DNA from: Acetomicrobium thermoterrenum DSM 13490
GTDB taxonomy: Bacteria; Synergistota; Synergistia; Synergistales; Acetomicrobiaceae
Length of the DNA: 64,000 bases
Assembly: GCF_900107215.1 (NCBI RefSeq)
Contig: NZ_FNPD01000005.1
Coordinates: 1-64,000, forward strand
Reading direction: 5' to 3'
Below, one piece after another: positions 1 to 64,000 of this stretch. Below the pieces are notes generated by a model. It saw only the letters and a list, made by a program, of their open reading frames with translations, was not told where the DNA came from and did not search any database. The first letter of the stretch is position 1. Every line of letters starts with the position of its first letter. The position numbers were made by a program, and so were the translations under genes.

Positions 1-216
1 GACTAACCCTCTTTCCTTTCGAGATGTTTTGTCCTTTAATATGGCCTCATCTGCAAGCTCGAAGTAAGCCTTTATCAGTTCTCGGATGAAGGCCTTCATG
101 ATCCGAGAGATTTCGTCTTCAATTTCCGCTAATGTCCTGACCTCGGAATCACCGAAGAATTCAAGCAACTCCTTGATGAAGTTTATTGCTATTTGTAGTA
201 AAATATCCTTGTTCAA
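1..216 (-). CDS. ISLre2/UPF0236-type transposase, N-terminal part (runs off window)
   Basis: The minus strand reads 72 codons from a TTG at 216 to the window edge, preceded by a strong AAAGGAGGG ribosome-binding site at 224-232. The protein begins NKDILLQIAINFIKELLEF and ends at the edge with LADEAILKDKTSRKERGLV. The acidic amphipathic N-terminus followed by a DEAILKDKTSRKERG-like segment is what I recall for the start of ISLre2 (UPF0236) transposases. The catalytic part lies outside the window, so integrity cannot be judged. The ribosome-binding site sits in one arm of a long inverted repeat (220-278), as in insertion sequences that block translation from read-through transcripts. The family call rests on memory of the pattern. 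Confidence 0.6.
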   Translation of the reverse strand, partial: MNKDILLQIAINFIKELLEFFGDSEVRTLAEIEDEISRIMKAFIRELIKAYFELADEAILKDKTSRKERGLV

Positions 217-219
217 GTT

Positions 220-278
220 GGGACCCTCCTTTATGAGTTTTTGTGTGCTACAAAGATTCTACCAAAAGGAGGGGTCCC
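220..278 (-). promoter_or_regulatory. Inverted repeat sequestering the transposase ribosome-binding site
   Basis: GGGACCCTCCTTT at 220-232 is nearly the reverse complement of AAAGGAGGGGTCCC at 265-278. In the transposase mRNA the Shine-Dalgarno sequence would be paired in the stem. Such 5' hairpins are known in insertion sequences to limit translation of read-through transcripts. The role here is inferred. Confidence 0.55.
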
Positions 279-323
279 TTTCTTTTTACCTCTGAAAATC
301 TCCTACAAATATTTTACGCGATC

Positions 324-349
324 GGTCGGATCTTTAATCTTGAATTTTT
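324..349 (+). repeat. Interspersed repeat copy 1 (GGTCGGATCTTTAATCTT core)
   Basis: First of 19 copies of the repeat seen in the window, isolated from the others by about 42 kb. It lies in the 217-541 intergenic stretch between the divergent transposase and the HExxH gene. Apart from this repeat and the hairpin I see nothing else there. Confidence 0.8.
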
Positions 350-541
350 CGTTTCCACCCTGATACGTCGATGTTATTTTTGCGACTATATATCGGAAGC
401 GTCAGGGTATTTTAAGAGCGTAAGTTCTGGAAATGATTCGATTATCGTATAGTTAGGATAAATGCGCATGAATAAGGTGACTTGCCGTGAGGTTTGCGTT
501 ATATTAAATTATGTTACGATAACAACAAGGCAGTGGATGAT

Positions 542-937
542 ATGAAAGATACGATTATGGTCCATGAGGAAGAAAGGGCATGGCTTGAAGCACTAGCTCA
601 AAGCTGGGGCGTGAAACTGGTTTTTAGAGAATATCTTGGCGCCGATATGTTCGCTCGGGTAACCATAACTTCCGATGGCGAAGCCTGGGTGGAGATGCTT
701 CAAAGCTTCGATCCTGAAGATTACTACAGCCGTTGGGGAAACCGCGACATTGCGCCGGGCGAGCTTTTCAGGTTCCTCCTCCTTCATGAGATAGCTCATT
801 TGAAGCTAGGACATGACAGAGAAAGTATCCCTAAGGACATACGAACCAAGGAAGATTGGCAAAGGACCATTCATGAGCGTGAGGCAAGAGCCGACCAGTG
901 GGCAAAAAGGCGCCTCAGAGATCCCTGGCCTAAATAA
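542..937 (+). CDS. Small HExxH metallopeptidase-like protein (ImmA/IrrE-like)
   Basis: A 131-residue protein with a central zinc-protease motif, LLLHEIAHLKLGH, giving HExxH followed by a further His, and a downstream HEREARADQWA segment resembling the third-ligand Glu helix (ExxA..A) of ImmA/IrrE (DUF955) peptidases. No helix-turn-helix or signal peptide is visible, so it is a stand-alone cytoplasmic domain. ATG 542 is used; an in-frame TTG at 494 would add 16 residues but has no properly spaced ribosome-binding site. The next gene converges on it after five bases, so it is a single-gene unit. Substrate unknown. ImmA-like proteases usually cleave repressors or antitoxins, but no partner regulator is adjacent. 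Confidence 0.65.
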   Translation: MKDTIMVHEEERAWLEALAQSWGVKLVFREYLGADMFARVTITSDGEAWVEMLQSFDPEDYYSRWGNRDIAPGELFRFLLLHEIAHLKLGHDRESIPKDIRTKEDWQRTIHEREARADQWAKRRLRDPWPK

Positions 938-942
938 ATATT

Positions 943-1971
943 TTATAGGTTAAGCACCTTTACTTCGTCCTTTGGAATAACAAGATCTACCGATGTATCG
1001 TAATTTAAACTGCAGTCCAGGCTGTTATTTAAGACGTCTACGTCTAGAATGCAATCTTTAGATCTAACCCGAAAGCGCAGTATATTCCCTTTAAGAAAAA
1101 CGCCGACGACTTTACCCTTAATTCGCCAGGAGCCATTATGGCCTTTTCCGTTTTCGCCATTCAAGGAAAGCTTGATCACCTCCGGCCTTATAGCTAAGCT
1201 CTTGCCGGAGAAAAGGGGTTCTCCCACGAGCCGTTCAAATTCCTCCCCTTTAAGGACGTTGAAGTTTCCTATGAACCTCGCCACGAACTCGCTTGCGGGC
1301 TGGCTGTATATTTCCAAAGGTTTGCCGGATTGCGCTACCCTGCCTTCGTTTATCACGAATATCCTGTCTGAAATCGTCAAAGCCTCTTCCTGGTCATGGG
1401 TGACGAAGATCATGGTCATACCGGACTTTTTCTGTATATTTTTAAGCTCCATCTGAAGCATCTTTCTTATCTTGGCGTCCAGTGCGTTGAAGGGCTCGTC
1501 AAGAAGCAGCACGTCAGGCTCCACGATCATTGACCTAGCGAGGGCTACCCTCTGTTGCTGGCCGCCGGAAAGCTCTCTTGGATAAGATTTTTCTTTGCCG
1601 GACAACCCCACGAGGTTGACCATATCCCTAACTCTTGCTGCAATATAGTTGCCTTTAAGGCCCTGCATTTTTAGCCCAAATGCTACATTTTCGTAGACGG
1701 TCATGTTCGGAAAAAGAGCGTAGGACTGAAATACCATTCCCACTCCTCTCTTTCTCGGTGCAAGGTTGGTGATATCCCTGTCGTTTAAAAGTATGCGACC
1801 GCCATCGACCTCATTTAACCCGGCGATGCAGCGAAGCAACGTGCTCTTTCCGCAGCCCGAAGGCCCCAGCAGTGTTACCAGCTCTCCTCTTTCGACGGCG
1901 AGGCTTATTTCATTCAATACCACCGTACCATCGAACTTCTTTGTAACTTTATCTATAATGAGGTAACTCAT
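943..1971 (-). CDS. ABC transporter ATP-binding protein (spermidine/iron/phosphonate class)
   Basis: A 342-residue importer ATPase. Walker A GPSGCGKST (about residues 37-45), Q-loop VFQSYALFP, signature LSGGQQQR, Walker B VLLLDEPFNALD and the switch His in VTHDQEEA are all present, followed by a C-terminal region of about 100 residues that looks like the TOBE domain of PotA/FbpC/PhnT-type subunits. It is the last gene of a minus-strand operon (binding protein, hydrolase, two permeases, ATPase) and overlaps the upstream permease gene by about 20 bases, which suggests translational coupling. It would energise uptake by the two permeases. A deleted relic of a closely related gene lies at 7731-7925. 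Confidence 0.9.
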   Translation of the reverse strand: MSYLIIDKVTKKFDGTVVLNEISLAVERGELVTLLGPSGCGKSTLLRCIAGLNEVDGGRILLNDRDITNLAPRKRGVGMVFQSYALFPNMTVYENVAFGLKMQGLKGNYIAARVRDMVNLVGLSGKEKSYPRELSGGQQQRVALARSMIVEPDVLLLDEPFNALDAKIRKMLQMELKNIQKKSGMTMIFVTHDQEEALTISDRIFVINEGRVAQSGKPLEIYSQPASEFVARFIGNFNVLKGEEFERLVGEPLFSGKSLAIRPEVIKLSLNGENGKGHNGSWRIKGKVVGVFLKGNILRFRVRSKDCILDVDVLNNSLDCSLNYDTSVDLVIPKDEVKVLNL

Positions 1972-2785
1972 ATTTCTTCCCCCTTAAGTTATCAAAATTG
2001 CCGTTTTTAAAGTTTTGGCCCAGCTTTAACGCGATCCATGAAAGGCAGAAGACGAAAAGGTAGTAACTTATCACGACGGCACTGGACAAATGGCCGCTTT
2101 CTCTCATTCGCCTCATTAGGTATATCTGAACGGTTTCGTAGTATCCGCCTACCAAGAGGTTTGTCAAAACGAACTCGCCGAAAAGCACGGAGAAAGAAAG
2201 CAGGGCTGATACCATAACCCCGGGAAGTATGTTCGGCAGTACAACTTTAAAGAAGGCTTTAGGCTTGGAAGCACCCAAAAGCTCGGCCGCGCTGACGAGT
2301 TGAGGAAGGTCTACCGTCCTCATGCTGTTTCGCGTTCCTTGATATGTATAGGGAAGTATGACGACGAAGTAGGCTCCTATCAATAACCAAACTGTCCCGG
2401 AAATTGCCAAAGGTCCGGAGGAATAGACCTTGATCAGCCCTATGGCACCAATCACTCCAGGTATGGCGTAGGGAAGCATGGCGAAAGCCTGAAGAAACCG
2501 CTCTAACTTTGGAATATACAGAGAGACGATGAAAAGCGATACCACCATCACGGCAATGTTTAAACCTACCGCGACGGAGCAGGCAAAAAGCGTTCGCCCC
2601 AAAGCCGCTACGAAACGTACATCCTGGAAAAGCTTCACATACCAAGAGAGAGTCAACCCCTTGGGCAGGACAGTATCGTACCAGTCGGTGGCAATCGAAT
2701 ATAGGAAGGTTGCTATCAAAGGCATGAACAAATAAAGAAACATCAAAGTTATGACGAAGCGATGAAGTGCCCTCTTTTCCTTCAC
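1949..2785 (-). CDS. ABC transporter permease (second inner-membrane subunit)
   Basis: A 278-residue hydrophobic protein with about six membrane segments and the EAA-type cytoplasmic loop SAAELLGASKPKAFFKVVLPNILPG that docks on the ATPase. It belongs to the binding-protein-dependent transport family (PotC/PhnV-like). It overlaps the preceding permease by four bases and the following ATPase gene by about 20 bases. With the 2782-3645 product it would form a heterodimeric channel. The substrate cannot be read from the permease itself; see the hydrolase at 3642-4466. Confidence 0.88.
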   Translation of the reverse strand: MKEKRALHRFVITLMFLYLFMPLIATFLYSIATDWYDTVLPKGLTLSWYVKLFQDVRFVAALGRTLFACSVAVGLNIAVMVVSLFIVSLYIPKLERFLQAFAMLPYAIPGVIGAIGLIKVYSSGPLAISGTVWLLIGAYFVVILPYTYQGTRNSMRTVDLPQLVSAAELLGASKPKAFFKVVLPNILPGVMVSALLSFSVLFGEFVLTNLLVGGYYETVQIYLMRRMRESGHLSSAVVISYYLFVFCLSWIALKLGQNFKNGNFDNLRGKKYELPHYR

Positions 2786-3645
2786 TTTAAATCCCTCCTG
2801 ATCCGCCTCATCATGTATTCGTTTGTAAGCATGGCCGCGATGAGGCTTAAGGCGAGAAGCATGGCCAGCGCGCTTGCAAGATGAGGGCGTGCGTACACAT
2901 CTCCCGATATCAGCGCGCCAATCCTGACGGAAAGGAGGTTGTAATTGCTTCCGACCAAGGCGTAGGCCGTGGCATAGGCTCCCATGGCGTTGGCAAAGAG
3001 AATGCTAAAAGTCCCGACGAGCCCCGGCATAATGACGGGAAGGCCAACCTGAAGCCAGAACTGCATATCTGAAGCCCCAAGCAGATGTGCAGCCTCCCGC
3101 CACTGCTCTTTTATCTCAAAGTAGATCGGATAAAGCAAAAGTATGGCCAAGGGCAGCTGAAAATAAACGTAAACCAGGACCAAGCCACTCCAGCTGTAAA
3201 GATTGAATTCTGAAAATATATCCAACCCCCATCTTTGGAATAGGATCGTAAAAAGACCACTGTTGCCGAGCATGATTATGTAGGCAAAGGCAAGGGGGAC
3301 GCCTGCGAAATTTGCCGTGAGGTTTACGTAAGTTAATACCGCCTCCTGGGATTTCGGCTTAAGACGCGTTATGAAATAAGCGACGAAGGCTGCCATGACT
3401 ATTGCAATGCAACTTGAAAGAAGCGATATGAGCAGGCTGTTTTTGATGGCGACCAGATAGTATGGATTTTTTAAAGCGGTGATATATTGTCCCAAGGTCC
3501 AAACATTACTGTCGTCCGTCCTAAAGCTGTCAAGGAGCATCCCCATAATTGGCAGCAGCTCGAATCCGAAGATCATTACTGCCAATGGAAAAAGCGCGCC
3601 TGCAAGCCAGAGGTTTTTGCTGATATGCGCCCACTTTGCCCTCAC
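2782..3645 (-). CDS. ABC transporter permease (first inner-membrane subunit)
   Basis: A 287-residue integral membrane protein with about six helices and a conserved EAA loop (EAAHLLGASDMQFWLQVGLP). It is of PotB/PhnU type, and pairs with the neighbouring permease. Start and stop codons overlap both neighbours by four bases (ATGA-type junctions), which indicates a tightly coupled operon. Family assignment is firm at the level of MetI-like permease; the substrate is inferred only from context. Confidence 0.88.
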   Translation of the reverse strand: MRAKWAHISKNLWLAGALFPLAVMIFGFELLPIMGMLLDSFRTDDSNVWTLGQYITALKNPYYLVAIKNSLLISLLSSCIAIVMAAFVAYFITRLKPKSQEAVLTYVNLTANFAGVPLAFAYIIMLGNSGLFTILFQRWGLDIFSEFNLYSWSGLVLVYVYFQLPLAILLLYPIYFEIKEQWREAAHLLGASDMQFWLQVGLPVIMPGLVGTFSILFANAMGAYATAYALVGSNYNLLSVRIGALISGDVYARPHLASALAMLLALSLIAAMLTNEYMMRRIRRDLK

Positions 3646-4466
3646 GATAATCCCCCCGAGGATGCCGGCGATGTAATAGAGTTCATTGCCTCAGACGGAT
3701 TTATCTCAAGCAGCCTACAGATTAAGGGCGCTATCCCAAGCTGCGAAGGAGGTTCGTAGCATACCGACGTGAATCGGTCTCCAACGAGAAACAGAGGCAC
3801 GTCCCGCTCCTCGCTGCTTTCTCCTCCGTGGTTTCCGAAGTCGTCCATCCCGTGATCGGCCGTCACGATCACCTGATAGCAGTCGTCCAGCCACAGGGGG
3901 ATGTACTTACTTAAAAGCCCATCCATTTCTGACGTCTTTTTGGCATACTCTCTTGATGAACCTCCGTAGAGATGACCGAAGTAATCGACCCCCATGGGAT
4001 GTATCAGCAAAAAGTCGGGCTTATGCTTTCTTCGAAGTATTTCACCATCGACAAAGAGGTGAGAATCGGGATAGTCGTCCTCGAAGTAGAACCTCCCGAA
4101 TTGAATTGGCATATCCTCCTTCTCCTGTTCGCGGTGAAGCGGCAGATCGAAGGGATAGCAGTTGTAAAGCTCGCTGATCCAGTAATAAGCAGCTGCTGCG
4201 TTGATGAACCCTTTTTCCCTGGTCAGATGAAATAGGCTTTTTTGACTCGACCTTCCTTTAAATTCGTTAGAGGTCACGCCGCTTATATAGGGAGGAATCC
4301 CCGTAAGCAGCGTCTCGTATAAGGGTTTGGAAAGGCTTGGCAGTTCAGCCTTTAGGGCAAATCTGGCTGCCAAGCCTTCCCCGGTCAAACGGACCATATA
4401 GCGCATTTCCTTAAAGGCCACATCGCACCTGAGTCCGTCTATTATTACGAGAATTACCTTATTCAT
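3642..4466 (-). CDS. Alkaline-phosphatase-superfamily hydrolase (nucleotide pyrophosphatase/phosphodiesterase-like)
   Basis: A 274-residue hydrolase with the metal-binding pattern of the alkaline phosphatase superfamily: the N-terminal DGLRCD metal aspartate, a Ser/Thr nucleophile region around LPSLSKPLYETLLTG, VDYFGHLYG, TADHGMDD and NHGG. No signal peptide is evident, so it probably acts in the cytoplasm on an imported compound. Its position inside an ABC importer operon, between the binding protein and the permeases, suggests that the transported solute is a phosphoester or phosphonate. Phosphonoacetate hydrolase and type I phosphodiesterases belong to this superfamily. The exact substrate is unknown. 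Confidence 0.8.
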   Translation of the reverse strand: MNKVILVIIDGLRCDVAFKEMRYMVRLTGEGLAARFALKAELPSLSKPLYETLLTGIPPYISGVTSNEFKGRSSQKSLFHLTREKGFINAAAAYYWISELYNCYPFDLPLHREQEKEDMPIQFGRFYFEDDYPDSHLFVDGEILRRKHKPDFLLIHPMGVDYFGHLYGGSSREYAKKTSEMDGLLSKYIPLWLDDCYQVIVTADHGMDDFGNHGGESSEERDVPLFLVGDRFTSVCYEPPSQLGIAPLICRLLEINPSEAMNSITSPASSGGLS

Positions 4467-4471
4467 GGCAA

Positions 4472-5557
4472 CTATCTAAGATACACCAACACTTGTTCCT
4501 GCCAGATTTGAGGCAGCATTTTTGCAGTGTTTTCCCAGGCCTTGAAGTCTTTAATCGGCCTTGCATTTGCGTATTGTTCCATAGGAATCATCTTTTTTGC
4601 CACTTCCTCGGGAAGTTTTACGCTGCTTCTTATCGGACGTGCATAACCCTTTGCAAGGTTGATCTGCCCGGCATCGCTTAAGATGTATTCCCTGGTGAGC
4701 ATGGCTGCATGAGGATGGGGGGCGTATTTGTTGATTATAGTGGCGTAACCGCTCACTACGCTTCCTTCTTTGGGGATGCTGACCTCAAACCGATCGGGGT
4801 CTATTTGGTCCCGATAACCCAAGGCGTTGAAATCCCACAGAAATCCCACGGGTATCTCTCCCTTTTCGAAATTGGCCGGCAATACATCGGTCAGCAATAA
4901 CCGTCCCTGTTTGGCAAGCGCCGCAAAAAAGTCTATTGCAGGCTTAATATTGCTCTCGTCTCCGCCAAGAGCAATCGCTGTGGCAAGCACCGCCATCTGA
5001 GCCTGGGCAGCCTTAGTCACATCCCCGATGGCGACTTTGTAATCTCCATTTTTAATGTCCTCGAAAGACCTGGGCAGATTTTTAACCTGGGACTTGTCCG
5101 TTATAACGGCCATAGTGCCGAGATATCCTACTATCCAGTGCCCTTCTTTGTCTTTGGCCCAATCTGGTATTTCATCCCAGTAGGACGTCTTAAAGGGCTG
5201 TGTAACTTTCCGTTCGACTGCAACCGGCCCAAAGGCCATGCCCACGTCTCCTATGTCAGCTGTAGGGTTATTCTTTTCCGCCTCGAACTTGGCTATTTCC
5301 TCAGCGCTCGACATATCGGTGTCAATATGCTTCAGGCCGTATTTGACCTCCAGATCGCGCCACGTATCCTTCCAGTTAGCCCAAGCATCGGGCATGCCAA
5401 CGCTTACGATCATGCCCTCCTGCCTTGCGCGCTCCTCTATTTCCTTCAGGCTAAGTTGCTGAGCATTTGAAGGTGTGGCAGGCATAACAAGAATGGCAAA
5501 TATCATACAAACAATCATACTTAGTAAAATCCTTCTTGCCCTAACTGCTTTTTTCAC
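4472..5557 (-). CDS. ABC transporter substrate-binding protein
   Basis: Read from a GTG at 5557 with GGGGAGG just upstream, the product is 361 residues with a basic N-terminus and a hydrophobic signal segment ending near PSNAQQ. The mature part resembles the iron/spermidine/2-aminoethylphosphonate class 1 binding proteins (extracellular solute-binding family), with motifs such as NPTADIGDVGMAFG and VGFLWDFNALGYRD. The open frame extends 29 codons further upstream, but that extension is not signal-like. First gene of the minus-strand ABC operon; its stop lies five bases before the hydrolase start. It should capture the solute outside the membrane; its ligand is not determinable by eye. Confidence 0.85.
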   Translation of the reverse strand: MKKAVRARRILLSMIVCMIFAILVMPATPSNAQQLSLKEIEERARQEGMIVSVGMPDAWANWKDTWRDLEVKYGLKHIDTDMSSAEEIAKFEAEKNNPTADIGDVGMAFGPVAVERKVTQPFKTSYWDEIPDWAKDKEGHWIVGYLGTMAVITDKSQVKNLPRSFEDIKNGDYKVAIGDVTKAAQAQMAVLATAIALGGDESNIKPAIDFFAALAKQGRLLLTDVLPANFEKGEIPVGFLWDFNALGYRDQIDPDRFEVSIPKEGSVVSGYATIINKYAPHPHAAMLTREYILSDAGQINLAKGYARPIRSSVKLPEEVAKKMIPMEQYANARPIKDFKAWENTAKMLPQIWQEQVLVYLR

Positions 5558-5830
5558 CGAACCTACCTCCCCTGAAACCAAATTTGTGTTTCCGAAATAA
5601 GTATAAGATGCGCATGTTACGGCACTGTTTGTATTTGGTAACAAGGATGTAACTGTTTATCTTCGCAACGGCTGGTCTATGAATGCAAAGAATACTTTTA
5701 ACATAAAGTATGGAATGCAACTTGAAGCGATTGTTGAAAGCATGTAATACTCCTCTATGATCGCCATATGCTATAATATTTATATATTCCTATGACAATA
5801 CAATATATTAAAAAAAAGGGGGGATATCAT
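5558..5830. other. Divergent intergenic region
   Basis: This AT-rich stretch separates the minus-strand ABC operon from the plus-strand repeat protein and should hold both promoters. A TATACT sits near 5600 on the minus strand, but no convincing -35 partner is seen. The ribosome-binding site GGGGGG precedes ATG 5831. Nothing else recognised. Confidence 0.4.
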
Positions 5831-7639
5831 ATGAAATTCGGGATGAAGGCAGCCTATTTGCTTTTTGCAGCCTTTGTTGTTGTGCTGTTTGCAAATCCTG
5901 CCATCGCTGCCATGGGGGAAATACAAAGCTTTACCTTTAAGGGCACCGAAACGGACCTTCTTGGGATGAAAGAGACCCTTAAACCGGACGGCAAACCAGA
6001 TGCTCATTTCGTCGTTTCCCTCAGAGGTGTTGGAGCTATCACGGGCGTAGAACTTAAGGCTCTGGGAACGGATAGGGCATGGGACACGATTCCCGGCAAC
6101 GAAAAATGGGGAATGATCGTACGAGACGGCAACGGAGAGGATGTAACTACTGCCTCAGGATCATTTTCGACCAAACCTTTTTTCGCCTTTCTTACCCTTC
6201 ATCTTTACGTTGCCGATGATGGCACTGCCTTTTCGGAAAAACGTGAATACGAAGTGTCTGTGTCGTTCATGGACGGCAGTGCTGTGACTGCTAAGACAAC
6301 CGTTCCGGGAATGCCCGATATCTTTAAGCCTGAAGAGGTTGAAAAGGTCGAATTGCCCGAGTCCGAAGAACTATCGGCGGTCTTGTTGGGGATTGGAGAC
6401 AAAGACGTCGTGGGTAAATCGGAGAAGATCAATCGAGACGGCGTAAGGGACGCTCACTTTAAGACCCGATTCAACACCGTATCCGTAGTTGAAGAGATTT
6501 CGATACGAAACGTGGACGGCACATCTTCGGCGTGGGATACCGTCCCCGGCAACGGAACATGGGCCATAGCGGTCTATACCGACGGCAAGTTGCGAAACAG
6601 GGAGGATGGAAGCGTAAAATTTGCCGTAGAGGGCGATACGACGTTAGACCTTTGGGTCGCTGACAACGGCTCCATTGCAGCAGGCGCTACGCGATATGAA
6701 GTGATCGTTAAGTTCAATGACGGCACGGTCTTGCGCAAGGTAGCCGAACGTCAGGAGGTTGCAAAAACGGCCGTCGACAAAGGCATCCTCTCTGCAGTTT
6801 TGATTGAGCCTACAAGAGGAGATCTCACCTCCAGAAGCGAGGCTTTGAGGGGAGACGGAAAACCCGACTGGAAGATCGCCCTTGAAATGATAGCCGAGGG
6901 AAGGATCATCAACTTCATAGTTCGTGGAAATGACGGAGCCTCGGAGTGGGATACGATATCAGGAAATGGAAAATGGCTGGTAGCGGTGACGGACTCTTTG
7001 GGAAACGTCTTAAACGAAAGCAACGGCTCAATTTCTTTGAATGTTTCCGGAAAAAAGGAATTTGATCTATGGCTAACGGATAATGGAACTATTACGGAAG
7101 GCGACGTTAAATACAAAGTCCTAGTGGTCATGAGCGACGGAAGCATCTTGGAAAAGGATGTAGTGCGCGCCAAAGAAGGCAAAGAGGTTTCAAAGGCCGG
7201 GATGCCTTCGGACAGAGCTCAAGTTTCTGACAAAATTCGCGCTACTTATCGCGGCAAGGGGCCTATGAACTACCTAAAGAAGGCAGAGGTTTCCTCTCTT
7301 CTTGCCTCGGCGGACGCGAATCCCGACGCTCACGTGCTACTCAAGCTCATTAATATTAAAGGAACCATAGAAAGCATTACCGTTAAGGCAAAAGATGGCA
7401 AAAGCGGAACATGGGACACCATTCCGGGAAACGGCGTATGGAATATAGTAGTCACCCGAGCGGCGTCAGGGGGAATACTGTCTAACACGGACGGGTCTTT
7501 CAATATGGAGGTCGAAGGAGACACGCAACTGCACCTCTGGCTGGCTGACAACGGTAATTTCGGCGTCGCACCGGAAAAGTTTGAGGTTTATGTAGCCTTT
7601 GAAGACGGGCGCTTGCTGAAGAATACGATAAGAAAATGA
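5831..7639 (+). CDS. Exported protein of four tandem repeat domains, function unknown
   Basis: From ATG 5831 (strong G-rich ribosome-binding site) the product is 602 residues with a classical signal peptide ending near NPAIAAMG. The rest consists of four repeats of about 140-155 residues. Each has a DGxxDAHF-like segment, a WDTIPGN/WDTVPGN motif (about residues 83, 233, 371 and 526), a Gly/Asp-rich turn, an LWVADNG/LWLADNG motif and a closing (V/I)xFxDGxxL strand. The pattern suggests repeated beta-sandwich modules acting at the cell surface or periplasm. I recognise no family. An in-frame upstream ATG at 5792 would spoil the signal peptide. It is a single-gene unit with a terminator at about 7700. 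Confidence 0.85.
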   Translation: MKFGMKAAYLLFAAFVVVLFANPAIAAMGEIQSFTFKGTETDLLGMKETLKPDGKPDAHFVVSLRGVGAITGVELKALGTDRAWDTIPGNEKWGMIVRDGNGEDVTTASGSFSTKPFFAFLTLHLYVADDGTAFSEKREYEVSVSFMDGSAVTAKTTVPGMPDIFKPEEVEKVELPESEELSAVLLGIGDKDVVGKSEKINRDGVRDAHFKTRFNTVSVVEEISIRNVDGTSSAWDTVPGNGTWAIAVYTDGKLRNREDGSVKFAVEGDTTLDLWVADNGSIAAGATRYEVIVKFNDGTVLRKVAERQEVAKTAVDKGILSAVLIEPTRGDLTSRSEALRGDGKPDWKIALEMIAEGRIINFIVRGNDGASEWDTISGNGKWLVAVTDSLGNVLNESNGSISLNVSGKKEFDLWLTDNGTITEGDVKYKVLVVMSDGSILEKDVVRAKEGKEVSKAGMPSDRAQVSDKIRATYRGKGPMNYLKKAEVSSLLASADANPDAHVLLKLINIKGTIESITVKAKDGKSGTWDTIPGNGVWNIVVTRAASGGILSNTDGSFNMEVEGDTQLHLWLADNGNFGVAPEKFEVYVAFEDGRLLKNTIRK

Positions 7640-7699
7640 TCTTACCAACTGCTGCAATCTGAACATTTATAGTGCGACGTTATAAATCATTGAAGTAAG

Positions 7700-7744
7700 A
7701 TGGCCTGGCAACTAATTATTGCATAAGCTGTCAGGCCATTTTTG
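7700..7744 (+). terminator. Rho-independent terminator of the four-repeat protein
   Basis: ATGGCCTG at 7700-7707 pairs with CAGGCCAT at 7732-7739, extendable inward by about three pairs, followed by a T run. It lies 60 bases after the stop. Confidence 0.75.
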
Positions 7745-7925
7745 TCGTAGGGGCCAATGATCCACCCATGTCATAATTTAGAACACAGCACAAGTAGAAT
7801 GCAATCTTTCGATCTAACCCGATAGCACAGTATATTCCCTTTGAGAAAGGCGCCGACGACCTTGTATGAACCACCATTTGTTGTTGGCTGCCGGAAAGTT
7901 TTTTCTGGGAATTATTTACATACAT
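7731..7925 (-). pseudogene. Decayed ABC ATPase with large internal deletion
   Basis: On the minus strand an ABC signature-like segment (KKLSGSQQQMVVHTRS) is joined directly to a C-terminal segment (FSKGIYCAIGLDRKIAFYL). At DNA level 7796-7861 closely matches 1047-1112 of the ATPase gene at 943-1971, and about 7872-7905 matches its signature region near 1550-1590. Walker A and Walker B are absent and about 370 bases between the two matches are gone. It is therefore a relic of a paralogue of that ATPase. Confidence 0.75.
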
Positions 7926-8408
7926 CGTCTCATGGCTGAATCTTTATGTCCTGTGTTATAATATTTAAATCAGAATCTATTACAAAACCTGTATTATAAT
8001 TGCATATCTTAAAAACCAAAGCTGTTGCCTTGGTGTAAGTCAAGAATTGCAAGCAGATCGTATAGGTTTGCTGATTTCTGTTTTCGGCAAATTTATGTTG
8101 AGAAATCTTTGCTTTGGCCGTCGAGTTTGTAAAGTCGTTCGTCGGAAGGAACAATTAATATTTCATTAAAAGTTCACATATATATCGCTATTATTTCATA
8201 TACATCTCTTTTAACGAATATATAGATTATCAAAAACAACACAAGCCATATTATATAGATTATATTAAGTTTTATATATTTTTTTCATTTACATATGGTA
8301 GACATACAAGGAGGTGTTTGTTGCATTTACAGAAGGCTTTTGTATGCATTTAATGGTGTGCTGCAACTAGAATATGAAAGAAAAAAACGTGAAGAAAGGG
8401 GTTTTAGG
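7926..8408. other. AT-rich intergenic region before the betaine-binding gene
   Basis: About 480 bases, very AT-rich after 8150 and rich in TATATA-like tracts. It probably holds the promoter for the 8409 gene. I see no coding potential, hairpin or repeat that I can name. Confidence 0.4.
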
Positions 8409-9431
8409 ATGAGTTTATCGAAAAAAACATTGTATTTGATATTGGGGTTAGTTTTTGTTTTTACTGTCGCAGCAGCAGGAGCCGAGAAATGTTTTGCTCG
8501 AAACGGCAACGGAAAAATAACCTTTGCCGATTTCAGTTGGGAGAGCGTTCAAGTACACAATAGGATAGCCGGTTATCTGATTAGACATGGTTGGGGTCGT
8601 GAAGTCGAATACATGCTTGTCGAGGAAGTGCCAGGCTTTATGGGACTGGAGAGGGGCGATATTCAGATAGCAATGGAGGCCTGGGTTGACAACGCAGCTT
8701 CCTACTGGGAAGAGGCCAAAAAACGCGGGATGATCATAAGCCTTGGAAAGAACTACCCAGACGCGCCTCAAGGGTGGTATGTTCCAACTTACATCATCGA
8801 AGGAGATGAAGAGAGGGGCATCAAGCCCATGGCTTCGGATCTCAAATCCGTCTCAGATCTGCCCAAGTATTGGGAGCTTTTCAAAGATCCCGAGCTCAAA
8901 ACAAAGGGACGCTTCAACAACGGCCCTTCGGGTTGGATAATAAGCGTCATAAATGAAAAACGCCTCAAAGCCTACGGACTGGATAAAACCTATCGAAACT
9001 TCTATACCGGCTCTGCAGCAGCCCTGGCTTCGGCTATTGCCGGAGCTTATGAACGAGGAAACCCTGTTCTGGCTTACTACTGGGAGCCTACCCCCCTTCT
9101 TGGAATGTACGACATGACGAGGCTCGAAGAACCGCCCTACGATGAAAAAGTATGGAACGATACAGGAGCATGCGAAATGCCCAAGTGCAGGGTGTTGAAA
9201 GTTGCCAATCGCGATTTTCTCGAAGAAAATCCCGAGATAGAGGAGATGCTCAAACGCTACAGAACTTCTCTGGAACTTACCAACGAAGTGCTGGCATATA
9301 TGAAGAAAAACGCAGTCACTCCCAAAGATGCTGCCGAATGGTTTTTAAAAACCCATCCGAAACTGTGGAGATCCTGGATAGCAAATCCAAAGGTCCAAGA
9401 AAAAATCGCCAGATCTCTCGAGCAAATTTAA
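8409..9431 (+). CDS. Glycine betaine/carnitine/choline-type substrate-binding protein (OpuAC family)
   Basis: Read from ATG 8409 (AGGGG upstream), 340 residues. A hydrophobic signal segment is followed by a mature domain of the OpuAC/ProX type, with FADFSWESVQVHNRIAG, MEAWVDN, PQGWYVPTYIIEGDEERG and LAYYWEPTP. These Trp/Tyr-rich segments are where this family builds its aromatic cage for quaternary ammonium groups. It is a close paralogue of the 11454-12467 product. No ABC permease or ATPase gene is adjacent, so the partner must be encoded elsewhere. The acyltransferase gene follows after 16 bases, probably co-transcribed. Confidence 0.88.
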   Translation: MSLSKKTLYLILGLVFVFTVAAAGAEKCFARNGNGKITFADFSWESVQVHNRIAGYLIRHGWGREVEYMLVEEVPGFMGLERGDIQIAMEAWVDNAASYWEEAKKRGMIISLGKNYPDAPQGWYVPTYIIEGDEERGIKPMASDLKSVSDLPKYWELFKDPELKTKGRFNNGPSGWIISVINEKRLKAYGLDKTYRNFYTGSAAALASAIAGAYERGNPVLAYYWEPTPLLGMYDMTRLEEPPYDEKVWNDTGACEMPKCRVLKVANRDFLEENPEIEEMLKRYRTSLELTNEVLAYMKKNAVTPKDAAEWFLKTHPKLWRSWIANPKVQEKIARSLEQI

Positions 9432-9447
9432 GGGAGGATCGAGGGAA

Positions 9448-11232
9448 TTGATAACTAAATGTGAATCGGTCGTGATAGCACATTCACGGGAAATACCCAT
9501 TTTATCCTTTTCTCCCCTGGAAAGGACTTGCAGTCGGCTCCTCGAATGGGCGCGCCCTCTGCTTTCTGCAGATCTTTACCGCGAAAGCATGCGGGCTGTC
9601 GAGGGTTTTTTGTCGTCCAGCGGAGAGGGACATCTCCTTCAGGGCGAACTTGACAGAATTTATCCTGAGCAAAGGGACGTTTTAAAGTGGATGCCCTACT
9701 GGGAAAATTGGTACCTCTCCAACAGACATCCCCTTCCCGCTAACTGCAATCCCTTCTATGTGCTGGAAATCGAAGGAGAAAAGCTTAAAATCGATAATGT
9801 TGAGCTTTCAGCGATGGCGGTGGAGGCTGCCCTTAAATTTCACCTGAAAATAAAAAAGGGAGACCTAAAACCCGACCGTTGGAATGGCCGCCTTCTTTCA
9901 ATGGAACAATACGACTTAATCTTCGGCGTTACACGCATCCCCGGAAAGGATATGGATCGAAATCTGAAAAGCGATACCGACTATATAGCCGTCCTTTGTA
10001 ACGGCCATATTTTCCTTCAAAAAGTCTTGGAGGGCGAAAATATCGTGCCGAGCGAAGGTCTTGCTCGCAATTTTCGAATCATTATGGAGCAATCCAGGCG
10101 ACCTGCAAGAGTGCCTCTATCGGAGCTTACCTCCTTACCTCGATCGAAGTGGGCCGAAATCCGCGATAAACTTATACAATGCAAAGAGGTCGCAAGAGCT
10201 ATCGAAGCAATAGAAAAAAGCCTTTTTGTGCTCTGCCTAGATGAACCGAGGGAAATGACGCTAGAAGAGCTATCTTTAAGCGTTCTTCTGGGGCCCCCTG
10301 AAAGCAGGTGGTTTGACAAGTCGTTGCAGGTGGTAGCCTTGGGCAAGGGCCGAATAGGCATAAACTTCGAGCACTCCCAGAGGGACGGCACGCCCATGGG
10401 TCGTTTCGTCAAATTCTTAAATGAAGAGATTGCGACCTTAAGGCTCAAAACAGGGGCCGCTCCTTCCCCGATAGAAGTGGACATACCGGAAAGGGATTAT
10501 GTCAAAGATATATCGTTGAAAGCTCAAAAAGAAGCAGAAAAAGCATTTTCTAAGTTGAAATTGAGCGTAATTAACTTCAAAGATTTCGGGAAGGAAGAAA
10601 TTAAAAGGCTTAAGTTGAGTCCCGACGGCTTTGTCCAAACTGCTCTTTTTCTTTCGCAAAAAAGAGCCTGGGGGCATGTAAAAACTACTTTTGAATCGGT
10701 TATGCTCAGGCAATTCTGGAAAGGACGAACGGAGGGAATGAGGCCATTTAATTCCTGGACTGGGGCTTTCCTTAGGCTTATCGACGATCCTTCTGCAAGC
10801 GACAGAGCGCGCAATGCAGCCATGCTAAAAGCCATAAAAGCTCACAGCTTTCGTGCCAGGCTGTGCATGGACGGCAAAGGCCTGGAGGGTCATCTGGGAC
10901 TTCTTGAGGCTATCGCCGAGGGAAAGGTGGGTAAGAGAGCGTTAGTCGAAAAGCCAAAAATATACGAATGCCCTGCCTGGAAGGTGCTGCAGGATATCGG
11001 GATAACATCATCCACTACCTCGGGCGAAGGGTTGGTTTCTGCAGGCTACGGCCCGGCCCAGGAAGACGGCATTGCCGTAAGGTACATCAAAAGGCCTGAC
11101 TGTTTAGTCTTTTGCGTTACGAGCCTCGATGATTTTGATGATTCTAGAAGGCGCTTCATCGAAAAACTTCCGAAGGCATTGAAGGATATGCGCCGCTGTG
11201 CTGGCCTGTCGACGGAACGTAAGTTTCTTTGA
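9448..11232 (+). CDS. Choline/carnitine O-acyltransferase family protein
   Basis: A 594-residue protein with hallmarks of the eukaryotic-type carnitine/choline acyltransferase fold. RIPGKDMD lies in the N-terminal half, and the DKSLQVVALGKGRIGINFEH region carries the catalytic His (about residue 309) in NFEHSQRDG. Also present are QKRAWGHVKTTFESV, GRTEGMRPF (about 426-434), a Ser/Thr-rich SSTTSGEG segment in the place of the family STS motif, and GYGPAQEDGIAVRY near the C-terminus. The family transfers acyl groups between CoA and carnitine or choline. TTG start with GGGAGG ten bases upstream. It sits between two paralogous betaine/carnitine-binding proteins, which fits a quaternary-amine substrate. 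There is no signal peptide, so it is cytoplasmic. Substrate preference is not determinable. Confidence 0.85.
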   Translation: MITKCESVVIAHSREIPILSFSPLERTCSRLLEWARPLLSADLYRESMRAVEGFLSSSGEGHLLQGELDRIYPEQRDVLKWMPYWENWYLSNRHPLPANCNPFYVLEIEGEKLKIDNVELSAMAVEAALKFHLKIKKGDLKPDRWNGRLLSMEQYDLIFGVTRIPGKDMDRNLKSDTDYIAVLCNGHIFLQKVLEGENIVPSEGLARNFRIIMEQSRRPARVPLSELTSLPRSKWAEIRDKLIQCKEVARAIEAIEKSLFVLCLDEPREMTLEELSLSVLLGPPESRWFDKSLQVVALGKGRIGINFEHSQRDGTPMGRFVKFLNEEIATLRLKTGAAPSPIEVDIPERDYVKDISLKAQKEAEKAFSKLKLSVINFKDFGKEEIKRLKLSPDGFVQTALFLSQKRAWGHVKTTFESVMLRQFWKGRTEGMRPFNSWTGAFLRLIDDPSASDRARNAAMLKAIKAHSFRARLCMDGKGLEGHLGLLEAIAEGKVGKRALVEKPKIYECPAWKVLQDIGITSSTTSGEGLVSAGYGPAQEDGIAVRYIKRPDCLVFCVTSLDDFDDSRRRFIEKLPKALKDMRRCAGLSTERKFL

Positions 11233-11453
11233 CAAGCACGTAAAAATTTTGGTAATATAAAACTTACTATAGTGCTTGCTTCTGTAATTTTAGCCTTTCG
11301 ATTTCCCAAAGTTCATAAAATTTTCGTAGTGCCCATTTCGCGATGCCCATTACGAGATCGCCGACCGATTTGCTTATATTTTCTTGCAAACCCGATGCAT
11401 TAATCCGAGGCGCTAAATAGTAAATAAAATAATACAAAGGGAGGAATGCGTAA

Positions 11454-12467
11454 ATGAGAAAACTTTTCGCACTTTTTTGCGCTGTTTCAATTGCGGTTTT
11501 TTGTATTGCAGGGTCAGCGCCGGCAAAGGATAAAACGGTTACCTTTGTAGATTTCAGCTGGAGCAGCGTACAGATGCACAACAGAATAGCTGGTTTTGTC
11601 CTGGAACACGGATACGGCTATAAGCCTAACTACATTTTCGCCGAATCCGTGCCAGGACTGACAGGACTGGCACGTGGGGATATCGACGTAGCCATGGAGA
11701 TGTGGGTCGATAACGTCTTAGATTGGTACAATAAAGCTGTAGGAAAGGATAAAAAAGTCATCGACCTTGGTCCTGTTTTTCCTGACTCGCCTCAGGGTTG
11801 GTACGTGCCCACCTTCGTCATCGAAGGCGACGAAGAGAGGGGCATCGAACCTATGGCTCCGGATTTGAGGTCGGTCTACGACCTTCCCAAATACTGGGAA
11901 CTTTTCAAAGACCCGGAAAAACCGAATAAGGGACGCTTCTACAACGCAATCCCGGGGTGGGTGGTTCATGATATTAACTTAAAGAAATTGGAAGCTTACG
12001 GGCTTACCGAAACCTTCGAGCCCTTTGGTCCGGGTTCGCAAACTTCCCTGGCTACGGCAATAGTAACGGCGTACAACAAAGGTCAACCTGTTCTCGCCTA
12101 CTACTGGGAACCCGAATGGATTATGGGAATGTTAAATATGACTCGTCTTGAGGAACCGCCCTACGATCCAAAAAAGTGGAACGATGAGGCGGGCTATGCC
12201 TGCGAATTTCCGGCCGCCCGTGTCCACATCGGCATCAACGCCGATTTTCTCAAGAATAACACGGAGATACTGAGCTTTTTGGCAAATTACGAGACCACTC
12301 TGGAGCAAAACAACGCAGCCTTGGCGTACATGCAGCAGAATAATGCCAACGTCGAAACAACCGCAGTATGGTTTCTCAAGGAATACAAAGACCTATGGAC
12401 GAAATGGATACCCGACGACGAAGTTAAAGAAAAAGTATTAAAGGCTCTGGAAAAAATAAAGATATAA
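11454..12467 (+). CDS. Glycine betaine/carnitine/choline-type substrate-binding protein (OpuAC family), second copy
   Basis: A 337-residue paralogue of the 8409-9431 product, with signal peptide (cleavage near APAKDK) and the same landmarks: FVDFSWSSVQMHNRIAG, AMEMWVDN, PQGWYVPTFVIEGDEERG and LAYYWEPEW. GGAGG precedes ATG 11454. It is separated from the acyltransferase by about 220 AT-rich bases, long enough for its own promoter. A bidirectional terminator follows. The two copies differ throughout (for example AGCEM in place of AGYACEF near the C-terminal part), so they probably differ in ligand preference rather than being a recent duplication. Confidence 0.88.
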   Translation: MRKLFALFCAVSIAVFCIAGSAPAKDKTVTFVDFSWSSVQMHNRIAGFVLEHGYGYKPNYIFAESVPGLTGLARGDIDVAMEMWVDNVLDWYNKAVGKDKKVIDLGPVFPDSPQGWYVPTFVIEGDEERGIEPMAPDLRSVYDLPKYWELFKDPEKPNKGRFYNAIPGWVVHDINLKKLEAYGLTETFEPFGPGSQTSLATAIVTAYNKGQPVLAYYWEPEWIMGMLNMTRLEEPPYDPKKWNDEAGYACEFPAARVHIGINADFLKNNTEILSFLANYETTLEQNNAALAYMQQNNANVETTAVWFLKEYKDLWTKWIPDDEVKEKVLKALEKIKI

Positions 12468-12474
12468 AAAAGCT

Positions 12475-12509
12475 GCCCCCGATGGGACTTTGTCTATCGG
12501 GGGCGTTTT
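12475..12509. terminator. Bidirectional terminator between the betaine-binding gene and the M42 operon
   Basis: GCCCCCGAT at 12475-12483 pairs perfectly with ATCGGGGGC at 12496-12504. A T run follows on the plus strand and an A run precedes it, giving T residues for the minus strand too. The flanking genes are convergent. Confidence 0.85.
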
Positions 12510-12513
12510 AACG

Positions 12514-13518
12514 TCAGATATTTAAATCTACAAGGCTTACCAATAATTTTACCGCGCCTTCTACGTCGCTTAGGCTCACCGTCTCACTCGGAGAGTGGAC
12601 GTATCTGGTGGGTATTGAAAGCGTTGCGGAAGGGATACCTTCCTTCGTCCTTTGAAGTGCGGCAGCGTTAGTGCCGCCAAAGGTCAAAACTTCCTTTTGG
12701 TAAGGTACGCCTGCCTTTTGTGCTGCCTGCTCCAGCAGTTCGACGACCTTCCTGTGGCTTATGGACATCTTGTCCTTGATCTTTATGGCAGGGCCTTTTC
12801 CCAACGCCATGGCGTGCCTTTTAAGACCTTTGGGATGATCGGCCGAATCGGTGACATCAACGGCTATGCAAATTTGAGGTGAAAAACTGTATGCCGATAC
12901 AAAGGCTCCGACGAGCCCAATTTCCTCCTGAACGGAAAAAGAGCCTATGACCGTGTGTCTGTGGTGTTTTAAATTCTTGAAGACCTCGACTAAAACGGCA
13001 CAGCCCACCCTGTCGTCCATGGATTTCGATGTTAGGTAATTGCCGTTTTTGTAAAAATAGGAATCGTAGACGCCAAACGTACCGATTGAGACCAATTTTT
13101 CGGCTTCACTGCGGTCGCCGGCGCCGATGTCCACGAAGAGGTTGTCAAAGGTGAGGTTAGATAAATTTTTCTTTTGTTCCTCGGGCGTCTCGCCTTCGTA
13201 GTAAACCACTCCCGTGGCTTTGGGGAACTTTATTCTTTGGCCTACATAGTAATAGGGAGAAACTCCGCCAACGGGCTCCACCCTGAGGAATCCCTTGTCG
13301 TCTATATTCGTTACCACAAGCCCGATTTCGTCTATATGGGCGTCTAAAAGCACCTCTTTGTTGTCTCTTCCCCTTTTCCAGACGAGCAAATTGCCCAGGG
13401 AATCGAACTTGTGTCCGTCTATGTGGCCTTCAAGGTGTTTAAGGACGACTTTTTGGACCTCCTCTTCCCTACCGCTTGGGCCGTAACTTTCTGTCAGTTC
13501 TTTGATTAAATCTATCAT
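12514..13518 (-). CDS. M42 family metallopeptidase (third of three)
   Basis: A 334-residue M42 (glutamyl aminopeptidase/PepA-like, FrvX) enzyme with the two-metal site residues DAHIDEIGL, DDRVGCAVL, QEEIGLVGA with the catalytic Glu, DVTDSADH and the C-terminal RYVHSP. M42 enzymes form large tetrahedral cytoplasmic complexes that trim amino acids from peptide N-termini. It overlaps the preceding M42 gene by four bases, and is the last member of a three-gene peptidase run. This fits a peptide-fermenting lifestyle. Confidence 0.9.
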   Translation of the reverse strand: MIDLIKELTESYGPSGREEEVQKVVLKHLEGHIDGHKFDSLGNLLVWKRGRDNKEVLLDAHIDEIGLVVTNIDDKGFLRVEPVGGVSPYYYVGQRIKFPKATGVVYYEGETPEEQKKNLSNLTFDNLFVDIGAGDRSEAEKLVSIGTFGVYDSYFYKNGNYLTSKSMDDRVGCAVLVEVFKNLKHHRHTVIGSFSVQEEIGLVGAFVSAYSFSPQICIAVDVTDSADHPKGLKRHAMALGKGPAIKIKDKMSISHRKVVELLEQAAQKAGVPYQKEVLTFGGTNAAALQRTKEGIPSATLSIPTRYVHSPSETVSLSDVEGAVKLLVSLVDLNI

Positions 13519-14552
13519 CTTGCAAAACCCTCTCCTTCTTCTAAGATTTTGCTGACCAGTTTGACCGTGTTTTCAAAATCTCCCAGGTCGATCATGGACA
13601 AAGGGCTATGAATATATCGAGCAGGAACGGAGATTACCCCAGCCGGTACTCCTCCACCGGTTTTTGCCAAGCGCGCAGCGTCCGTTCCGCCCGCGGTCCT
13701 CCTTTTATATTGATGCTTGATGTCGTATTTTTGGGCGACCTGCAGTATGGATTTGTAGATCTTTTTATTTACCACGTAGCCTCTGTGCATGAAGGTAACG
13801 GCGGGGCCGTCTCCCAGGTGAGTTGCCCACTGATGTTCCGGAAGGCCGGGATCGTCTCCTGCCGTGGTTCCCTCGATCACCAAGGCTATATTGGGTTGAA
13901 GCTGTTCAAATAATACCGCGCTTCCCCGAAGGCCCGTCTCTTCCTGGACCAGGAAGGCAAGGTACAGGTCGTCCTCGTAACGTTGTTCCTGTTCTATTAC
14001 CTCCATCAAGACGGCGCAACCTGCCCTGTCGTCGAAGGCCTTGCCCGTAGCCCTGGAATGTTCTTGCCTGAAATCCGTCGCAAATGAGATGTAGTCTCCT
14101 AATTCTATTTTACGTGAGGCTTCTTCCTTTGACCTTGCACCTATATGTATGCGAAGGTTTTCGAATTTGGGTGATGCCAGCAGCTCGTCTTTCTTTTGAA
14201 GGTGTATGGCCTTGTAACCGATAACTCCGGGCAGCTCTCCTTTGATCCTGACGTGTTTTCCAACGACGACCCGGGGATCGACGCCCCCTACGGGGGCAAA
14301 GGACAGCGTTCCGTCATCCTCAATGTTTGTCACCATGAAGCCGACCTCGTCCATGTGGGCAGCCAGGACGAACTTTCTGTTTGACCTGGTCCCCTTCTTG
14401 AAGGCGATCAAGTTGCCCATGACGTCGACTTTTAAGCTGTCCACCTTGTCTTTAATCTTTTCTTCTATAAACTTTCTGATGCGTCCTTCATCTCCAGAGA
14501 CGCCGTCAAGTTCGGATAATTCCTTTAAGTACAACGCCTTCACCCCTTTCAT
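13515..14552 (-). CDS. M42 family metallopeptidase (second of three)
   Basis: 345 residues, M42 fold. Metal ligands and catalytic Glu are visible in AAHMDEVGFMV, FDDRAGCAVL, QEETGLRGSA, EGTTAGD and RYIHSP. It is clearly divergent from both neighbours, so the three are old paralogues, probably with different residue preferences. Start and stop codons overlap or touch both neighbours (13515-13518, 14552), implying one transcript and coupled translation. Mixed assembly of the three products into one particle is possible but unproven. Confidence 0.9.
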   Translation of the reverse strand: MKGVKALYLKELSELDGVSGDEGRIRKFIEEKIKDKVDSLKVDVMGNLIAFKKGTRSNRKFVLAAHMDEVGFMVTNIEDDGTLSFAPVGGVDPRVVVGKHVRIKGELPGVIGYKAIHLQKKDELLASPKFENLRIHIGARSKEEASRKIELGDYISFATDFRQEHSRATGKAFDDRAGCAVLMEVIEQEQRYEDDLYLAFLVQEETGLRGSAVLFEQLQPNIALVIEGTTAGDDPGLPEHQWATHLGDGPAVTFMHRGYVVNKKIYKSILQVAQKYDIKHQYKRRTAGGTDAARLAKTGGGVPAGVISVPARYIHSPLSMIDLGDFENTVKLVSKILEEGEGFAR

Positions 14553-15568
14553 TAAAGGTTTACGGTGCTTGCCAATGCCAGCAGGCGTGCCGTTTCTTCC
14601 ACGTCGCTGGGGTCGACCAATTCTACGGGCGTGTGCATGTACATGAGCGGTATGGAGACCAGCGCCGTCTTTATGCCCGACCTCGTAAGCTGTACCTCGT
14701 CCGTGTCGGTATGAGATCTCCCGGGCGTGGGCTCGATCTGCGTCCTTACGCCGTGACGTTTTGCCACATCACATAAGGCCTTGTAAAACTCCCTGTTTAT
14801 GACGGGCCCGACTGCCAATACGGGACCTTCCGAGATCTTAATCGGGGGCATCTGCGGGATACGCTCGTTGCCGTGGGTGACGTCTATCACTATGGCCTCG
14901 TCCAACCCAAGCTCGTACGCGACGGAGACCGCCCCCGGACCTGCGATCTCCTCCTGGCTTGAAAAGATGAAATAAACGTCAGCCCTGTTTTTTATCGTCT
15001 CAAGCTCGCGTGCAGCCAAGATTAGGGCAGCACAGCTTGCTCTGTTGTCCAATGCCTTACCGGAAAGTTTATCGCCTAAAGAGGCACACCTTCCTTCGAT
15101 GACGCAAATGTCTCCTACGCTTACGGCTTCGCCTAAGGGGCCGCAGGATACATCGACGTAAATGTCGTTGTAATCGGGGACCTTATCTTTTTGATCATCT
15201 TTTTGGAGGTGAGGAGGAAGAAAGCCCACAACTCCTGTGACGACACCTTGCTTGGTGAATATCTTTATCCTTTGAGAGATGACTACCTTCGGATCTATGC
15301 CACCGATTGGTTCGACCCTCAAAAAACCTCTTTCTTCAAGCTTTGCGACGACGAACCCTATCTCATCAGCATGGGCAAATATCCCAAGTTTTTTGCCGTT
15401 TTGTCCCTTTTTAGCGGCTATAAGAGCGTTCATCCTGTGCTTTCTTACGGAATCGACGTAGGGTTTGATGTTTTCTTCGATGACCTTCAGGACTTCGTCC
15501 TCATAGCCCGAGGGACTGTCAGCGCTTGAAAGACATTTAAGCAAAGAAACCGTATCCAATGACATCAC
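14552..15568 (-). CDS. M42 family metallopeptidase (first of three)
   Basis: 338 residues with the M42 pattern FAHADEIGFVV, LDNRASCAAL, QEEIAGPGA, DVTHGNE and MYMHTPVEL. All zinc ligands expected for the family appear present. It is the first gene of the peptidase run. Upstream (15569-15777) lies only a hicB relic, so a promoter should be there or in the hexuronate operon. Function: cytoplasmic aminopeptidase. Confidence 0.9.
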   Translation of the reverse strand: MMSLDTVSLLKCLSSADSPSGYEDEVLKVIEENIKPYVDSVRKHRMNALIAAKKGQNGKKLGIFAHADEIGFVVAKLEERGFLRVEPIGGIDPKVVISQRIKIFTKQGVVTGVVGFLPPHLQKDDQKDKVPDYNDIYVDVSCGPLGEAVSVGDICVIEGRCASLGDKLSGKALDNRASCAALILAARELETIKNRADVYFIFSSQEEIAGPGAVSVAYELGLDEAIVIDVTHGNERIPQMPPIKISEGPVLAVGPVINREFYKALCDVAKRHGVRTQIEPTPGRSHTDTDEVQLTRSGIKTALVSIPLMYMHTPVELVDPSDVEETARLLALASTVNL

Positions 15569-15582
15569 TCCTTTGGTCGTAG

Positions 15583-15729
15583 CTATACATAAAGCAGCTT
15601 GGGTTTAGGTTCAGGAATCTCCCTGCCAAGTTGCTTTGCAGTTTCTATCCATTCCTTGATCACAACAAAAGCTTTTACAGCCTCATCATATGTTTCGTCA
15701 TCGGCCATGCAACCCGGCAATTCCGGCAC
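15583..15729 (-). pseudogene. hicB antitoxin relic (C-terminal part)
   Basis: The minus strand reads 48 codons, VPELPGCMADDETYDEAVKA onward to EIPEPKPKLLYV, ending at TAG. This is the C-terminal two-thirds of a HicB/UPF0150 antitoxin (compare PSLPGCISEGDTYEEALAN in the intact HicB at 57686-57931). The N-terminal strand is out of frame behind a stop and no hicA is adjacent. Confidence 0.75.
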
Positions 15730-15777
15730 TTATACTATAAAACAATTATCTTCTTTATTCCAATATTTACAGGAGGG

Positions 15778-16140
15778 TTAGCACTTCCAGAAAAAGGCAA
15801 GCCACAGGCAGGGCAGGGCGGTGCTTGTCGAAAGTACGCGGTGTTTGACGTGAGCAGGGATTAAAACCCATTCTCCCCTATTGAGCACTTTTGTGCTGCC
15901 GTTTTCCCACTGGATAACTCCCTGTCCTTCGAGGACGCACACCCATTCATTCTCTTTTTGGTCGTACCAAAACCCCTCGGGAGATGCCTGGCCTGTCGAA
16001 ATGATGCGCTCTATGCGCACCCATTCGTCGCCATAAAGAATCTCAGTGACCTCTTCGCTAAGCGACGCTGATGATGGATCATAAAGATTCGCATTCTTTT
16101 TCATTAAAGGTACGCTCTCCATTTCTAAGATCGGGCGCAA
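15778..16140 (-). CDS. Cupin-domain protein
   Basis: At most 120 residues. The core GFWYDQKENEWVCVLEGQGV, ENGSTKVLNRGEWVLIPAHV and KHRVLS is a single small cupin barrel, related to proteins annotated as cupin or ChrR-like. Of the usual metal ligands, the Glu of NEWVCV and the His of KHRV are visible, so metal binding is uncertain. The start is unclear: TTG 16140 gives the longest form, while ATG 16122 or 16104 would give shorter ones, and none has a good ribosome-binding site. It lies downstream of the GntR gene and may belong to the hexuronate operon. Role unknown; a sugar-binding or isomerase role would fit the context. Confidence 0.65.
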   Translation of the reverse strand: MRPILEMESVPLMKKNANLYDPSSASLSEEVTEILYGDEWVRIERIISTGQASPEGFWYDQKENEWVCVLEGQGVIQWENGSTKVLNRGEWVLIPAHVKHRVLSTSTALPCLWLAFFWKC

Positions 16141-16161
16141 ATTTCTGTGCTTAGGCCTAAT

Positions 16162-16920
16162 TTAACTTATGTAAATTCCCGCCTCTTTGTTACTATATTG
16201 TACATCATCGTTAGCTTGTCCACTTGCGGGGCTGGACTTAGGCCTTTTGAAGTATTCAGGATGTTGCTTTGCGAGATAGCTCTGATCAAACAGGACTCTA
16301 GTGAGATGTTTTTCCATTAAAGCCACAGACTTCTTTTTATCCCTGACTTTTATCGCTTCCAGGATCGCACTATGTTCGTCAACGGTCTTTCTCATGTCCA
16401 TCTCAGCGAGGTTGAGGATACGGACTCTGTCAAAGTGAGTCATCATGCCCCTCAATGTATTGTAAACGCGCTCTTTATTGCAGGCCTTAAACAAGTATTT
16501 ATGGAAGTCGTTATCATGCTCCAGCAATTGTTTATAATCTCCCCGACTGACGCAATATTCCTGTAATTCCAAATTGTGTTGAAGGAAGATGAAATCCCTC
16601 TCCGTTAACTTTTCGCAGGCGAGGTCCACGATCGCCTTCTCGAGAACACACCTCATAAAACGTGCCTCCTCGACCATCTCCATATCGATCAAGGATATGT
16701 ACGTTCCCTTTTGGGGGTACACTTCCACGATCGATGCCTTGGCCAGCTCAAGGAAAGCTTCTCGCACAGGCGTCCTGCTTACGCCAAGCAATTCTGCAAT
16801 TTCGTTTTCGCTTATTGCCTGCCCGGGCTTCAAGTTTAAGTTAACAATATTGTATTTTAAAACCCTGGTAACGTATTCTCTTGCAGTTTCTCTTTTATTC
16901 TTCGGCAATATTTCCAGCAA
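16162..16920 (-). CDS. GntR-family transcriptional regulator (FadR/FCD subfamily)
   Basis: 252 residues. The N-terminal winged helix-turn-helix (ISENEIAELLGVSRTPVREA, then KGTYISLID) is followed by an all-helical FCD effector domain with the metal/ligand positions seen as HDNDFHKYLF and DEHSAILEAI. FCD regulators of this type (UxuR/ExuR-like) usually control sugar-acid catabolism. It lies at the end of the uxuB-uxuA-TRAP cluster, and a palindrome overlaps the cluster promoter at 22796-22807. I infer that it represses the cluster and is relieved by a hexuronate intermediate. Confidence 0.85.
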   Translation of the reverse strand: MLEILPKNKRETAREYVTRVLKYNIVNLNLKPGQAISENEIAELLGVSRTPVREAFLELAKASIVEVYPQKGTYISLIDMEMVEEARFMRCVLEKAIVDLACEKLTERDFIFLQHNLELQEYCVSRGDYKQLLEHDNDFHKYLFKACNKERVYNTLRGMMTHFDRVRILNLAEMDMRKTVDEHSAILEAIKVRDKKKSVALMEKHLTRVLFDQSYLAKQHPEYFKRPKSSPASGQANDDVQYSNKEAGIYIS

Positions 16921-16984
16921 TTTTTATACACCTACTTTTTCGCCAAGTTGTGATAACGTTTTCTATATAACAAGAAATAATCAA

Positions 16985-18274
16985 CTATGATCCATAAATT
17001 AATCTTGGAAGTATTAGGACAATATCTGGCACTAAGGCAAATAATATAATTAATACCACAATTGCTACTAAAAATGGGATTGACTGTATCACGTATTTTT
17101 CAACCGAGACATCCAACAAAGAGCAAACAGTATAAACTACAGCTCCTACAGGGGGAGTCATCCCTCCAAGAGTAACAATTGTCATCATAATTATTCCAAA
17201 ATGGACAGGATCGATTCCAATAGATCTGATGATGGGTAAAAATATAGGAGTTAAAAGCAAAGTATTAACTGTAGCCTCCATGAGCATCCCGGCAACAAAT
17301 AAAAAGGCCATTATTATAAACAGCAACAAGGTCGGATTTGTCGTAACGGAAGTTATTAAAACAGCGACCTTTTGAGGGACTTGGTCAGTTATAATAGCGT
17401 ACCCGAATATACCTGAACATGCAATGATCAAAAGTATAACTCCAATGTCCACTACGCTTTGACTTAAAGCAAGTTTAACCTTTTCCCATGAAAGTTCTTT
17501 ATAAATAAACATACCAATAATTGCAGCGTATACAACAGCAAATGCTCCACCTTCCGTAGGTGTAAACAATCCAAACCTAATGCCACCTATAAGTAACAAT
17601 GGAAAAATCAATGCCCAGATACTTTCTAAAAAGCTATCACGGAGTTCACTGAAAGTAAAGCGCCTTGGGCGCACCGGTGCATATCCTCTTTTTTTAGAAG
17701 TAATATAAGCAGTAACCATCAGCACAATAGCCATTAAGATTCCAGGAATTATGCCTGCGATGAATAATCTGCCTATTGAGACCTGTCCCACATATCCATA
17801 TAATATAAACCCTATGCTAGGAGGAATTGTTGCAGTGATAAGAGAACTCATTGCAGTAACCGCAGCAGTATAAGCTCTATCGAATCCTTGTTTTATCATT
17901 GCTGGGCCTAATATTCGAGATTCCATCGCTGCATCTGCTACAGCAGAACCGGATAATCCACCCATTAAAGCGCTTAATACTATATTTACATGGGCAAGAC
18001 CGCCAATAAGATGTCCAGTTAATATGGTAGAAAATTTTATGAGGCGATCTGTTATGCCTGTAGCGTTCATTAAATTACCTGCGAGGACAAAGAAGGGGAC
18101 GGCAAGTAAAGGATAATTCTGAAGACTGCCTATCATACGTTGTGCTGCAATAGAAAAGGGTATATATGGATCAACGACGAAAAATAATGAAGCTGAGATT
18201 CCAATAGTAAATGCTAAAGGCATACCTATAAATAATAGTATTAGAAAAACTATTGATACAGTTAACATGCCCAT
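16985..18274 (-). CDS. dctM: TRAP transporter large membrane subunit (DctM)
   Basis: 429 residues, about twelve membrane segments, typical of the DctM/SiaM ion-coupled subunit: LPLAFTIGISASLFF near the start, GGLSGSAVADAAMESRI, SSLITATIPPSIGFILYGYV and TEGGAFAVVYA. It moves the solute delivered by the DctP receptor using an ion gradient. It follows the small subunit by about 25 bases. The base composition of 16985-19931 looks clearly more AT-rich than the uxuAB genes beside it, which hints at a different origin for the transporter. Confidence 0.92.
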   Translation of the reverse strand: MGMLTVSIVFLILLFIGMPLAFTIGISASLFFVVDPYIPFSIAAQRMIGSLQNYPLLAVPFFVLAGNLMNATGITDRLIKFSTILTGHLIGGLAHVNIVLSALMGGLSGSAVADAAMESRILGPAMIKQGFDRAYTAAVTAMSSLITATIPPSIGFILYGYVGQVSIGRLFIAGIIPGILMAIVLMVTAYITSKKRGYAPVRPRRFTFSELRDSFLESIWALIFPLLLIGGIRFGLFTPTEGGAFAVVYAAIIGMFIYKELSWEKVKLALSQSVVDIGVILLIIACSGIFGYAIITDQVPQKVAVLITSVTTNPTLLLFIIMAFLFVAGMLMEATVNTLLLTPIFLPIIRSIGIDPVHFGIIMMTIVTLGGMTPPVGAVVYTVCSLLDVSVEKYVIQSIPFLVAIVVLIILFALVPDIVLILPRLIYGS

Positions 18275-18298
18275 GAAAACAACCCCTTTTTGCTTTTA

Positions 18299-18838
18299 TT
18301 AGTGGTTTTCACTCAGTGCATTAACATCCATGGGGCAATCTGCATCCTTATTGATGTCATGAAAGGTTTCTGGAAGTGGTGATTTCATCAATTCAATTAT
18401 CTTTTTTATTGTGGTTTGCAACATCAAGATGCACCCAATTGGAGCGCTTGCAGTAGCATATGCATAACTAACACGTAAAGAATCGAATGTCCTTTCGACA
18501 TTTTGAAATGTCAATGATAATCCATACCAAGCTATTGCAATAAGAAAAACTGCAATTAACATCTGAATAAAAATAAGAACGATCCTTTTCAAACGGTTAG
18601 GGAGCATATTAACAATTAAATCAATACCTATATGGCGGTTGTGTCTCAAAGCAATATCTCCACCTAAAAATACAAGCCAAGTAAAAAGCAGTTTTGCAAT
18701 ATCGCTAGCCCAAACAAGGGGGAAGCCTGCATATCGCATTACAGCATCTGAAAATACGAATAAAACTATTAAAACCAAAATGATTTGTGCGATAATATAT
18801 TCTACATATTCTAACTTGTGAGCTTTATTGTTAGTCAT
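18299..18838 (-). CDS. dctQ: TRAP transporter small membrane subunit (DctQ)
   Basis: 179 residues with four predicted membrane helices and the DctQ motif WASDIAKLLFTWLVFLGGDI followed by ALRHNRHIGID, typical of this subunit. GGGGGAAGT upstream serves as ribosome-binding site. It is required for the DctPQM complex and lies between the receptor and the DctM genes. The hydrophilic C-terminal tail of about 35 residues is probably cytoplasmic. Confidence 0.9.
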   Translation of the reverse strand: MTNNKAHKLEYVEYIIAQIILVLIVLFVFSDAVMRYAGFPLVWASDIAKLLFTWLVFLGGDIALRHNRHIGIDLIVNMLPNRLKRIVLIFIQMLIAVFLIAIAWYGLSLTFQNVERTFDSLRVSYAYATASAPIGCILMLQTTIKKIIELMKSPLPETFHDINKDADCPMDVNALSENH

Positions 18839-18923
18839 TTCTACTTCCCCCTTTAAAATACTTATATTGTTTTACTCTTGTAATACATATGCACGATACA
18901 TATATTTAGATAAAGAGTGAAAG

Positions 18924-19922
18924 CTATTGATTAAGAAAGTCATTTATAATTTTTCTTTCCTCAGTATAACCAAGTTCTTCGTAAAGAGGAGCTGTGGCTT
19001 CACGAAAATGAGTTGTGTCCACTTCTAAGATCGTTACTCCTGAATTAACCATCTCTGATTTATAATCGTCTATTCTCTTGAGCGTTAATTGAGACGCGTA
19101 ATCTCCTGCTTCTGCAGCTACTTCCATGAGGATATTTTGATAATCTTGAGGCAAACTGTTGAACCAATTAATTCCTACAACAAGAGGCGAGAGAAGATGG
19201 AAATGACCAGTTTCTGAAATATATTTAACAACTTCGTATAAGCGAGCCCCATAAATTGCCGGATACTGTGCTTCACAGCCATCTATAACCCCTTGCTGAA
19301 GCCCAGGGTACACCTCAGCCCATTCTAATGATACTGGAGATGCTCCCATAGCACGAACAGTTGCTTGCCAAACCCTTGAACCTGTTGTACGTATTTTTAC
19401 GCCTTTTAAATCTGCAGGTATTTTAACCGGAATGTTTCGAGTTGCCACATGTCTTGCACCTTGATACCAATTAAAGGCAAGAACCTTGTACCCATGTTCC
19501 TCTAATTGTTTCGTCCATTCCTTAAAGAAATCTGACATTACGACTTTCCTCGCTTCTTCGTATGAGTTCGTCATATAAGGCATATCCAGCACTCCAATTG
19601 AACGAACAATTTCCGCTAATCTGGCAGCATCTGCAATTGATGCGACATTGGCGCCAACCCTTGCTTGTTCAAGCTGATCATCAGTACCGCCTAATTGACC
19701 ATCAGGGTATACAGTTATTTGTAATCCCCCATTTGTAAGCTCCTCAACTCGTTTTTTCAACCATAGTGCGCCTTCATGCATAGGATCGCTGGTGCTAACC
19801 ACATGAGCAATACGCAAAGCATATTTATCAGCGCATTCCGCAACTGTAGCGCTAGATATTAACCAGAAGCCTACAACGCACAGAAACAAACTTGCAATTA
19901 CGAAAAATTTGCGGTTAAACAT
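18924..19922 (-). CDS. dctP: TRAP transporter solute receptor (DctP)
   Basis: A periplasmic binding protein of the DctP family, 332 residues from ATG 19922, which is ten bases after AGGAGG (ATG 19931 would be too close). A signal peptide ends near ATVAECADKY, then IAHVVSTSDPMHEGALWLKK and YPDGQLGGTDDQLEQ. The conserved receptor Arg that binds a carboxylate is likely in KIRTTGSRVW. Being next to uxuA and uxuB, it most likely binds a hexuronate such as glucuronate or galacturonate. Confidence 0.9.
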   Translation of the reverse strand: MFNRKFFVIASLFLCVVGFWLISSATVAECADKYALRIAHVVSTSDPMHEGALWLKKRVEELTNGGLQITVYPDGQLGGTDDQLEQARVGANVASIADAARLAEIVRSIGVLDMPYMTNSYEEARKVVMSDFFKEWTKQLEEHGYKVLAFNWYQGARHVATRNIPVKIPADLKGVKIRTTGSRVWQATVRAMGASPVSLEWAEVYPGLQQGVIDGCEAQYPAIYGARLYEVVKYISETGHFHLLSPLVVGINWFNSLPQDYQNILMEVAAEAGDYASQLTLKRIDDYKSEMVNSGVTILEVDTTHFREATAPLYEELGYTEERKIINDFLNQ

Positions 19923-19998
19923 TTTGATCATTCCTCCTCTAATATTTTATATTTAATCTAAACAACATATTTTATTTAAATTACCCTTTTAAGATATG

Positions 19999-21117
19999 CT
20001 AAATTTTCGCAGAGCTATAATTGTGTCTAAAAATCGTAGATGTTTTATTTGTCATCTTATCTATCGCTTCCCACAGACCCTGCAGGTAAACTGCGCCCAA
20101 AGCCCTATCGTATAACCCGTAACCGGGGCGGCCTGTTTCTTTCCATATCATCCTACCGTGATCCGGCCTCATGTATCCGTCAAATTCCACATCGTAAAAG
20201 GCCTTTACGATCTCAAACATGTCAAGGGATCCGCATTTGGAGAGGTGTGCGCTTTCATAGAAATCCCTTTCGGAGGTGAATTTAAGGTTTCTGATGTGCG
20301 CAAAATGGATCCTGCCTTCCCTACCAAACTCCCTAATGATAGCAGGGATGTCGTTTTGCCTGTTAGCGCCAAGAGAACCGGTGCAAACGGTTATGCCGTT
20401 GTACCTGCTTTTGTTCAGGTCCAGAAATTTGCGTATATTCTCCCTTCCCGTTATGACCCTTGGCAAGCCAAAAACCGGCCAGGGCGGATCGTCGGGGTGT
20501 ATGGCCATCTTTATGTCGCACTCCTCTGCGGAAGGTATTATGCTATCGAGGAAATATTTGATATTTTTCCAGTACTTGTCCTCTGTCATCTCTTTGTATC
20601 TTTCTATGGTCCTTGAGATTTCCTTAAGCCTTTCGGGCTCCCAACCGGGAAGTTCTGAATCCTTCGACTGTTCCATGAACTGTTCGGCAAAGTTTTCAGG
20701 ATCTATCTTGGAGACGAAATCGTGCCTATATGCCATGGTCCTGGAGCCGTCGTCTAACCGCTGCTCTAACTCCGTCCTAAGCCAGTCGAAGGCGGGCATG
20801 AAGTTGTAGCAGATCACCTTCACGCCTATTTGGGAGAGGTTTTTTATGGTCTTTATGTATTTTTCTATGTACCTGTCCCGCGTTTCAAGCCCTAACTTAA
20901 TATCCTCATGTACGTTTACGCTTTCTATCACTTCAAGCTTTAAGCCGTAGCTTTCGACTTCTTCCTTTAGGGCCTTGAGACGTTCTATTGGCCACACCTC
21001 ACCAACTGGTATGTCGAGCAAGCTGGTTACAACTACTTCCATTCCGGGAATCTGCCTGATCTGTTCAAGCGTTATATGGTCATATTCCTTTCCAAACCAA
21101 CGAAAACTCATCTTCAC
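19999..21117 (-). CDS. uxuA: Mannonate dehydratase
   Basis: 372 residues, TIM-barrel enzyme that dehydrates D-mannonate to 2-keto-3-deoxygluconate. Landmarks include MKMSFRWFGKEYDHITLEQI, KVICYNFMPAFDWLRT, MAIHPDDPPWPVFGLPRV, CTGSLGANRQND, HIRNLKF and MRPDHGRMIWKE, which carry the metal-binding His/Asp/Cys residues of the family. It overlaps uxuB by four bases and follows it on the transcript, giving the order reductase then dehydratase as expected for hexuronate breakdown. Expected partners kdgK and kdgA are not in the window. Confidence 0.93.
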   Translation of the reverse strand: MKMSFRWFGKEYDHITLEQIRQIPGMEVVVTSLLDIPVGEVWPIERLKALKEEVESYGLKLEVIESVNVHEDIKLGLETRDRYIEKYIKTIKNLSQIGVKVICYNFMPAFDWLRTELEQRLDDGSRTMAYRHDFVSKIDPENFAEQFMEQSKDSELPGWEPERLKEISRTIERYKEMTEDKYWKNIKYFLDSIIPSAEECDIKMAIHPDDPPWPVFGLPRVITGRENIRKFLDLNKSRYNGITVCTGSLGANRQNDIPAIIREFGREGRIHFAHIRNLKFTSERDFYESAHLSKCGSLDMFEIVKAFYDVEFDGYMRPDHGRMIWKETGRPGYGLYDRALGAVYLQGLWEAIDKMTNKTSTIFRHNYSSAKI

Positions 21118-22730
21118 GACATATCTACCTCCATGTTTACGTACTTGTTAAGCGTCCTTCGCACAGCGCCGGGTGCTGTCAACATTTCCTCAAGCATTCC
21201 TTCGATTTTAGGCGCAAGGCCGTGCTCGCACAGATCGATCCCGAAAATTAATTTGTTGGATAAAATAGGCCTGAGTATATCGCCAAAGGGACCTTTGTCG
21301 CCGATAGATATGTGCTTCATTTTTTCGTGTAATTCGGGAACCATCGGATCGGGGCTGAGCTCGAATGCCTCTCCTTTATCATCTATTCCAATCAAATAGC
21401 GAAGCCATCCCGCAAAAAACAGAGGGATATAGGTCAAAGCAGTTATGTCGTGTCCTTTGGCGATGTGTGCCTTAAGCGTCTCTCCGAAGCGTATGGGAAT
21501 CTTTTGAGAGGTATCGCAGGCTATCCTTTGCGGAGTATCGGGAACGAAGGGGTTGGGCAGGCGCTCTTCTATGACTTCGCGCATGAACTGCTCGGGGTCT
21601 ATAATGCCCGGGTTTACTGCAACGGGCAACATTTCGTCGTATCCGGCCCTTTCGATCAGGGATTTTAAGTCGCTGTCGCGCATCTCTTCAAAGATAGCTT
21701 TATAACCCAATAGACATCCGAAGATCGCAAGCATCGAATGAAGGGGGTTTAAGCAGGTGCAGACTTTCATTCTTTCCACTTTGTCGACGGTGTCTCTGTC
21801 GGTAAATATGACCCCTGCCTTTTCAAGTGGAGGGCGAGAATTTGGGAAAGTATCTTCTATTACAAGATATTGGACATGCTCGGTATTTACGAAGGGCGCA
21901 ATGTAAGTATTTTTGGATGTGCATATGATCTTCATATCTTTTAAACCGTCCGATTCCAGCAGGGCCTCTATCCTTTCAGAGGGTCTTGGCGTGATCTTGT
22001 CTATCATGCTCCAGGGGAAAGTCACAAGTTTCGGATCGTTGATGTAATCTACGAAGCCGGGGTCAACTAAGCCGTTTTTTGCCCAATTCGTCGCGAAAGT
22101 ATTTATGGCTTCATATAGCTTGTCGCCGTTATGGAAGAAGTTATCCATGCTTACCAGAGCAATCGGCAGCCTTCCTGCTTGATATCTTTTGTAGCACAGC
22201 ATGGCCACGAGGCCCATTATGGTCTTTGGTGCGCTTGGGAAATTTTCAAGTTCACGAAGGACTTGGGGAAAATATTCTCCGTTAGAATCAGCTAAAGAAT
22301 AACCCTTTTCGGTGATCGTGAAACTTACCATTTGAAGTGATGGGGAGGTAAAAATCTTAGCAAGCTTATCGATGTTATCGCTTGCGGTTAAAGCATCAGC
22401 AATGCTTCCTATGACCTTCTTTTGCATGGTGCCGTCGGATTTTATGGAGACGACAACGCTTAAATTATCGTAGGGATCGTAAATCTTTCTGATTATCTCT
22501 TCGTCAAAGGCCTCGCAAACTGTTATTCCGCTGTTACAGAGGCCATTGTCAAGCAACGTCTGATGGAGTGCGGCCGGCAGAGCTCTAAATATGTTTCCGG
22601 CACCAAAATGAAGCCATATTGGATCCTGGGATGTCAATTTTTTCATTTCCCGCAGATCGAACTTGGGCAGTTCGTATCCTTTTTCTTGCCATTCATTGCC
22701 TTTCTTTAAATCCTGCACGCGAAGATTCAC
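21114..22730 (-). CDS. uxuB: Mannitol dehydrogenase family protein, probable fructuronate reductase
   Basis: 538 residues, long-chain polyol dehydrogenase family. The N-terminal nucleotide-binding part begins near IWLHFGAGNIFRA; the C-terminal helical domain carries SMIDKITPRPSE and CTCLNPLHSMLAIFGCLLGY, which hold the family's catalytic Lys and following Asn/His. Located directly before uxuA, it most likely reduces fructuronate to mannonate; a tagaturonate reductase role is less likely given the uxuA partner. It is the first gene of the operon, with a clear promoter at 22789-22818. Confidence 0.88.
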   Translation of the reverse strand: MNLRVQDLKKGNEWQEKGYELPKFDLREMKKLTSQDPIWLHFGAGNIFRALPAALHQTLLDNGLCNSGITVCEAFDEEIIRKIYDPYDNLSVVVSIKSDGTMQKKVIGSIADALTASDNIDKLAKIFTSPSLQMVSFTITEKGYSLADSNGEYFPQVLRELENFPSAPKTIMGLVAMLCYKRYQAGRLPIALVSMDNFFHNGDKLYEAINTFATNWAKNGLVDPGFVDYINDPKLVTFPWSMIDKITPRPSERIEALLESDGLKDMKIICTSKNTYIAPFVNTEHVQYLVIEDTFPNSRPPLEKAGVIFTDRDTVDKVERMKVCTCLNPLHSMLAIFGCLLGYKAIFEEMRDSDLKSLIERAGYDEMLPVAVNPGIIDPEQFMREVIEERLPNPFVPDTPQRIACDTSQKIPIRFGETLKAHIAKGHDITALTYIPLFFAGWLRYLIGIDDKGEAFELSPDPMVPELHEKMKHISIGDKGPFGDILRPILSNKLIFGIDLCEHGLAPKIEGMLEEMLTAPGAVRRTLNKYVNMEVDMS

Positions 22731-22788
22731 TCTACATCACCTGCGTTTTGAATGGTTTAAAAAGGAACCTCATACTCCAGCTGCTTGC

Positions 22789-22818
22789 ATACTACCATAC
22801 TTGTATGTAAGTTGTCAA
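22789..22818 (-). promoter_or_regulatory. Promoter and operator of the hexuronate operon
   Basis: On the minus strand a consensus TTGACA (22813-22818) and TAGTAT (22789-22794) are 18 bases apart. The palindrome CATAC-TT-GTATG at 22796-22807 lies in the spacer, where a bound GntR-type repressor would block RNA polymerase. The promoter faces uxuB. Confidence 0.65.
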
Positions 22819-22981
22819 TACAAACTAGCTGTATTTTAACGCCCTATTTATATATCTACGATAAATTGCTATATTTGCACTACGAAAGATAATGTGGGGA
22901 CGACAGATAGGGGGAGTTGTATAATTGCTGTTGTTTGTGTTGTTTAATCGATCTGGGATGCGGATTTTTTCAGGGATTTTA

Positions 22982-23896
22982 ATGAAAGGAAGATATTTTT
23001 TGCCTGTTGAGATCGCAAGTTTCTGTGGGATAAAGATATACGCGCATCTGTCAAACAGAGTGACCTTTTTCAACAGCCCCTACCCTGCGCACTTCGAACA
23101 CAAAGCTGTCGACATTTACCCTTTCTCTCATGACGCACCCTCTCCCGTAGAGGGAAAGGTTATGTATATTTATGAATTTACAGCCCCAAGGACGAAGCAA
23201 TTTCAAATACCCACAAAGGAATACTTGATCGCCATCCAAACGCCGGTGACCTCGGAGTATCTCGTTCGCATCCTCCATGTAAAACCAATCGTCAAGGTGG
23301 GCGACTGCGTAAAGGTTGGCCAGACTCTGGGGGAGATGGTAAAAAACGGCCACTTCGACTCCTGGACCGATCGTCATATGCACGTCGAAATCAGGCCACG
23401 CGACAATCTGATCAGGGCAAGGGGAGGCATGCCGATTTACGCTTCCTTGAAATGGGAAAAGTTTTACGGCGCGCTTCCTGCCTCAAGCTTTCAGGGCAAA
23501 GTCGTCGTCCAAAGGCCGAATTACATGCTCCTTAAAGGCCCTACTGCCCGGATGGGCTTATTTTCCGGCCTGCCTGTTACAGTTGGCAAGGGCATTGGGA
23601 TTTTAGACGGAGGTTTGCCGCATTACGGCTTTGGAGGCGTGCTGGCACGCGAAAGGGCAGAGATCGGCGATCCCGTTTATATCGAAGACATAAGGATAGG
23701 TCACGTAACAAAAATTTACTCCGACGGTTTTGCCAGGTTTGAAGTGGAACCTTTTTCAGTAAAGTTGGACAACTTTAGCATGAAGGGCATTTCGTGTTAT
23801 ATGGGTTTGTCCGGTGATTTTATGTGGAAGTTGATCCCTCGAGACGGAAAAAGGATGAGTTTGAAGGATAAAGCCTCTGTTATCATCAGCTCGTAA
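22982..23896 (+). CDS. M23/LytM-like protein with C-terminal beta domain
   Basis: Read from ATG 22982 (CAGGGA upstream), about 304 residues; an in-frame earlier start at 22925 is possible. The N-terminal half keeps the two zinc signatures of M23 (LytM) peptidases, HKAVD (HxxxD) and HMHVE (HxH), separated by a biotinyl/lipoyl-like strand pattern (ILHVKPIVKVGDCVKVGQTL) normal for this fold. The C-terminal half is beta-rich and unrecognised. No signal peptide is visible, which is odd for a peptidoglycan hydrolase; a cytoplasmic or non-peptidase role is possible. Monocistronic; the next gene starts about 60 bases later. Confidence 0.65.
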   Translation: MKGRYFLPVEIASFCGIKIYAHLSNRVTFFNSPYPAHFEHKAVDIYPFSHDAPSPVEGKVMYIYEFTAPRTKQFQIPTKEYLIAIQTPVTSEYLVRILHVKPIVKVGDCVKVGQTLGEMVKNGHFDSWTDRHMHVEIRPRDNLIRARGGMPIYASLKWEKFYGALPASSFQGKVVVQRPNYMLLKGPTARMGLFSGLPVTVGKGIGILDGGLPHYGFGGVLARERAEIGDPVYIEDIRIGHVTKIYSDGFARFEVEPFSVKLDNFSMKGISCYMGLSGDFMWKLIPRDGKRMSLKDKASVIISS

Positions 23897-23957
23897 GTTC
23901 AAGTTCTTCTTTAGTGCTACAATAAACGACAGAAATATAATTTAGGGGGTCGATGCG

Positions 23958-24836
23958 ATGGAACGAAAGAAAGAAGCCGATGCTGCAAGAATAGTTGTTA
24001 TTCTCGACGACTATGCGGGACAAAATACTTCTTTTTTGGCTCAACATGGTATTTCACTGCTCATCGAAGTCAAATCGGGACAAGAGTATCGCAGAATCCT
24101 CATGGACACGGGCCAATCCGGGCTTCCTGTTTTATATAATATGGAGCTTCTTGGCATCCAGCCCTCTTCCATCGATGCCATTGTTCTATCTCACTGCCAC
24201 TACGATCATACTAAGGGCTTAGTGGAAACACTTAAAGCCATCGGGAAAAAAGATATCCCAGTGATCGCTCATCCGGATATTTTCCGGCCTAATTACTCTT
24301 TCGATTCCTTCATCCACAATATCGGGATTACGCGAGAAAACGGAAAAGAGGCCATAGAGGCAGCCGGAGGCGTGCTTATGCTTACCAAGGAACCTTTCGC
24401 AATAATGCCCGGCGTTACGACCACTGGTGAAGTTCCCAGGAAACGGGATTTCGAAAATCAGGGCATAGGAACTTACAATATCGAGGAAGGCAAAATAGTG
24501 CCTGACGAAATACGTGATGATCTTTCGCTCATCATAAAGGTAGCCGGGAAGGGCATTGCTGTAGTTTCGGGCTGTAGTCACGCTGGGATCGTAAATATAA
24601 TCGACCGTTCGAAAGAGATAACCAAGGAGGACCGTGTAGATGTAGTTATCGGCGGCTTTCATCTAATTAAAGCCTCCAGAGAGCGCATCGAGAAAACCGC
24701 TGCCGCCTTTGTGGATCTTGACATACATGAGATAATCGCCGGACATTGCACAGGCATGGCCGCACTATGCGAATTTTCGAAAACGCTCGGTGACCGCTTT
24801 AAGCAGCTTCATGTAGGAACAATAGTTGATCTATAG
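23958..24836 (+). CDS. MBL-fold metallohydrolase (dihydropteroate-synthase-related group)
   Basis: 292 residues with the metallo-beta-lactamase metal motif SHCHYDHTKG, a later SGCSHAGIVN and the C-terminal AGHCTG. The arrangement matches the archaeal/anaerobic MBL subgroup annotated as 7,8-dihydropterin-6-methyl-aminobenzene phosphate synthase-like. That annotation is family-wide and the true reaction is often unknown. GGGGG upstream of ATG 23958 supports the start. No partner gene is obvious. Confidence 0.8.
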   Translation: MERKKEADAARIVVILDDYAGQNTSFLAQHGISLLIEVKSGQEYRRILMDTGQSGLPVLYNMELLGIQPSSIDAIVLSHCHYDHTKGLVETLKAIGKKDIPVIAHPDIFRPNYSFDSFIHNIGITRENGKEAIEAAGGVLMLTKEPFAIMPGVTTTGEVPRKRDFENQGIGTYNIEEGKIVPDEIRDDLSLIIKVAGKGIAVVSGCSHAGIVNIIDRSKEITKEDRVDVVIGGFHLIKASRERIEKTAAAFVDLDIHEIIAGHCTGMAALCEFSKTLGDRFKQLHVGTIVDL

Positions 24837-24907
24837 GTCGCATTGCATGGCACGACTATGATCAGGTGCATAGGAAGCGATGTCTTAAGAAGAACATATC
24901 TCCCTTT

Positions 24908-24985
24908 TCATGATGGATAACGTTTTTCAAAAAAGCCCGTCACGCCTTCCCTTGTATCTTCAGTAGTGCGATGCCCAGCAAATAC
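24908..24985 (-). pseudogene. Relic of an enoyl-CoA hydratase (crotonase) C-terminus
   Basis: A 25-codon minus-strand stretch reads VFAGHRTTEDTREGVTGFFE then KRYPS and a stop. This is the usual crotonase ending (TEDxxEGxxAFxEKRxP). Stops lie immediately before it, and the rest of the gene is absent from 24837-25021. Confidence 0.6.
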
Positions 24986-25021
24986 TTAATTTACGCAAGC
25001 AAACCACTTTTCGTAGTCCAT

Positions 25022-25990
25022 TTAGCCAAGCTCTTTCTTGATGGATTCTATCTCCTCTTTTGTGGGCTTTCGAGGGAAGTTATACATAGGGCCCAAGGGC
25101 GATTCGTTATAAAAGGGCCTGTTGCAATTAGGGCATCCTGACGTCATGAAGGGGATGCCGCTGTCCGCGGCAAGCTCAAGCGTAGCGCCGTCAACGCCAA
25201 AATCATTTAAGCATCCGCCTTGAAATTTCATGTTATCTGCTCTTGTAATGCCGCTTGCTATGAGGTGGCGTGCCATCTGGATTTTTCTGTAGCTAGAAAC
25301 TTTAGGCCTCGGCCATTTTTCAAGTGGGGTTCCCTTGACGGGCGTAAAGGCAAAAAGCCCTACCGTTATACCACGGTCGTAAAGCATCTGAATTGTCCTT
25401 ATCATCTCTTCTTCACTTTCTCCCAAGCCGACTACGAGGTGGGTTGTCGCCCTGCCGATAAGCTTTTTCGTCTCCTCAAGGGCCTTTAAGTGAGTCTCCC
25501 AGCGGTAGGGAGATTTTGCTCCTTTGCCCTTTATTTTCTCGAAAAGTTCGGGTGTAGCGGCGTCTAAGGCGATCCCTATGCGCTCTGCTCCTGCATCTGT
25601 CAGCCTTTTTACGTCCTTTGGCGAGATCGGATGGCACGCGACGGAAAGGGGAAGATCGCAGGCTTTCTTTATCGTCGAAACTATTTCGATAAGGTCATCT
25701 GCGACACTGGGGTAATTTACGGACTGAAGACATACCCTTTTGAAAGCATGGGTTGATTTCTGCAGCGCTTCGATGACGTTGTCCAGCGAAAACCTTGGCC
25801 ACTCCACTCTGGAAAGCATCTCGCCGTCGGCGAGGCTTTCTCTTGCCTGAGGGCAAAACATGCAGTTGGCAAGACACTTGCTTTCACTGTAAACCAGCAG
25901 ATGGGCCGTGGTGGGGACAACTTCAATTTTAACCTTGCAAAAGCCTAAAATAGCAGCGGTGCCCAGTGCAACCCTTACATATTTGACCAA
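25022..25990 (-). CDS. Radical SAM protein, LipS1/LipS2-type lipoyl synthase component
   Basis: 322 residues. The radical SAM cluster motif CLANCMFC (CxxxCxxC, about residues 35-42) follows SESK; a C-terminal SGCPNCNRPFYNE segment could hold an auxiliary iron-sulfur cluster together with GGCLNDFG. It is the last gene of a four-gene run with a second radical SAM gene and split lplA/lplB. Paired radical SAM proteins LipS1 and LipS2, described in archaea and some bacteria, replace LipA in inserting the two sulfurs of lipoate, and occur with bipartite Lpl ligases. I do not decide which of the pair this is. Confidence 0.75.
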   Translation of the reverse strand: MVKYVRVALGTAAILGFCKVKIEVVPTTAHLLVYSESKCLANCMFCPQARESLADGEMLSRVEWPRFSLDNVIEALQKSTHAFKRVCLQSVNYPSVADDLIEIVSTIKKACDLPLSVACHPISPKDVKRLTDAGAERIGIALDAATPELFEKIKGKGAKSPYRWETHLKALEETKKLIGRATTHLVVGLGESEEEMIRTIQMLYDRGITVGLFAFTPVKGTPLEKWPRPKVSSYRKIQMARHLIASGITRADNMKFQGGCLNDFGVDGATLELAADSGIPFMTSGCPNCNRPFYNESPLGPMYNFPRKPTKEEIESIKKELG

Positions 25991-25993
25991 CTT

Positions 25994-26875
25994 TTACCCT
26001 CCTATCTCCATTGGGACGGCACAGCAGAGGTCTATTTTTTGAAGTTTTAAACCCATATTTCGAGCCGCTTCCAAAGTTTCTTTTTTCGGCACCACGATCC
26101 CGTTTACGCCCTCCTTGAGGGCCCGAAGCTCGTATTCTGTTTGCCGGGGCCTCATGCAGCCGAGAAAAATGTTTGTCTCTTTCATTTTGCTACGGGCGTA
26201 GGATATTACGTCTTCGACTTCATCGGCCGACGGAGGGTTTACTGCCTCGAAGGCCGTACCGCCTGTGGGTATCAACACCAAAAAAACAAGGGTGCTTACT
26301 TTCCTTGAGCATGCTATTTCAACGGCCCTTTTTTCACCTTTGAGGCGCCCCCCGTGGAGGCCAATCGTTATATGGGGCACCACGCAGGAGACATTTTCAA
26401 GCAAATAGTCCAAGGTGCTAACGTAATCATCGACAGATTTGTCAAGACCTATGACTTCCCTTATCGTTTCGTCATCGCCTATCAAGTCAAAGGAAACGAC
26501 GTCGACGCCGGCTCGACCAAGGCTTTGGGCAAGACCTTCGGGAACGAGCCCGCAGTGGACGTTTATCGCCAGCTTTGTATCGCCCTTGATGCGTGCCAAT
26601 GTGTCGACGAAGCCCTCCAAAGGCACCCACCCCTTTTCGTTGTAACCGCCGCTTACAAGCACTCCCTTGTATCCTTTTTTGTCGAATTCGTGGCACTTTC
26701 GGTAAAAGGTTGCGGGATCACTACAGGGGATCATATGTTCGAGGTAGTGACGATTGCAGTGTTTGCAGTGCATGGCGCAAGCTTTTCCTGTTATCGAAAG
26801 GGAGGGAAATAATGGTTTTGGGTAGAAGGCATAAAAATTATTTTTATTGTCGGCTGTCGTTTCGTATTCTTTCAT
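25994..26875 (-). CDS. Radical SAM protein, LipS1/LipS2-type lipoyl synthase component (partner)
   Basis: 293 residues. The motif CAMHCKHC (about residues 33-40) binds the SAM cluster. Further cysteines in FLGCMRP and the C-terminal DLCCAVPMEIGG may ligate an auxiliary cluster. YPKPLFPSLSITGKACAMHC is the N-terminal signature. Four bases separate it from the downstream radical SAM gene and 13 from lplA. The pairing with a second radical SAM and split lipoate ligase is what points to lipoyl synthesis rather than biotin or other sulfur insertion. Confidence 0.75.
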   Translation of the reverse strand: MKEYETTADNKNNFYAFYPKPLFPSLSITGKACAMHCKHCNRHYLEHMIPCSDPATFYRKCHEFDKKGYKGVLVSGGYNEKGWVPLEGFVDTLARIKGDTKLAINVHCGLVPEGLAQSLGRAGVDVVSFDLIGDDETIREVIGLDKSVDDYVSTLDYLLENVSCVVPHITIGLHGGRLKGEKRAVEIACSRKVSTLVFLVLIPTGGTAFEAVNPPSADEVEDVISYARSKMKETNIFLGCMRPRQTEYELRALKEGVNGIVVPKKETLEAARNMGLKLQKIDLCCAVPMEIGG

Positions 26876-26888
26876 TCCGCCTGCACCT

Positions 26889-27647
26889 TTACCGCTTCAT
26901 GAGCCATTCTTTTGAGGCGTATTTTGCCTTTAGCTCTTCCGCTAAGTTTATTTCCTCAGACGTCAAGTCGCCTTCCTCGAAAGATGCGCCCAAGGAATCG
27001 GCAAAGCCTGCGCACATTGCATCTTTTACCTCCTCAAAGCTCGGGCGCTTTTTTAGATCTCGTGCAAGTGACGTTACCCGCTCGTAAACGGATGCGATGA
27101 ACTTGTCCGAGATCTTCTCCGGGCTTACCTTTAACAACTCGAACATCAATCGGATGTCAGGGTCAACAAGTATCGTGCCGTGCTGCAGGACGCTTCCCCA
27201 CTTTCTTGTCTGTGCGCTGCCTGAGATTTTTTTGCCGCCCACCTCGACGTCGTTTAACGGAGCAAAGCGAGCTTCAAGGCCCAAGCGTTCAAAGCCCTTG
27301 ATCAGCCCACCACAGATCACCCTGAAGGACTCCATGATGTCGCGGGGCAAATCCTCCTGCCTGCAGACGACGCTGTAGGTAAGCTCGCCGTCGTGATCGT
27401 GAAACACGGCACCCCCGCCGCTTAAACGCCTAACGACGGCTACGCCGTATTTGGCTGCGGCCTGCAGGTCGACCTCGCGCTCCAGGCTTTGGAAATACCC
27501 GAGCGAAACGGTCGAGGGCTGCCACCTCCAAAATCGCAAAGTATTAGGAGACCTCCCTTCTGAGTTAAGTTTTAAAATGGCCTCGTCAATGGCCATGCTG
27601 TAGAAGGGATCGTCTACCCTTAAAGGAATAACCCTCCAGCCCTCCAT
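26889..27647 (-). CDS. lplA: Lipoate-protein ligase A, catalytic domain
   Basis: 252 residues. It contains the biotin/lipoate ligase signature RRLSGGGAVFHDHDGELTYS and KKISGSAQTRKWGSVLQHGT with the adenylate-contacting Lys. The accessory C-terminal domain found in E. coli LplA is missing and is instead encoded by the upstream small gene, the split sLpl(AB) arrangement. It would attach lipoate or octanoate to carrier domains such as GcvH. Start ATG 27647 follows GGAGGTAAATC. Confidence 0.9.
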   Translation of the reverse strand: MEGWRVIPLRVDDPFYSMAIDEAILKLNSEGRSPNTLRFWRWQPSTVSLGYFQSLEREVDLQAAAKYGVAVVRRLSGGGAVFHDHDGELTYSVVCRQEDLPRDIMESFRVICGGLIKGFERLGLEARFAPLNDVEVGGKKISGSAQTRKWGSVLQHGTILVDPDIRLMFELLKVSPEKISDKFIASVYERVTSLARDLKKRPSFEEVKDAMCAGFADSLGASFEEGDLTSEEINLAEELKAKYASKEWLMKR

Positions 27648-27650
27648 GAT

Positions 27651-27926
27651 TTACCTCCTAACGGCCCTCATTATGGCCTCGACGAAGCAGTCGGGCGTAA
27701 GCATTGGCGCTTGGATCTGCCTTTGTTCGTAAAACTCCCTTATAAGCTTGGATAACTCTTCCCTCTCTGCCTTGGCGCCGATCAACAGCTGCTCAAGGTC
27801 GTCAAGCGCTTCTTCAGGATACATGAAGAAATCACCGCTTATGTTGATATCCGATATGACGGTCCCGTCAAGCTCGAGCGAAACCTTTATAATTCCCTTT
27901 GGCGCCTTGAACTCTCCATAGGGCAT
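27651..27926 (-). CDS. lplB: Lipoate-protein ligase accessory domain (LplB)
   Basis: 91 residues. The sequence KAPKGIIKVSLELDGTVISD followed by INISGDFFMYPEEALDDLEQ-like text matches the separate C-terminal/accessory domain of bipartite lipoate ligases. It is needed for the adenylation half reaction in characterised split ligases. It is the first gene of the operon, three bases before lplA. No lipA or lipB is visible in the window, consistent with the alternative LipS1/LipS2 route. Confidence 0.85.
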   Translation of the reverse strand: MPYGEFKAPKGIIKVSLELDGTVISDINISGDFFMYPEEALDDLEQLLIGAKAEREELSKLIREFYEQRQIQAPMLTPDCFVEAIMRAVRR

Positions 27927-28029
27927 CTGCGCACCCTCTCATAAATATTTTTAATTGCCATAGACGATGTTTATTATAACATTCATCTTGAAACAGACAT
28001 CCTGGGGTCGGATACAATACCTGGTAGGG

Positions 28030-28059
28030 TTGACAAATATACCCTATAGGCTATATAAT
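28030..28059 (+). promoter_or_regulatory. Promoter with CsoR/CstR-like operator
   Basis: TTGACA (28030-28035) and TATAAT (28054-28059) are 18 bases apart. The spacer and -10 hold ATATACCCTATAGGCTATAT (28037-28056), a near palindrome of the ACCC-N4-GG type bound by CsoR-family repressors, including the persulfide sensor CstR. It faces the YeeE-CoA disulfide reductase genes. No csoR/cstR gene is in the window, so the regulator is inferred. Confidence 0.6.
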
Positions 28060-28195
28060 TCACATTAAGTTGTGGCAGATTTAACAAAGTTTTTTCGAAG
28101 GGCTTGGGGTAATGAACGCATTCTTATATTGCCGAACCGGCAAAACCTTTAGGACATTGGCTAAGCATCATGACGTTTAGGGAGGGTAACTTTGT

Positions 28196-29458
28196 ATGAA
28201 GAAGGTTGAATATGTCGTCGGATTTTTGGCAGCCTTATGCATTGTAGTCGGAGGCAAGATGTTTTTAAGCAGTAATGACCTTTATTTCAGACTGTTGATA
28301 GGGATGGGGTTGGGATACACATTATCGAGGGCGTATACAGGCTTTGCCGGCAGCGTATACAGGGCGTATAAAACCGGGTCTACCAAGCTGATGAGAACGA
28401 TGACGTTCATGTTTTTTATTACGGGCTTGTTGATGGCAGCCTTTTTGTACGGATCGGATCCTGCTTCTTACAATCTTTGGATTAATCCTATAAATATGGG
28501 GTTAATTATTGGCGCCTTTCTCTTCGGATTTGGAATGTCCTTTTCCGAATGCTGTGCAACAGGAGTACTTACAATATTTCCCTCTGCTCTTCCAAAGGCC
28601 ATCATTACGCTCTTCTTCTTCGGCGTAGGTGTTTTCCTCGGTTTTCCCATACAAAGAACCGCAAGCTGGGTCAATGATTCCTGGTTTTCGACGGAGGTTG
28701 GCAGTAAGCTTGCGGGGGGAGTTTTTCTACCCGATCTTTTCAAGGGCGACGGTTTCGGGGGTTATTTGGGAGCTATTTTGCTAATGGCCTTATTCAGCGG
28801 GATTGTGGTATATCTTTGTTATTTGTACGAAAAGCAAAGGATTGAAACCAATACATACACAGGCGTTCCTCTTGAAATCATGCAGGACCAACTTAAACCG
28901 ATGGACGTAAAGACTTTCAAGCTTTTTAGCGCCCAGACATACGAGCATCTCTTCGTAAAACCCTGGACGTTAAGGGAAGGCGCTGTCGTGCTGGCCCTGC
29001 TTTTTATGCTCCTGATGGGCGTGACCAAGGCCGGTTGGGGTGCATCTACTCCTTACGGAATATGGGTAGGTAAATTGTTCATGTTATTTGGCATGTCGCC
29101 CGAGTCTATCGCCAATTTCACCCATATGTCCGCCGATACCTTCACTTTGCCCTTCTTTAAGCACGGCGCTTCGGTACAGAACTTCGGGATTATCGTAGGA
29201 GCCTTGATATATTTGCTAACAGCGGGGCAATTCGCGCAAGCGTTTAAGTCAGGATTGCGCATGAAAAAGAAAGAGGCTGCAGTATTTGCGCTAGGCGGTA
29301 TTTGCATGGGATTTGGTACTCGCCTTGCTAATGGATGTAACGTAGGGGCGTTGTATAGCCCTATTGCCAATCTTTCGCTATCGGGATGGATATTTCTGGT
29401 TTTCATGGTAATAGGAGGCATCTTGAGCTGTAAGATCAGGAGCAAGATATTGGGGTAA
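28196..29458 (+). CDS. YeeE/YedE-family sulfur-compound transporter
   Basis: 420 residues, about ten membrane helices. It carries the conserved cysteine motifs of the YeeE (TsuA)/YedE family: GMSFSECCATGVLTIFPSAL in the first half and GICMGFGTRLANGCNVGALY in the second. TsuA-type members carry thiosulfate through a cysteine relay. ATG 28196 follows GGGAGGG. The next gene encodes a persulfide/CoA-disulfide reductase 56 bases on, so the pair probably imports and then handles sulfane sulfur. A separate YedE homologue lies at 36400-37491. Confidence 0.88.
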   Translation: MKKVEYVVGFLAALCIVVGGKMFLSSNDLYFRLLIGMGLGYTLSRAYTGFAGSVYRAYKTGSTKLMRTMTFMFFITGLLMAAFLYGSDPASYNLWINPINMGLIIGAFLFGFGMSFSECCATGVLTIFPSALPKAIITLFFFGVGVFLGFPIQRTASWVNDSWFSTEVGSKLAGGVFLPDLFKGDGFGGYLGAILLMALFSGIVVYLCYLYEKQRIETNTYTGVPLEIMQDQLKPMDVKTFKLFSAQTYEHLFVKPWTLREGAVVLALLFMLLMGVTKAGWGASTPYGIWVGKLFMLFGMSPESIANFTHMSADTFTLPFFKHGASVQNFGIIVGALIYLLTAGQFAQAFKSGLRMKKKEAAVFALGGICMGFGTRLANGCNVGALYSPIANLSLSGWIFLVFMVIGGILSCKIRSKILG

Positions 29459-29514
29459 CTAACGCCTACGAGCAGGAATTTAAAATATTTTAAACTACTG
29501 GGAGGTAAGTATTA

Positions 29515-31212
29515 ATGGAAAAAAAGATTTTAATAATCGGCGGAGTGGCCGGCGGGGCTTCCGCTGCGGCAAGAATAAGGAGATTAGACGAGTTTGCCAG
29601 GATCGTTATTTTTGAGAAGGGACCACATGTTTCATTCTCAAACTGCAGTCTGCCCTATCGCCTCAGCGATACCGTTAAAAAAACCGAAGATCTCATTTTA
29701 ATGTCTCCGGAAAAGTTTTTAAAGCAATATAACATCGAAGCAAGGGTTAACAGTGAAGTAATAAAAATCAAAAGAAACGAGAAAAAGATCTTGGTAAAGG
29801 ATCACGCCAGCGGTAGAGAATACGAAGAAAGTTACGATAAATTGATCCTCTCTCCCGGCGCACATCCCATCTTGCCGAAAAGCATCGAAGGAGTTGATAA
29901 AGAACACGTATTTACAGCTAGGAACGTGGTAGATATCGATCGGCTCTATACGTATCTCAAAAAGAACAACATCGAAGACGTCGCCGTAGTAGGCGGTGGT
30001 TATATAGGGCTGGAAATAGCGGACAACTTGCATAGGGCAGGCAAAAAAGTCTCCATAATAGAAGCCACCGAACAAGTAATGGCACCTTTCGATAACGACA
30101 TGGCTCAGATACTTCATAAAGAAATATACGACAAAGGCGTCAATCTCATCTTAAACGATGCCGTAGTGAAGATAGACAACGATCACCTAGTCCTGAAATC
30201 CGGGAGAAAAGTCAACGCCAAGGCCGTGGTCATGGCTGTCGGCGTCGCACCCGATATAGCTCTCGCCAAGGACGCAGGGCTTGAAATTGGCACTACAGGC
30301 GCGATCAAGGTCGACCATAACTATTTGACAAGCGATAAAGATATATACGCCATAGGCGACGCCATTGAAGTATACTCCCGCTTAGAACACAAGTACTTCA
30401 GATGCGCTCTGGCCGGACCGGCACAAAGGCAGGCAAGGGCTGCAGCCGATCACATTTACGGCATCCCCCACAGAAATAACGGACATATATGCACCTCTGT
30501 CGTCAAGCTTTTCGATCTGAACGCCGCATTGACGGGATTGAACGAAAAGCGGGCGAAGGCTGCCGGGATTTCCTACGATTTCGTTTACATTATCCCCTTT
30601 GATAAGGTAAGTCTTATGCCTGACTGCAATATAATGCATTTTAAGTTAATATACGAGTACCCAACGGGAAGAATACTGGGTGCCCAGGCCATAGGTAAGG
30701 GAAACGTGGATAAGAGGATAGATATAATTGCCACGTTGATATTGATGAACGGCACCTTGGAGGACCTAAAGGAGTTAGAACTGTCCTACGCCCCTCCTTT
30801 TAGCACTCCAAAAGACGTGGTCAATCACGCCGCACTGGTCGGCTTAAACCTCTTAAACGGCAGGTACAAGCAAGTTCCCGTCACGAAGGTAAGGGAATTG
30901 GTGGAAAACAATGCCTTTATCGTCGACGTCCGCGAGAAGGAGGAATACAATAAAGGACACCTCATAAATGCCATCAACATTCCTTTAAGCGAGCTGAGAT
31001 CAAGGGTAAATGAAATACCCAAAGACAGGCCCGTTTATTTGCACTGCCGTTCTGGCCAGAGAAGCTATTACGCCGTGATGGCCCTGCAGGGTATGGGATA
31101 TACAAACGTCTATAATATCTCCGGTTCGTTCCTCGGCATTTGCTGCTACGAGTACTATCAAGATCAAGTGACGGGAAGAAAGAAGATCGTTACAGAATAT
31201 AACTTTAATTAG
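29515..31212 (+). CDS. CoA-disulfide/persulfide reductase with C-terminal rhodanese domain
   Basis: 565 residues. N-terminal FAD-binding IIGGVAGGASAAARIRRLDE and the single active-site cysteine in SFSNCSLPYR (about residue 43) define the CoA-disulfide reductase group. A second nucleotide-binding site (VAVVGGGYIGLEIADNL), the FAD-contacting IYAIGDAIEVYS and a dimerisation domain follow. From about residue 460 a rhodanese domain carries the catalytic cysteine in HCRSGQRSYY. Such CoADR-rhodanese fusions (Npsr-like) reduce polysulfide, CoA persulfide or CoA disulfide with NAD(P)H. Operonic with the YeeE transporter; a terminator follows. Confidence 0.92.
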   Translation: MEKKILIIGGVAGGASAAARIRRLDEFARIVIFEKGPHVSFSNCSLPYRLSDTVKKTEDLILMSPEKFLKQYNIEARVNSEVIKIKRNEKKILVKDHASGREYEESYDKLILSPGAHPILPKSIEGVDKEHVFTARNVVDIDRLYTYLKKNNIEDVAVVGGGYIGLEIADNLHRAGKKVSIIEATEQVMAPFDNDMAQILHKEIYDKGVNLILNDAVVKIDNDHLVLKSGRKVNAKAVVMAVGVAPDIALAKDAGLEIGTTGAIKVDHNYLTSDKDIYAIGDAIEVYSRLEHKYFRCALAGPAQRQARAAADHIYGIPHRNNGHICTSVVKLFDLNAALTGLNEKRAKAAGISYDFVYIIPFDKVSLMPDCNIMHFKLIYEYPTGRILGAQAIGKGNVDKRIDIIATLILMNGTLEDLKELELSYAPPFSTPKDVVNHAALVGLNLLNGRYKQVPVTKVRELVENNAFIVDVREKEEYNKGHLINAINIPLSELRSRVNEIPKDRPVYLHCRSGQRSYYAVMALQGMGYTNVYNISGSFLGICCYEYYQDQVTGRKKIVTEYNFN

Positions 31213-31228
31213 ACTGCATATAGATTAT

Positions 31229-31259
31229 AAAGGGAGGGCAAAACGCTCTCCCTTTTTTT
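31229..31259 (+). terminator. Terminator of the YeeE-CoADR operon
   Basis: AAAGGGAG pairs with CTCCCTTT around a GGCAAAACGCT loop, followed by a run of T. It lies about 20 bases after the stop of the reductase gene. Confidence 0.85.
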
Positions 31260-31281
31260 CATCTTATTATTAACCACGACT

Positions 31282-32076
31282 TTAAAACTCTACACCCCGG
31301 CTGCGCCTGAAGTTGTCTATGAGCTTTCGGGCTATGCTTACTCCCGGCGGAAGATCGGGCATTTCGTCGGGAGAAAACCAGCCCGCATCCAATATCTCCC
31401 GGCCGTCCGGCTTGAGTTCGCCCGATGCCCATTTGGCCGTAAACCCCACCATTATCGAGTGAGGAAAGGGCCAGGGCTGGCTTCCGAAATATTTGATGTC
31501 CTTTACCTCTATGGAGACTTCCTCCCTGACTTCGCGCCTGACGGCGTCCTCGAAGCTCTCGCCGGGCTCCACGAAACCTGCAATGACGCTGTATCGCTTT
31601 GGAGGAAAGCTGGCGTTTCTGGCAAGCAGTATTTTGCCCTCCCTTTCCACCGCTACTATCACTGCAGGGCTTACGGGAGGATAGAAAACGGAACCGCAGG
31701 TTGGGCAAATTTTACTGTTGTCCACCGATGAGGGTTCCAATGTATCGCCGCAGGACATGCAAAAGCGGTATCGCCCCACCCAGTTCATAAGCTGAAATGC
31801 CCTTGCCGCTGCGTAAAAGGCCTCCTCCCCCAGGATGCTGCCGACGTCCCGAAGCCCTAAAGCGACCATGCCTTCGGGAATTGAAGCTTCCGGCGACATC
31901 TCAGCCCAATATTGCCTCGGGTTTTCGTCTCTGCCTGCGTCTCCTATGGCGATGACTCCTTTACTAACGATCTTGTCGGCCAGGCATTCTACATCACGCG
32001 AAGTCGGCAACCTCATCTTGGAGGCATGACACAACAGCAACTTGTGGTCCTTAAATAGGTACCAGATTTCTTCCAA
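31282..32076 (-). CDS. nudC: NAD(+) diphosphatase (NudC-type Nudix hydrolase)
   Basis: 264 residues. An N-terminal domain is followed by a four-cysteine zinc ribbon (FCMSCGD and KICPTCGS), then the Nudix box GFVEPGESFEDAVRREVREE and the NudC-specific SQPWPFPHSIM motif. It hydrolyses NADH/NAD and can remove NAD caps from RNA. It is a monocistronic minus-strand gene with about 85 bases to the macrodomain gene. Confidence 0.92.
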   Translation of the reverse strand: MEEIWYLFKDHKLLLCHASKMRLPTSRDVECLADKIVSKGVIAIGDAGRDENPRQYWAEMSPEASIPEGMVALGLRDVGSILGEEAFYAAARAFQLMNWVGRYRFCMSCGDTLEPSSVDNSKICPTCGSVFYPPVSPAVIVAVEREGKILLARNASFPPKRYSVIAGFVEPGESFEDAVRREVREEVSIEVKDIKYFGSQPWPFPHSIMVGFTAKWASGELKPDGREILDAGWFSPDEMPDLPPGVSIARKLIDNFRRSRGVEF

Positions 32077-32161
32077 CGCATTTCCACCTGCTTTTTAAAA
32101 TTATCCAAACTGCCTTATTTATTTTATACCAAAATTATGAAATTTTATGCTCTCTGCGGGC

Positions 32162-32689
32162 TTATAGGCTTTCAAGCACCTTTTCGTGAATTTTGAGATC
32201 TCTGTCGCTGTGAAGGACAAACCTGATTTTATGGACGTGCTTGAGCGAGGGGATGGTCTCTTTGACGGTCCTTAGCGCCACTTCCGCAGCCTCTTGGACG
32301 GGATAGCCGAAAACGCCTGTGGATATAGCCGGAAAGGCGATGGAGTCTATTTCGTGTTCATCTGCAAGCTTGAGGGCATTTCGATAGCAATCTGAAAGCA
32401 GCCTGTCTTCGGGTTTATCTACGCCGTAGCGAGGTCCCAGACAGTGGATAACGTATTTGTTGGGAAGATTATGCCCGCCTGTGATGACGGCCTGGCCCGG
32501 CTTTATGGGCGCCAGAGGTCGACACTCCTTATCGAGCTCAGGCCCTGCAGCGCGATGTATCGCTCCTGCCACTCCCCCGCCGGGCTTAAGCCAAGCATTG
32601 GCAGCGTTTACAACCGCTGTCACATCGGGCTGTCTTGTTATATCTCCCTGTACACACTCTATGGTCACTCCTGAAATCTTCTTTTCCAT
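32162..32689 (-). CDS. Macrodomain ADP-ribose hydrolase (YmdB-like)
   Basis: 175 residues, a complete stand-alone macrodomain: VVNAANAWLKPGGGVAGAIH (ADP-ribose loop), NKYVIHCLGPRYG and AISTGVFGYPVQEAAEVAL (phosphate loop). These proteins remove the acetyl group from O-acetyl-ADP-ribose or cleave ADP-ribosyl-glutamate. Upstream GGAGGAGACG supports the ATG. NudC, which acts on NAD metabolites, lies downstream in the same direction, suggesting a shared NAD theme. Confidence 0.9.
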   Translation of the reverse strand: MEKKISGVTIECVQGDITRQPDVTAVVNAANAWLKPGGGVAGAIHRAAGPELDKECRPLAPIKPGQAVITGGHNLPNKYVIHCLGPRYGVDKPEDRLLSDCYRNALKLADEHEIDSIAFPAISTGVFGYPVQEAAEVALRTVKETIPSLKHVHKIRFVLHSDRDLKIHEKVLESL

Positions 32690-32841
32690 GCCGTCTCCTC
32701 CTTTCCTAAAAGATTACTGCTAACCTATATTAAAATAGCTTATTTTTGCTCCTTCAGGCAACCTCCTGATAACTTTAGCCATTGCCAAGCCCCCTTTGCC
32801 CTTTATCTTTCTTGGAAGGTCAAACCCTCTACGTCTCCGGT

Positions 32842-32875
32842 CAATGACGCCGGTCGGTAATGACCAGCGTCATTG
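32842..32875. other. Perfect-stem hairpin after aroE
   Basis: CAATGACGC (32842-32850) pairs with GCGTCATTG (32867-32875), with an inner GGTC/GACC pairing. It lies ten bases past the aroE stop on the minus strand. There is no T run in the aroE direction, so it may act as an mRNA 3' end or a Rho-type terminator. The remaining 150 bases up to the macrodomain gene show nothing else. Confidence 0.45.
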
Positions 32876-32885
32876 TATTATTTAT

Positions 32886-33758
32886 TTAAAATCCGAAGTA
32901 ATTTCTAAACGTCCGCTTCATCAACTCTACGTCGGAATCTACTCCGAACCACAGCTTAAAGGCAGCAGCCGCCTGGTATACGAGCATGCCGTCTCCGCTT
33001 AAGGTCTTGCAGCCTGCCTTTTTGGCATCAGCCAGCAGCTTAGTCTCGGGCGGGTTGTAGACGACGTCGCAGACGAACTGCCCCGGGCGGAAGCTGTCGG
33101 GCAATACCAGCGACTGACCCTCCGCTTCGCCTTTCATGCCAACCTTCGTGGCGTTGATGACAATATCTGCCTCGGCGATGCCCTCAGGCGGCACCGGCTT
33201 ATTGTTAAGGGGCCTCCACTCGCATTTTCCGGGAAAGAACTTCTCTACTCTTTCCACCAGCGACATGGCCCTGGTTTGGCTGTTGTTGTAGACGATCACC
33301 TTTGAAATCCCTGCGTTTAGGAAGGCGAATACCACGGCCTTGGCAGCTCCTCCGGCACCTATCAAAAGAAGGGTCTTTCCTTCGGGGCTTACGTTAAACT
33401 CCTCGATGAAGGAATTGAGAAACCCCATGCCGTCGGTGTTGTAGCCGATCAATCCCTTTGCGGTAGTAACGACGGTGTTGACCGCCCCGCACTGCTCGGC
33501 GCTTTTGTCCAAGCCATCCAGAAGCTCTATGACCTTTTCCTTGTATGGCATGGTGACGTTTGCGCCTATTACGTTAAATATGTGCATTGTCTTTAATGCC
33601 TTGGACAGATCCTCAAAGCACTGTATCTCAAGTGGGTAATACAAGTTGTTCATCTTTTTTGACTCAAATACCGTATTGTGAAGCAGGGGCGACAAAGTCT
33701 GCTTTAGCGGATTGCCGTAAAGCGCTATAAACCTTGTGTCTGCATTTGGACAAAACAT
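32886..33758 (-). CDS. aroE: Shikimate dehydrogenase
   Basis: Read from ATG 33758, seven bases after GGGAGGGG, giving 290 residues. The shikimate-binding SxS motif (LKQTLSPLLHN), NVTMPYKEKV with the catalytic Lys, NTDGMGF, the NADP-binding GAGGAAKAVVF and SGDGMLVYQAA are all present. It reduces 3-dehydroshikimate, or runs in reverse in quinate/shikimate catabolism. It lies downstream of aroD and an IclR regulator; a TPP-enzyme relic separates it from aroD. Confidence 0.93.
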   Translation of the reverse strand: MFCPNADTRFIALYGNPLKQTLSPLLHNTVFESKKMNNLYYPLEIQCFEDLSKALKTMHIFNVIGANVTMPYKEKVIELLDGLDKSAEQCGAVNTVVTTAKGLIGYNTDGMGFLNSFIEEFNVSPEGKTLLLIGAGGAAKAVVFAFLNAGISKVIVYNNSQTRAMSLVERVEKFFPGKCEWRPLNNKPVPPEGIAEADIVINATKVGMKGEAEGQSLVLPDSFRPGQFVCDVVYNPPETKLLADAKKAGCKTLSGDGMLVYQAAAAFKLWFGVDSDVELMKRTFRNYFGF

Positions 33759-33791
33759 CTTTACCCCTCCCATTTAATTTAAGTCCGATTA

Positions 33792-34021
33792 CTACTTTTT
33801 CAGTTCAGGATCGTAAAATTCGCCAAAAAGCTCCTCATCCGACGGGCGATCCTTGGGGATGGAAAAACCGGCTATGTTTGCCAGTTTTTGAGGAGGAATG
33901 TTAAAGGTCACGTCTCTGTACTACGATCTGCTCGGCCATCTCGCCCGCAGAGGCCGAAGATGTGTTCGACGCCCTTTTTCTCAAGGAAATTCACTATCTG
34001 ATAAGCCACAAGGTCCTTCAT
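33792..34021 (-). pseudogene. Relic of a thiamine-pyrophosphate-dependent enzyme (acetolactate-synthase-like)
   Basis: The N-terminal start MKDLVAYQIVNFLEKKGVEH then IFGLCG matches the first helix-strand of TPP-dependent decarboxylases. After a frameshift near 33920 the frame resumes as TFNIPPQKLANIAGFSIPKD, then a charged C-terminal tail ending ELKK and a stop. Some 400-500 codons between are missing, so this is an internally deleted gene between aroD and aroE. Confidence 0.7.
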
Positions 34022-34107
34022 TGCTTTACCTCCTTGAAATAACTTGAAATAAAAACCCAATTACGGTAAATTTTGTCTAATTCGCCCTATGTTTATATTC
34101 TTGTTCT

Positions 34108-34890
34108 TTACTCATTCAGGTAAAGGGAATAAAGCAGCTTGTAAACTTCCCTTAACTCGCCTGCCGGTATCTGTCCCGGGGCAGATGAGGCTACACCTAC
34201 CGCAAAGGTCAGATCCGAACCGAAGAGCCAGCCTGCGATCCTCGTGATGGAACCAAGTGCCCCCATGGACATGGTTATCAAGGGAATATCGGGAAACTCA
34301 CGCCTGGCCATCAGCGTCGCTGACATAAGGATCAGCACGTCTTCCATGGACTGGGGCATTACGGCGACCTTGGCGACGTCTCCGCCAAAGGCGATCTCCT
34401 TGGCTATGGTCGCAAAGATGACTTCTTTGGGAGGGGTTTTCTTGAAATCGTGAAAGGAGACAATTACATAAACGTCACGGGGTGAGGCAATTTGCTTTAA
34501 ATTCTTGATTTCTTCGTAGCCGCTTATAAGCTCGATGTCAACGAGGTCAACCAGTTTCTCTTCTATCGCACCTTTATAGAGGGCGTTTCTCGATTCCGCC
34601 GATACTTCCTGAAATCCGCCCTCAAGGTGGCTCCTGCACGTCAAAAGCAAGGGTATATCGGTCAATTTTCGTATATCGCCAAGGACTTTCATGGAAGTTT
34701 GTTTGTCTGTTATGAAGTTCCAGGCGTCAACCCTAAGCTCGATTACGTCCGGAGAGCCTGAAATCGCCTTCTTGGCCTCCTCTAAAGCTGCCTCGGGTGT
34801 TTTCCCCACCAGGGGAAAGCAAATCAGTGGCTTGTCTCCTCCAAGTTTCTTTCCCCTAACGACGATCGGCTTAGCTGCCTTCAGTCTCAC
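34108..34890 (-). CDS. aroD: Type I 3-dehydroquinate dehydratase
   Basis: From GTG 34890, seven bases after AGGAGG, the product is 260 residues; the frame extends 14 codons upstream but without a better start signal. Motifs: ELRVDAW, LTCRSHLEGG, VSFHDFKKTP with the catalytic His and VAKVAVMPQS with the Schiff-base Lys. It converts 3-dehydroquinate to 3-dehydroshikimate. Together with aroE and an adjacent IclR regulator, but with no other aro genes here, it could serve quinate/shikimate use rather than only biosynthesis. Confidence 0.92.
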   Translation of the reverse strand: MRLKAAKPIVVRGKKLGGDKPLICFPLVGKTPEAALEEAKKAISGSPDVIELRVDAWNFITDKQTSMKVLGDIRKLTDIPLLLTCRSHLEGGFQEVSAESRNALYKGAIEEKLVDLVDIELISGYEEIKNLKQIASPRDVYVIVSFHDFKKTPPKEVIFATIAKEIAFGGDVAKVAVMPQSMEDVLILMSATLMARREFPDIPLITMSMGALGSITRIAGWLFGSDLTFAVGVASSAPGQIPAGELREVYKLLYSLYLNE

Positions 34891-34952
34891 GGATTTGTCC
34901 TCCTTTTTCGTATTTAGACATATTTGCATCAAATTTTTGCCTTTTCGATACC

Positions 34953-35753
34953 CTAATCTTTGCCTCCCGACATTGCGGCTTCCAGGTCTTTTGAATAACC
35001 CAATTGATAGGAAATTTCGCTTGCTGCGTTCATAATCGCCTCTATCACCTGGGGAGTTATTTCAAAACGAGAGACGGGACCGCTGGCGCTTAAGGAGGCA
35101 AGTATCTTTCCTTCTTCGTCGAAGACTGGCGCAGCAACTGCTACAACCTCGATATCTCTCTCGCCGAAACTTACTGCATATCCCTGCCTTCTAATTTTGG
35201 CAAGTTCCTCTTTAAAGAGAGTGACATCAGAGATTGTGTTTTTGGTCAAAGGTTTAAGTCGCGTATGGGAGATCAGCCTATCAACGAAATCCTCAGGTTG
35301 CCAGGCGACCAACACCTTCCCGGCAGCTCCGCAATATGAAGGGATCTTCTGGCCAAGGCGGACCACCTGTCTTACCAGGTGAATGCCTTCCGCCTGCTCA
35401 ATACAGACGCGATCAAAACCGTCTAAAACGTAAAGGTTTACGGTCTCCTCCGTAAGATCGCGGAGCCGCTCCATTATGGGAGGGGCAACGTAATTAATGT
35501 TCATCGTGTTAGCCGCTATCGCTCCAAGGTGAAAGAGCTTCACGCTGAGACGATATTTGCCGCTCTTCGGGTCCTGGCAGACATAACCTTCATCCTGGAG
35601 GACTTGAAGCAGCCAGTGGACCGAGCTTCTCGGTAGCCCTAGCTTCTTTGCGATTTCGCTCACTCCAAGAAAGGACTCCTCCAAAGAAAAGGCAGAAAGC
35701 ACCTTTAAAGCTCGTCGAATTGATGTGCCCTTTTCCCTTTCAGCCATCTGCAA
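34953..35753 (-). CDS. IclR-family transcriptional regulator
   Basis: 266 residues. N-terminal helix-turn-helix (LGVSEIAKKLGLPRSSVHWL) and the C-terminal IclR effector domain (RQVVRLGQKIPSYCGAAGKV, SFGERDIEVVAVAAPVFDEE). The gene precedes aroD on the same strand with 62 bases between, so it probably controls that cluster and itself. Candidate palindromic operators lie at 35872-35904 next to a consensus promoter. Confidence 0.87.
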   Translation of the reverse strand: MQMAEREKGTSIRRALKVLSAFSLEESFLGVSEIAKKLGLPRSSVHWLLQVLQDEGYVCQDPKSGKYRLSVKLFHLGAIAANTMNINYVAPPIMERLRDLTEETVNLYVLDGFDRVCIEQAEGIHLVRQVVRLGQKIPSYCGAAGKVLVAWQPEDFVDRLISHTRLKPLTKNTISDVTLFKEELAKIRRQGYAVSFGERDIEVVAVAAPVFDEEGKILASLSASGPVSRFEITPQVIEAIMNAASEISYQLGYSKDLEAAMSGGKD

Positions 35754-35775
35754 TGCACTCCCTTAAATGAGTTAG

Positions 35776-35868
35776 CTTTAGTGAAGCTCCTTCTTTGCCT
35801 TTTCCAAACCGTCACGGCCCTGATACCTCAGCGCAATCTCTTCTTCAGTGAGATAGCGCGACTCCAAG
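35776..35868 (-). other. Short open frame or relic upstream of iclR
   Basis: The minus strand reads about 28 codons, LESRYLTEEEIALRYQGRDG then LEKAKKELH and a stop, from a TTG with no ribosome-binding site. It is strongly protein-like (amphipathic, acidic/basic) and resembles the C-terminal end of a lost gene. Family not recognised. Confidence 0.4.
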
Positions 35869-35871
35869 TGT

Positions 35872-35904
35872 GTTCAGTAATATTGAACAATGTTTTACAT
35901 TGTT
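35872..35904. promoter_or_regulatory. Overlapping palindromes, probable IclR operator
   Basis: AACAATGT-TTT-ACATTGTT (35886-35904) is a perfect 8-bp inverted repeat. The adjacent GTTCA-N7-TGAAC (35872-35888) is a second one. Both lie just downstream of the promoter at 35918-35945, the position expected for a repressor site. Confidence 0.6.
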
Positions 35905-35917
35905 GTAACCTAATTGT

Positions 35918-35945
35918 ATTCTATCAAAATATTTTTCTCTGTCAA
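35918..35945 (-). promoter_or_regulatory. Consensus promoter toward iclR-aroD-aroE
   Basis: On the minus strand TTGACA (35940-35945) and TAGAAT (35918-35923) are separated by 16 bases. It is followed at once by the palindromes at 35872-35904. Confidence 0.65.
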
Positions 35946-36026
35946 GCATCTTTTTCAAAACATGTCACTTGCCTATCAAAATAAAGCGATATGAGGTATA
36001 TCGACGGTATTTTTATAGGAGATACA

Positions 36027-36106
36027 AAAAAGACGGAGACCTAGTTAGCGGTCAGGTCAACTTTTTTTTCGGGATGACCGACCGGGAAACCGTGTCTCCG
36101 TCTTTT
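36027..36106. terminator. Long bidirectional hairpin, probable terminator of the TusA-YedE operon
   Basis: AAAAAGACGGAGAC (36027-36040) pairs with GTCTCCGTCTTTTT (36093-36106), and an inner arm CGGTCAGGTCA (36049-36059) pairs with TGACCGACCG (36075-36084). T runs lie on both sides. The two-tier, 80-base structure is larger than a simple terminator and could be a small structured RNA. Confidence 0.6.
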
Positions 36107-36157
36107 TGCTTAAACGCCGAGACTTTAACGGCAGTTATTTAACTGCAAACCAATTTT

Positions 36158-36379
36158 TTACTTTCTTAATGTGATCTTAAAACCGCCCTCGGGCATCTCG
36201 TCGTATTGGGCGGTCCAGCCCTGGCTTTTTGCGTAGCGGGTGACGTTCATCACGGAAGTCATCGTGTCGACCAACACATAAATTTCACTGCATGCTGATC
36301 TTTCGATGGCCTTTTTCGTCTCGACTACCGGCTGAGGGCAGGAAAGCCCTCTAGCATCTACAGTTATGGATTCAGCCAT
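36158..36379 (-). CDS. TusA/SirA-family sulfur-carrier protein
   Basis: From ATG 36379 (GAGGTG upstream) 73 residues. The TusA signature DARGLSCPQPVVETKKAI with the sulfur-accepting Cys in CPQP is clear, as is the second half of the fold. TusA-like proteins relay persulfide sulfur (or selenium, for YedF relatives). It is 21 bases downstream of the YedE transporter gene, so it is the likely cytoplasmic acceptor of what YedE imports. Confidence 0.9.
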   Translation of the reverse strand: MAESITVDARGLSCPQPVVETKKAIERSACSEIYVLVDTMTSVMNVTRYAKSQGWTAQYDEMPEGGFKITLRK

Positions 36380-36399
36380 AATTTTCACCTCTTTAGTCT

Positions 36400-37491
36400 T
36401 TATATCTTTTCTCGCATCAGAAAGCCGACGCTAAGGCAAAACATTATTCCTATTATCGTCGCTGCCGGTCCGAATGCGCCCGGGCCCGTGCCTGAGCTGG
36501 CAAGGCTAAAGTTATGCGCTGTGGCAGCGCCAAAAAGCATTCCCAGTATGAAGACGGCAGCGTCTCCGTCCCCTTCTCCGCTCATGATAAACTGTCTTCC
36601 CGGGCATCCACCCGCAAGGGTGAAGGCAAGGCCCGACAGCACCATCCCTAAGGCGTTCCACAGTACGTTCGTGTGGGCAATGGGCTGCCCTTCAAAGCCG
36701 AGCTTGAATTGACCGAGAAGCAGATTGGTGACGAAAGCAGCGATGACAAAAGCTATTATCCCGTTGAAGAGGTGAAAATCCTTGAACATTATGAGGTCGC
36801 GCAAGGCCCCGACGGTGCAAAAACGGCTTCGTTGGGCCAACCACCCGATCAAAAGCCCCGCGGCAAGCGACAAAGCGACGGGTGCTGCCATGGAGCCGGG
36901 GCCTTTTTCGGAAAAAAATATAGCAGACGAGCCCTCGGGACCGAAGCTTGGACGCAAGAGGACAAAGGCGATGAGCGTTATCGCCGCAAGGGGCATGATA
37001 TAACCCAGGGGTTTTTTCGCCGGATAATTCCTGCCCAGGCTAAAACCTCGCCACAGAAAGGCGATCCCTATGGCCACGCCAACTGTCAGTCCAAGGATGC
37101 CGGGGATGGCGTTTAAATCTCCGGCGCTCAAACGAATGTAAGCCCGCCACGGACACCCCAGAAAAACCAAGGCCCCGATCATGGCGAAAAAGCCGAGGAA
37201 AAAGCGAACGATCGGGGAAGAACCAGTCCTGGGCTTATATTCCCTGAAAATTAAGGAAGAAATGAAGGAGCCCAATATGAAGCCGGCAAGCTCTGGCCGA
37301 ATATATTGCACAACGGCTCCCCTGTGAAGCCCCAAAGCTCCGGCGATATCCCTAGTGAAACAGGCTACGCAAATCCCCATATTGCCGGGATTGCCCCAAA
37401 AGGTAAGGAGAGGTGCCAAAATTCCGACGGCGATTCCCGTCAGAATCGGGCCTTTGCGAGACATAAGTGCACGATTTAATGCTTGAAACAT
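36400..37491 (-). CDS. yedE: YedE-family transporter (thiosulfate/selenium-associated)
   Basis: 363 residues and about nine or ten membrane segments. Cysteine motifs GNMGICVACFTRDIAGALGL, FLGCPWRAYIRLSAGDLNAI, QRSRFCTVGALRDLIMF and TLAGGCPGRQFIMSGEGDGD are those of YedE proteins linked with selenium or sulfur metabolism. Coupled with the TusA-like gene. Whether it carries a sulfur or selenium compound cannot be told from sequence; no selD or selA lies nearby. Confidence 0.88.
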   Translation of the reverse strand: MFQALNRALMSRKGPILTGIAVGILAPLLTFWGNPGNMGICVACFTRDIAGALGLHRGAVVQYIRPELAGFILGSFISSLIFREYKPRTGSSPIVRFFLGFFAMIGALVFLGCPWRAYIRLSAGDLNAIPGILGLTVGVAIGIAFLWRGFSLGRNYPAKKPLGYIMPLAAITLIAFVLLRPSFGPEGSSAIFFSEKGPGSMAAPVALSLAAGLLIGWLAQRSRFCTVGALRDLIMFKDFHLFNGIIAFVIAAFVTNLLLGQFKLGFEGQPIAHTNVLWNALGMVLSGLAFTLAGGCPGRQFIMSGEGDGDAAVFILGMLFGAATAHNFSLASSGTGPGAFGPAATIIGIMFCLSVGFLMREKI

Positions 37492-37773
37492 CTTTCAAAC
37501 CACCTTTCCGGAAGCTTAAATTTTCTAGTAGAAAGCAAAGCACATCTCCACCGTCAATGCACCCCTTATGCGTGCTTAGAGGCGCTTCAAAACTTCCGAA
37601 AAAAGGCGGGCAAAATAATCGAGGAAGATCCGGAACGAGTCAAAACTTTAGAGGGTTGGGCCACGTTCGCCCCTCGATCGACCGAAAATCATTGCCCCGG
37701 GAGCCAAAATTGAAGCGCCAAAGCAAAAAAGCCTTCGGGTGCATGAATGCGGAACCCGCATCCTTCCCGGGCC

Positions 37774-37852
37774 TCATCGGCGATCGATGACAGACAACAT
37801 GGACAAACCCTCCTTTCGCACAAATTTTTGGTAAAATTCCAAGAGCATAATA
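37774..37852 (-). promoter_or_regulatory. Promoter-proximal leader: strong SD plus nine-codon frame (including the stop)
   Basis: AAAGGAGGG (37808-37816) is spaced seven bases from an ATG at 37800 that opens MLSVIDRR and stops at 37774. A TATTAT lies upstream (37847-37852), with TTGACT 19 bases before it (37872-37877). The 280 bases between this stop and yedE have several short protein-like frames on both strands but none long or consistent. It may be a leader peptide or the head of a decayed gene. Confidence 0.4.
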
Positions 37853-38032
37853 TCACAAAAAAGGGAGTTTAAGTCAATTTCATAAATTGTCTAAATATAT
37901 CGAGATTATCTAAATTATCCGACGTATCAAAGGTTGGGATCCGCACAAAACCAAAATACTCCTCTTTGCCCTTGCAAAAATACAGAACAGGGTTTTATAT
38001 TGTTTGGGTAACCTAATTAGGAGGTGTTGTCC

Positions 38033-38674
38033 ATGAAATTAATTGCCGTAAACGGAAGCCCAAGGAAAAAGTGGAACACCGCAACTTTGCTCGAGCACGC
38101 CCTAAAAGGAGCAGAATCGGCAGGAGCCGAGACGAAGCTGGTGCATCTTTACGATCTCGATTACAAGGGCTGCATAAGCTGCTTTGCCTGTAAGTTAAAA
38201 GGCGGGAAAAGCTTTGGAAAGTGTGCCGTAAATGACGATTTGGCTCCCCTTCTAGAGGAGATACGAACTGTTGATGTCATGATCTTGGGATCTCCCATTT
38301 ACTTTGGAGACGTCACGGGAGAGATGAGGTCTTTCCTGGAAAGGCTCTTTTTCCAATTTCCCATCTACGAGCCCGACGCTGTGGTCCGGCAGCCTAAAAA
38401 GGTCCGCACTGCATGGGTCTATACGATGAACGTGACGGAAGAGCTCGCAAAACAGATGGGTTACGACCGAATGTTTCGTAACAACGCAGCACTTCTTGAA
38501 AGGTTTTTCGGCCCCTGCGAGTCGCTTATATGCTACGACACGCTGCAGTTCGACGACTACTCCAAGTACGCTGCCAGGCGCTTTGACCCCGTTGCCAAAA
38601 AGAGGCGCCACGAAGAGGTATTCCCCAAAGACTGCAAGCGTGCTTACGAGCTGGGCGTGAGGCTGGTAAAGTAA
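38033..38674 (+). CDS. NADPH-dependent FMN reductase/flavodoxin-like iron-sulfur flavoprotein family
   Basis: From ATG 38033, eight bases after AGGAGG, 213 residues. It has a flavodoxin-like fold: the FMN phosphate loop AVNGSPRKKWNTATLLEHAL, the cysteine pair GCISCFACKLKG and the flavin-contacting LGSPIYFGDVTGEMRSFLER. Such proteins are electron carriers or quinone/NAD(P)H reductases in anaerobes. The cysteines (CxxC) are fewer than the compact four-Cys motif of true iron-sulfur flavoproteins, so a cluster is uncertain. Single-gene unit. Confidence 0.85.
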   Translation: MKLIAVNGSPRKKWNTATLLEHALKGAESAGAETKLVHLYDLDYKGCISCFACKLKGGKSFGKCAVNDDLAPLLEEIRTVDVMILGSPIYFGDVTGEMRSFLERLFFQFPIYEPDAVVRQPKKVRTAWVYTMNVTEELAKQMGYDRMFRNNAALLERFFGPCESLICYDTLQFDDYSKYAARRFDPVAKKRRHEEVFPKDCKRAYELGVRLVK

Positions 38675-38758
38675 TTTTTAGAGGTCTATCCAGAGCCGTT
38701 TAACTCTGAGAGAAGCATTTTCGTAGAACTTTCATTTGTTTTCAGTGTATAGCTGTCA

Positions 38759-38851
38759 AGGGACAGGGAAAATGTCATCCCTCCTTTGCTGCCGTTGTAA
38801 CTGGGTGAATTTGTTCCCTGGGGTTTGGCTTGTTGCCGTACCACCTCCTCC
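38759..38851 (-). mobile_element. End fragment of an ISNCY-type element
   Basis: The 93 bases match 41733-41824 almost exactly, covering the last codons of the ISNCY transposase (RRWYGNKP-like, then AAKEG-stop) and the element end GGGACAG-GAAAATGTCAT. It is joined abruptly at 38852 to a serine recombinase fragment, so two mobile elements have been fused by deletion. Confidence 0.7.
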
Positions 38852-39160
38852 GAGGAGCAGCGAAACCGCTTCCGTAGCCTCGGCTGCGACCTGATGCGGG
38901 TATGGGAAGGCTCCACCACCAAAGACCGTGACAGAAAGGAACTGCTCCGTACTCTGTTGGAGGAAGTCAACATCACCTTAGGCAAGGGCAACTCCCAGGT
39001 GCATCTCATTATGCGCTGGCGAGGAAGAGCCGTCTCGGAGCTTGACCTCCCCATCAAGCGGCACCACCAGGCATCGATTTGCACTGACGAAATACTGTCG
39101 AGCTTGTCCGTCGTCTGGATGTTCATTACCCCAATGGCGTCATCGCAGGCAAATGGCAAA
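38852..39160 (+). pseudogene. Serine recombinase (C-terminal part), truncated and frameshifted
   Basis: The plus strand reads RFRSLGCDLMRVWEGSTTKD, RDRKELLRTLLEEVNITLGK and LIMRWRGRAVSELDLP. This is the region after the zinc ribbon in large serine recombinases and related site-specific recombinases. Near 39088 the frame shifts and continues as TVELVRRLDVHYPNGVIAGK, another recombinase-type segment. The catalytic N-terminal domain is missing. Confidence 0.7.
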
Positions 39161-39227
39161 AAACAAATCGAAAAACAACGCCCCGGGAAACTTTTTTCAT
39201 CTTTTTTGGTTTTCAAAGAAATCTAGG

Positions 39228-39465
39228 CTACCAGCTTTGCCACACTATGTCGAATATCCGGTTAGGCGCGTAATACGATGCATCCTCAGCTGCAGCCCCC
39301 TTAAGGTTATCCTCCGATAAGGCGTGAGATGTAAGCATCAATGCGGGGATTTTACTCTTTTTGGCGATTTCTAAGAGGTCAAATCCCTTAACTTCCATAA
39401 TATCCAGAATCGCGACATCGCAATCATTGTCTTCGAGCAAAATCTTGGCTGTATCGAAGGAAACT
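39228..39465 (-). pseudogene. Response-regulator receiver domain fragment
   Basis: The minus strand reads VSFDTAKILLEDNDCDVAIL, then DIMEVKGFDLLEIAKKS, IPALMLTSHALSEDNLKGA and a stop. It holds the phospho-acceptor strand (AILDIMEVKG) and the Thr/Ser switch strand (ALMLTSHA) of a CheY-like domain. The N-terminal strand and helix are cut off behind a TGA, so it is a relic. Confidence 0.65.
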
Positions 39466-39498
39466 CATATGCCTTTGCTCTAATAAGGGAACCTCTTC

Positions 39499-39532
39499 AA
39501 AAAAACGCGAGGCACGGAAAATTTCCAGTGCC
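39499..39532 (-). terminator. Terminator of the AOR gene
   Basis: On the minus strand GGCAC-T-GGAAA pairs with TTTCC-GTGCC, followed within six bases by seven T. It lies just after the stop codon of the aldehyde oxidoreductase. Confidence 0.8.
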
Positions 39533-39548
39533 CCGCCCATTATAGATC

Positions 39549-41447
39549 TTAGCTTCCTTTTTTCCAGACTTGGTCGATAAGTTGTTCTAACCCAAGTTTT
39601 TTCATCGTGCTGCTTAGCGGTTTCCCGGTATGTCTATCCCAGCCCATAGCTTGATAAAAGTCTCGCACCCAGCCTTCGATATAAGGGGCAACGCTCAGGC
39701 CGGCTGCGTCCTTAGCATCGGGAGGAGCAGGATCTGTAAGCCGTGGTGAAACCTTGTAGTCATCTTCGGCGGTCAACCCGCGGCTCATGTTGAAAATCCT
39801 CTCAAGGGCCATAATCCTGTCGCCGCATAGCCTGGCGTCCTCTTCTGTAAAATCATCCCATCCTACTACGCTGGCGACTGCTTCCGAGGTAATTTTCATA
39901 ATGCCAGGAATGCCCCAAGTTGCGAACCAGCAAGTCCCATGAGAATCATTCCACATTTTGATCCCAGCCGTTGCGGCGACCTCCTTGCCTTTCCCATACC
40001 GGCCTAACGGATTCGCCTTCTCAGGGTAGCCTGCGTCAGCTTCAGCCGTCCAGCAGTCAGCTCCCGGCGAAGGCCATCCCGCACCTCCACCAACCACTTG
40101 CCCCAAAAGTACGCCCCACGCTCTTCTCCAGTCATGAAGGTTCATGCCCGCTCCCTTGATGTCAACGGAAGCATGGGGCAATCCAACACGCTGGGCGGCA
40201 GCTTTCGGTCCGTCGGCCAGCATATTGGCGAATGCTCCTTCCCTGTGAGCAATCCTATTGAGAAGTGTCTTAATTGCCTCGAGATTCCCCCATGTCAATT
40301 CAAGCCCTTCTGTTTCCTTTGTGGTAAGTAGGCCTTTTTCATAGGCCTCGAAGGCGACCGCCATCGCACAACCGGCTGTACTCGTTTCTAACCCAAGGCG
40401 ATCGTACATGTCCGTTAGATAGAAAGCCTCGCCGGGATCATTTGCGCCAGCCCCAACAATCGAAGCGGCGCCTTCCATGTTTTCGCCACCACCAGAAAGA
40501 GATGCAACATAACCTTTAAAAGGCCCTTCTATTACCTCTACGTCATAACTGCAACCAATCGGGCATCGGAAACAAGGCTTAGGGGTGATCTTTTGCTTGC
40601 CCATCCGATCGCCAAAGCCCGGTAAATCGTTTGCCGTCCAGTTGTTAACGGAAAGACCGACGAGGCCTTTGACGCCCACATATTCATCTCTGGGAACACC
40701 AGCTTGTCCTACGATGGGTGCAACACCCAGTTTTGTAGCCATCTTACCCCACTCGCCAACGAGTTTCTTAAGGTTTTCCGGATTGGCTACTTGGACTTCT
40801 CCTGTCCCATGCACAGCTATGGCCTTCAACTTTTTCGCTCCCATTACCGTGCCGCCACCTGAGTGGGCAAAGGAGTGGTTCTTGTCATGTTCAATCAGAG
40901 CGCCGGCACACAGATTCTCCCCTGCCGGGCCGATAGCATTCACACTAACCCCTTTTCCAGGTTCCAAAGAAAAGCCAAGGTCTGTCTTTATCAAGTCCTC
41001 GGTTTCATGCGTGTCTTTGCCCAGGTATTTGCCTGCATCCCTCAGTTCGACTTGGCCGTCATTTATCCAGAGGTAAACCCACTTTTCTGATGCTCCGGTG
41101 ATAATGATGCCGTCATACCCTGCCATTTTCAAGTATGGTCCAAACCACCCATGGCCATGAGACCGGCCAGCCGTAAATCCGGTATCTGCATTCAACAAGG
41201 TTAGAGTGCAGTTTGTACCTGATATAACTCTTGTGCCCGTTAGCGGGCCCGTCATAAAAATAAGTGGATTCTCGGGATCCAAGGGACCGGCTCCCGCGGG
41301 CAGCTCTTTCATGAGATACCACAGGCCTAAACCGAAGCCGCCAATGTACTTCCTCATAACGCTTTCATCCGGCAGAGGCTCAGTTTTAATAGAGCCAGTT
41401 GTCAGATCCACCCTCAATACCTTTCCTATATATCCGCCTTTTATCAT
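39549..41447 (-). CDS. Aldehyde:ferredoxin oxidoreductase (tungsten, AOR family)
   Basis: 632 residues, normal AOR length. The N-terminal domain opens GGYIGKVLRVDLTTGSIKTE and contains the pterin-contacting GTNCTLTLLNADTG and GRSHGHGWFGPYLK. The iron-sulfur cluster cysteines appear as CFRCPIGC (about residue 295), with a fourth candidate in SHGTCWF. It oxidises aldehydes to acids with ferredoxin, typical of amino-acid-fermenting anaerobes. Start ATG 41447 follows AGGAGG by ten bases. Monocistronic; no MoaD or ferredoxin partner gene is adjacent. Confidence 0.93.
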   Translation of the reverse strand: MIKGGYIGKVLRVDLTTGSIKTEPLPDESVMRKYIGGFGLGLWYLMKELPAGAGPLDPENPLIFMTGPLTGTRVISGTNCTLTLLNADTGFTAGRSHGHGWFGPYLKMAGYDGIIITGASEKWVYLWINDGQVELRDAGKYLGKDTHETEDLIKTDLGFSLEPGKGVSVNAIGPAGENLCAGALIEHDKNHSFAHSGGGTVMGAKKLKAIAVHGTGEVQVANPENLKKLVGEWGKMATKLGVAPIVGQAGVPRDEYVGVKGLVGLSVNNWTANDLPGFGDRMGKQKITPKPCFRCPIGCSYDVEVIEGPFKGYVASLSGGGENMEGAASIVGAGANDPGEAFYLTDMYDRLGLETSTAGCAMAVAFEAYEKGLLTTKETEGLELTWGNLEAIKTLLNRIAHREGAFANMLADGPKAAAQRVGLPHASVDIKGAGMNLHDWRRAWGVLLGQVVGGGAGWPSPGADCWTAEADAGYPEKANPLGRYGKGKEVAATAGIKMWNDSHGTCWFATWGIPGIMKITSEAVASVVGWDDFTEEDARLCGDRIMALERIFNMSRGLTAEDDYKVSPRLTDPAPPDAKDAAGLSVAPYIEGWVRDFYQAMGWDRHTGKPLSSTMKKLGLEQLIDQVWKKGS

Positions 41448-41698
41448 TTTTGTTTTACCTCCTGTTTCTTTTTCGTTTTCTGATCATTATAAAGTTTACT
41501 TTTGGCCCTGTTTCGTTGACTCCGTCGACCTTGGGGAAATGGTATAATTCCATTTCGGATTTAGATCGTGATATTGTATACTGAGCTCTTCCTCCAAACC
41601 TTTTATCATTTTATCGTTTTAGCATTTCCTCCTTTTATCATCTCATTATATGCCCCACCCCGATTCTTATCAAGCAAAAAAAACTTAAAAATTTCAAC

Positions 41699-41752
41699 GG
41701 ACAGGGAAATGTCATGGGTAAAGGGCCTATATGGGACAGTGAAAATGTCATC
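41699..41752. mobile_element. ISNCY element end, doubled terminal motif
   Basis: GGACAGGGAAATGTCAT and GGACAGTGAAAATGTCAT occur 36 bases apart just past the transposase stop. The same motif ends the fragment at 38759. They look like terminal or subterminal repeats of the element. The 41448-41698 stretch before it is AT-rich and holds nothing else I recognise. Confidence 0.45.
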
Positions 41753-42240
41753 CCTCCTTCGCTGCCGTTGTAACTGGGTGAATCTGTTCCCTTGGGTTTG
41801 GCTTGTTGCCGTACCACCTCCTCCATGGATGGTCAGGAGCGGGTATTACAGGGGTTTTCTCCTTCGCGTCCTTTTCAGTCTTCTTTGCGGTATCCTTCAA
41901 GGAGTCCTTCCTGTCATCGGTTCCACGGCGAAGCGTGCATTGTGCTTGTCAGGATATGTGGCAAGGAAGGCATTGGCCTCCTCGATGGTGGTGATGCCTG
42001 CCAGTCGCATGACGACGACGAGCCGGTGCTGAAGGGTACTCCAGAGGCGTTCCACCTCCCCTTTCGCCTGTGCTGAAGAGGCCTTCAGCGGCTGGGTGTT
42101 CAGGATATCCAGGGCTTTCCCGAATTGTGTGAGAGCGACAGTGTAGCCCTTGAGTTCCTCTTTGGCGGAAAGCTTTCCTGATTTGGGAGAGAAGAAGATC
42201 GTATGCGCATCGGAGTATAAAATCCCCGAGAAGTTCTGGG
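41748..42240 (-). pseudogene. ISNCY-family (IS1202-group) transposase, C-terminal part, frameshifted
   Basis: The minus strand reads FSGILYSDAHTIFFSPKSGK, a QFGKALDILNTQPLKASSAQ segment, then AKGEVERLWSTLQHRLVVVM and RLAGITTIEEANAFL. This is the end of a DDE core with the catalytic Glu in GEVERLW. The frame stops at 41897-41899 and continues in another frame as PDHPWRRWYGNKPNPREQIH to a stop at 41748. The N-terminal half is replaced at 42236 by an interspersed repeat copy. Confidence 0.75.
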
Positions 42241-42264
42241 GTCGGATCTTTAATCTTGAATTTT
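42236..42264 (+). repeat. Interspersed repeat copy 2
   Basis: GGGGTCGGATCTTTAATCTT core followed by GAATTTTAA. It abuts the 5'-truncated ISNCY transposase relic, so the truncation point and repeat coincide. 42265-42438 beyond it is AT-rich with no gene seen. Confidence 0.85.
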
Positions 42265-42438
42265 AATTTAACAGGTTAACATAAAAAGCTATTTTAGGTT
42301 TCACAAATGCCACCGAGATCAGTGCCTGTTAAGGGCGGGCTCAGTAGTATTTGTATGTTTATCAAATATATGACGCATATAATAGGGGTTAATTAATAAC
42401 AGTGGGGTTTAATATTTTAAATTAATCATTCTAGGATT

Positions 42439-42579
42439 CTAGGATTTGGCGCTAAGGAAGGCTTCGACTGCGGCATCAAGTTTAGATTCGTCGGTGACGG
42501 AGCAGATCATCTTTTCGCCAGAAAATGGCAAGCCGAATTTGCGGCGCAACAATCTTATAAGCACATCTTGCTTGCCCTT
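42439..42579 (-). pseudogene. Rpn-family nuclease relic (C-terminal tail)
   Basis: The minus strand reads KGKQDVLIRLLRRKFGLPFS, CSVTDESKLDAAVEAFLSAK and a stop. It matches the C-terminal tail of the intact Rpn protein at 58073-59083 (KGKQDLLIKLLRRKFSLSSS). The nuclease domain is missing. Confidence 0.75.
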
Positions 42580-42609
42580 TATTCGTCATTCAAGATCCGT
42601 CCCCTCGAA

Positions 42610-43026
42610 CTAAAAATGCCAATATTGTAAAAGAGTGGAATAAAATTCTTCAATGTCCTTTAAGTTATTTACGAGTATGGATTTTAAGATATTTAAGTCG
42701 AGCGCTTGGTAATTATGAACCGCTATATTTCGAAACCCTGTCATTTTGAGCATTTTTGAGGCAAGCTCTGCGCCTATTACTCCCCTTTCCTTTAAGATGA
42801 CGAAGTTATCTCTGACGCTTTCGGGAAGGCCTAAATGTTCTGATGCCACAGCGTAGGCCGCCAGGTCTATGCAGGCTTGAATTGCGCGCTGCAGGTTAAG
42901 GACGAATATATCCTGCTTGTCAATATCTTCAAGGCTTTCGGGATCAAGACCCGTAACGTCACGGATTCTGTCAAGACACCTTTGTATAGTAGCAACCTTC
43001 GCCAAAACTATGTCCTTATCAGGCAT
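42610..43026 (-). CDS. hepT: HepT-like ribonuclease toxin (HEPN domain, DUF86)
   Basis: 138 residues, all-helical HEPN protein. The RNase motif is RNIAVHNY (RxxxxHY-type, about residues 97-104), and the DIFVLNLQRAIQACIDLAAY helix is typical of DUF86. HepT toxins cleave RNA and are silenced by the partner nucleotidyltransferase, which adds AMP to the Tyr of the motif. It overlaps the upstream mntA gene by eight bases. A copy of only its last 11 codons occurs at 49854-49891. Confidence 0.88.
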   Translation of the reverse strand: MPDKDIVLAKVATIQRCLDRIRDVTGLDPESLEDIDKQDIFVLNLQRAIQACIDLAAYAVASEHLGLPESVRDNFVILKERGVIGAELASKMLKMTGFRNIAVHNYQALDLNILKSILVNNLKDIEEFYSTLLQYWHF

Positions 43027-43423
43027 AAAGCCGCCTCCTTAGGATGTTTTCTTCAATTTCCCTGCGGCAATATTTTAAGTCGTCATACTCATTTACCGTA
43101 GAAACAAAAAACTGCTCGTAAGCTCCTTTTTCAGCATGCAATAAGATGCCCGTTTTTAACGCCTGCATCTTCATCACCGGACCGACGCTATCGAGGACTA
43201 CAAGGTCTACGTCTACTCCAACTAACTCAGTGAGCTGTTCTTTCAAGTCTAAGACTTGCTTGACATTAAAGCGCCTTCCGAAAAGCACGGCAATATCCAC
43301 GTCGCTATCTGGCCTAGCTGTCCCCATGGCGTAAGAGCCAATCAGAAAGGCCAGTTTTATGTCTTGCATGGCAAAAAAGTCGCGTAGTTTCGCTTCCATT
43401 TCCTTTTTGTTTTCTTTTTTCAT
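43019..43423 (-). CDS. mntA: MntA-like nucleotidyltransferase antitoxin
   Basis: From ATG 43423 (AAGGCGG upstream) 134 residues. The minimal nucleotidyltransferase motif GSYAMGTARPDSDVDIAVLF (GSx10DxD) and a third Asp in VDLVVLD form the catalytic centre. MntA antitoxins AMPylate the HepT partner (type VII system). An in-frame upstream start at 43459 lacks a ribosome-binding site. The upstream flank, but not this coding sequence, is duplicated at 49896-50238. Confidence 0.87.
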   Translation of the reverse strand: MKKENKKEMEAKLRDFFAMQDIKLAFLIGSYAMGTARPDSDVDIAVLFGRRFNVKQVLDLKEQLTELVGVDVDLVVLDSVGPVMKMQALKTGILLHAEKGAYEQFFVSTVNEYDDLKYCRREIEENILRRRLYA

Positions 43424-43754
43424 AATAACCGCCTTCCTTTTCCGACACGAAAAGGACATTGTAAATTAAAGTCTTGCTCGTGTTTGCAACAACATTATAA
43501 CAGCTCAAGCAGCTTTAAAACCTCATAAATGCCTTGGGGGCTAGCTTAAAACGATTGTTAGAAGCTGCTCATATATCTAAAAACGAGCCTATCCCCCTCC
43601 GGCCTGTTTTCCGCATCGTCTTCGAAGTAGTAATTCACGATGTAGGTGCTCGACCTGCCTCCATACATGATACCTGGGCCAATGCCGAAGACTTTCTCAC
43701 GCGAATCTGGTACGCCTACTCCATCAATTCAAGATTAAAGATCCGACCCCAGAA
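43422..43754. repeat. Large direct repeat, copy A
   Basis: This 333-bp stretch is nearly identical to 49896-50238. It starts at the mntA start codon and ends with an interspersed repeat copy. On the minus strand it also carries the last 55 codons or so of an unknown protein (VFGIGPGIMYGGRSSTYIVN, YYFEDD, then FRYMSSF and a stop at 43560) cut by the repeat. Confidence 0.85.
43726..43752 (-). repeat. Interspersed repeat copy 3
   Basis: Reverse orientation of GGGGTCGGATCTTTAATCTT, ending direct repeat A and truncating the unknown protein relic that occupies it. Confidence 0.85.
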
Positions 43755-43932
43755 CCCGCTTTCCTTCTACCACGCTTCTGGATAACGTAAAGACGAATGA
43801 TTTCATTCTGTGTCATGCAGTATCTCATCCCCTTATTGTAACCAGTCTCTTTTTACCAGGGGGGTGAACGATTCACTGGTTAGTTATAGGGATGAAATTA
43901 TCATTTGTTGACAATACACTCCCCCACTATGT

Positions 43933-43961
43933 TTGACATCCCTGTGTCGGAGGAGTATACT
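43933..43961 (+). promoter_or_regulatory. Consensus promoter of the IclR-TRAP-M20 operon
   Basis: TTGACA (43933-43938) and TATACT (43956-43961) with a 17-base spacer, a near-perfect vegetative promoter. It lies 20 bases before the palindromic operator. Confidence 0.75.
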
Positions 43962-43981
43962 AAAGTGGTACTCTTTTAGGA

Positions 43982-44010
43982 AATTATGTTTCCATATAGG
44001 AAACATAATT
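43982..44010. promoter_or_regulatory. Perfect 12-bp palindrome, IclR operator
   Basis: AATTATGTTTCC and GGAAACATAATT flank ATATA. It covers the expected transcription start region between promoter and regulator gene, so autoregulation by the IclR protein is likely. Confidence 0.75.
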
Positions 44011-44027
44011 GCAAGGGGGCGACAGAA

Positions 44028-44780
44028 TTGAAAAGCGCCGAAAAAGCTTTATCACTTCTAAAACGCCTTGGAGACCCACCTTACGAGCTCGGCCTAAAGG
44101 AACTCGCAGAAGAGGTAGGCATAGGGAAAAGCGGCACATATAAGCTGCTGGAATCACTGCGACGTCAGGGCTTCGTAATTCAGGACGCATCAAGGAAAAC
44201 CTACCACCTTGGCCCCCTAGTGCTGAGACTCGGTAACGTATACAGCCAGTACAAGGGAATAGGCGATATTGCCCTTCCGGTTATGGAATCCATTATGGAA
44301 AGAACAGACCAATCGATTACCCTGTCCATTTGGGAAGGCGAACGGGCATTCGCCGCATACAAGCGGACCCGCCCTGGCAAGGTCTACGATGCCATCGACT
44401 TTATAGGTAAAAGCCTGCCGATAAATGCGGGTGCTTCGGCTATGGCGCTCGCCGCCTTCCAGGATCCAGATCGAATAAGACTGATTCTCGAAAAGGTCGC
44501 CCTTGAAAAAAGAACCCCTTACACCATAACCGACAAAGAAAGGCTACTCGAAGAGTACGAGAAGATCCGTAATCGCGGGTACTCCATCGAGGATGAGGTC
44601 TTCAACCTTGGAGACTTTTCAGTGGGCGTACCTATCTTCGACAGGAACAATGCCGTATGGGCGAGCATGGCGCTGACTGCACCCAAGGCCGAAGCCAGTC
44701 CTTCGAACATCGAGATGTGGATTCAAATACTCAAAAACGGAGCCGAGGAAATTTCAGACAAGCTGAAGTTCCGCCACTAG
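44028..44780 (+). CDS. IclR-family transcriptional regulator
   Basis: Read from TTG 44028, about eight bases after AAGGGGGCG, 250 residues. The in-frame ATG at 43986 lies inside the operator palindrome and has no ribosome-binding site. N-terminal helix-turn-helix (LKELAEEVGIGKSGTYKLLE), then the IclR ligand-binding domain (SLPINAGASAMALAAF, YSIEDEVFNLGDFSVGVPIF). It heads a plus-strand operon with TRAP genes and an M20 hydrolase, so it probably senses the imported compound or its product. Confidence 0.87.
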   Translation: MKSAEKALSLLKRLGDPPYELGLKELAEEVGIGKSGTYKLLESLRRQGFVIQDASRKTYHLGPLVLRLGNVYSQYKGIGDIALPVMESIMERTDQSITLSIWEGERAFAAYKRTRPGKVYDAIDFIGKSLPINAGASAMALAAFQDPDRIRLILEKVALEKRTPYTITDKERLLEEYEKIRNRGYSIEDEVFNLGDFSVGVPIFDRNNAVWASMALTAPKAEASPSNIEMWIQILKNGAEEISDKLKFRH

Positions 44781-44895
44781 ACTGGCCCATTACGGCAGGT
44801 ACCATAGCCTGAAAATAAAGAGGGGGGATTTTTACGGGGAACTCATAATTGAACCATAATTTCTCAAAATAATAAAGAAAAGGAGATGATTGATC

Positions 44896-45912
44896 ATGAA
44901 ACGGAAATATGTGTTGCTAGCAATTCTGGCCCTCTTCATCTTCAGCATCACAGCCATCGCGGGAACGGCAACGTCTAGCTACGCCGCCGACATTGTCAAA
45001 CTGAAGGTAGCGGGAATTTCCGCCCCCGAATACCGCGGAACAAAATCACTTTACGCTATCAAGGAAGAGATCGAGAAAAAAACCGACGGTCGCATCGTAC
45101 TCGACATCTTCCCGGCAAACCAGCTCGGCGACTATACCCAGGTCTTCGAGGAAATCCGGCGGGGAACCATTGAAATGGGACTCATTTTCCTGCCCAGCCA
45201 GTTTGACGTCATGCTGGAAATAGGTTCGCTCCCCTACCTGGCCCAGACGGGCGAAGGCATGCAAAAACAGCTCTCTCCAGGTTCATACATTTACGATATC
45301 ATTGATAATTCTCTCGACAGGCTAGGCGTTAAACTTTTACGTATCTACGGCGATGGATTCATCGGTGTCGGAACCGCCAAAAAACCTGCCAACCCCACCA
45401 AACCCGGGGTCGACAAGGACACGCTGATCAGAATCGCTCCGGTTGCCGTGTACAGAGAAACAGCCACCGACCTTGGCTACCGAACCACCACGATACCTTA
45501 TGCCGACACGTACAGCGCCATCCAGACCGGAGTATGTGACGGCTGGATCGGCGGTTCCTCCCAGATCAACTACCTGAGCTTCCGCGACGTTATCAAATAT
45601 TACATCCCCTATAACTGCCTCTTCGACCAGACGGCCTACATTATCAACCAGAAACTCTGGGATTCCTTCAGCGAGGAAGAAAAGCAGATCATCCAGGAAG
45701 CGGTTAACAAGCAAGCCGACAAGAGTTTTGCCGACAGCGAGGCCGAAGACCTGGAGTACCAGGCAAAACTCCAGGAAGCAGGCGTCGAGATCATCAAGAT
45801 CAGCGATCAGGAGCGTCAGGAATTGGCCGAATACATCCAAAAAAACACCTGGCCTAAGCTTGCCGAAATCTATGGCGAGGAAACCATCGAAAAAATCAGG
45901 GAATCAATGTAA
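44896..45912 (+). CDS. dctP: TRAP transporter solute receptor (DctP)
   Basis: From ATG 44896 (AAGGAG ten bases upstream) 338 residues. A signal peptide ends near SSYAADIVK. The receptor domain shows FPANQLGDYTQVFEEIRRGT, IRIAPVAVYRETATDLGYRT and YSAIQTGVCDGWIGGSSQIN. The usual receptor Arg is probably the one in LIRIAP or YRET, consistent with a carboxylate ligand. Its genes are more GC-rich than the 16985-19922 TRAP set and the two receptors are only distantly alike. Confidence 0.9.
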   Translation: MKRKYVLLAILALFIFSITAIAGTATSSYAADIVKLKVAGISAPEYRGTKSLYAIKEEIEKKTDGRIVLDIFPANQLGDYTQVFEEIRRGTIEMGLIFLPSQFDVMLEIGSLPYLAQTGEGMQKQLSPGSYIYDIIDNSLDRLGVKLLRIYGDGFIGVGTAKKPANPTKPGVDKDTLIRIAPVAVYRETATDLGYRTTTIPYADTYSAIQTGVCDGWIGGSSQINYLSFRDVIKYYIPYNCLFDQTAYIINQKLWDSFSEEEKQIIQEAVNKQADKSFADSEAEDLEYQAKLQEAGVEIIKISDQERQELAEYIQKNTWPKLAEIYGEETIEKIRESM

Positions 45913-45972
45913 AGAAATACTTGCAAAGGGGCAGGATCATCCCCGCCCCTTTGCTTTTAGGGAGGGATATCG

Positions 45973-46533
45973 TTGAACATTATTGCGACTTTCAAGAACT
46001 CCGCCGTATGGAAATTTCTCGTCAAGATCCAGGAATGGATTCTGACTTTGGCAAGCATCTTCGTCGTTCTGATAATGTGCGTCGAGGTCTTTCTCCGATA
46101 CGTTGTAAAATCCGATCTCTTTGGTCTCGAGGAAATCGTTGTTATAGCGGCGTTCTGGCTTTATTTTATGGGAAGCTCCTATGGCGTTTACGAAAAAAGC
46201 CATGTCAAGGCCGACATAATACCCCAGATGCTCAAACCCGGACAGAGGGCTTTCTTGAGCGTCTTGATACATTTCACCATGGCCGCCTTGTGCATACTCT
46301 ACTCCGCCTGGGCCGTGGAAATGGTTCATTACAGCATTGTATGGATGCCAAGGACGACGGGACTGCGTATTCCCATTTTCATTTCCCAAACATCAATTCT
46401 TGCAGGTTACGTACTTATGTCCCTTTACTCCATTGTGTACTTTTTCGAAGAGCTTTTTCATTTACTCGATACGGGTGATGGCAAGAACTCTCAGGAATCA
46501 GCGGGGGTGAAAACCAATGAATCCGGCAGGTAA
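45973..46533 (+). CDS. dctQ: TRAP transporter small membrane subunit (DctQ)
   Basis: 186 residues from TTG 45973, preceded by GGGAGG. Four membrane segments and the DctQ region FLRYVVKSDLFGLEEIVVIA followed by AFWLYFMGSSYGVYEKSHVK are present. It lies 60 bases after the receptor gene and 45 before dctM. Confidence 0.9.
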   Translation: MNIIATFKNSAVWKFLVKIQEWILTLASIFVVLIMCVEVFLRYVVKSDLFGLEEIVVIAAFWLYFMGSSYGVYEKSHVKADIIPQMLKPGQRAFLSVLIHFTMAALCILYSAWAVEMVHYSIVWMPRTTGLRIPIFISQTSILAGYVLMSLYSIVYFFEELFHLLDTGDGKNSQESAGVKTNESGR

Positions 46534-46578
46534 GAAGATCGACTTTTTCCCACTCATTCCGGCCAGGAGGGAAAATAA

Positions 46579-47883
46579 ATGGCTATAACCATAGCTCTTA
46601 TTCTGATCATCGTCACGCTCCTTCTCGGGCTGCCGGTCCCTTTCTGCTTCATGCTATCCACCACTTTCATGGTTGTCGCTCATGGGTACGATCCGTCATT
46701 TTTACTCCCCTACGGCTTCAGTCAGATGAGCTCAATCGTCCTTTTGGCCATCCCGCTTTTTATCATGGTAGGAGGAATGATGGACAAAGGGGGCATAGGC
46801 ACGTCCCTGGTGAATTTCGTTGACGTCATCATAGGTAGGGTCAAGGGAGGTCTGGGCGTCGTCGCGGTGGTCTCCTGCGCCGTTTTCGGATCCATATCCG
46901 GCAGTTGCGCCGCTACCCTTTCCTGCATCGGCTCGATCATGTTTCCCAGACTCCGGGAAAACGGTTACCCCATGGGGCACAGCGCCGCCCTTGTTTCGTG
47001 CGCCGCTCCTCTGGGACTACTCATACCCCCAAGCTCCCAAATGATCCTTTACGCCTGGGTAGGTCAGCAATCTGTACTGGCCTGTTTCCTTGCCACCGTC
47101 GGGCCGGGAATTGTCCTGACAGTCCTTTTGAGCGCGCTTAATCTCATAATGCTTCGAAACGACACAAACATCCATGTTGTTCCCCCCATGACTTTAAAAG
47201 AAAAATTCAGCCTTTTGGGAAAACGAGGTAAGAAGGCGGCACCGGCTCTTTTTATGCCGGTCATCGTCCTTGGCGGCATCTACGGTGGCATCATGACTCC
47301 GACCGAGTCCGCCGCCGTAGCGGTTCTGTACTCCATTCCTGTGGGCTTTTTCGTTTATCGTGGGCTTAACAGGAAAAATTTCGTTCAGGTGGTGGTCGAA
47401 ACGGCGACAACCACCGGCGTGGTGATGCTCATGATGTACTGCATCATGATGCTCAGCCGCATCTATGTGCAGGAACGGCTCCCCGACCTCATAATGAATG
47501 TTTTGACTAGCGTTTCCACGAACAAGTACATCATCCTGCTCATGCTTAACATCTTCATGATAATCATAGGTATGATTATGGACGACGTCAGTGCCATGCT
47601 GCTTTGCACTCCGATCCTGCTGCCTGTCGTGACACAATTGGGAGTCAGTCCTATCCACTTTGCAGCTATCATCGGCACCAATCTTGGGCTCGGAAACGTC
47701 ACACCGCCGACGGCGCCCACATTGTACTTCGGAGGTAGAATGGCAAAGACACCGGTGTCGCAGATGATGAAGCCCGCCATGATCTTCATCATCTTCGCGT
47801 GGCTTCCGACGCTTTTGGCGGTCACCTACATTCCGGAACTTGCCCTTTGGCTACCTAGGCTCGTACTCGGGGGCCGATTCTGA
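46579..47883 (+). CDS. dctM: TRAP transporter large membrane subunit (DctM)
   Basis: 434 residues. Membrane protein of the DctM family with GGMMDKGGIGTSLVNFVDVI, FGSISGSCAATLSCIGSIMF, PLGLLIPPSSQMILYAWVG, MTPTESAAVAVLYSIPVGFF and GNVTPPTAPTLYFGG. ATG 46579 follows GGAGGG. It completes the transporter of the island and is followed after about 125 bases by the M20 hydrolase. Confidence 0.92.
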   Translation: MAITIALILIIVTLLLGLPVPFCFMLSTTFMVVAHGYDPSFLLPYGFSQMSSIVLLAIPLFIMVGGMMDKGGIGTSLVNFVDVIIGRVKGGLGVVAVVSCAVFGSISGSCAATLSCIGSIMFPRLRENGYPMGHSAALVSCAAPLGLLIPPSSQMILYAWVGQQSVLACFLATVGPGIVLTVLLSALNLIMLRNDTNIHVVPPMTLKEKFSLLGKRGKKAAPALFMPVIVLGGIYGGIMTPTESAAVAVLYSIPVGFFVYRGLNRKNFVQVVVETATTTGVVMLMMYCIMMLSRIYVQERLPDLIMNVLTSVSTNKYIILLMLNIFMIIIGMIMDDVSAMLLCTPILLPVVTQLGVSPIHFAAIIGTNLGLGNVTPPTAPTLYFGGRMAKTPVSQMMKPAMIFIIFAWLPTLLAVTYIPELALWLPRLVLGGRF

Positions 47884-48007
47884 AAGCCTGGTTACAAGGC
47901 TCTATGATGGTGTACAATGCCGGTGGGGTCTTTCCGGCATCGCCGGGATGACTCCGCTTTCGCACAAGCAGACTAAAAGCCGTAGAAGCCAAAAAGGAGT
48001 GATACCC

Positions 48008-49690
48008 TTGATAAGCACCCAAAAAGACCATCTTTACAGACTCATACTGGACCTTGTCGGCATTCCCAGCATCTCTCCGTCCCGGGAGGGAGAAAACAGG
48101 ATAGCCAGATTTATTTTCGATTCTCTTCGCGAAATCCCCTATTTCAGGGCAAACCCCTCCGACGTCCGGCTTATACCGATGGAAGGCGACCGTTACAAAA
48201 GGCATATCGTCTTCGCCCTCGTCAGGTCTAAAAAAGAAACTCCCGACACTGTCCTGCTCACTGGTCACATGGATGTGGTCGACACCAACGTCTGTGGTAT
48301 TCTGAAGGAAACGGCCTTCGACGCCGAGGAATACACCCGCAAGATAGCCTCGCTTGAACTTTCCCCCGAAGCAAAAAAGGACCTGGCCTCCGGTGAATGG
48401 CTCTTCGGGCGCGGCGTGGCCGACATGAAAACAGGCGTTGCGACGGGACTTTCCATCCTCGCCGAAGCAGCCAGGGGAGAATTTGACCCGGGCGCCAACC
48501 TAGCCGTCCTCTATGTAGGCGACGAAGAAAACAACTCGGGCGGCATGCTGGCAGCCGTTCCCGTTCTGGTTTCATTGCAGGAAGAAGAGGGCCTGCGGTT
48601 TCTTTCCTGCATTAACACGGAACCGACTTTCGCTGGCGGGTCAAAGGCGGGTCCCTCTGTTTATCTCGGAAGCATAGGCAAGATAAATCCCTTCTTCTAT
48701 TTCGCCGGCAAGGAGACCCACGTTGGGGAATACTACGAGGGCCTTTGCGCGGCGCCCATCGTCTCCCACCTGGACATCATGCTCGACGGAAACCCAGAAT
48801 ACGCCGACACCCTCGATGGACGAGCATACCCACCCTATGGCTGCATGCGTCAGCATGACCTGCGCAAGGAATACTCGGCAACGATAATGACCAAGGCGGC
48901 AGCCTTTTACAGCTACCTCACCGCCCAAAAGATGCCCGGCGACATCCTGGCAGAACTGAAACACCTGGCCATGGAGGCTCAGAAACGAGCCATCGAACAA
49001 TATGAGAGATTCGCAGAGGGTTACGAGGAAAGAAATGGCTCCGGCGCGGTGTTGTCATCCTGGAGTCCAAAGGTCCTTACCTTCGGGGAATTGCGCAAAC
49101 GTGCCGAAACACTTCTGGGTGACAAGCTTCACGACGTCCTGGAAGAAGCCGAGGCATCCTGCACCCCGGGTGCCGATGAAAGAGAACTTGCTTTCGCTAC
49201 GGTGGAACATCTTGCAGAGGCTTGTGCGCTAAAGCCGCCTTACGGGATCGTTGGGTTTCTGCCGCCCTGGTATCCGCACCGCACAAACCGTGGTAAAAGT
49301 TGCGGTGAAATGGCGATGCGACACGTGGCCGAAAAGCTCCGAGAGAAAGCGAAAACCGCTTACGGTGTCGAACTTGAGATCCGATCCCTATTCGAAGGCG
49401 TCTCTGACCTCAGTTACTGCGGCTTCGAAGGGGGAGCCGAAGAAATACGGACCGTCGGTGAAAACCTGCCGGGATGGGGAAAACTTTACCGTTTTCCCGA
49501 AGAGGAGCTGCTTGAACTGGATATACCCATACTCAACCTTGGTCCCTTCGGGAAAGACTCGCACAAGAACACGGAACGGATCCACCTTCCCTACTCGCTG
49601 GAGGTCTACCCGCGTCTTTTGAAAGAAGCCATCAGGCTTGTGGCCGGAGAGGGTGAGAGCTTGCATGGCGGAGAAGATAACGCTCGCTGA
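48008..49690 (+). CDS. M20-family metallohydrolase (RocB-like)
   Basis: From TTG 48008, eight bases after AAGGAG, 560 residues; the open frame extends upstream but is not protein-like there. Zinc-binding and catalytic motifs of M20 enzymes are present: LLTGHMDVVDT, GRGVADMKTGVATGLSI, YVGDEENNSGGMLA with the catalytic Glu, and INTEPTF. Length and the long insert match RocB-type proteins rather than short M20 aminoacylases. It probably hydrolyses an amide or peptide bond in the compound brought in by the adjacent TRAP transporter. Confidence 0.85.
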   Translation: MISTQKDHLYRLILDLVGIPSISPSREGENRIARFIFDSLREIPYFRANPSDVRLIPMEGDRYKRHIVFALVRSKKETPDTVLLTGHMDVVDTNVCGILKETAFDAEEYTRKIASLELSPEAKKDLASGEWLFGRGVADMKTGVATGLSILAEAARGEFDPGANLAVLYVGDEENNSGGMLAAVPVLVSLQEEEGLRFLSCINTEPTFAGGSKAGPSVYLGSIGKINPFFYFAGKETHVGEYYEGLCAAPIVSHLDIMLDGNPEYADTLDGRAYPPYGCMRQHDLRKEYSATIMTKAAAFYSYLTAQKMPGDILAELKHLAMEAQKRAIEQYERFAEGYEERNGSGAVLSSWSPKVLTFGELRKRAETLLGDKLHDVLEEAEASCTPGADERELAFATVEHLAEACALKPPYGIVGFLPPWYPHRTNRGKSCGEMAMRHVAEKLREKAKTAYGVELEIRSLFEGVSDLSYCGFEGGAEEIRTVGENLPGWGKLYRFPEEELLELDIPILNLGPFGKDSHKNTERIHLPYSLEVYPRLLKEAIRLVAGEGESLHGGEDNAR

Positions 49691-49701
49691 AATAAGCTTA
49701 A

Positions 49702-49899
49702 ATAATTGGAAAGATCCTTAAATGGCGGCCTACCAGGCGTTTTTTGAGAGAATGGGCACTGATTCACAACGGAGCTTTCATTGTTGTGGCGGGGATCATT
49801 TATTTTCTGGTCCCGAATAACCTTGCCACAGGAGAGGTAAGCGGCCTGGCCAGTGCCAATATTGTAAAAGAGTGGAATAAAATTCTTCAATATTTATAA
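49702..49899 (+). pseudogene. yitT-like membrane protein, truncated after about 50 codons
   Basis: The plus strand reads REWALIHNGAFIVVAGIIYF, then LVPNNLATGEVSGLAS, which matches the first membrane helix and the NxxaxGGVSGLA motif of YitT (DUF161) proteins. At 49854 the frame runs into the HepT-derived direct repeat and ends within 16 codons. No good start codon is seen. The insertion or recombination point of repeat copy B therefore lies inside this gene. Confidence 0.6.
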
Positions 49900-50238
49900 T
49901 AACCGCCTTCCTTTTCCGACACGAAAAGGACATTATAAATTAAAGTCTTGCTCGTGTTTGTAACAACATTATAACAGTTCAAGTAGCTTTAAAACCTCGT
50001 AAATGCCTTGGGGGTTAGCTTAAATAATGCCAAAAACGATTGTTAAAAGCTGCTCATATATCTAAAAACGAGCCTATCCCCCTCCAGCCCGTTTTCCGCA
50101 TCGTCTTCGAAGTAGTAATTCACGATGTAGGTGCTCGACCTGTCTCCATACATGATACCGGGGCCAATGCCAAAGACTTTCTCACGCGAATCTGGTACGC
50201 CTACTCCATCAATTCAAGATTAAAGATCCGACCCCAGA
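49854..50238. repeat. Large direct repeat, copy B (internally deleted)
   Basis: 49854-49891 equals 42617-42654 (the end of hepT) and 49896-50238 equals 43422-43754, so the 767 bases holding most of hepT and all of mntA are missing. Otherwise the copies differ only by scattered substitutions and a short insertion near 50025. Copies A and B are in the same orientation and flank the IclR-TRAP-M20 island. Confidence 0.85.
50211..50236 (-). repeat. Interspersed repeat copy 4
   Basis: Reverse-orientation copy closing direct repeat B, in the same relation as copy 3 to direct repeat A. Confidence 0.85.
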
Positions 50239-50367
50239 AACCGCGGGTTACATATTATTGCCTATCTTAGGGCTTCGTAAAATACCGAGGCGCAATTTAA
50301 CAACCGAGAATAAAATGAAATCATGTTAGAGATAGAGATCCAAGACAAAGTACAGGAGGCGATAGAT

Positions 50368-50793
50368 ATGAAACGTTCAACAATAGCTGTTCTGGCATTG
50401 GTAGCTCTTATTGCCGTGGCGGGCTCCGCTTTGGCACATGGCAGTTATGGATTTGGACCGCACCATATGTGGGGCGGAGGTTACGGCCGCGGAGGCATGA
50501 TGGGAGGCTGGGGGTCAGGCGCGATGATGTGGGGATACGGCCCACAGAGGAGCGATTTTGACTCGAGGTCGCGATTGAACAACACTCCCTATGGCACAGA
50601 AATTCCACCCAAGATTGCCGAAAATATGCGCCAGCTCGAAAGAATTCATTTAGAGCTTCGGTCTCTGGCGTATGAAGGCCGCATAGACAGGGCTAAGGCA
50701 TCTCAACTGCACGAAAGGATGCTTTCTCTTCAAAATGAAATAGCGCGATGGCAGTTCGAACAGTGGCTCAATTTCTCCGAAAATCGACAATAA
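50368..50793 (+). CDS. Small exported Gly/Met/His/Trp-rich protein with C-terminal helices
   Basis: From ATG 50368 (AGGAGG eight bases upstream) 141 residues. A signal peptide ends near GSALAHG, followed by a low-complexity stretch (FGPHHMWGGGYGRGGMMGGW) rich in potential metal ligands. The C-terminal 60 residues are helical (QLERIHLELRSLAYEGRIDR, ERMLSLQNEIARW). The layout resembles periplasmic metal-binding proteins of the Spy/CpxP/ZraP type, but no family motif is certain. Monocistronic with a strong hairpin downstream. Confidence 0.7.
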   Translation: MKRSTIAVLALVALIAVAGSALAHGSYGFGPHHMWGGGYGRGGMMGGWGSGAMMWGYGPQRSDFDSRSRLNNTPYGTEIPPKIAENMRQLERIHLELRSLAYEGRIDRAKASQLHERMLSLQNEIARWQFEQWLNFSENRQ

Positions 50794-50826
50794 TAGGTGA
50801 AATAGCCTAATATCCATAGATAAGAA

Positions 50827-50872
50827 ACCACACACTGCGAGGGGGCAAATGTTCCCCCTCGCAGTGTGTGGT
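50827..50872. terminator. Perfect 19-bp hairpin after the Gly/Met-rich protein gene
   Basis: ACCACACACTGCGAGGGGG (50827-50845) and its exact complement (50854-50872) around an 8-base loop. No T run follows, so it may act as a stabiliser or atypical terminator. Confidence 0.6.
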
Positions 50873-50923
50873 ATTGAACGATAATGGCTACTCCGCCCGC
50901 CGATCAGCTCTATAAAAAACTTT

Positions 50924-50950
50924 GGGGTCAAGTCTTTAGTTTTGAATTTT
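50924..50950 (+). repeat. Interspersed repeat copy 5 (variant)
   Basis: GGGGTCAAGTCTTTAGTTTT variant of the core, about 50 bases after the 50827 hairpin. Confidence 0.8.
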
Positions 50951-51025
50951 ATGTTCACAGCATGCCATTTTAACGATATGCTATAATATACTTTACTGCT
51001 ATATTAATATAGGGAATGTGTTTCC

Positions 51026-51217
51026 TTGGTTTCGAGTTATAATAAAATAAAAGAAGCAACCTGCTTAAATCTCATATGGGATTTGGCACGTGCAACTAAA
51101 ACAAACAGAGGGATTATACTTCGTAGAAGAATTAAGACTGGGCATCCGTTAAAAGCAAATAAGGAAGCCTTAACTTTTTGGGAGGGCGTTAAAAATAATG
51201 AGGAAATTAAACTATGA
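51026..51217 (+). CDS. Small unknown protein, first of an overlapping pair
   Basis: 63 residues from TTG 51026, rich in Lys/Arg and Asn. It begins VSSYNKIKEATCLNLIWDLA and contains ATKTNRGIILRRRIKTGHP. No known family recognised. Its 3' end overlaps the next gene by 20 bases, so the pair is probably co-translated, as in toxin-antitoxin modules. No ribosome-binding site is evident. It is real only if conserved elsewhere. Confidence 0.45.
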   Translation: MVSSYNKIKEATCLNLIWDLARATKTNRGIILRRRIKTGHPLKANKEALTFWEGVKNNEEIKL

Positions 51218-51434
51218 TGAGTATATAGAAAAAATGCGAAAGCAGTCCCTGCACTTGCATGTAGCAAGCGATGCCCACAGAGGCAAGCCGCTACGCTTAG
51301 GCAAGGCACGTGATCCGGAAGAAAACGTAGTTTTATTTTTGTTGGACTATAACCGTTGGCAGAAGGCTTTAGCCAGCGGGGAGATCGAAAAGCTTGGCCC
51401 GCGGAGGTATCGCATGAAATGGACGAAGGAATAA
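51198..51434 (+). CDS. Small unknown protein, second of an overlapping pair
   Basis: 78 residues from ATG 51198 with GGGAGGG about eleven bases upstream. The sequence contains EYIEKMRKQSLHLHVASDAH, KPLRLGKARDPEENVVLFLL and a C-terminal GPRRYRMKWTKE. It is basic and soluble, with no known family recognised. An interspersed repeat copy follows 26 bases after its stop. Confidence 0.55.
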   Translation: MRKLNYDEYIEKMRKQSLHLHVASDAHRGKPLRLGKARDPEENVVLFLLDYNRWQKALASGEIEKLGPRRYRMKWTKE

Positions 51435-51460
51435 AGAATATCTTTAATGCAAATACCCGA

Positions 51461-51485
51461 GGGTCAGGTCTTTAGTTTTGAATTT
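51461..51485 (+). repeat. Interspersed repeat copy 6 (variant)
   Basis: GGGTCAGGTCTTTAGTTTTG variant, 26 bases after the stop of the 51198 gene. The AT-rich 51486-51670 that follows has no feature I recognise. Confidence 0.75.
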
Positions 51486-51684
51486 CAATATAGTTGTTTA
51501 ATTAAATAGAACGATCACCTTACATTCTATGGGCGTTATTCTATTTAAATACCAAAACGAAATGTGCATAGAAAGTTTATTGAACGCGTACTGAAGGCAA
51601 AAGCCACAGAGTCATTAAACTCTATTAATTTACGTTCTCTTGAAAAACGCATTTTAAGATATATGGCATTTTTCGTTTTGCAAA

Positions 51685-51723
51685 AGAACGAATATATGAT
51701 AAAATCGTTCTACGGCAGAACGA
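51685..51723. promoter_or_regulatory. AGAACGA repeats at the AAA-ATPase promoter
   Basis: AGAACGA (51685-51691) and TCGTTCT (51705-51711) form an inverted repeat around an AT-rich TATGATAAAA stretch that could be a -10. A third AGAACGA lies at 51717-51723 beside the ribosome-binding site. The layout suggests an operator for an unidentified regulator. Confidence 0.45.
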
Positions 51724-51736
51724 AAAGGAGAATATC

Positions 51737-52897
51737 ATGACCTTGCAAGATTTACTATCAAAACTGCAAGAAATACAGGCCCGCCTCGTTTTAAACTTGC
51801 CGAAGCGTTTGCGACCATATTTCGACGCCCTTGACCTGTCGGCCAGAGGGTTGCTTGTGCTGGGCCCCAGGGGCGTGGGAAAGACGACGTTAGCGCTGTC
51901 AAGGTCGAAGGGAATGCTTTACATCCCAGCGGACAATCCCTTGGTGGCGCCCTTTAAGCTGTGGGATATATGCGAGGCGGCCTTCAGAGCCGGCTACGAC
52001 GGTGTTATCGTAGACGAGGTGCATTACGCTCGCGAATGGGCCGTGCACCTAAAGGCGCTTTACGACGCCTTCCCCGGCAAAAGGATCTGGGCCACCGACA
52101 GCAGCAGTGCATCGCTTGAAAGTGGCGTTTCCGACCTATCGCGCAGGTTCGTTCAAATCAGGGTTCCTCTTCTTTCGTTCAGGGAATTCATCGCCCTAAA
52201 ACTCGATCACCTCTTTCCCGTGATCGACCCCTTCAACCCAGACATATCCTCGATCCAGAATGTAATAAATGCCATAAACCCGCTGGCGGCCTTTGGGGAA
52301 TATTTGCGCCAGGGGCTTCGGCCTTTTTTCCTCGAGGGACATTACGCGGAGAGGTTGAAAAACGTGCTGGACAAAATGGTGTTCTCGGATGTGCCCTTTT
52401 GGACGCCGCAAATCGCGGAAAATCACCTTCGGCTTATGCAGGCAATAGTTGGCCATCTTGCCATGTCGCCAATTCCTGTAATTAGCGTGGAGTCGCTAAC
52501 GCGCGAGTGGGGTGTCGGTAAGGTAAAGCTATACGATCTCATTGAAGTAATGATGCGTATATGCCTTATTCGCGTCATCAAAAGAAAAGGCGCGGCTTCC
52601 AAGCTTCACCTTCGAGGAGCGAAACTCTTTTTCTACGACCCGTCGACTTACTACGTCTTAAACGGAAACACGGCAAACGTGCGGGAGGCATTCGTCGCCT
52701 GCTCGCTCGAAGAAGCAGGTAGAAGCGTCTTTGCAACAGATGATGAAAGGATTTGCGACTTTGTCGTCGACGGCGTAACTTTGGAAGTAGGCGGCAAGAG
52801 CAAATCGGGCAAAGCCGCAGATTTCGTCGTAAGAGAGGGCCTTGACGTGCCTCTGCCCGGCGTGATTCCTATGTGGCTGTTTGGGATGATGTATTAA
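51737..52897 (+). CDS. AAA ATPase with DUF4143 C-terminal domain
   Basis: 386 residues. Walker A GPRGVGKTT (about residues 42-50), Walker B DGVIVDEVHYA, an arginine-finger region (SDLSRRFVQIRVPLLSFREF) and a C-terminal part (ITPVISVESL-like helix-turn-helix, then a DUF4143 nuclease-like fold ending with LEVGGKSKSGKAADFVV) are visible. This two-domain ATPase family is common in anaerobes and archaea and is often linked to mobile or toxin-like genes, but its role is unknown. ATG 51737 follows AAAAGGAG. Confidence 0.8.
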   Translation: MTLQDLLSKLQEIQARLVLNLPKRLRPYFDALDLSARGLLVLGPRGVGKTTLALSRSKGMLYIPADNPLVAPFKLWDICEAAFRAGYDGVIVDEVHYAREWAVHLKALYDAFPGKRIWATDSSSASLESGVSDLSRRFVQIRVPLLSFREFIALKLDHLFPVIDPFNPDISSIQNVINAINPLAAFGEYLRQGLRPFFLEGHYAERLKNVLDKMVFSDVPFWTPQIAENHLRLMQAIVGHLAMSPIPVISVESLTREWGVGKVKLYDLIEVMMRICLIRVIKRKGAASKLHLRGAKLFFYDPSTYYVLNGNTANVREAFVACSLEEAGRSVFATDDERICDFVVDGVTLEVGGKSKSGKAADFVVREGLDVPLPGVIPMWLFGMMY

Positions 52898-52954
52898 GCG
52901 AAACGGTGAAAACAAAGCCTTGAGTTTGCAAACCAAACCGGGGTTTTATTTAAA

Positions 52955-53048
52955 GCTTACTGCCCAAGCACCAAGGAAAGATCCGCAAAAATTCCTAGAG
53001 TGGTTTAATTTCATTTAAAAACTTACTGCCCAAGCACCCTCAAGACTT
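52955..53048 (-). pseudogene. Two 3'-end scraps of Rpn nuclease genes
   Basis: TTACTGCCCAAGCACC occurs at about 52957 and again at about 53026, matching the 3' end (LLGQ-stop) of the intact Rpn gene at 58073. On the minus strand the second reads KVLRVLGQ and a stop. Only the last few codons remain in each case. Confidence 0.55.
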
Positions 53049-53080
53049 TCCCCTTTGAAACAAAATTAACCTACTAAATT

Positions 53081-53107
53081 AAAATTCAAGATTAAAGATC
53101 CGACCCC
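53081..53107 (-). repeat. Interspersed repeat copy 7, supplying the end of the ATPase gene
   Basis: Reverse copy of the core. The last five codons of the P-type ATPase (LGSDL-stop) are encoded by this repeat. Confidence 0.85.
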
Positions 53108-54948
53108 AAAACCCGTATTGCATTAAAGACGGCTATAAGCGTGACGCCTACGTCGGCAAAGACTGCTGCCCACATGGTGGCTATCCCTAAGGCACCTAGA
53201 CCCAAGACTGCACCTTTGACGCCCAGGGCGATGGCGATGTTTTGCCTGGCAATGGCAAGCGTTCGCTTCGCTATTTTAATAGCTGCCGGGACTTTCGATG
53301 GTTCGTCCGTCATTATGACCACGTCGGCTGCCTCGATGGCGGCGTCCGACCCCAGTCCTCCCATGGCGATGCCAACGTCTGCCCGCGCAAGCACGGGAGC
53401 GTCATTTATGCCGTCTCCGACGAAGATGAGCTTCCCCTTTGGGGATTTGCTCGCCATGAGATCTTCCACCTTTTGCACCTTATCCGCAGGAAGCAGCCCG
53501 CCGTAGGCCTCGTCGATGCCAAGATGAGAGGCCACGCTTTCAGCTACGGACTTTGCGTCGCCCGTAAGCATTACGACCCTTTTTACCTTTTGGGCCTTAA
53601 GCTCGCTGACGGCTTTTGCTGCGTCTTCCTTGATAACGTCTCCTATTACGATATAGCCTTTGTATTCGCCGTCGACCGCGACGTGAACGACCGTTGCAGC
53701 GTCGACAAGGTCTTCGGCTGATATGTCAAGCATCTGCATCATCTTGGCGTTTCCCGCCGCGACGAAGCGGCCCTCGACGGTGGCGGTGACGCCCTGCCCA
53801 GGGATTTCTTTGACCTTTGAAATGAGTGCGGCATCGATTTCTTTGCCATAGGCCCGCCTGATCGAAAGGGAAATGGGATGATTTGAAAAGCTTTCGGCGC
53901 AGGCGGCGAATTTTAAAATTTCTTCATTATTATATATGTCTTTTGAGACGACTTCTTGTACCTTGAAAGTCCCTTTGGTGAGCGTGCCGGTTTTGTCAAA
54001 GACGGCAACTTCCGCATCGGCCAAAGCCTCCAAGTAGTTGCTTCCCTTTACGAGGATGCCCTTTCTTGCAACAGCGCCAAGTCCGCCAAAGAAGCTCAAG
54101 GGTATGGAGATAACCAGCGCGCAGGGGCATGAAATTACGAGAAAGACAAGCGCTCTGTAGATCCAGTCGCCAAATACCGCGCCTCCAAGCACCAGAGGCG
54201 GGACGATGGCTATGAACGCCGCTCCGCCCACCACGGCAGGCGTATAACAGCGGGCAAACTTGGTGATGAAGTTCTCAGATTTTGACTTCTTGGCGGCGGC
54301 ATTTTCTACTAAGTCCAGGATTTTTGATGCCGTCGATTCGCTGACATTTTTTTTGACCCGTGCGATGAGCAGGCCGTTTAAATTGACGGACCCACTTAGC
54401 AGCTCGTCGCCTTCGCGTACAGCTTTGGGCATCGATTCACCCGTCAGAGGCGAGGTATCAAGGCTTGAGCTGCCCTCCATAACCACGCAGTCTAAGGGCA
54501 CTTTCTCGCCTGGTTTTATGACGATGACGTTGCCAATGTTTACTTCGTCGGGATCGACACGATCTATAACGTCGCCTCTTTTAACGTTTGCATAATCGGG
54601 GCGTATGTTCATGAGCTCGGCGATGGACTTTCTGGACTTTTCCACTGCCCTGCCTTGAAATAGCATGCCGATCTTGTAAAAAAGCATCACGGCGACAGCT
54701 TCGCTGTACTGTCCGATGCAAAAGGCCCCTATCGTGGCAACGCTCATAAGGAAGTTTTCGTCGAAGATCTGCCTGCGCGAGATGTTTCTTGCTGCCCGTA
54801 AAATCACGTCGCCGCCGGTTACCGCGTAGGCAGCCAAAAAAACCAACAGTCGGGCTTCGTTTTCAGCCTCCAGTATTAGGGCAAAAAGGAAAAGCCCCAA
54901 ACCTATAGCTATCTCGGCGATCCTCTTTTGGTGCGGCGCAATATGCAT
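53092..54948 (-). CDS. cadA: Heavy-metal P1B-type ATPase (cadmium/zinc/lead class)
   Basis: 618 residues. The ion-binding CPC motif (SCPCALVIS), phosphorylation site DKTGTLTKG, HP locus (SNHPISLS), TGES-type actuator loop (LTGESMP) and hinge GDGINDAPVLA are all intact. The C-terminal helix with DVGVTLIAVFNAIRVL is of the ZntA/CadA type. The usual N-terminal metal-binding domain is absent and is encoded by the separate small gene upstream. The last residues, LGSDL, come from an interspersed repeat. It would export Cd, Zn or Pb and is controlled by the adjacent ArsR regulator. Confidence 0.92.
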   Translation of the reverse strand: MHIAPHQKRIAEIAIGLGLFLFALILEAENEARLLVFLAAYAVTGGDVILRAARNISRRQIFDENFLMSVATIGAFCIGQYSEAVAVMLFYKIGMLFQGRAVEKSRKSIAELMNIRPDYANVKRGDVIDRVDPDEVNIGNVIVIKPGEKVPLDCVVMEGSSSLDTSPLTGESMPKAVREGDELLSGSVNLNGLLIARVKKNVSESTASKILDLVENAAAKKSKSENFITKFARCYTPAVVGGAAFIAIVPPLVLGGAVFGDWIYRALVFLVISCPCALVISIPLSFFGGLGAVARKGILVKGSNYLEALADAEVAVFDKTGTLTKGTFKVQEVVSKDIYNNEEILKFAACAESFSNHPISLSIRRAYGKEIDAALISKVKEIPGQGVTATVEGRFVAAGNAKMMQMLDISAEDLVDAATVVHVAVDGEYKGYIVIGDVIKEDAAKAVSELKAQKVKRVVMLTGDAKSVAESVASHLGIDEAYGGLLPADKVQKVEDLMASKSPKGKLIFVGDGINDAPVLARADVGIAMGGLGSDAAIEAADVVIMTDEPSKVPAAIKIAKRTLAIARQNIAIALGVKGAVLGLGALGIATMWAAVFADVGVTLIAVFNAIRVLGSDL

Positions 54949-54950
54949 CG

Positions 54951-55172
54951 TTAAGCCTTCTTTACCACCACGTCCGGCTCGTATCTTGCAACAATCCCCT
55001 GTGCTGCTTTGACGATGTCGTCAAATCTTGAATCGTCACCGTCGATGACCATCTTAGCAGTCATGAAATTTACGGACGCGAAGTTGACGCCCTCCAAAGC
55101 CTTGATCTCCCTTTCTATCTTTTCCGCACAGTTTGCGCAGTTTAGTCCCTCGAGCTTGAATGCCCTTTTCAT
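54951..55172 (-). CDS. Heavy-metal-associated (HMA) domain protein
   Basis: 73 residues, one complete HMA domain with the metal-binding motif GLNCANCAEKIE. Such domains are normally fused to the N-terminus of CadA/ZntA; here it is separate and starts the operon two bases before the ATPase gene. It would deliver metal to the ATPase. GGAGGCG upstream supports ATG 55172. Confidence 0.88.
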   Translation of the reverse strand: MKRAFKLEGLNCANCAEKIEREIKALEGVNFASVNFMTAKMVIDGDDSRFDDIVKAAQGIVARYEPDVVVKKA

Positions 55173-55215
55173 GCCGACGCCTCCTTTTTAGGCTAAACTT
55201 TTTTTAGCTTTACAA

Positions 55216-55272
55216 TTGAACGTCTCTTCAACTGTCAAGGTCATTATAGTTGAGTATATGTTCAACAGTCAA
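55216..55272 (-). promoter_or_regulatory. Promoter and ArsR-type operators of the HMA-ATPase operon
   Basis: On the minus strand TTGACT (55267-55272) and TATAAT (55243-55248) are 18 bases apart. The spacer is exactly the near palindrome GTTGAGTATATGTTCAAC (55249-55266). A second, TTGAA-N6-TTCAA, is at 55216-55231. This is the site type bound by CadC/CzrA regulators. Confidence 0.7.
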
Positions 55273-55455
55273 GGTCGTAAGGCCTTTTTTAAGAAAATAT
55301 CGGCGGAAACGCGAAAAGAAATGTCGAAGCATCGCGAAAATATCCGCTTTTTCAACGTTCGGGTTAATGATAGAATACAATCGACCGATACTTGCTGGGC
55401 ATTACATCTTTTTGAAGGCGTTAGAAGCTAAATTTTGGTCAAACGGAGGCATGGC

Positions 55456-55821
55456 ATGAAAAAGGACGAAATGGTCTGCGACTGCGACGTCATCCACGAG
55501 GAGGTGGTCGACGCAGTCAGAAAAAAACTGCCCGACGAAAGGGAGCTTTACGATTTATCGGATTTCTTTAAGGTCCTGGGCGACAGCACGAGGGCTAAGA
55601 TCATGTGGGCCCTCGATAAAAGCGAGATGTGCGTCTGCGACCTGGCCGTGCTTTTGGGCATGACGAAGTCTGCCGTCTCCCACCAGCTGCGCTCGCTTCG
55701 GGAGGCAAACCTCGTAAAAAACAGGCGCGAGGGGAAAAACGTGTTCTACTCCCTCGCCGACGACCACGTCAAACAAATATTCGAGAAGGGCCTCGAACAC
55801 ATCCGCGAGAAAAAAGACTAA
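55456..55821 (+). CDS. ArsR/SmtB-family metal-sensing repressor (CadC-like)
   Basis: From ATG 55456 (GGAGG upstream) 121 residues. Winged helix-turn-helix with CDLAVLLGMTKSAVSHQLRS LREANLVKNRREGKNVFYSL-type text (split here). The metal-binding pair is in KSEMCVCDLA and two extra N-terminal cysteines are in MVCDCD, the CadC arrangement for Cd/Pb sensing. Divergent from the metal ATPase operon across a shared operator region, so it should repress that operon until metal binds. An interspersed repeat begins eight bases after the stop. Confidence 0.9.
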   Translation: MKKDEMVCDCDVIHEEVVDAVRKKLPDERELYDLSDFFKVLGDSTRAKIMWALDKSEMCVCDLAVLLGMTKSAVSHQLRSLREANLVKNRREGKNVFYSLADDHVKQIFEKGLEHIREKKD

Positions 55822-55827
55822 AAATTT

Positions 55828-55965
55828 CTGGGGTCGGATCTTTAATCTTGAATTTTTCAGGGGGCGTTCCCGGGGTTGAATATGACCCCGGTATAAGGTC
55901 CGGGGTCGGATCTTTAATCTTGAATTTTTTCAGGGGGCGTTCCCGGGGTCGGATATGACCCCGGT
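55828..55965 (+). repeat. Tandem duplication of a 64-70 bp unit carrying the interspersed repeat (copies 8 and 9)
   Basis: Each unit has the core GGGGTCGGATCTTTAATCTT (55830, 55902), a CAGGGGGCGTTCCCGGGGT segment and a GACCCCGGT end. In the second, CCGGGGTC and GACCCCGG form a perfect hairpin around GGATAT. The block fills the space between two convergent genes and could terminate both. Confidence 0.85.
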
Positions 55966-55969
55966 GCTT

Positions 55970-56677
55970 TTATACGTCCGGTGCCTGCGGCGTAGATTTG
56001 TTTAGGATTCCCTTCGCCCTGACCTTGCATCCAATCGCCTCTAGATGGCATGAAAGCAGGTCCAAAGCTTTTTCTACTTCCGGTGCGTCGGATTCCTGGG
56101 CTGCATCGACGAAAAAGAGCGCCTCTTTTGTATCGGTCGTAACGGCGCATAACCTGCTGTCGCGGTGATTCCATAGCCAACAGCAAATCTTTTCCTCGTC
56201 GGCATAGACGATGTGGGTGTCTTTTACGGTAATTTCATCACCTGAACCGAGGGGGGTAAATATCTCGCCTGTTTTGCCGTACCTCAGCGTTAGGTCACCT
56301 CTAAGTTTATGTACATCATAAGCTCCCATGGGAAGCAGCGTCATGACGGAGACACAGTTGTAGCAATCGACCACGCTTGAAACGTTCCAAAGACTTTCGC
56401 TTTTGATGACGCGCCTCAAAAGCGCCTCAAAAGAGCAACGGCAGCTGCTTGGTTTAACGCCCATGTCACTGTAGATCTTCCGCCAGTTTGCGATCCTCGG
56501 ATGTTTTGACAGCTCCTCTGTTTTAAATAAGCCGTATTCCTGCACGATCCGCGGCAGCGTTGACTTTAACGCTTCCACGTAGTCATTTTTCTCTTCTACT
56601 ACCACGTGAGCATAAAGCCAACCAACATGGGTGCCGGGATAATTTTCCAATATCTCCGGAGCTATTGTGATCTTCAT
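55970..56677 (-). CDS. B3/B4 tRNA-binding-domain protein
   Basis: 235 residues, a stand-alone B3/B4 domain like that of the phenylalanyl-tRNA synthetase beta subunit: YPGTHVGWLYAHVVVE at the start, RIANWRKIYSDMGVKPSSCR, then SFEALLRRVIKSESLWNVSS and LPMGAYDVHKLRGDLTLRYG. Such free-standing proteins may edit mischarged tRNA, but few are characterised. Its stop is followed directly by the tandem repeat block. Monocistronic. Confidence 0.85.
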   Translation of the reverse strand: MKITIAPEILENYPGTHVGWLYAHVVVEEKNDYVEALKSTLPRIVQEYGLFKTEELSKHPRIANWRKIYSDMGVKPSSCRCSFEALLRRVIKSESLWNVSSVVDCYNCVSVMTLLPMGAYDVHKLRGDLTLRYGKTGEIFTPLGSGDEITVKDTHIVYADEEKICCWLWNHRDSRLCAVTTDTKEALFFVDAAQESDAPEVEKALDLLSCHLEAIGCKVRAKGILNKSTPQAPDV

Positions 56678-56819
56678 AATTTCCTCCTATTAGGAGTCCG
56701 CGGATGAAAGCGGGAATCCTCTTTTAACGGAATCGCTAAGTTTTGCACCATATACTGTTTCCCCTTGACCATCAAAAGTAATATGGCTACAATGTTATCA
56801 CAAACAGGAGGTGTTTGAA

Positions 56820-57083
56820 TTGAGGCGCGTTTGCGATTCGTCAATTCGGGTAAGAATAGACAGCGACACAAAAGAGCGAGCATCAAAAGCACTGGACAGG
56901 ATGGGCCTAACGGTCTCTGATGCCGTTCGGTTGCTATTGGTTCGAATAGCCGAAGACGGTCGATTCCCCTTCGATCTAGAGGTGCCAAACGCCAGGACGA
57001 AAAAGGCAATGGTCGAGCTTGAACAAGGGGGCGGAATATCCAAAGGTTCCATCGAAGATGCGTTTGCAGATTTAGGGCTCTAA
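56820..57083 (+). CDS. relB: RelB/DinJ-family antitoxin
   Basis: From TTG 56820, eight bases after AGGAGG, 87 residues; a GTG at 56811 would overlap the ribosome-binding site. The N-terminal ribbon-helix-helix reads SIRVRIDSDTKERASKALDR then MGLTVSDAVRLLLVRIAEDG, typical of RelB/DinJ, with an acidic C-terminal tail that would wrap the toxin. It is directly followed by the YafQ-like toxin gene and would repress the pair's promoter. Confidence 0.87.
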   Translation: MRRVCDSSIRVRIDSDTKERASKALDRMGLTVSDAVRLLLVRIAEDGRFPFDLEVPNARTKKAMVELEQGGGISKGSIEDAFADLGL

Positions 57084-57356
57084 ATGTTAGATATTCGATA
57101 CTCTTCGCAGTTCAAAAAGGACATTCGTCGTATAAAACGGCAGGGCAAAGATTTGGAGAAGTTGCGAGAGGCGATTTCGCTCCTTGCCCAAGGAGTAGCT
57201 ATACCAGCACATTATTTAGATCACTCTTTACGTGGGCAGTGGAATGAGTATCGAGAAATTCATATTGATAACGATTGGCTTCTTATATACAGAAAAACAG
57301 CAAAAGAGCTGCTTTTAGTTTCAACCGGTTCACATTCTGAACTTTTTGATCGATAG
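57084..57356 (+). CDS. yafQ: YafQ-family mRNA interferase toxin
   Basis: 90 residues, RelE-superfamily fold. It opens with YSSQFKKDIRRIKRQGKDLE and carries the YafQ-type YLDHSLRGQWNEYREIHIDN and the core strand WLLIYRKT. The C-terminal TGSHSELFDR has the catalytic-region residues of YafQ (GSHSELF). It cleaves mRNA on the ribosome in characterised members. Its start follows the antitoxin stop immediately. Confidence 0.9.
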   Translation: MLDIRYSSQFKKDIRRIKRQGKDLEKLREAISLLAQGVAIPAHYLDHSLRGQWNEYREIHIDNDWLLIYRKTAKELLLVSTGSHSELFDR

Positions 57357-57417
57357 GAATAAGATCTTTTTTCCTCATTCAGGCGTATCGGAACAAACAG
57401 AACTACCCTGTTAAACT

Positions 57418-57444
57418 AAAATTCAAGATTAAAGACCCGACCCC
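57418..57444 (-). repeat. Interspersed repeat copy 10
   Basis: Reverse-orientation copy about 60 bases after the yafQ stop and before the convergent hicA gene. Confidence 0.85.
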
Positions 57445-57480
57445 TAAATCCCGACATGAAATGACAATAAAATAATAACC

Positions 57481-57702
57481 TTAAAGTTTTAAGAATTCAT
57501 CAAGAGAAATGCCGACCTGGCGCAAAATGTTCTTCAAAGTCCCTCGCTTCAGCTCTTTATGATCCGGTATAGTTACGGTCATTTTAAAGGGCTTCTCTCT
57601 GCGCAATATCATATGACTTCCTGATTGCCTAACGAAGACAAAACCAATCTTCTCCAACTTTTTCGCTACATCTTTTCCGGAGAGATTAGGCAGTTTGCTC
57701 AT
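57481..57702 (-). CDS. hicA: HicA mRNA interferase toxin
   Basis: 73 residues, full HicA length. The double-stranded RNA-binding-like fold includes SGKDVAKKLEKIGFVFVRQS, the catalytic His region GSHMILRR and the C-terminal PDHKELKRGTLKNILRQVGI. The gene overlaps hicB by 17 bases, with hicB first, as in a part of known hic loci. Confidence 0.9.
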   Translation of the reverse strand: MSKLPNLSGKDVAKKLEKIGFVFVRQSGSHMILRREKPFKMTVTIPDHKELKRGTLKNILRQVGISLDEFLKL

Positions 57703-57931
57703 CAGAAAGAGATATCTCTACAACATCGACAATAACATCGCTTTGCGGGATTTCATCGCCAAATTGCTCGGAAACTTCTATCCACCCTTTGATGGCCTCC
57801 TTCACATTCGCAAGCGCTTCTTCGTAGGTATCACCTTCGCTAATACACCCAGGAAGCGAGGGGACATACACAGTATAACCACCCTCTTCCGCAAGCTCGA
57901 AGATAACTTTATAAGCTCGAGTTTTACCCAT
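57686..57931 (-). CDS. hicB: HicB antitoxin
   Basis: From ATG 57931 (AGAGGT about ten bases upstream) 81 residues. The partial RNase-H-like HicB fold shows YKVIFELAEEGGYTVYVPSL then PGCISEGDTYEEALANVKEA. No C-terminal DNA-binding domain is present, so transcriptional autoregulation may depend on another factor. A 100-bp MITE-like element lies 33 bases upstream. Confidence 0.88.
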   Translation of the reverse strand: MGKTRAYKVIFELAEEGGYTVYVPSLPGCISEGDTYEEALANVKEAIKGWIEVSEQFGDEIPQSDVIVDVVEISLSDEQTA

Positions 57932-57964
57932 CGTCTCAATACCTCTCTTCAATAGTACCTAACT

Positions 57965-58064
57965 GGGGTCACATCTTTAGTTTTGAATTTTGGCATTTTC
58001 AGAAACCTCCGTTACACTTTTAAAGGTATTCGGCCGGAAAATTCAAGATTAAAGACGTGACCCC
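57965..58064. mobile_element. MITE-like element, 100 bp, copy 1
   Basis: Bounded by the repeat in inverted orientation: GGGGTCACATCTTTAGTTTT at the left and its relative ending ACGTGACCCC at the right (copies 11 and 12). The interior (GGCATTTTC...CCTCCGTTA...AAAGGTATTC) has no coding frame. A second copy of identical length lies at 59865-59964. Both are preceded by CCTAACT. Confidence 0.85.
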
Positions 58065-58072
58065 AATACAAT

Positions 58073-59083
58073 TTACTGCCCAAGCAGCTTTAAAACTTCG
58101 TCTTTCGATTTGGCGTCAAATATGGCTTCGGCCGCGGCGTCGAGTTTAACTTCGTCGGTGACGGAGCGGATCGTCATTTCGTCAGAAGACGACAGGCTGA
58201 ATTTTCGGCGCAACAGTTTTATAAGCAGATCTTGTTTTCCTTTGATTGTACCTATGATTGTACCTTTAATCTCGCCTCTTTTTTCGCCCTCTATTTTGCC
58301 TCTTTCTTCCCCTTGTTTTATCAGCTTTTCTGCAAAAGACGGCATAACTTTTTCACCTCCAAGTTCTTTTACTATCCGTTGCATGGTGCCTTGGTCTACG
58401 TCCAAAGTGTAAAATAAATATAGGATCAGTATTATCCTTTCTTCTTCAGACAGCTTTATTATAACAGCTATCCTTATGATTCCCTCTATATCATGTAAGG
58501 CTACAAGCTTCATCAAGAGTAAACTTGCCATCAAAAAGGGGGTTTCTTCTGCTTTTTGTTCTATCTCGTCGTTAGGAATTTGAGTTAAGTCTACTAGTAC
58601 ATAATTGAATTCAGGGATGTAAGGTTTTATGGATTCGTTTAAGCTGTCAAACTGTCCTTGAAAATGAGTAGTTATGTTCCAGCTTGAAGAGCCGTGATAG
58701 ATGACTACGGGGATTACAGGTGTAAGTGGTACGTTTTTCTTTCTCTGTTCATCCCACGTTACGGTCATATAGCTTAGTATTTGAAGTAAAACTCCGGGAT
58801 CAGGATATGACTTATGCTCAAATACAAAGTAAAGCTGTCCTTTTGTATCTGATATATAGCATTCTACAGCTATGTCCATGTAGTACTTGTTGTAGCCTTT
58901 GATCTTTTCTGTGGGGATTAGCTTCATTTCCTTTAAATCTATCTGGCTTGAAATGTCTTTTGGGAGAAACTCCTTTATAAATTGTCTTACGTTTGCTTCA
59001 TCTGACATTACCCTTTTAAAAAGCCTATCGTGGGGGTCTTTGGGCGTTAGGTCATCTTTGGGCGTTAGGTCATCTTTGGGCAA
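58073..59083 (-). CDS. Rpn-family recombination-promoting nuclease/putative transposase (PD-(D/E)XK)
   Basis: 336 residues. The PD-(D/E)XK nuclease core runs from DPHDRLFKRVMSDEANVRQF through YYMDIAVECYISD and GQLYFVFEHKSYPDPG (the D...ExK catalytic strands). The C-terminal half has an Arg/Glu/Gly-rich linker (IKQGEERGKIEGEKRGEIKG) and ends KSKDEVLKLLGQ. The N-terminus has an in-frame duplication, DDLTPKDDLTPKD. RpnA-type proteins cleave DNA and promote RecA-independent recombination. Partial copies of the gene lie at 42439, 52955 and 60949. Confidence 0.88.
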   Translation of the reverse strand: MPKDDLTPKDDLTPKDPHDRLFKRVMSDEANVRQFIKEFLPKDISSQIDLKEMKLIPTEKIKGYNKYYMDIAVECYISDTKGQLYFVFEHKSYPDPGVLLQILSYMTVTWDEQRKKNVPLTPVIPVVIYHGSSSWNITTHFQGQFDSLNESIKPYIPEFNYVLVDLTQIPNDEIEQKAEETPFLMASLLLMKLVALHDIEGIIRIAVIIKLSEEERIILILYLFYTLDVDQGTMQRIVKELGGEKVMPSFAEKLIKQGEERGKIEGEKRGEIKGTIIGTIKGKQDLLIKLLRRKFSLSSSDEMTIRSVTDEVKLDAAAEAIFDAKSKDEVLKLLGQ

Positions 59084-59181
59084 AGGTGAAACCTCCTTTG
59101 GTTGAAAGTAAATGACGTGGTTTATTGTACATGAAAAAGCATAACCTTAAAACTAATTAACCTAAATTCCACGCTTTTTGC

Positions 59182-59568
59182 TCACCAAAGGACTTCCACC
59201 GGATATTGAGAGATTTGAGAGTCAACCGTCAGAATGGGCAGCCCTTCTAATTGAGCTTGTGAAATTATCAAGCGATCAAAAGGGTCCCGATGATAGTCCG
59301 GAAGGGTATAGACATGCAAGACATGGCTTAAAACAATGGGCAGGTTTTCAATGGCGTTAAGGGCCACTTGTTCAGGGATAAAATGCTCAAGATTATCAGA
59401 AACCTTTAGCTTGCCAAGTTTAGCTTTTATTGCAATTTCCCAACCGCTGGCAGCGCTCAAGAATAATTGGTTTTTGCCATCACCCATAATTTCGCGAGCC
59501 TTTTCGGACAACCTTGGGTCATCTGTGATCCACCACAAAAACGCGTGGGTATCTAACAGCAGTCGCAT
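59182..59568 (-). CDS. vapC: PIN-domain ribonuclease toxin (VapC-like)
   Basis: 128 residues. PIN acidic residues are in LLLDTHAFLWW, ASGWEIAIKAKLGKL with the conserved Glu, DYHRDPFDRLIISQAQLEGL and ILTVDSQISQY. It cuts RNA in a metal-dependent way. It overlaps the preceding antitoxin gene by 16 bases and pairs with it. The HRDPFDR motif marks the common PIN subgroup partnered with Phd-type antitoxins. Confidence 0.9.
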   Translation of the reverse strand: MRLLLDTHAFLWWITDDPRLSEKAREIMGDGKNQLFLSAASGWEIAIKAKLGKLKVSDNLEHFIPEQVALNAIENLPIVLSHVLHVYTLPDYHRDPFDRLIISQAQLEGLPILTVDSQISQYPVEVLW

Positions 59569-59804
59569 TTTTCAAATTCATTAAGGATATCTTCGGGAAG
59601 TGGCGCATCAAAGTCGTCAGCGATGACTAGCTTCCGCTTTGCGCTTCCTGGAATGCGCTGTGCTGTCTGTCTTTCTATCGGCACCAGTCGGGCGACAGGT
59701 TTGCCTGCCCTTGCAATGATGACTTCTTTGCCTTCTTCCACTTGGGCTAAGAGCTTGGAAAGGTTGGTTTTGGCTTCATGAACATTTACCTTGAGCAACA
59801 TCAA
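59553..59804 (-). CDS. Phd/YefM-family antitoxin
   Basis: 83 residues at most, with a second ATG one codon in. The N-terminal Phd/YefM fold LLKVNVHEAKTNLSKLLAQV then EEGKEVIIARAGKPVARLVP is followed by a C-terminal toxin-binding tail. It is the antitoxin for the overlapping PIN toxin and should repress their promoter. A second MITE copy begins about 60 bases upstream. Confidence 0.9.
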   Translation of the reverse strand: MMLLKVNVHEAKTNLSKLLAQVEEGKEVIIARAGKPVARLVPIERQTAQRIPGSAKRKLVIADDFDAPLPEDILNEFEKCDCC

Positions 59805-59864
59805 GACTCACTCCTTTTTTAAAAGTATAGACTAAGTCATGGACTAAGTCAACTTGGCCTAACT

Positions 59865-59964
59865 GGGGTCACATCTTTAGTTTTGAATTTTGGCATTCTC
59901 GGACACCTCCGTTAACCTTTAAAGGTATTCAACCGGAAAATTCAAGATTAAAAACGTGAGCCCC
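59865..59964. mobile_element. MITE-like element, 100 bp, copy 2
   Basis: About 90 percent alike by eye to 57965-58064 and the same length, with both inverted ends (copies 13 and 14). The right end reads ACGTGAGCCCC. It separates the Phd-PIN pair from the hicB-hicA relic locus. Confidence 0.85.
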
Positions 59965-60018
59965 ATTCATTACCAGGAATACAACTTTATTCTATAATTA
60001 TCAATGAGGTGAAGATAA

Positions 60019-60267
60019 ATGTCCATATTGACTGCCTTCGTGGAAACAGCCATGCATGAGGCAAGGTACAAAATGCTCGAGGATGGCACGTTTTTTGGGG
60101 AAATTCCTTCTTGCCCCGGCGTGTGGGCAAACGAAAAGACCTTAGAAGTGTGCCGCGACGTGCTGAGGGAGGTCCTTGAAGAATGGCTGATCTTAAAGCT
60201 TCGAGACGGAGATTTTATCCCTACAATCGGCGGAATCGACCTTAACACAATAGCGGCTGAAGCATAA
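60019..60267 (+). CDS. hicB: HicB-family antitoxin (orphaned)
   Basis: 82 residues. HicB/UPF0150 features: ARYKMLEDGTFFGEIPSCPG, VWANEKTLEVCRDVLREVLE and a C-terminal DFIPTIGGIDLNTIA. Its start is well placed after GAGGTG. The toxin gene that follows (60258-60450) is frameshifted, so this antitoxin survives without an active partner. It might cross-react with HicA at 57481, but the two HicB proteins are not close. Confidence 0.82.
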   Translation: MSILTAFVETAMHEARYKMLEDGTFFGEIPSCPGVWANEKTLEVCRDVLREVLEEWLILKLRDGDFIPTIGGIDLNTIAAEA

Positions 60268-60450
60268 ACCCTAAAAGCCGGCGTGAACTGATCAAACGTT
60301 TGAAAACATTAGGTTTTAGCGGTCCATATTCCGGTGGACGTCATTCGTTTAAGGCGCGGTACTTTGAAATTTAGGGTACTAAATCCTCATGTGGGGGATA
60401 TCAGCATTCCACTGCTTAAAGAAATTTTAAGACAGGCGGGCATTTTTTGA
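60258..60450 (+). pseudogene. hicA toxin, frameshifted
   Basis: Frame one reads NPKSRRELIKRLKTLGFSGP then YSGGRHSFKARYFEI and a stop. A shift near 60365 restores the rest: LKFRVLNPHVGDISIPLLKE, ILRQAGIF and a stop at 60450. Together they make a full HicA with the catalytic GRHSF region. No start codon is seen. Loss of the toxin with retention of the antitoxin is the expected order of decay. Confidence 0.75.
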
Positions 60451-60493
60451 AGATGAGTGGAATAATACAAAATAAGATCAACCTGCCAGATTA

Positions 60494-60571
60494 AATTTAA
60501 AGATTAAAGATCCGATCCTTGTGCCGACCGAACATTTAACACCAAAAATTCAAGATTAAAGACCCGACCCC
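60494..60571 (-). repeat. Tandem pair of interspersed repeats (copies 15 and 16)
   Basis: Reverse-orientation copies at 60494-60519 and 60544-60571, joined by GTGCCGACCGAACATTTAAC. The same joining word, shortened to GTGCCGACACC, links copies 17 and 18 at 61241-61309. Confidence 0.8.
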
Positions 60572-60611
60572 ATTTCGAATGACTAGGAAGGCGGATTATC
60601 TGACGCAAACA

Positions 60612-60773
60612 TAAAAATAAGTTCTGTTGACCTTCAGCATAAAGCTTTAGATTGGAGATAGGATCTTTGACGATGCTTATCAATGTGTTGCTGCTAAATA
60701 TTATAAATTGAAAATAATTACCATGGACAAAGATTTCAAAAGGGCAAAAGACATTGATTTTCTGTTTTTATAA
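60612..60773 (+). pseudogene. PIN-domain toxin relic (C-terminal part)
   Basis: Frames read ISSVDLQHKALDWR and, after a shift near 60650, RIFDDAYQCVAAKYYKLKII then TMDKDFKRAKDIDFLFL and a stop. This matches the last helices and the final Asp strand of VapC-type PIN proteins. The N-terminal catalytic part is gone. 60774-60948 shows nothing else. Confidence 0.6.
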
Positions 60774-60948
60774 CATGTACCGAGGTAAAGCCCACGCAAA
60801 TATTCGTTTTACTAAAAAACCTATTTTAAGATATTTGCCATTCGGAGAGATCCCCTAGGCCGGCTACTTATATATAACCCGAACAAAAATCGACCAAACC
60901 AGTCATCACTGGTTAACCCTGCATCTGTGCCAAGTTCGTTTCGTTTAT

Positions 60949-61225
60949 TTACTGCCCAAGCAACTTCAAAACTTCGTCTTTGGATTTGGCGTCAAGGATG
61001 GCTTCCGCCGCAGCGTCGAGTTTAACTTCGTCGGTGACGGAGCGAATTATCTTTTCGTTAGAAGACGACAGGCCAAATTTTCGGCGCAACAGTTTTATAA
61101 GCAGATCTTGTTTGCCCTTGATTGTACCTCTAATCTCGCCTCTTTCTTCCCCTTGTTTAATCAGCTTTTCAGCAAAAGACGACATAATTTCTTCACCTCG
61201 AAGTTTTTTACTTTCCGCTGCATAA
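60949..61225 (-). pseudogene. Rpn-family nuclease, 5'-truncated copy
   Basis: The minus strand encodes EEIMSSFAEKLIKQGEERGE, IRGTIKGKQDLLIKLLRRKF and the tail ending KSKDEVLKLLGQ, nearly the same as the last 90 residues of the 58073-59083 protein. The nuclease domain is missing; the similarity ends about 20 bases before a repeat copy at 61241. Confidence 0.8.
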
Positions 61226-61240
61226 TGGTTTGGGTATGTC

Positions 61241-61309
61241 AAAATTCAAGATTAAAGACCCGACCCCAGTGCCGACACCAAAAATTCAAGATTAAAGACC
61301 TGACCCCGG
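61241..61309 (-). repeat. Tandem pair of interspersed repeats (copies 17 and 18)
   Basis: Reverse-orientation copies at 61241-61267 and 61280-61309. The second starts right after the stop codon of the UDP-glucose dehydrogenase gene. Confidence 0.85.
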
Positions 61310-61311
61310 GG

Positions 61312-62634
61312 TTACTGGCCCATGCCGAAGTACTTGAAGCCGCGGGATTCCATGTCTTTTTTCTTGTAGATGTTGCGCAGGTCGAAAAAGTAGGGCTGGC
61401 GCAGCAGTTCCTTTACCCTGTTTAAATCAAGGCTTCTGAACTGGTTCCATTCCGTGATGATTACCAGGGCGTCACTTCCTTCCATGGTCTCATATTCGTT
61501 TTGACAGTAAATGATCCTGTCTTCGATGTTTTTGAGCCTCCATTTGGCTTCCCTATGGGCTGCCGGGTCGTAGACCTTAAAGGTGACGCCTTTTTGAGCG
61601 AGCTCGTTTAGTATGGTTATGGAGGGTGCCTCGCGCATGTCGTCGGTGTTTGGCTTAAAGGCAAGCCCAAGCACTGCCAATTGCTTTCCCGATAAGTCCC
61701 CCAAGACGCGCTCTATCTTTTGTGCGGCCAAAAGCTTTTGGCGTTCGTTTGCCTCGACGGTCTGCTCGACCAAGCTTAAAGACACGCCGAATTTGCGCGC
61801 CATCTCGGCAAAGGCCCTGGTGTCTTTGGGAAAGCAGCTTCCGCCGTAGCCCGGCCCGGGGTGCAGGAACTTGGGCCCGATGCGGCCGTCCATGCCCATG
61901 GCCCTGGCGACGTCCTGCACGTTTGCCCCCACGTGCTCGCAAAGATTTGCTACCTCGTTTATGAAGGTTACCTTCATCGCCAAAAAGGCGTTTGAGGCGT
62001 ACTTTATCATCTCGGCCGTCTCTATGTTCGTCTCGACGAAGGGCGTCTCGTTTAAGTACAATACCCTGTAAACCTGCTTCATCACCTCAAGCGCCCGCTT
62101 TGAGTCCGTGCCGATGACCACCCTGTCGGGGTGGGTGAAGTCGTGCACGGCCGAGCCTTCCCGCAGGAATTCGGGGTTTGATACGACGTCAAACTCAAAG
62201 CTTGCCCCTCTTTTTGCCATCTCCTCGTTTATCCATTCTTTGACCTTTTTGCCCGTCCCGATGGGCACGGTGCTTTTGTTCACGATGACCGTGTAGCCGT
62301 TCATGTAGCGGGCGATGTCGCGGGCAACCTGCTCGACATACGTAAGGTCTGCGCTTCCGTCATCTGCGGGAGGCGTTCCCACGGCGATAAATATCACGTC
62401 GCAGCTTTCGACGGCCTGCCTTAAGTCGGTGGTAAACTCAAGCCTCTTGTAGTAGACGTTTCTTTCGACTATCGGCTGTAAGCCTGGCTCAAAGATGGGG
62501 ATCACGCCGCACTTCAGGCCTTTGATCTTTTCTTCGTCTTTGTCCACGCATATCACGTTTAATCCGAAATCAGACAAACAGCTTCCCGAAACAAGCCCAA
62601 CGTAACCCGTCCCAACGACGGCTATCCTGTTCAT
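61312..62634 (-). CDS. ugd: UDP-glucose 6-dehydrogenase
   Basis: 440 residues. NAD-binding GTGYVGLVSGSCLSDFG, substrate loop NPEFLREGSAV, the catalytic cysteine in GYGGSCFPKDTRAF (about residue 265) and the C-terminal LGLAFKPNTDDMREAPS. It oxidises UDP-glucose to UDP-glucuronate in the cytoplasm. It follows the epimerase gene by 20 bases, and the two enzymes act in sequence. The stop codon abuts an interspersed repeat. Confidence 0.94.
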   Translation of the reverse strand: MNRIAVVGTGYVGLVSGSCLSDFGLNVICVDKDEEKIKGLKCGVIPIFEPGLQPIVERNVYYKRLEFTTDLRQAVESCDVIFIAVGTPPADDGSADLTYVEQVARDIARYMNGYTVIVNKSTVPIGTGKKVKEWINEEMAKRGASFEFDVVSNPEFLREGSAVHDFTHPDRVVIGTDSKRALEVMKQVYRVLYLNETPFVETNIETAEMIKYASNAFLAMKVTFINEVANLCEHVGANVQDVARAMGMDGRIGPKFLHPGPGYGGSCFPKDTRAFAEMARKFGVSLSLVEQTVEANERQKLLAAQKIERVLGDLSGKQLAVLGLAFKPNTDDMREAPSITILNELAQKGVTFKVYDPAAHREAKWRLKNIEDRIIYCQNEYETMEGSDALVIITEWNQFRSLDLNRVKELLRQPYFFDLRNIYKKKDMESRGFKYFGMGQ

Positions 62635-62654
62635 GAACGTCCACTCCTTGCCCT

Positions 62655-63686
62655 TTAAACTTTATAATATTTCCTGTACCACTCCACGAACTTTGCCAAG
62701 CCCTCCTCTATTGGCGTCTCGGGCTTGAAACCGATGGCTTTTTCAAGGTCCGCCACGTCGGCGTAAGTCATTATAACGTCGCCAGGCTGCATGTCCAAGT
62801 ATACTTTTTGGGCCTTTTTGCCGAGGCAATTTTCAAGTACTGCAATGAACCTCGAAAGCTCAACGGGGCTGTTGTTGCCCAGGTTATAGATCTTGTAGGG
62901 CGCAAAGCTTTCGCTTATCGGGCCTGCCTTTTCGTTCCAGTCGGGGTTTGGTTTTGGCGTGAGGTCAATAAGGCGGTAAAGGGCTTTTACCACGTCGTCA
63001 ATGTAGGTAAAGTCGCGGCTCATCCTGCCGTGGTTGAAGACTTTGATGGGCACCCCTGCCAAGATGTCGCGGGTGAAGGAAAAGTAAGCCATGTCAGGCC
63101 TTCCCCAGGGGCCGTAGACGGTAAAAAGGCGCACCCCCGTCGAGGGGATGCCGTAAAGGTGGGCATAGGTGTGGGCCATCAATTCGTTTGCCTTTTTCGT
63201 GGCAGCATACAAGCTCACGGGGTGGTCCGTGTTGTGCTCCGTCGAAAAGGGGACGGTCTTATTGCCGCCGTAAACGGAGCTTGACGAGGCAAAAAGCAGG
63301 TGTTTAACGGGATAACTTCGGCAGGCTTCAAGGACATTTACGAACCCCACCAGGTTTGAATCCACGTAGGCGTAGGGGTTATCGAGGGAATAGCGCACCC
63401 CCGCCTGGGCCGCCAGGTTCACCACATATTCGGGCCTGCAAGCGGCAAAAATTTCGTCCACGACAGGTTTTTTCTTTAAGTCCGCGCGGTAAAAGACGAA
63501 GTTGCCATAGGCGCGCAGTATATCCAGGCGGTCTTCCTTGAGCTTGGGGTCGTAGTAGTTGTTTAGGTTGTCCAAGCCAACGACGAAATACCTTCGCTCA
63601 AGCATGAACTTAGCGAGATGAAAGCCGATAAATCCGGCAGCGCCGGTGATCAGGATTTTAGCCTGTATAGGCAAGGTGTCGGTCAT
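62655..63686 (-). CDS. UDP-glucuronate 4-epimerase (NAD-dependent epimerase/dehydratase family)
   Basis: 343 residues, extended short-chain dehydrogenase. Cofactor motif GAAGFIGFHLAKFML, Ser of SSSSVYGGN, the YxxxK pair in LYAATKKANELMAHTYAHLY, RLFTVYGPWGRPDM and SRDFTYIDDVV. The pairing with ugd and the GPWGRPDMAY motif favour conversion of UDP-glucuronate to UDP-galacturonate for surface polysaccharide. The upstream gene on the same strand is a glycosyltransferase end, consistent with a polysaccharide locus running beyond the window. Confidence 0.92.
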   Translation of the reverse strand: MTDTLPIQAKILITGAAGFIGFHLAKFMLERRYFVVGLDNLNNYYDPKLKEDRLDILRAYGNFVFYRADLKKKPVVDEIFAACRPEYVVNLAAQAGVRYSLDNPYAYVDSNLVGFVNVLEACRSYPVKHLLFASSSSVYGGNKTVPFSTEHNTDHPVSLYAATKKANELMAHTYAHLYGIPSTGVRLFTVYGPWGRPDMAYFSFTRDILAGVPIKVFNHGRMSRDFTYIDDVVKALYRLIDLTPKPNPDWNEKAGPISESFAPYKIYNLGNNSPVELSRFIAVLENCLGKKAQKVYLDMQPGDVIMTYADVADLEKAIGFKPETPIEEGLAKFVEWYRKYYKV

Positions 63687-63830
63687 TTGATGGTCTCCTT
63701 TGGTTAAATCTAAATCAGGCCTTTATGGGGAGCAAAGATTGCAAAATGGGTATTGTTATAATGTTAAGACAAAATACGGCTGCGAAGGGAAATTAGCCAT
63801 CTTTGCCGGCTTCGTTAACTTTTTAAATTA

Positions 63831-63858
63831 AGATTCAAGATTCAAGATGCGACCCCGG
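63831..63858 (-). repeat. Interspersed repeat copy 19, encoding the glycosyltransferase stop
   Basis: Reverse-orientation variant ending GCGACCCCGG. It encodes the last residues (GVAS) and TGA of the glycosyltransferase gene. 63687-63830 shows only AT-rich promoter-like sequence besides. Confidence 0.8.
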
Positions 63859-64000
63859 TGCTTTTTCTTGATAAATAAAGGTCATATATATCGGACATCT
63901 CGGCCAGGACATTTTCCAAAGAATAATCGCATATCTTTTTTTGCCCCGCAATGCCCATAGAAATTCGCAGTTGGCGATCCAAAATAAGTTTTTCAAATGC
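63842..64000 (-). CDS. Glycosyltransferase (group 1/GT4-like), C-terminal end (partial)
   Basis: The last 52 codons of a gene entering from the right edge: AFEKLILDRQLRISMGIAGQ, KKICDYSLENVLAEMSDIYD, then LYLSRKSTGVAS and a stop. The helix with LxDxxLRxxMGxxGxKxxxxYSxENV is the usual C-terminal end of GT-B glycosyltransferases. The final residues derive from the repeat. Context (ugd, epimerase) fits extracellular or capsular polysaccharide synthesis. Confidence 0.65.
   Translation of the reverse strand, partial: AFEKLILDRQLRISMGIAGQKKICDYSLENVLAEMSDIYDLYLSRKSTGVAS

Follow-up and report, generated by a model that had tools for sequence, protein, structure and literature searches.

Carnitine/choline acyltransferases have, to our knowledge, been studied almost only in eukaryotes. 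In CrAT, we take Arg518 to be the ligand of the carnitine carboxylate. Swaps between CrAT and ChAT at this place shift specificity. The catalytic histidine of CrAT is His343, and Lys419, Lys423, Asp430 and Glu453 contribute to its CoA site (PMC11852590). In ChAT, Tyr552 is the arene beside the catalytic histidine that contacts the cationic ring of the ligands (PMC13255071). On the uptake side, the DMSP receptor DmpX binds the carboxylate of its ligand through Thr64 and Ala153 and holds the ligand in a cage of four Trp residues (PMC10030565). The locus described here combines relatives of both kinds of protein. In the window, the whole stretch of 64,000 nucleotides that was analysed, we confirmed three open reading frames encoding an OpuAC-family receptor (receptor 1), an acyltransferase homologue (CAT) and a further OpuAC-family protein (receptor 2), which is 53% identical to receptor 1 (Table 1). 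By eye, receptor 1 carries a Sec-type signal peptide, and CAT starts with a TTG codon preceded by a purine-rich ribosome-binding stretch and has no signal peptide.

Table 1. Coordinates of the receptor and acyltransferase genes and of selected sites within the window
Feature	Position	Strand	Basis or remark
Receptor 1, OpuAC-family substrate-binding protein, 340 aa	8409-9431	+	PF04069, 178 bits; conserved partner of CAT
Codon of receptor 1 Glu73, which aligns with the carboxylate contact Thr64 of DmpX	8625-8627	+	Alignment; DmpX role from PMC10030565
CAT, choline/carnitine O-acyltransferase family enzyme, 594 aa	9448-11232	+	PF00755, 410 bits; TM 0.86-0.91
Codon of predicted catalytic His309 of CAT (CrAT His343)	10372-10374	+	Alignment
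Gly481 codon of CAT, at the place of CrAT Arg518 (presumed carnitine carboxylate ligand)	10888-10890	+	Alignment
Promoter-like site, perhaps a separate promoter of receptor 2, at the CAT stop codon	11229-11258	+	10/12 consensus matches
Receptor 2, OpuAC-family protein, 337 aa	11454-12467	+	PF04069, 160 bits; separate receptor lineage

Two other features of the window lie close by. A 615-aa, secreted-looking protein (5792-7639) consists of about four repeats of a ~150-residue unit with the motif WDTIPGNG. It had no match in Pfam or NCBIfam, and among the neighbourhoods read it occurs only in the window and in a genome of the same species. On the minus strand, 12514-15568 holds three tandem paralogous genes for M42-type aminopeptidases (Pfam was run on one), a trio that stays beside the receptor and CAT genes within the genus.

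Profile, fold and catalytic residues all agree that CAT is a full-length homologue of the carnitine/choline acyltransferases, as the initial annotation had proposed. The PF00755 match scores far above its cut-off of 22.3 bits and spans profile positions 5-572 of 574, and CAT is the only PF00755 protein in the source genome. The motifs on which the proposal was based are all present: NFEHSQRDG, which contains His309, GRTEGMRPF and SSTTSGEG. An AlphaFold2 model built from an 11-sequence alignment (pLDDT 86.9, pTM 0.87) shows the two-domain CoA acyltransferase fold over the whole length of CAT, and neither a missing profile match nor a different fold speaks against the assignment. The model superposes on CrAT from mouse and human, on human ChAT and on solved COT and CPT2 structures, with TM values (by query length) in the range given in Table 1; the next structural matches are condensation-domain enzymes with TM < 0.5. 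CAT keeps the catalytic and CoA-site residues as His309, Lys382, Lys386, Asp393 and Glu416, and Ser522 is kept too. Among solved structures, the best sequence match is ChAT with 171.7 bits versus 165.4 for CrAT, which is a small margin. CAT is a member of the choline/carnitine O-acyltransferase family by profile and fold, and acyl transfer is its predicted activity.

PF00755 is present in 30 of 188 Synergistota genomes. The source genome is that of a heat-loving, anaerobic Acetomicrobium closest to A. hydrogeniformans, whose CAT is 97% identical to the window CAT; near-identical loci come from Acetomicrobium. In the CAT tree, which excludes L091 (its reading is unreliable) and the partial L092 and L093, the window CAT belongs to clade B, a group of 18 rows that are all from Synergistota (SH-aLRT 99); further Synergistota and other bacteria fall outside it. 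Relatives beyond the phylum occur in Desulfovibrio, Planctomycetaceae, Oscillospiraceae, Spirochaetes, Chloroflexales and others. A survey of gene neighbourhoods across Synergistota upheld the link between receptor and enzyme. An intact receptor gene lies directly upstream of CAT on the same strand in 12 genomes from five families (f1, f5, f6, f7 and f10), namely at the window, L042, L043, L059, L062-L068 and L070, with intergenic gaps of -14 to +24 nt. The surroundings of this pair, which we call the cassette, mostly differ from family to family, and its recurrence in 12 genomes is far beyond chance. The cassette receptors form a single group (SH-aLRT 94), within which they branch much as their CATs do. 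In G024, the cassette receptor is truncated and CAT is intact. No such receptor adjoins five of the clade B CATs that carry Gly in place of CrAT Arg518, and three of their genomes (G020, G021 and G023) are also without the importer described below.

It had been noted that no permease or ATPase gene adjoins the receptors, and a shared transporter elsewhere was postulated. The first statement stands for importers of the betaine type; the window does hold an ABC importer at 943-5644 on the minus strand, but it is unrelated and of the SBP_bac_6 type. We discarded it as a partner of the cassette on account of this receptor type, of its location on the opposite strand and of its absence near cassettes outside the genus. 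A matching transporter is encoded elsewhere in the genome. There are five clear PF04069 genes in the source genome, and on contig C4 one OpuAC receptor gene is followed by genes for an ATPase and a permease, which the cassette site itself lacks. Four other Synergistota (G016, G017, G024 and G043; loci L055, L056, L057 and L060) have the order OpuAC-ATPase-permease-CAT, and the ATPases and permeases of these operons share 60-65% and 67-71% identity, respectively, with those encoded on C4. In G039, the same permease lies just upstream of CAT fragments. A C4-type permease is found elsewhere in every cassette genome (64-100% identity). At > 60% identity it occurs in 26 of the 30 CAT-bearing genomes versus 13 of the 158 CAT-less ones (Fisher p 3e-18, a value that is supportive only since the genomes are related). 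Importer and CAT also co-locate in several phyla, as seen from the gene orders in Desulfovibrio (ATPase, permease, CAT, OpuAC) and two Planctomycetaceae (ATPase, permeases, OpuAC, CAT) and from two Oscillospiraceae in which the importer is divergent from CAT. The C4 genes and the fused operons in relatives lend support to the idea of a shared transporter elsewhere, and the proposed coupling of uptake to acyl transfer gains support. We infer that receptor 1 probably uses the C4 importer core.

A different type of importer was seen beside some other CATs. In family f4, receptor-less clade B CATs (L045, L046, L048 and L049) are arranged tail-to-tail with the genes of a polar-amino-acid-type importer, namely one for an ATPase and one that fuses SBP_bac_3 and permease. 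At L051 and L052, a carnitine-type CAT also adjoins an importer of this type.

The initial annotation described CAT as sandwiched between two paralogous receptors. This holds inside the genus, but beyond it the conserved unit is receptor 1 plus CAT, without receptor 2. In the receptor tree, receptor 2 groups with receptors from G183 and G184 that are encoded < 1 kb from C4-type permeases, and it adjoins CAT only within this genus. In the congener G013 (L050 9603-10208), large internal deletions have left only a few fragments of receptor 1 and CAT, and the adjoining receptor 2 is intact. Because receptor 2 is of another lineage, is found by CAT in this genus only and persists where the congener's CAT has decayed, we rejected a single unit of both receptors and CAT. 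Receptor 2 could have its own promoter at the end of CAT, although this site is weak, as such sites are about as numerous in the region as chance would produce.

The substrate pocket of CAT was compared with those of CrAT and ChAT by alignment. At the place of CrAT Arg518 (DRH), CAT has Gly481, and the Arg sought as a sign of carnitine carboxylate binding is missing. This place is occupied by Gly or Ala in 13 of 13 cassette CATs and by Asn in ChAT. Arg is the residue in each of the four operon CATs and, outside the phylum, in nearly every CAT (one has Gln); G109 has a clade B CAT with Arg. At the place of CrAT Thr465, CAT has Thr428 and resembles the carnitine enzymes (Val in ChAT). The Val-Asp-Asn triplet of ChAT is Thr-Glu-Gly in CAT and the Asn of the ChAT DNH motif is Gly, so neither ChAT signature is present. 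CAT Tyr534, which we take to match ChAT Tyr552 by our own assignment of the published numbering to the aligned chain, is Tyr in all clade B CATs. A second Arg close to the catalytic histidine, Arg312 (H+3), belongs to an EHSxRDG motif found in most clade B CATs and absent from three cassette CATs (L059, L062 and L065). At the place of CrAT Met564, clade B has Ala or Gly throughout. The title of the structure 2h3w describes an S554A/M564G mutant with hexanoylcarnitine; read with this, the small size of the acyl-gate residue suggests an opened acyl pocket that may allow chains longer than acetyl, for example branched or medium chains from amino acids.

The receptor pocket was mapped by sequence alignment to DmpX (E 7e-35). 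For receptor 1, AlphaFold gave a model of mediocre quality (pLDDT 71.7), too weak for reading the pocket. The four-Trp cage and a Tyr are conserved in receptors 1 and 2, giving both, in addition to their PF04069 matches, an aromatic cage of the kind that holds a quaternary cation. DmpX Thr64 corresponds to Glu73 in receptor 1 and to Glu or, in L062, Val in the other intact cassette receptors (12 of 12 in total). Its counterpart is Ser in receptor 2, the C4 receptor and the four operon receptors. Glu is also found at this place in an orphan OpuAC receptor (G000:C6:125199-126098) with no importer genes recognised adjoining it.

With the carboxylate contacts gone from both CAT and receptor 1, the likeliest substrate is not carnitine but a quaternary-ammonium alcohol that lacks a carboxylate, with choline as the best candidate. 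Carnitine, one of the ligands suggested initially, fits poorly with an enzyme that has Gly in place of the carnitine-carboxylate Arg and a linked receptor that has Glu at the carboxylate contact. The changes in the two proteins appear to agree in direction, although they lie on single branches of the CAT and receptor trees and amount to few independent events. Against choline we count the carnitine-like Thr428, the five Gly-bearing clade B CATs without receptor, the Arg in G109 and the possibility that Arg312 binds a carboxylate differently.

We see an even chance that the locus is a two-gene uptake-and-acylation cassette, in which a choline-like alcohol would enter through receptor 1 and the shared importer and be reversibly O-acylated by CAT. 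Receptor 1 would capture the quaternary-ammonium compound in the periplasm with its four-Trp/Tyr cage and hand it to the importer core encoded by the C4 ATPase and permease genes. In the cytoplasm, His309 of CAT would act as the general base in a reversible acyl transfer between CoA and the hydroxyl group of the compound. The reaction may run either way: making the ester would free CoA, and using an imported ester would supply acyl-CoA to fermentation. More tentatively, the cassette might be a bacterial system devoted to choline O-acylation, equipped with an import receptor of its own, and a sister branch to the importer operons with carnitine-type CATs. Enzyme and receptor would then have shifted in concert, exchanging a carboxylated quaternary alcohol for one that lacks the carboxylate. 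Two other fates of the ligand were considered and set aside. There is no MttB match in the genome for demethylation, and for choline cleavage of the CutC type the genome has only a below-cut-off glycyl-radical enzyme. This enzyme (G000:C7:52661-55018) scores 515 bits against a CutC model cut-off of 1050.

The retention of Thr428 and the extra Arg of EHSxRDG in most clade B CATs would also be expected of a carnitine system with a rearranged pocket, in which receptor 1 imports carnitine or acylcarnitine and CAT holds the carboxylate in another way, for example through Arg312. The nearest Synergistota relatives, which are carnitine-type CATs in importer operons, point in the same direction. However, the cassette CATs that lack the H+3 Arg and the Glu in receptor 1 where a carboxylate contact is expected weigh against this explanation, which we regard as less likely but as a serious rival. 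It is rather improbable, though also a serious alternative, that the Gly-Gly pocket (Gly430 and Gly481) takes a larger or different amino alcohol imported by receptor 1. Glycerophosphocholine, a hydroxylated betaine and a sulfonium alcohol are examples of such a hydroxylated cation. CAT fits neither the ChAT nor the CrAT signature and the receptor relative DmpX binds a sulfonium compound, but choline suits both sites and is the simplest such ligand, and none of the named compounds is positively supported.

The receptor and CAT could also be neighbours by history, with receptor 1 serving general osmolyte uptake or sensing and CAT acting on an internal substrate. The receptor-less Gly CATs, three of them in importer-less genomes, and the intact CAT beside a truncated receptor in G024 would agree with this. 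We regard it as very improbable in view of the adjacent order in 12 genomes of five families with changing surroundings and of the importer-CAT clusters in other phyla. A choline-like alcohol imported through receptor 1 and acylated by CAT is the explanation that we favour.

Acyltransferases of this family in anaerobic bacteria, tied to importers for quaternary amines, offer a handle on the role of such enzymes in cells that have no mitochondria. CAT and receptor 1 have lost their carboxylate contacts in parallel, which makes a concrete prediction of specificity for two purified proteins. If the prediction is true, the cassette would represent a bacterial, genetically defined route to acylcholines and a natural instance of joint substrate change in an enzyme and its receptor. 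A literature search on bacterial members of the family returned nothing relevant for the phrases used, which is no proof of absence. The family itself is already known; as far as the searched literature shows, the pairing with a receptor and the joint loss of carboxylate contacts are new.

CAT resembles CrAT (1nm8, 1t7q and 2h3p) in its whole fold (TM 0.88-0.91), catalytic histidine, CoA-site Lys, Asp and Glu residues and the Thr at the Thr465 place. It differs in having Gly for Arg518, Phe for Tyr452, Ala for Met564 and Tyr for Phe566, and in being bacterial and coupled to an import receptor. With ChAT (2fy2) it shares a carboxylate place without Arg, the Tyr at the Tyr552 place and the 171.7-bit match, but it is only 24% identical and has Thr-Glu-Gly and Gly instead of the Val-Asp-Asn triplet and the DNH Asn. 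Receptors 1 and 2 share the four-Trp cage and Tyr with DmpX (7yle; PMC10030565), whereas Thr64 of DmpX is replaced by Glu in receptor 1 and by Ser in receptor 2. The Synergistota operons of the order OpuAC-ATPase-permease-CAT have a receptor of the same family and an importer core 60-71% identical to that of C4. They differ from the cassette in that their CAT is of the carnitine type with the DRH Arg, their receptor keeps Ser and their importer genes are part of the operon.
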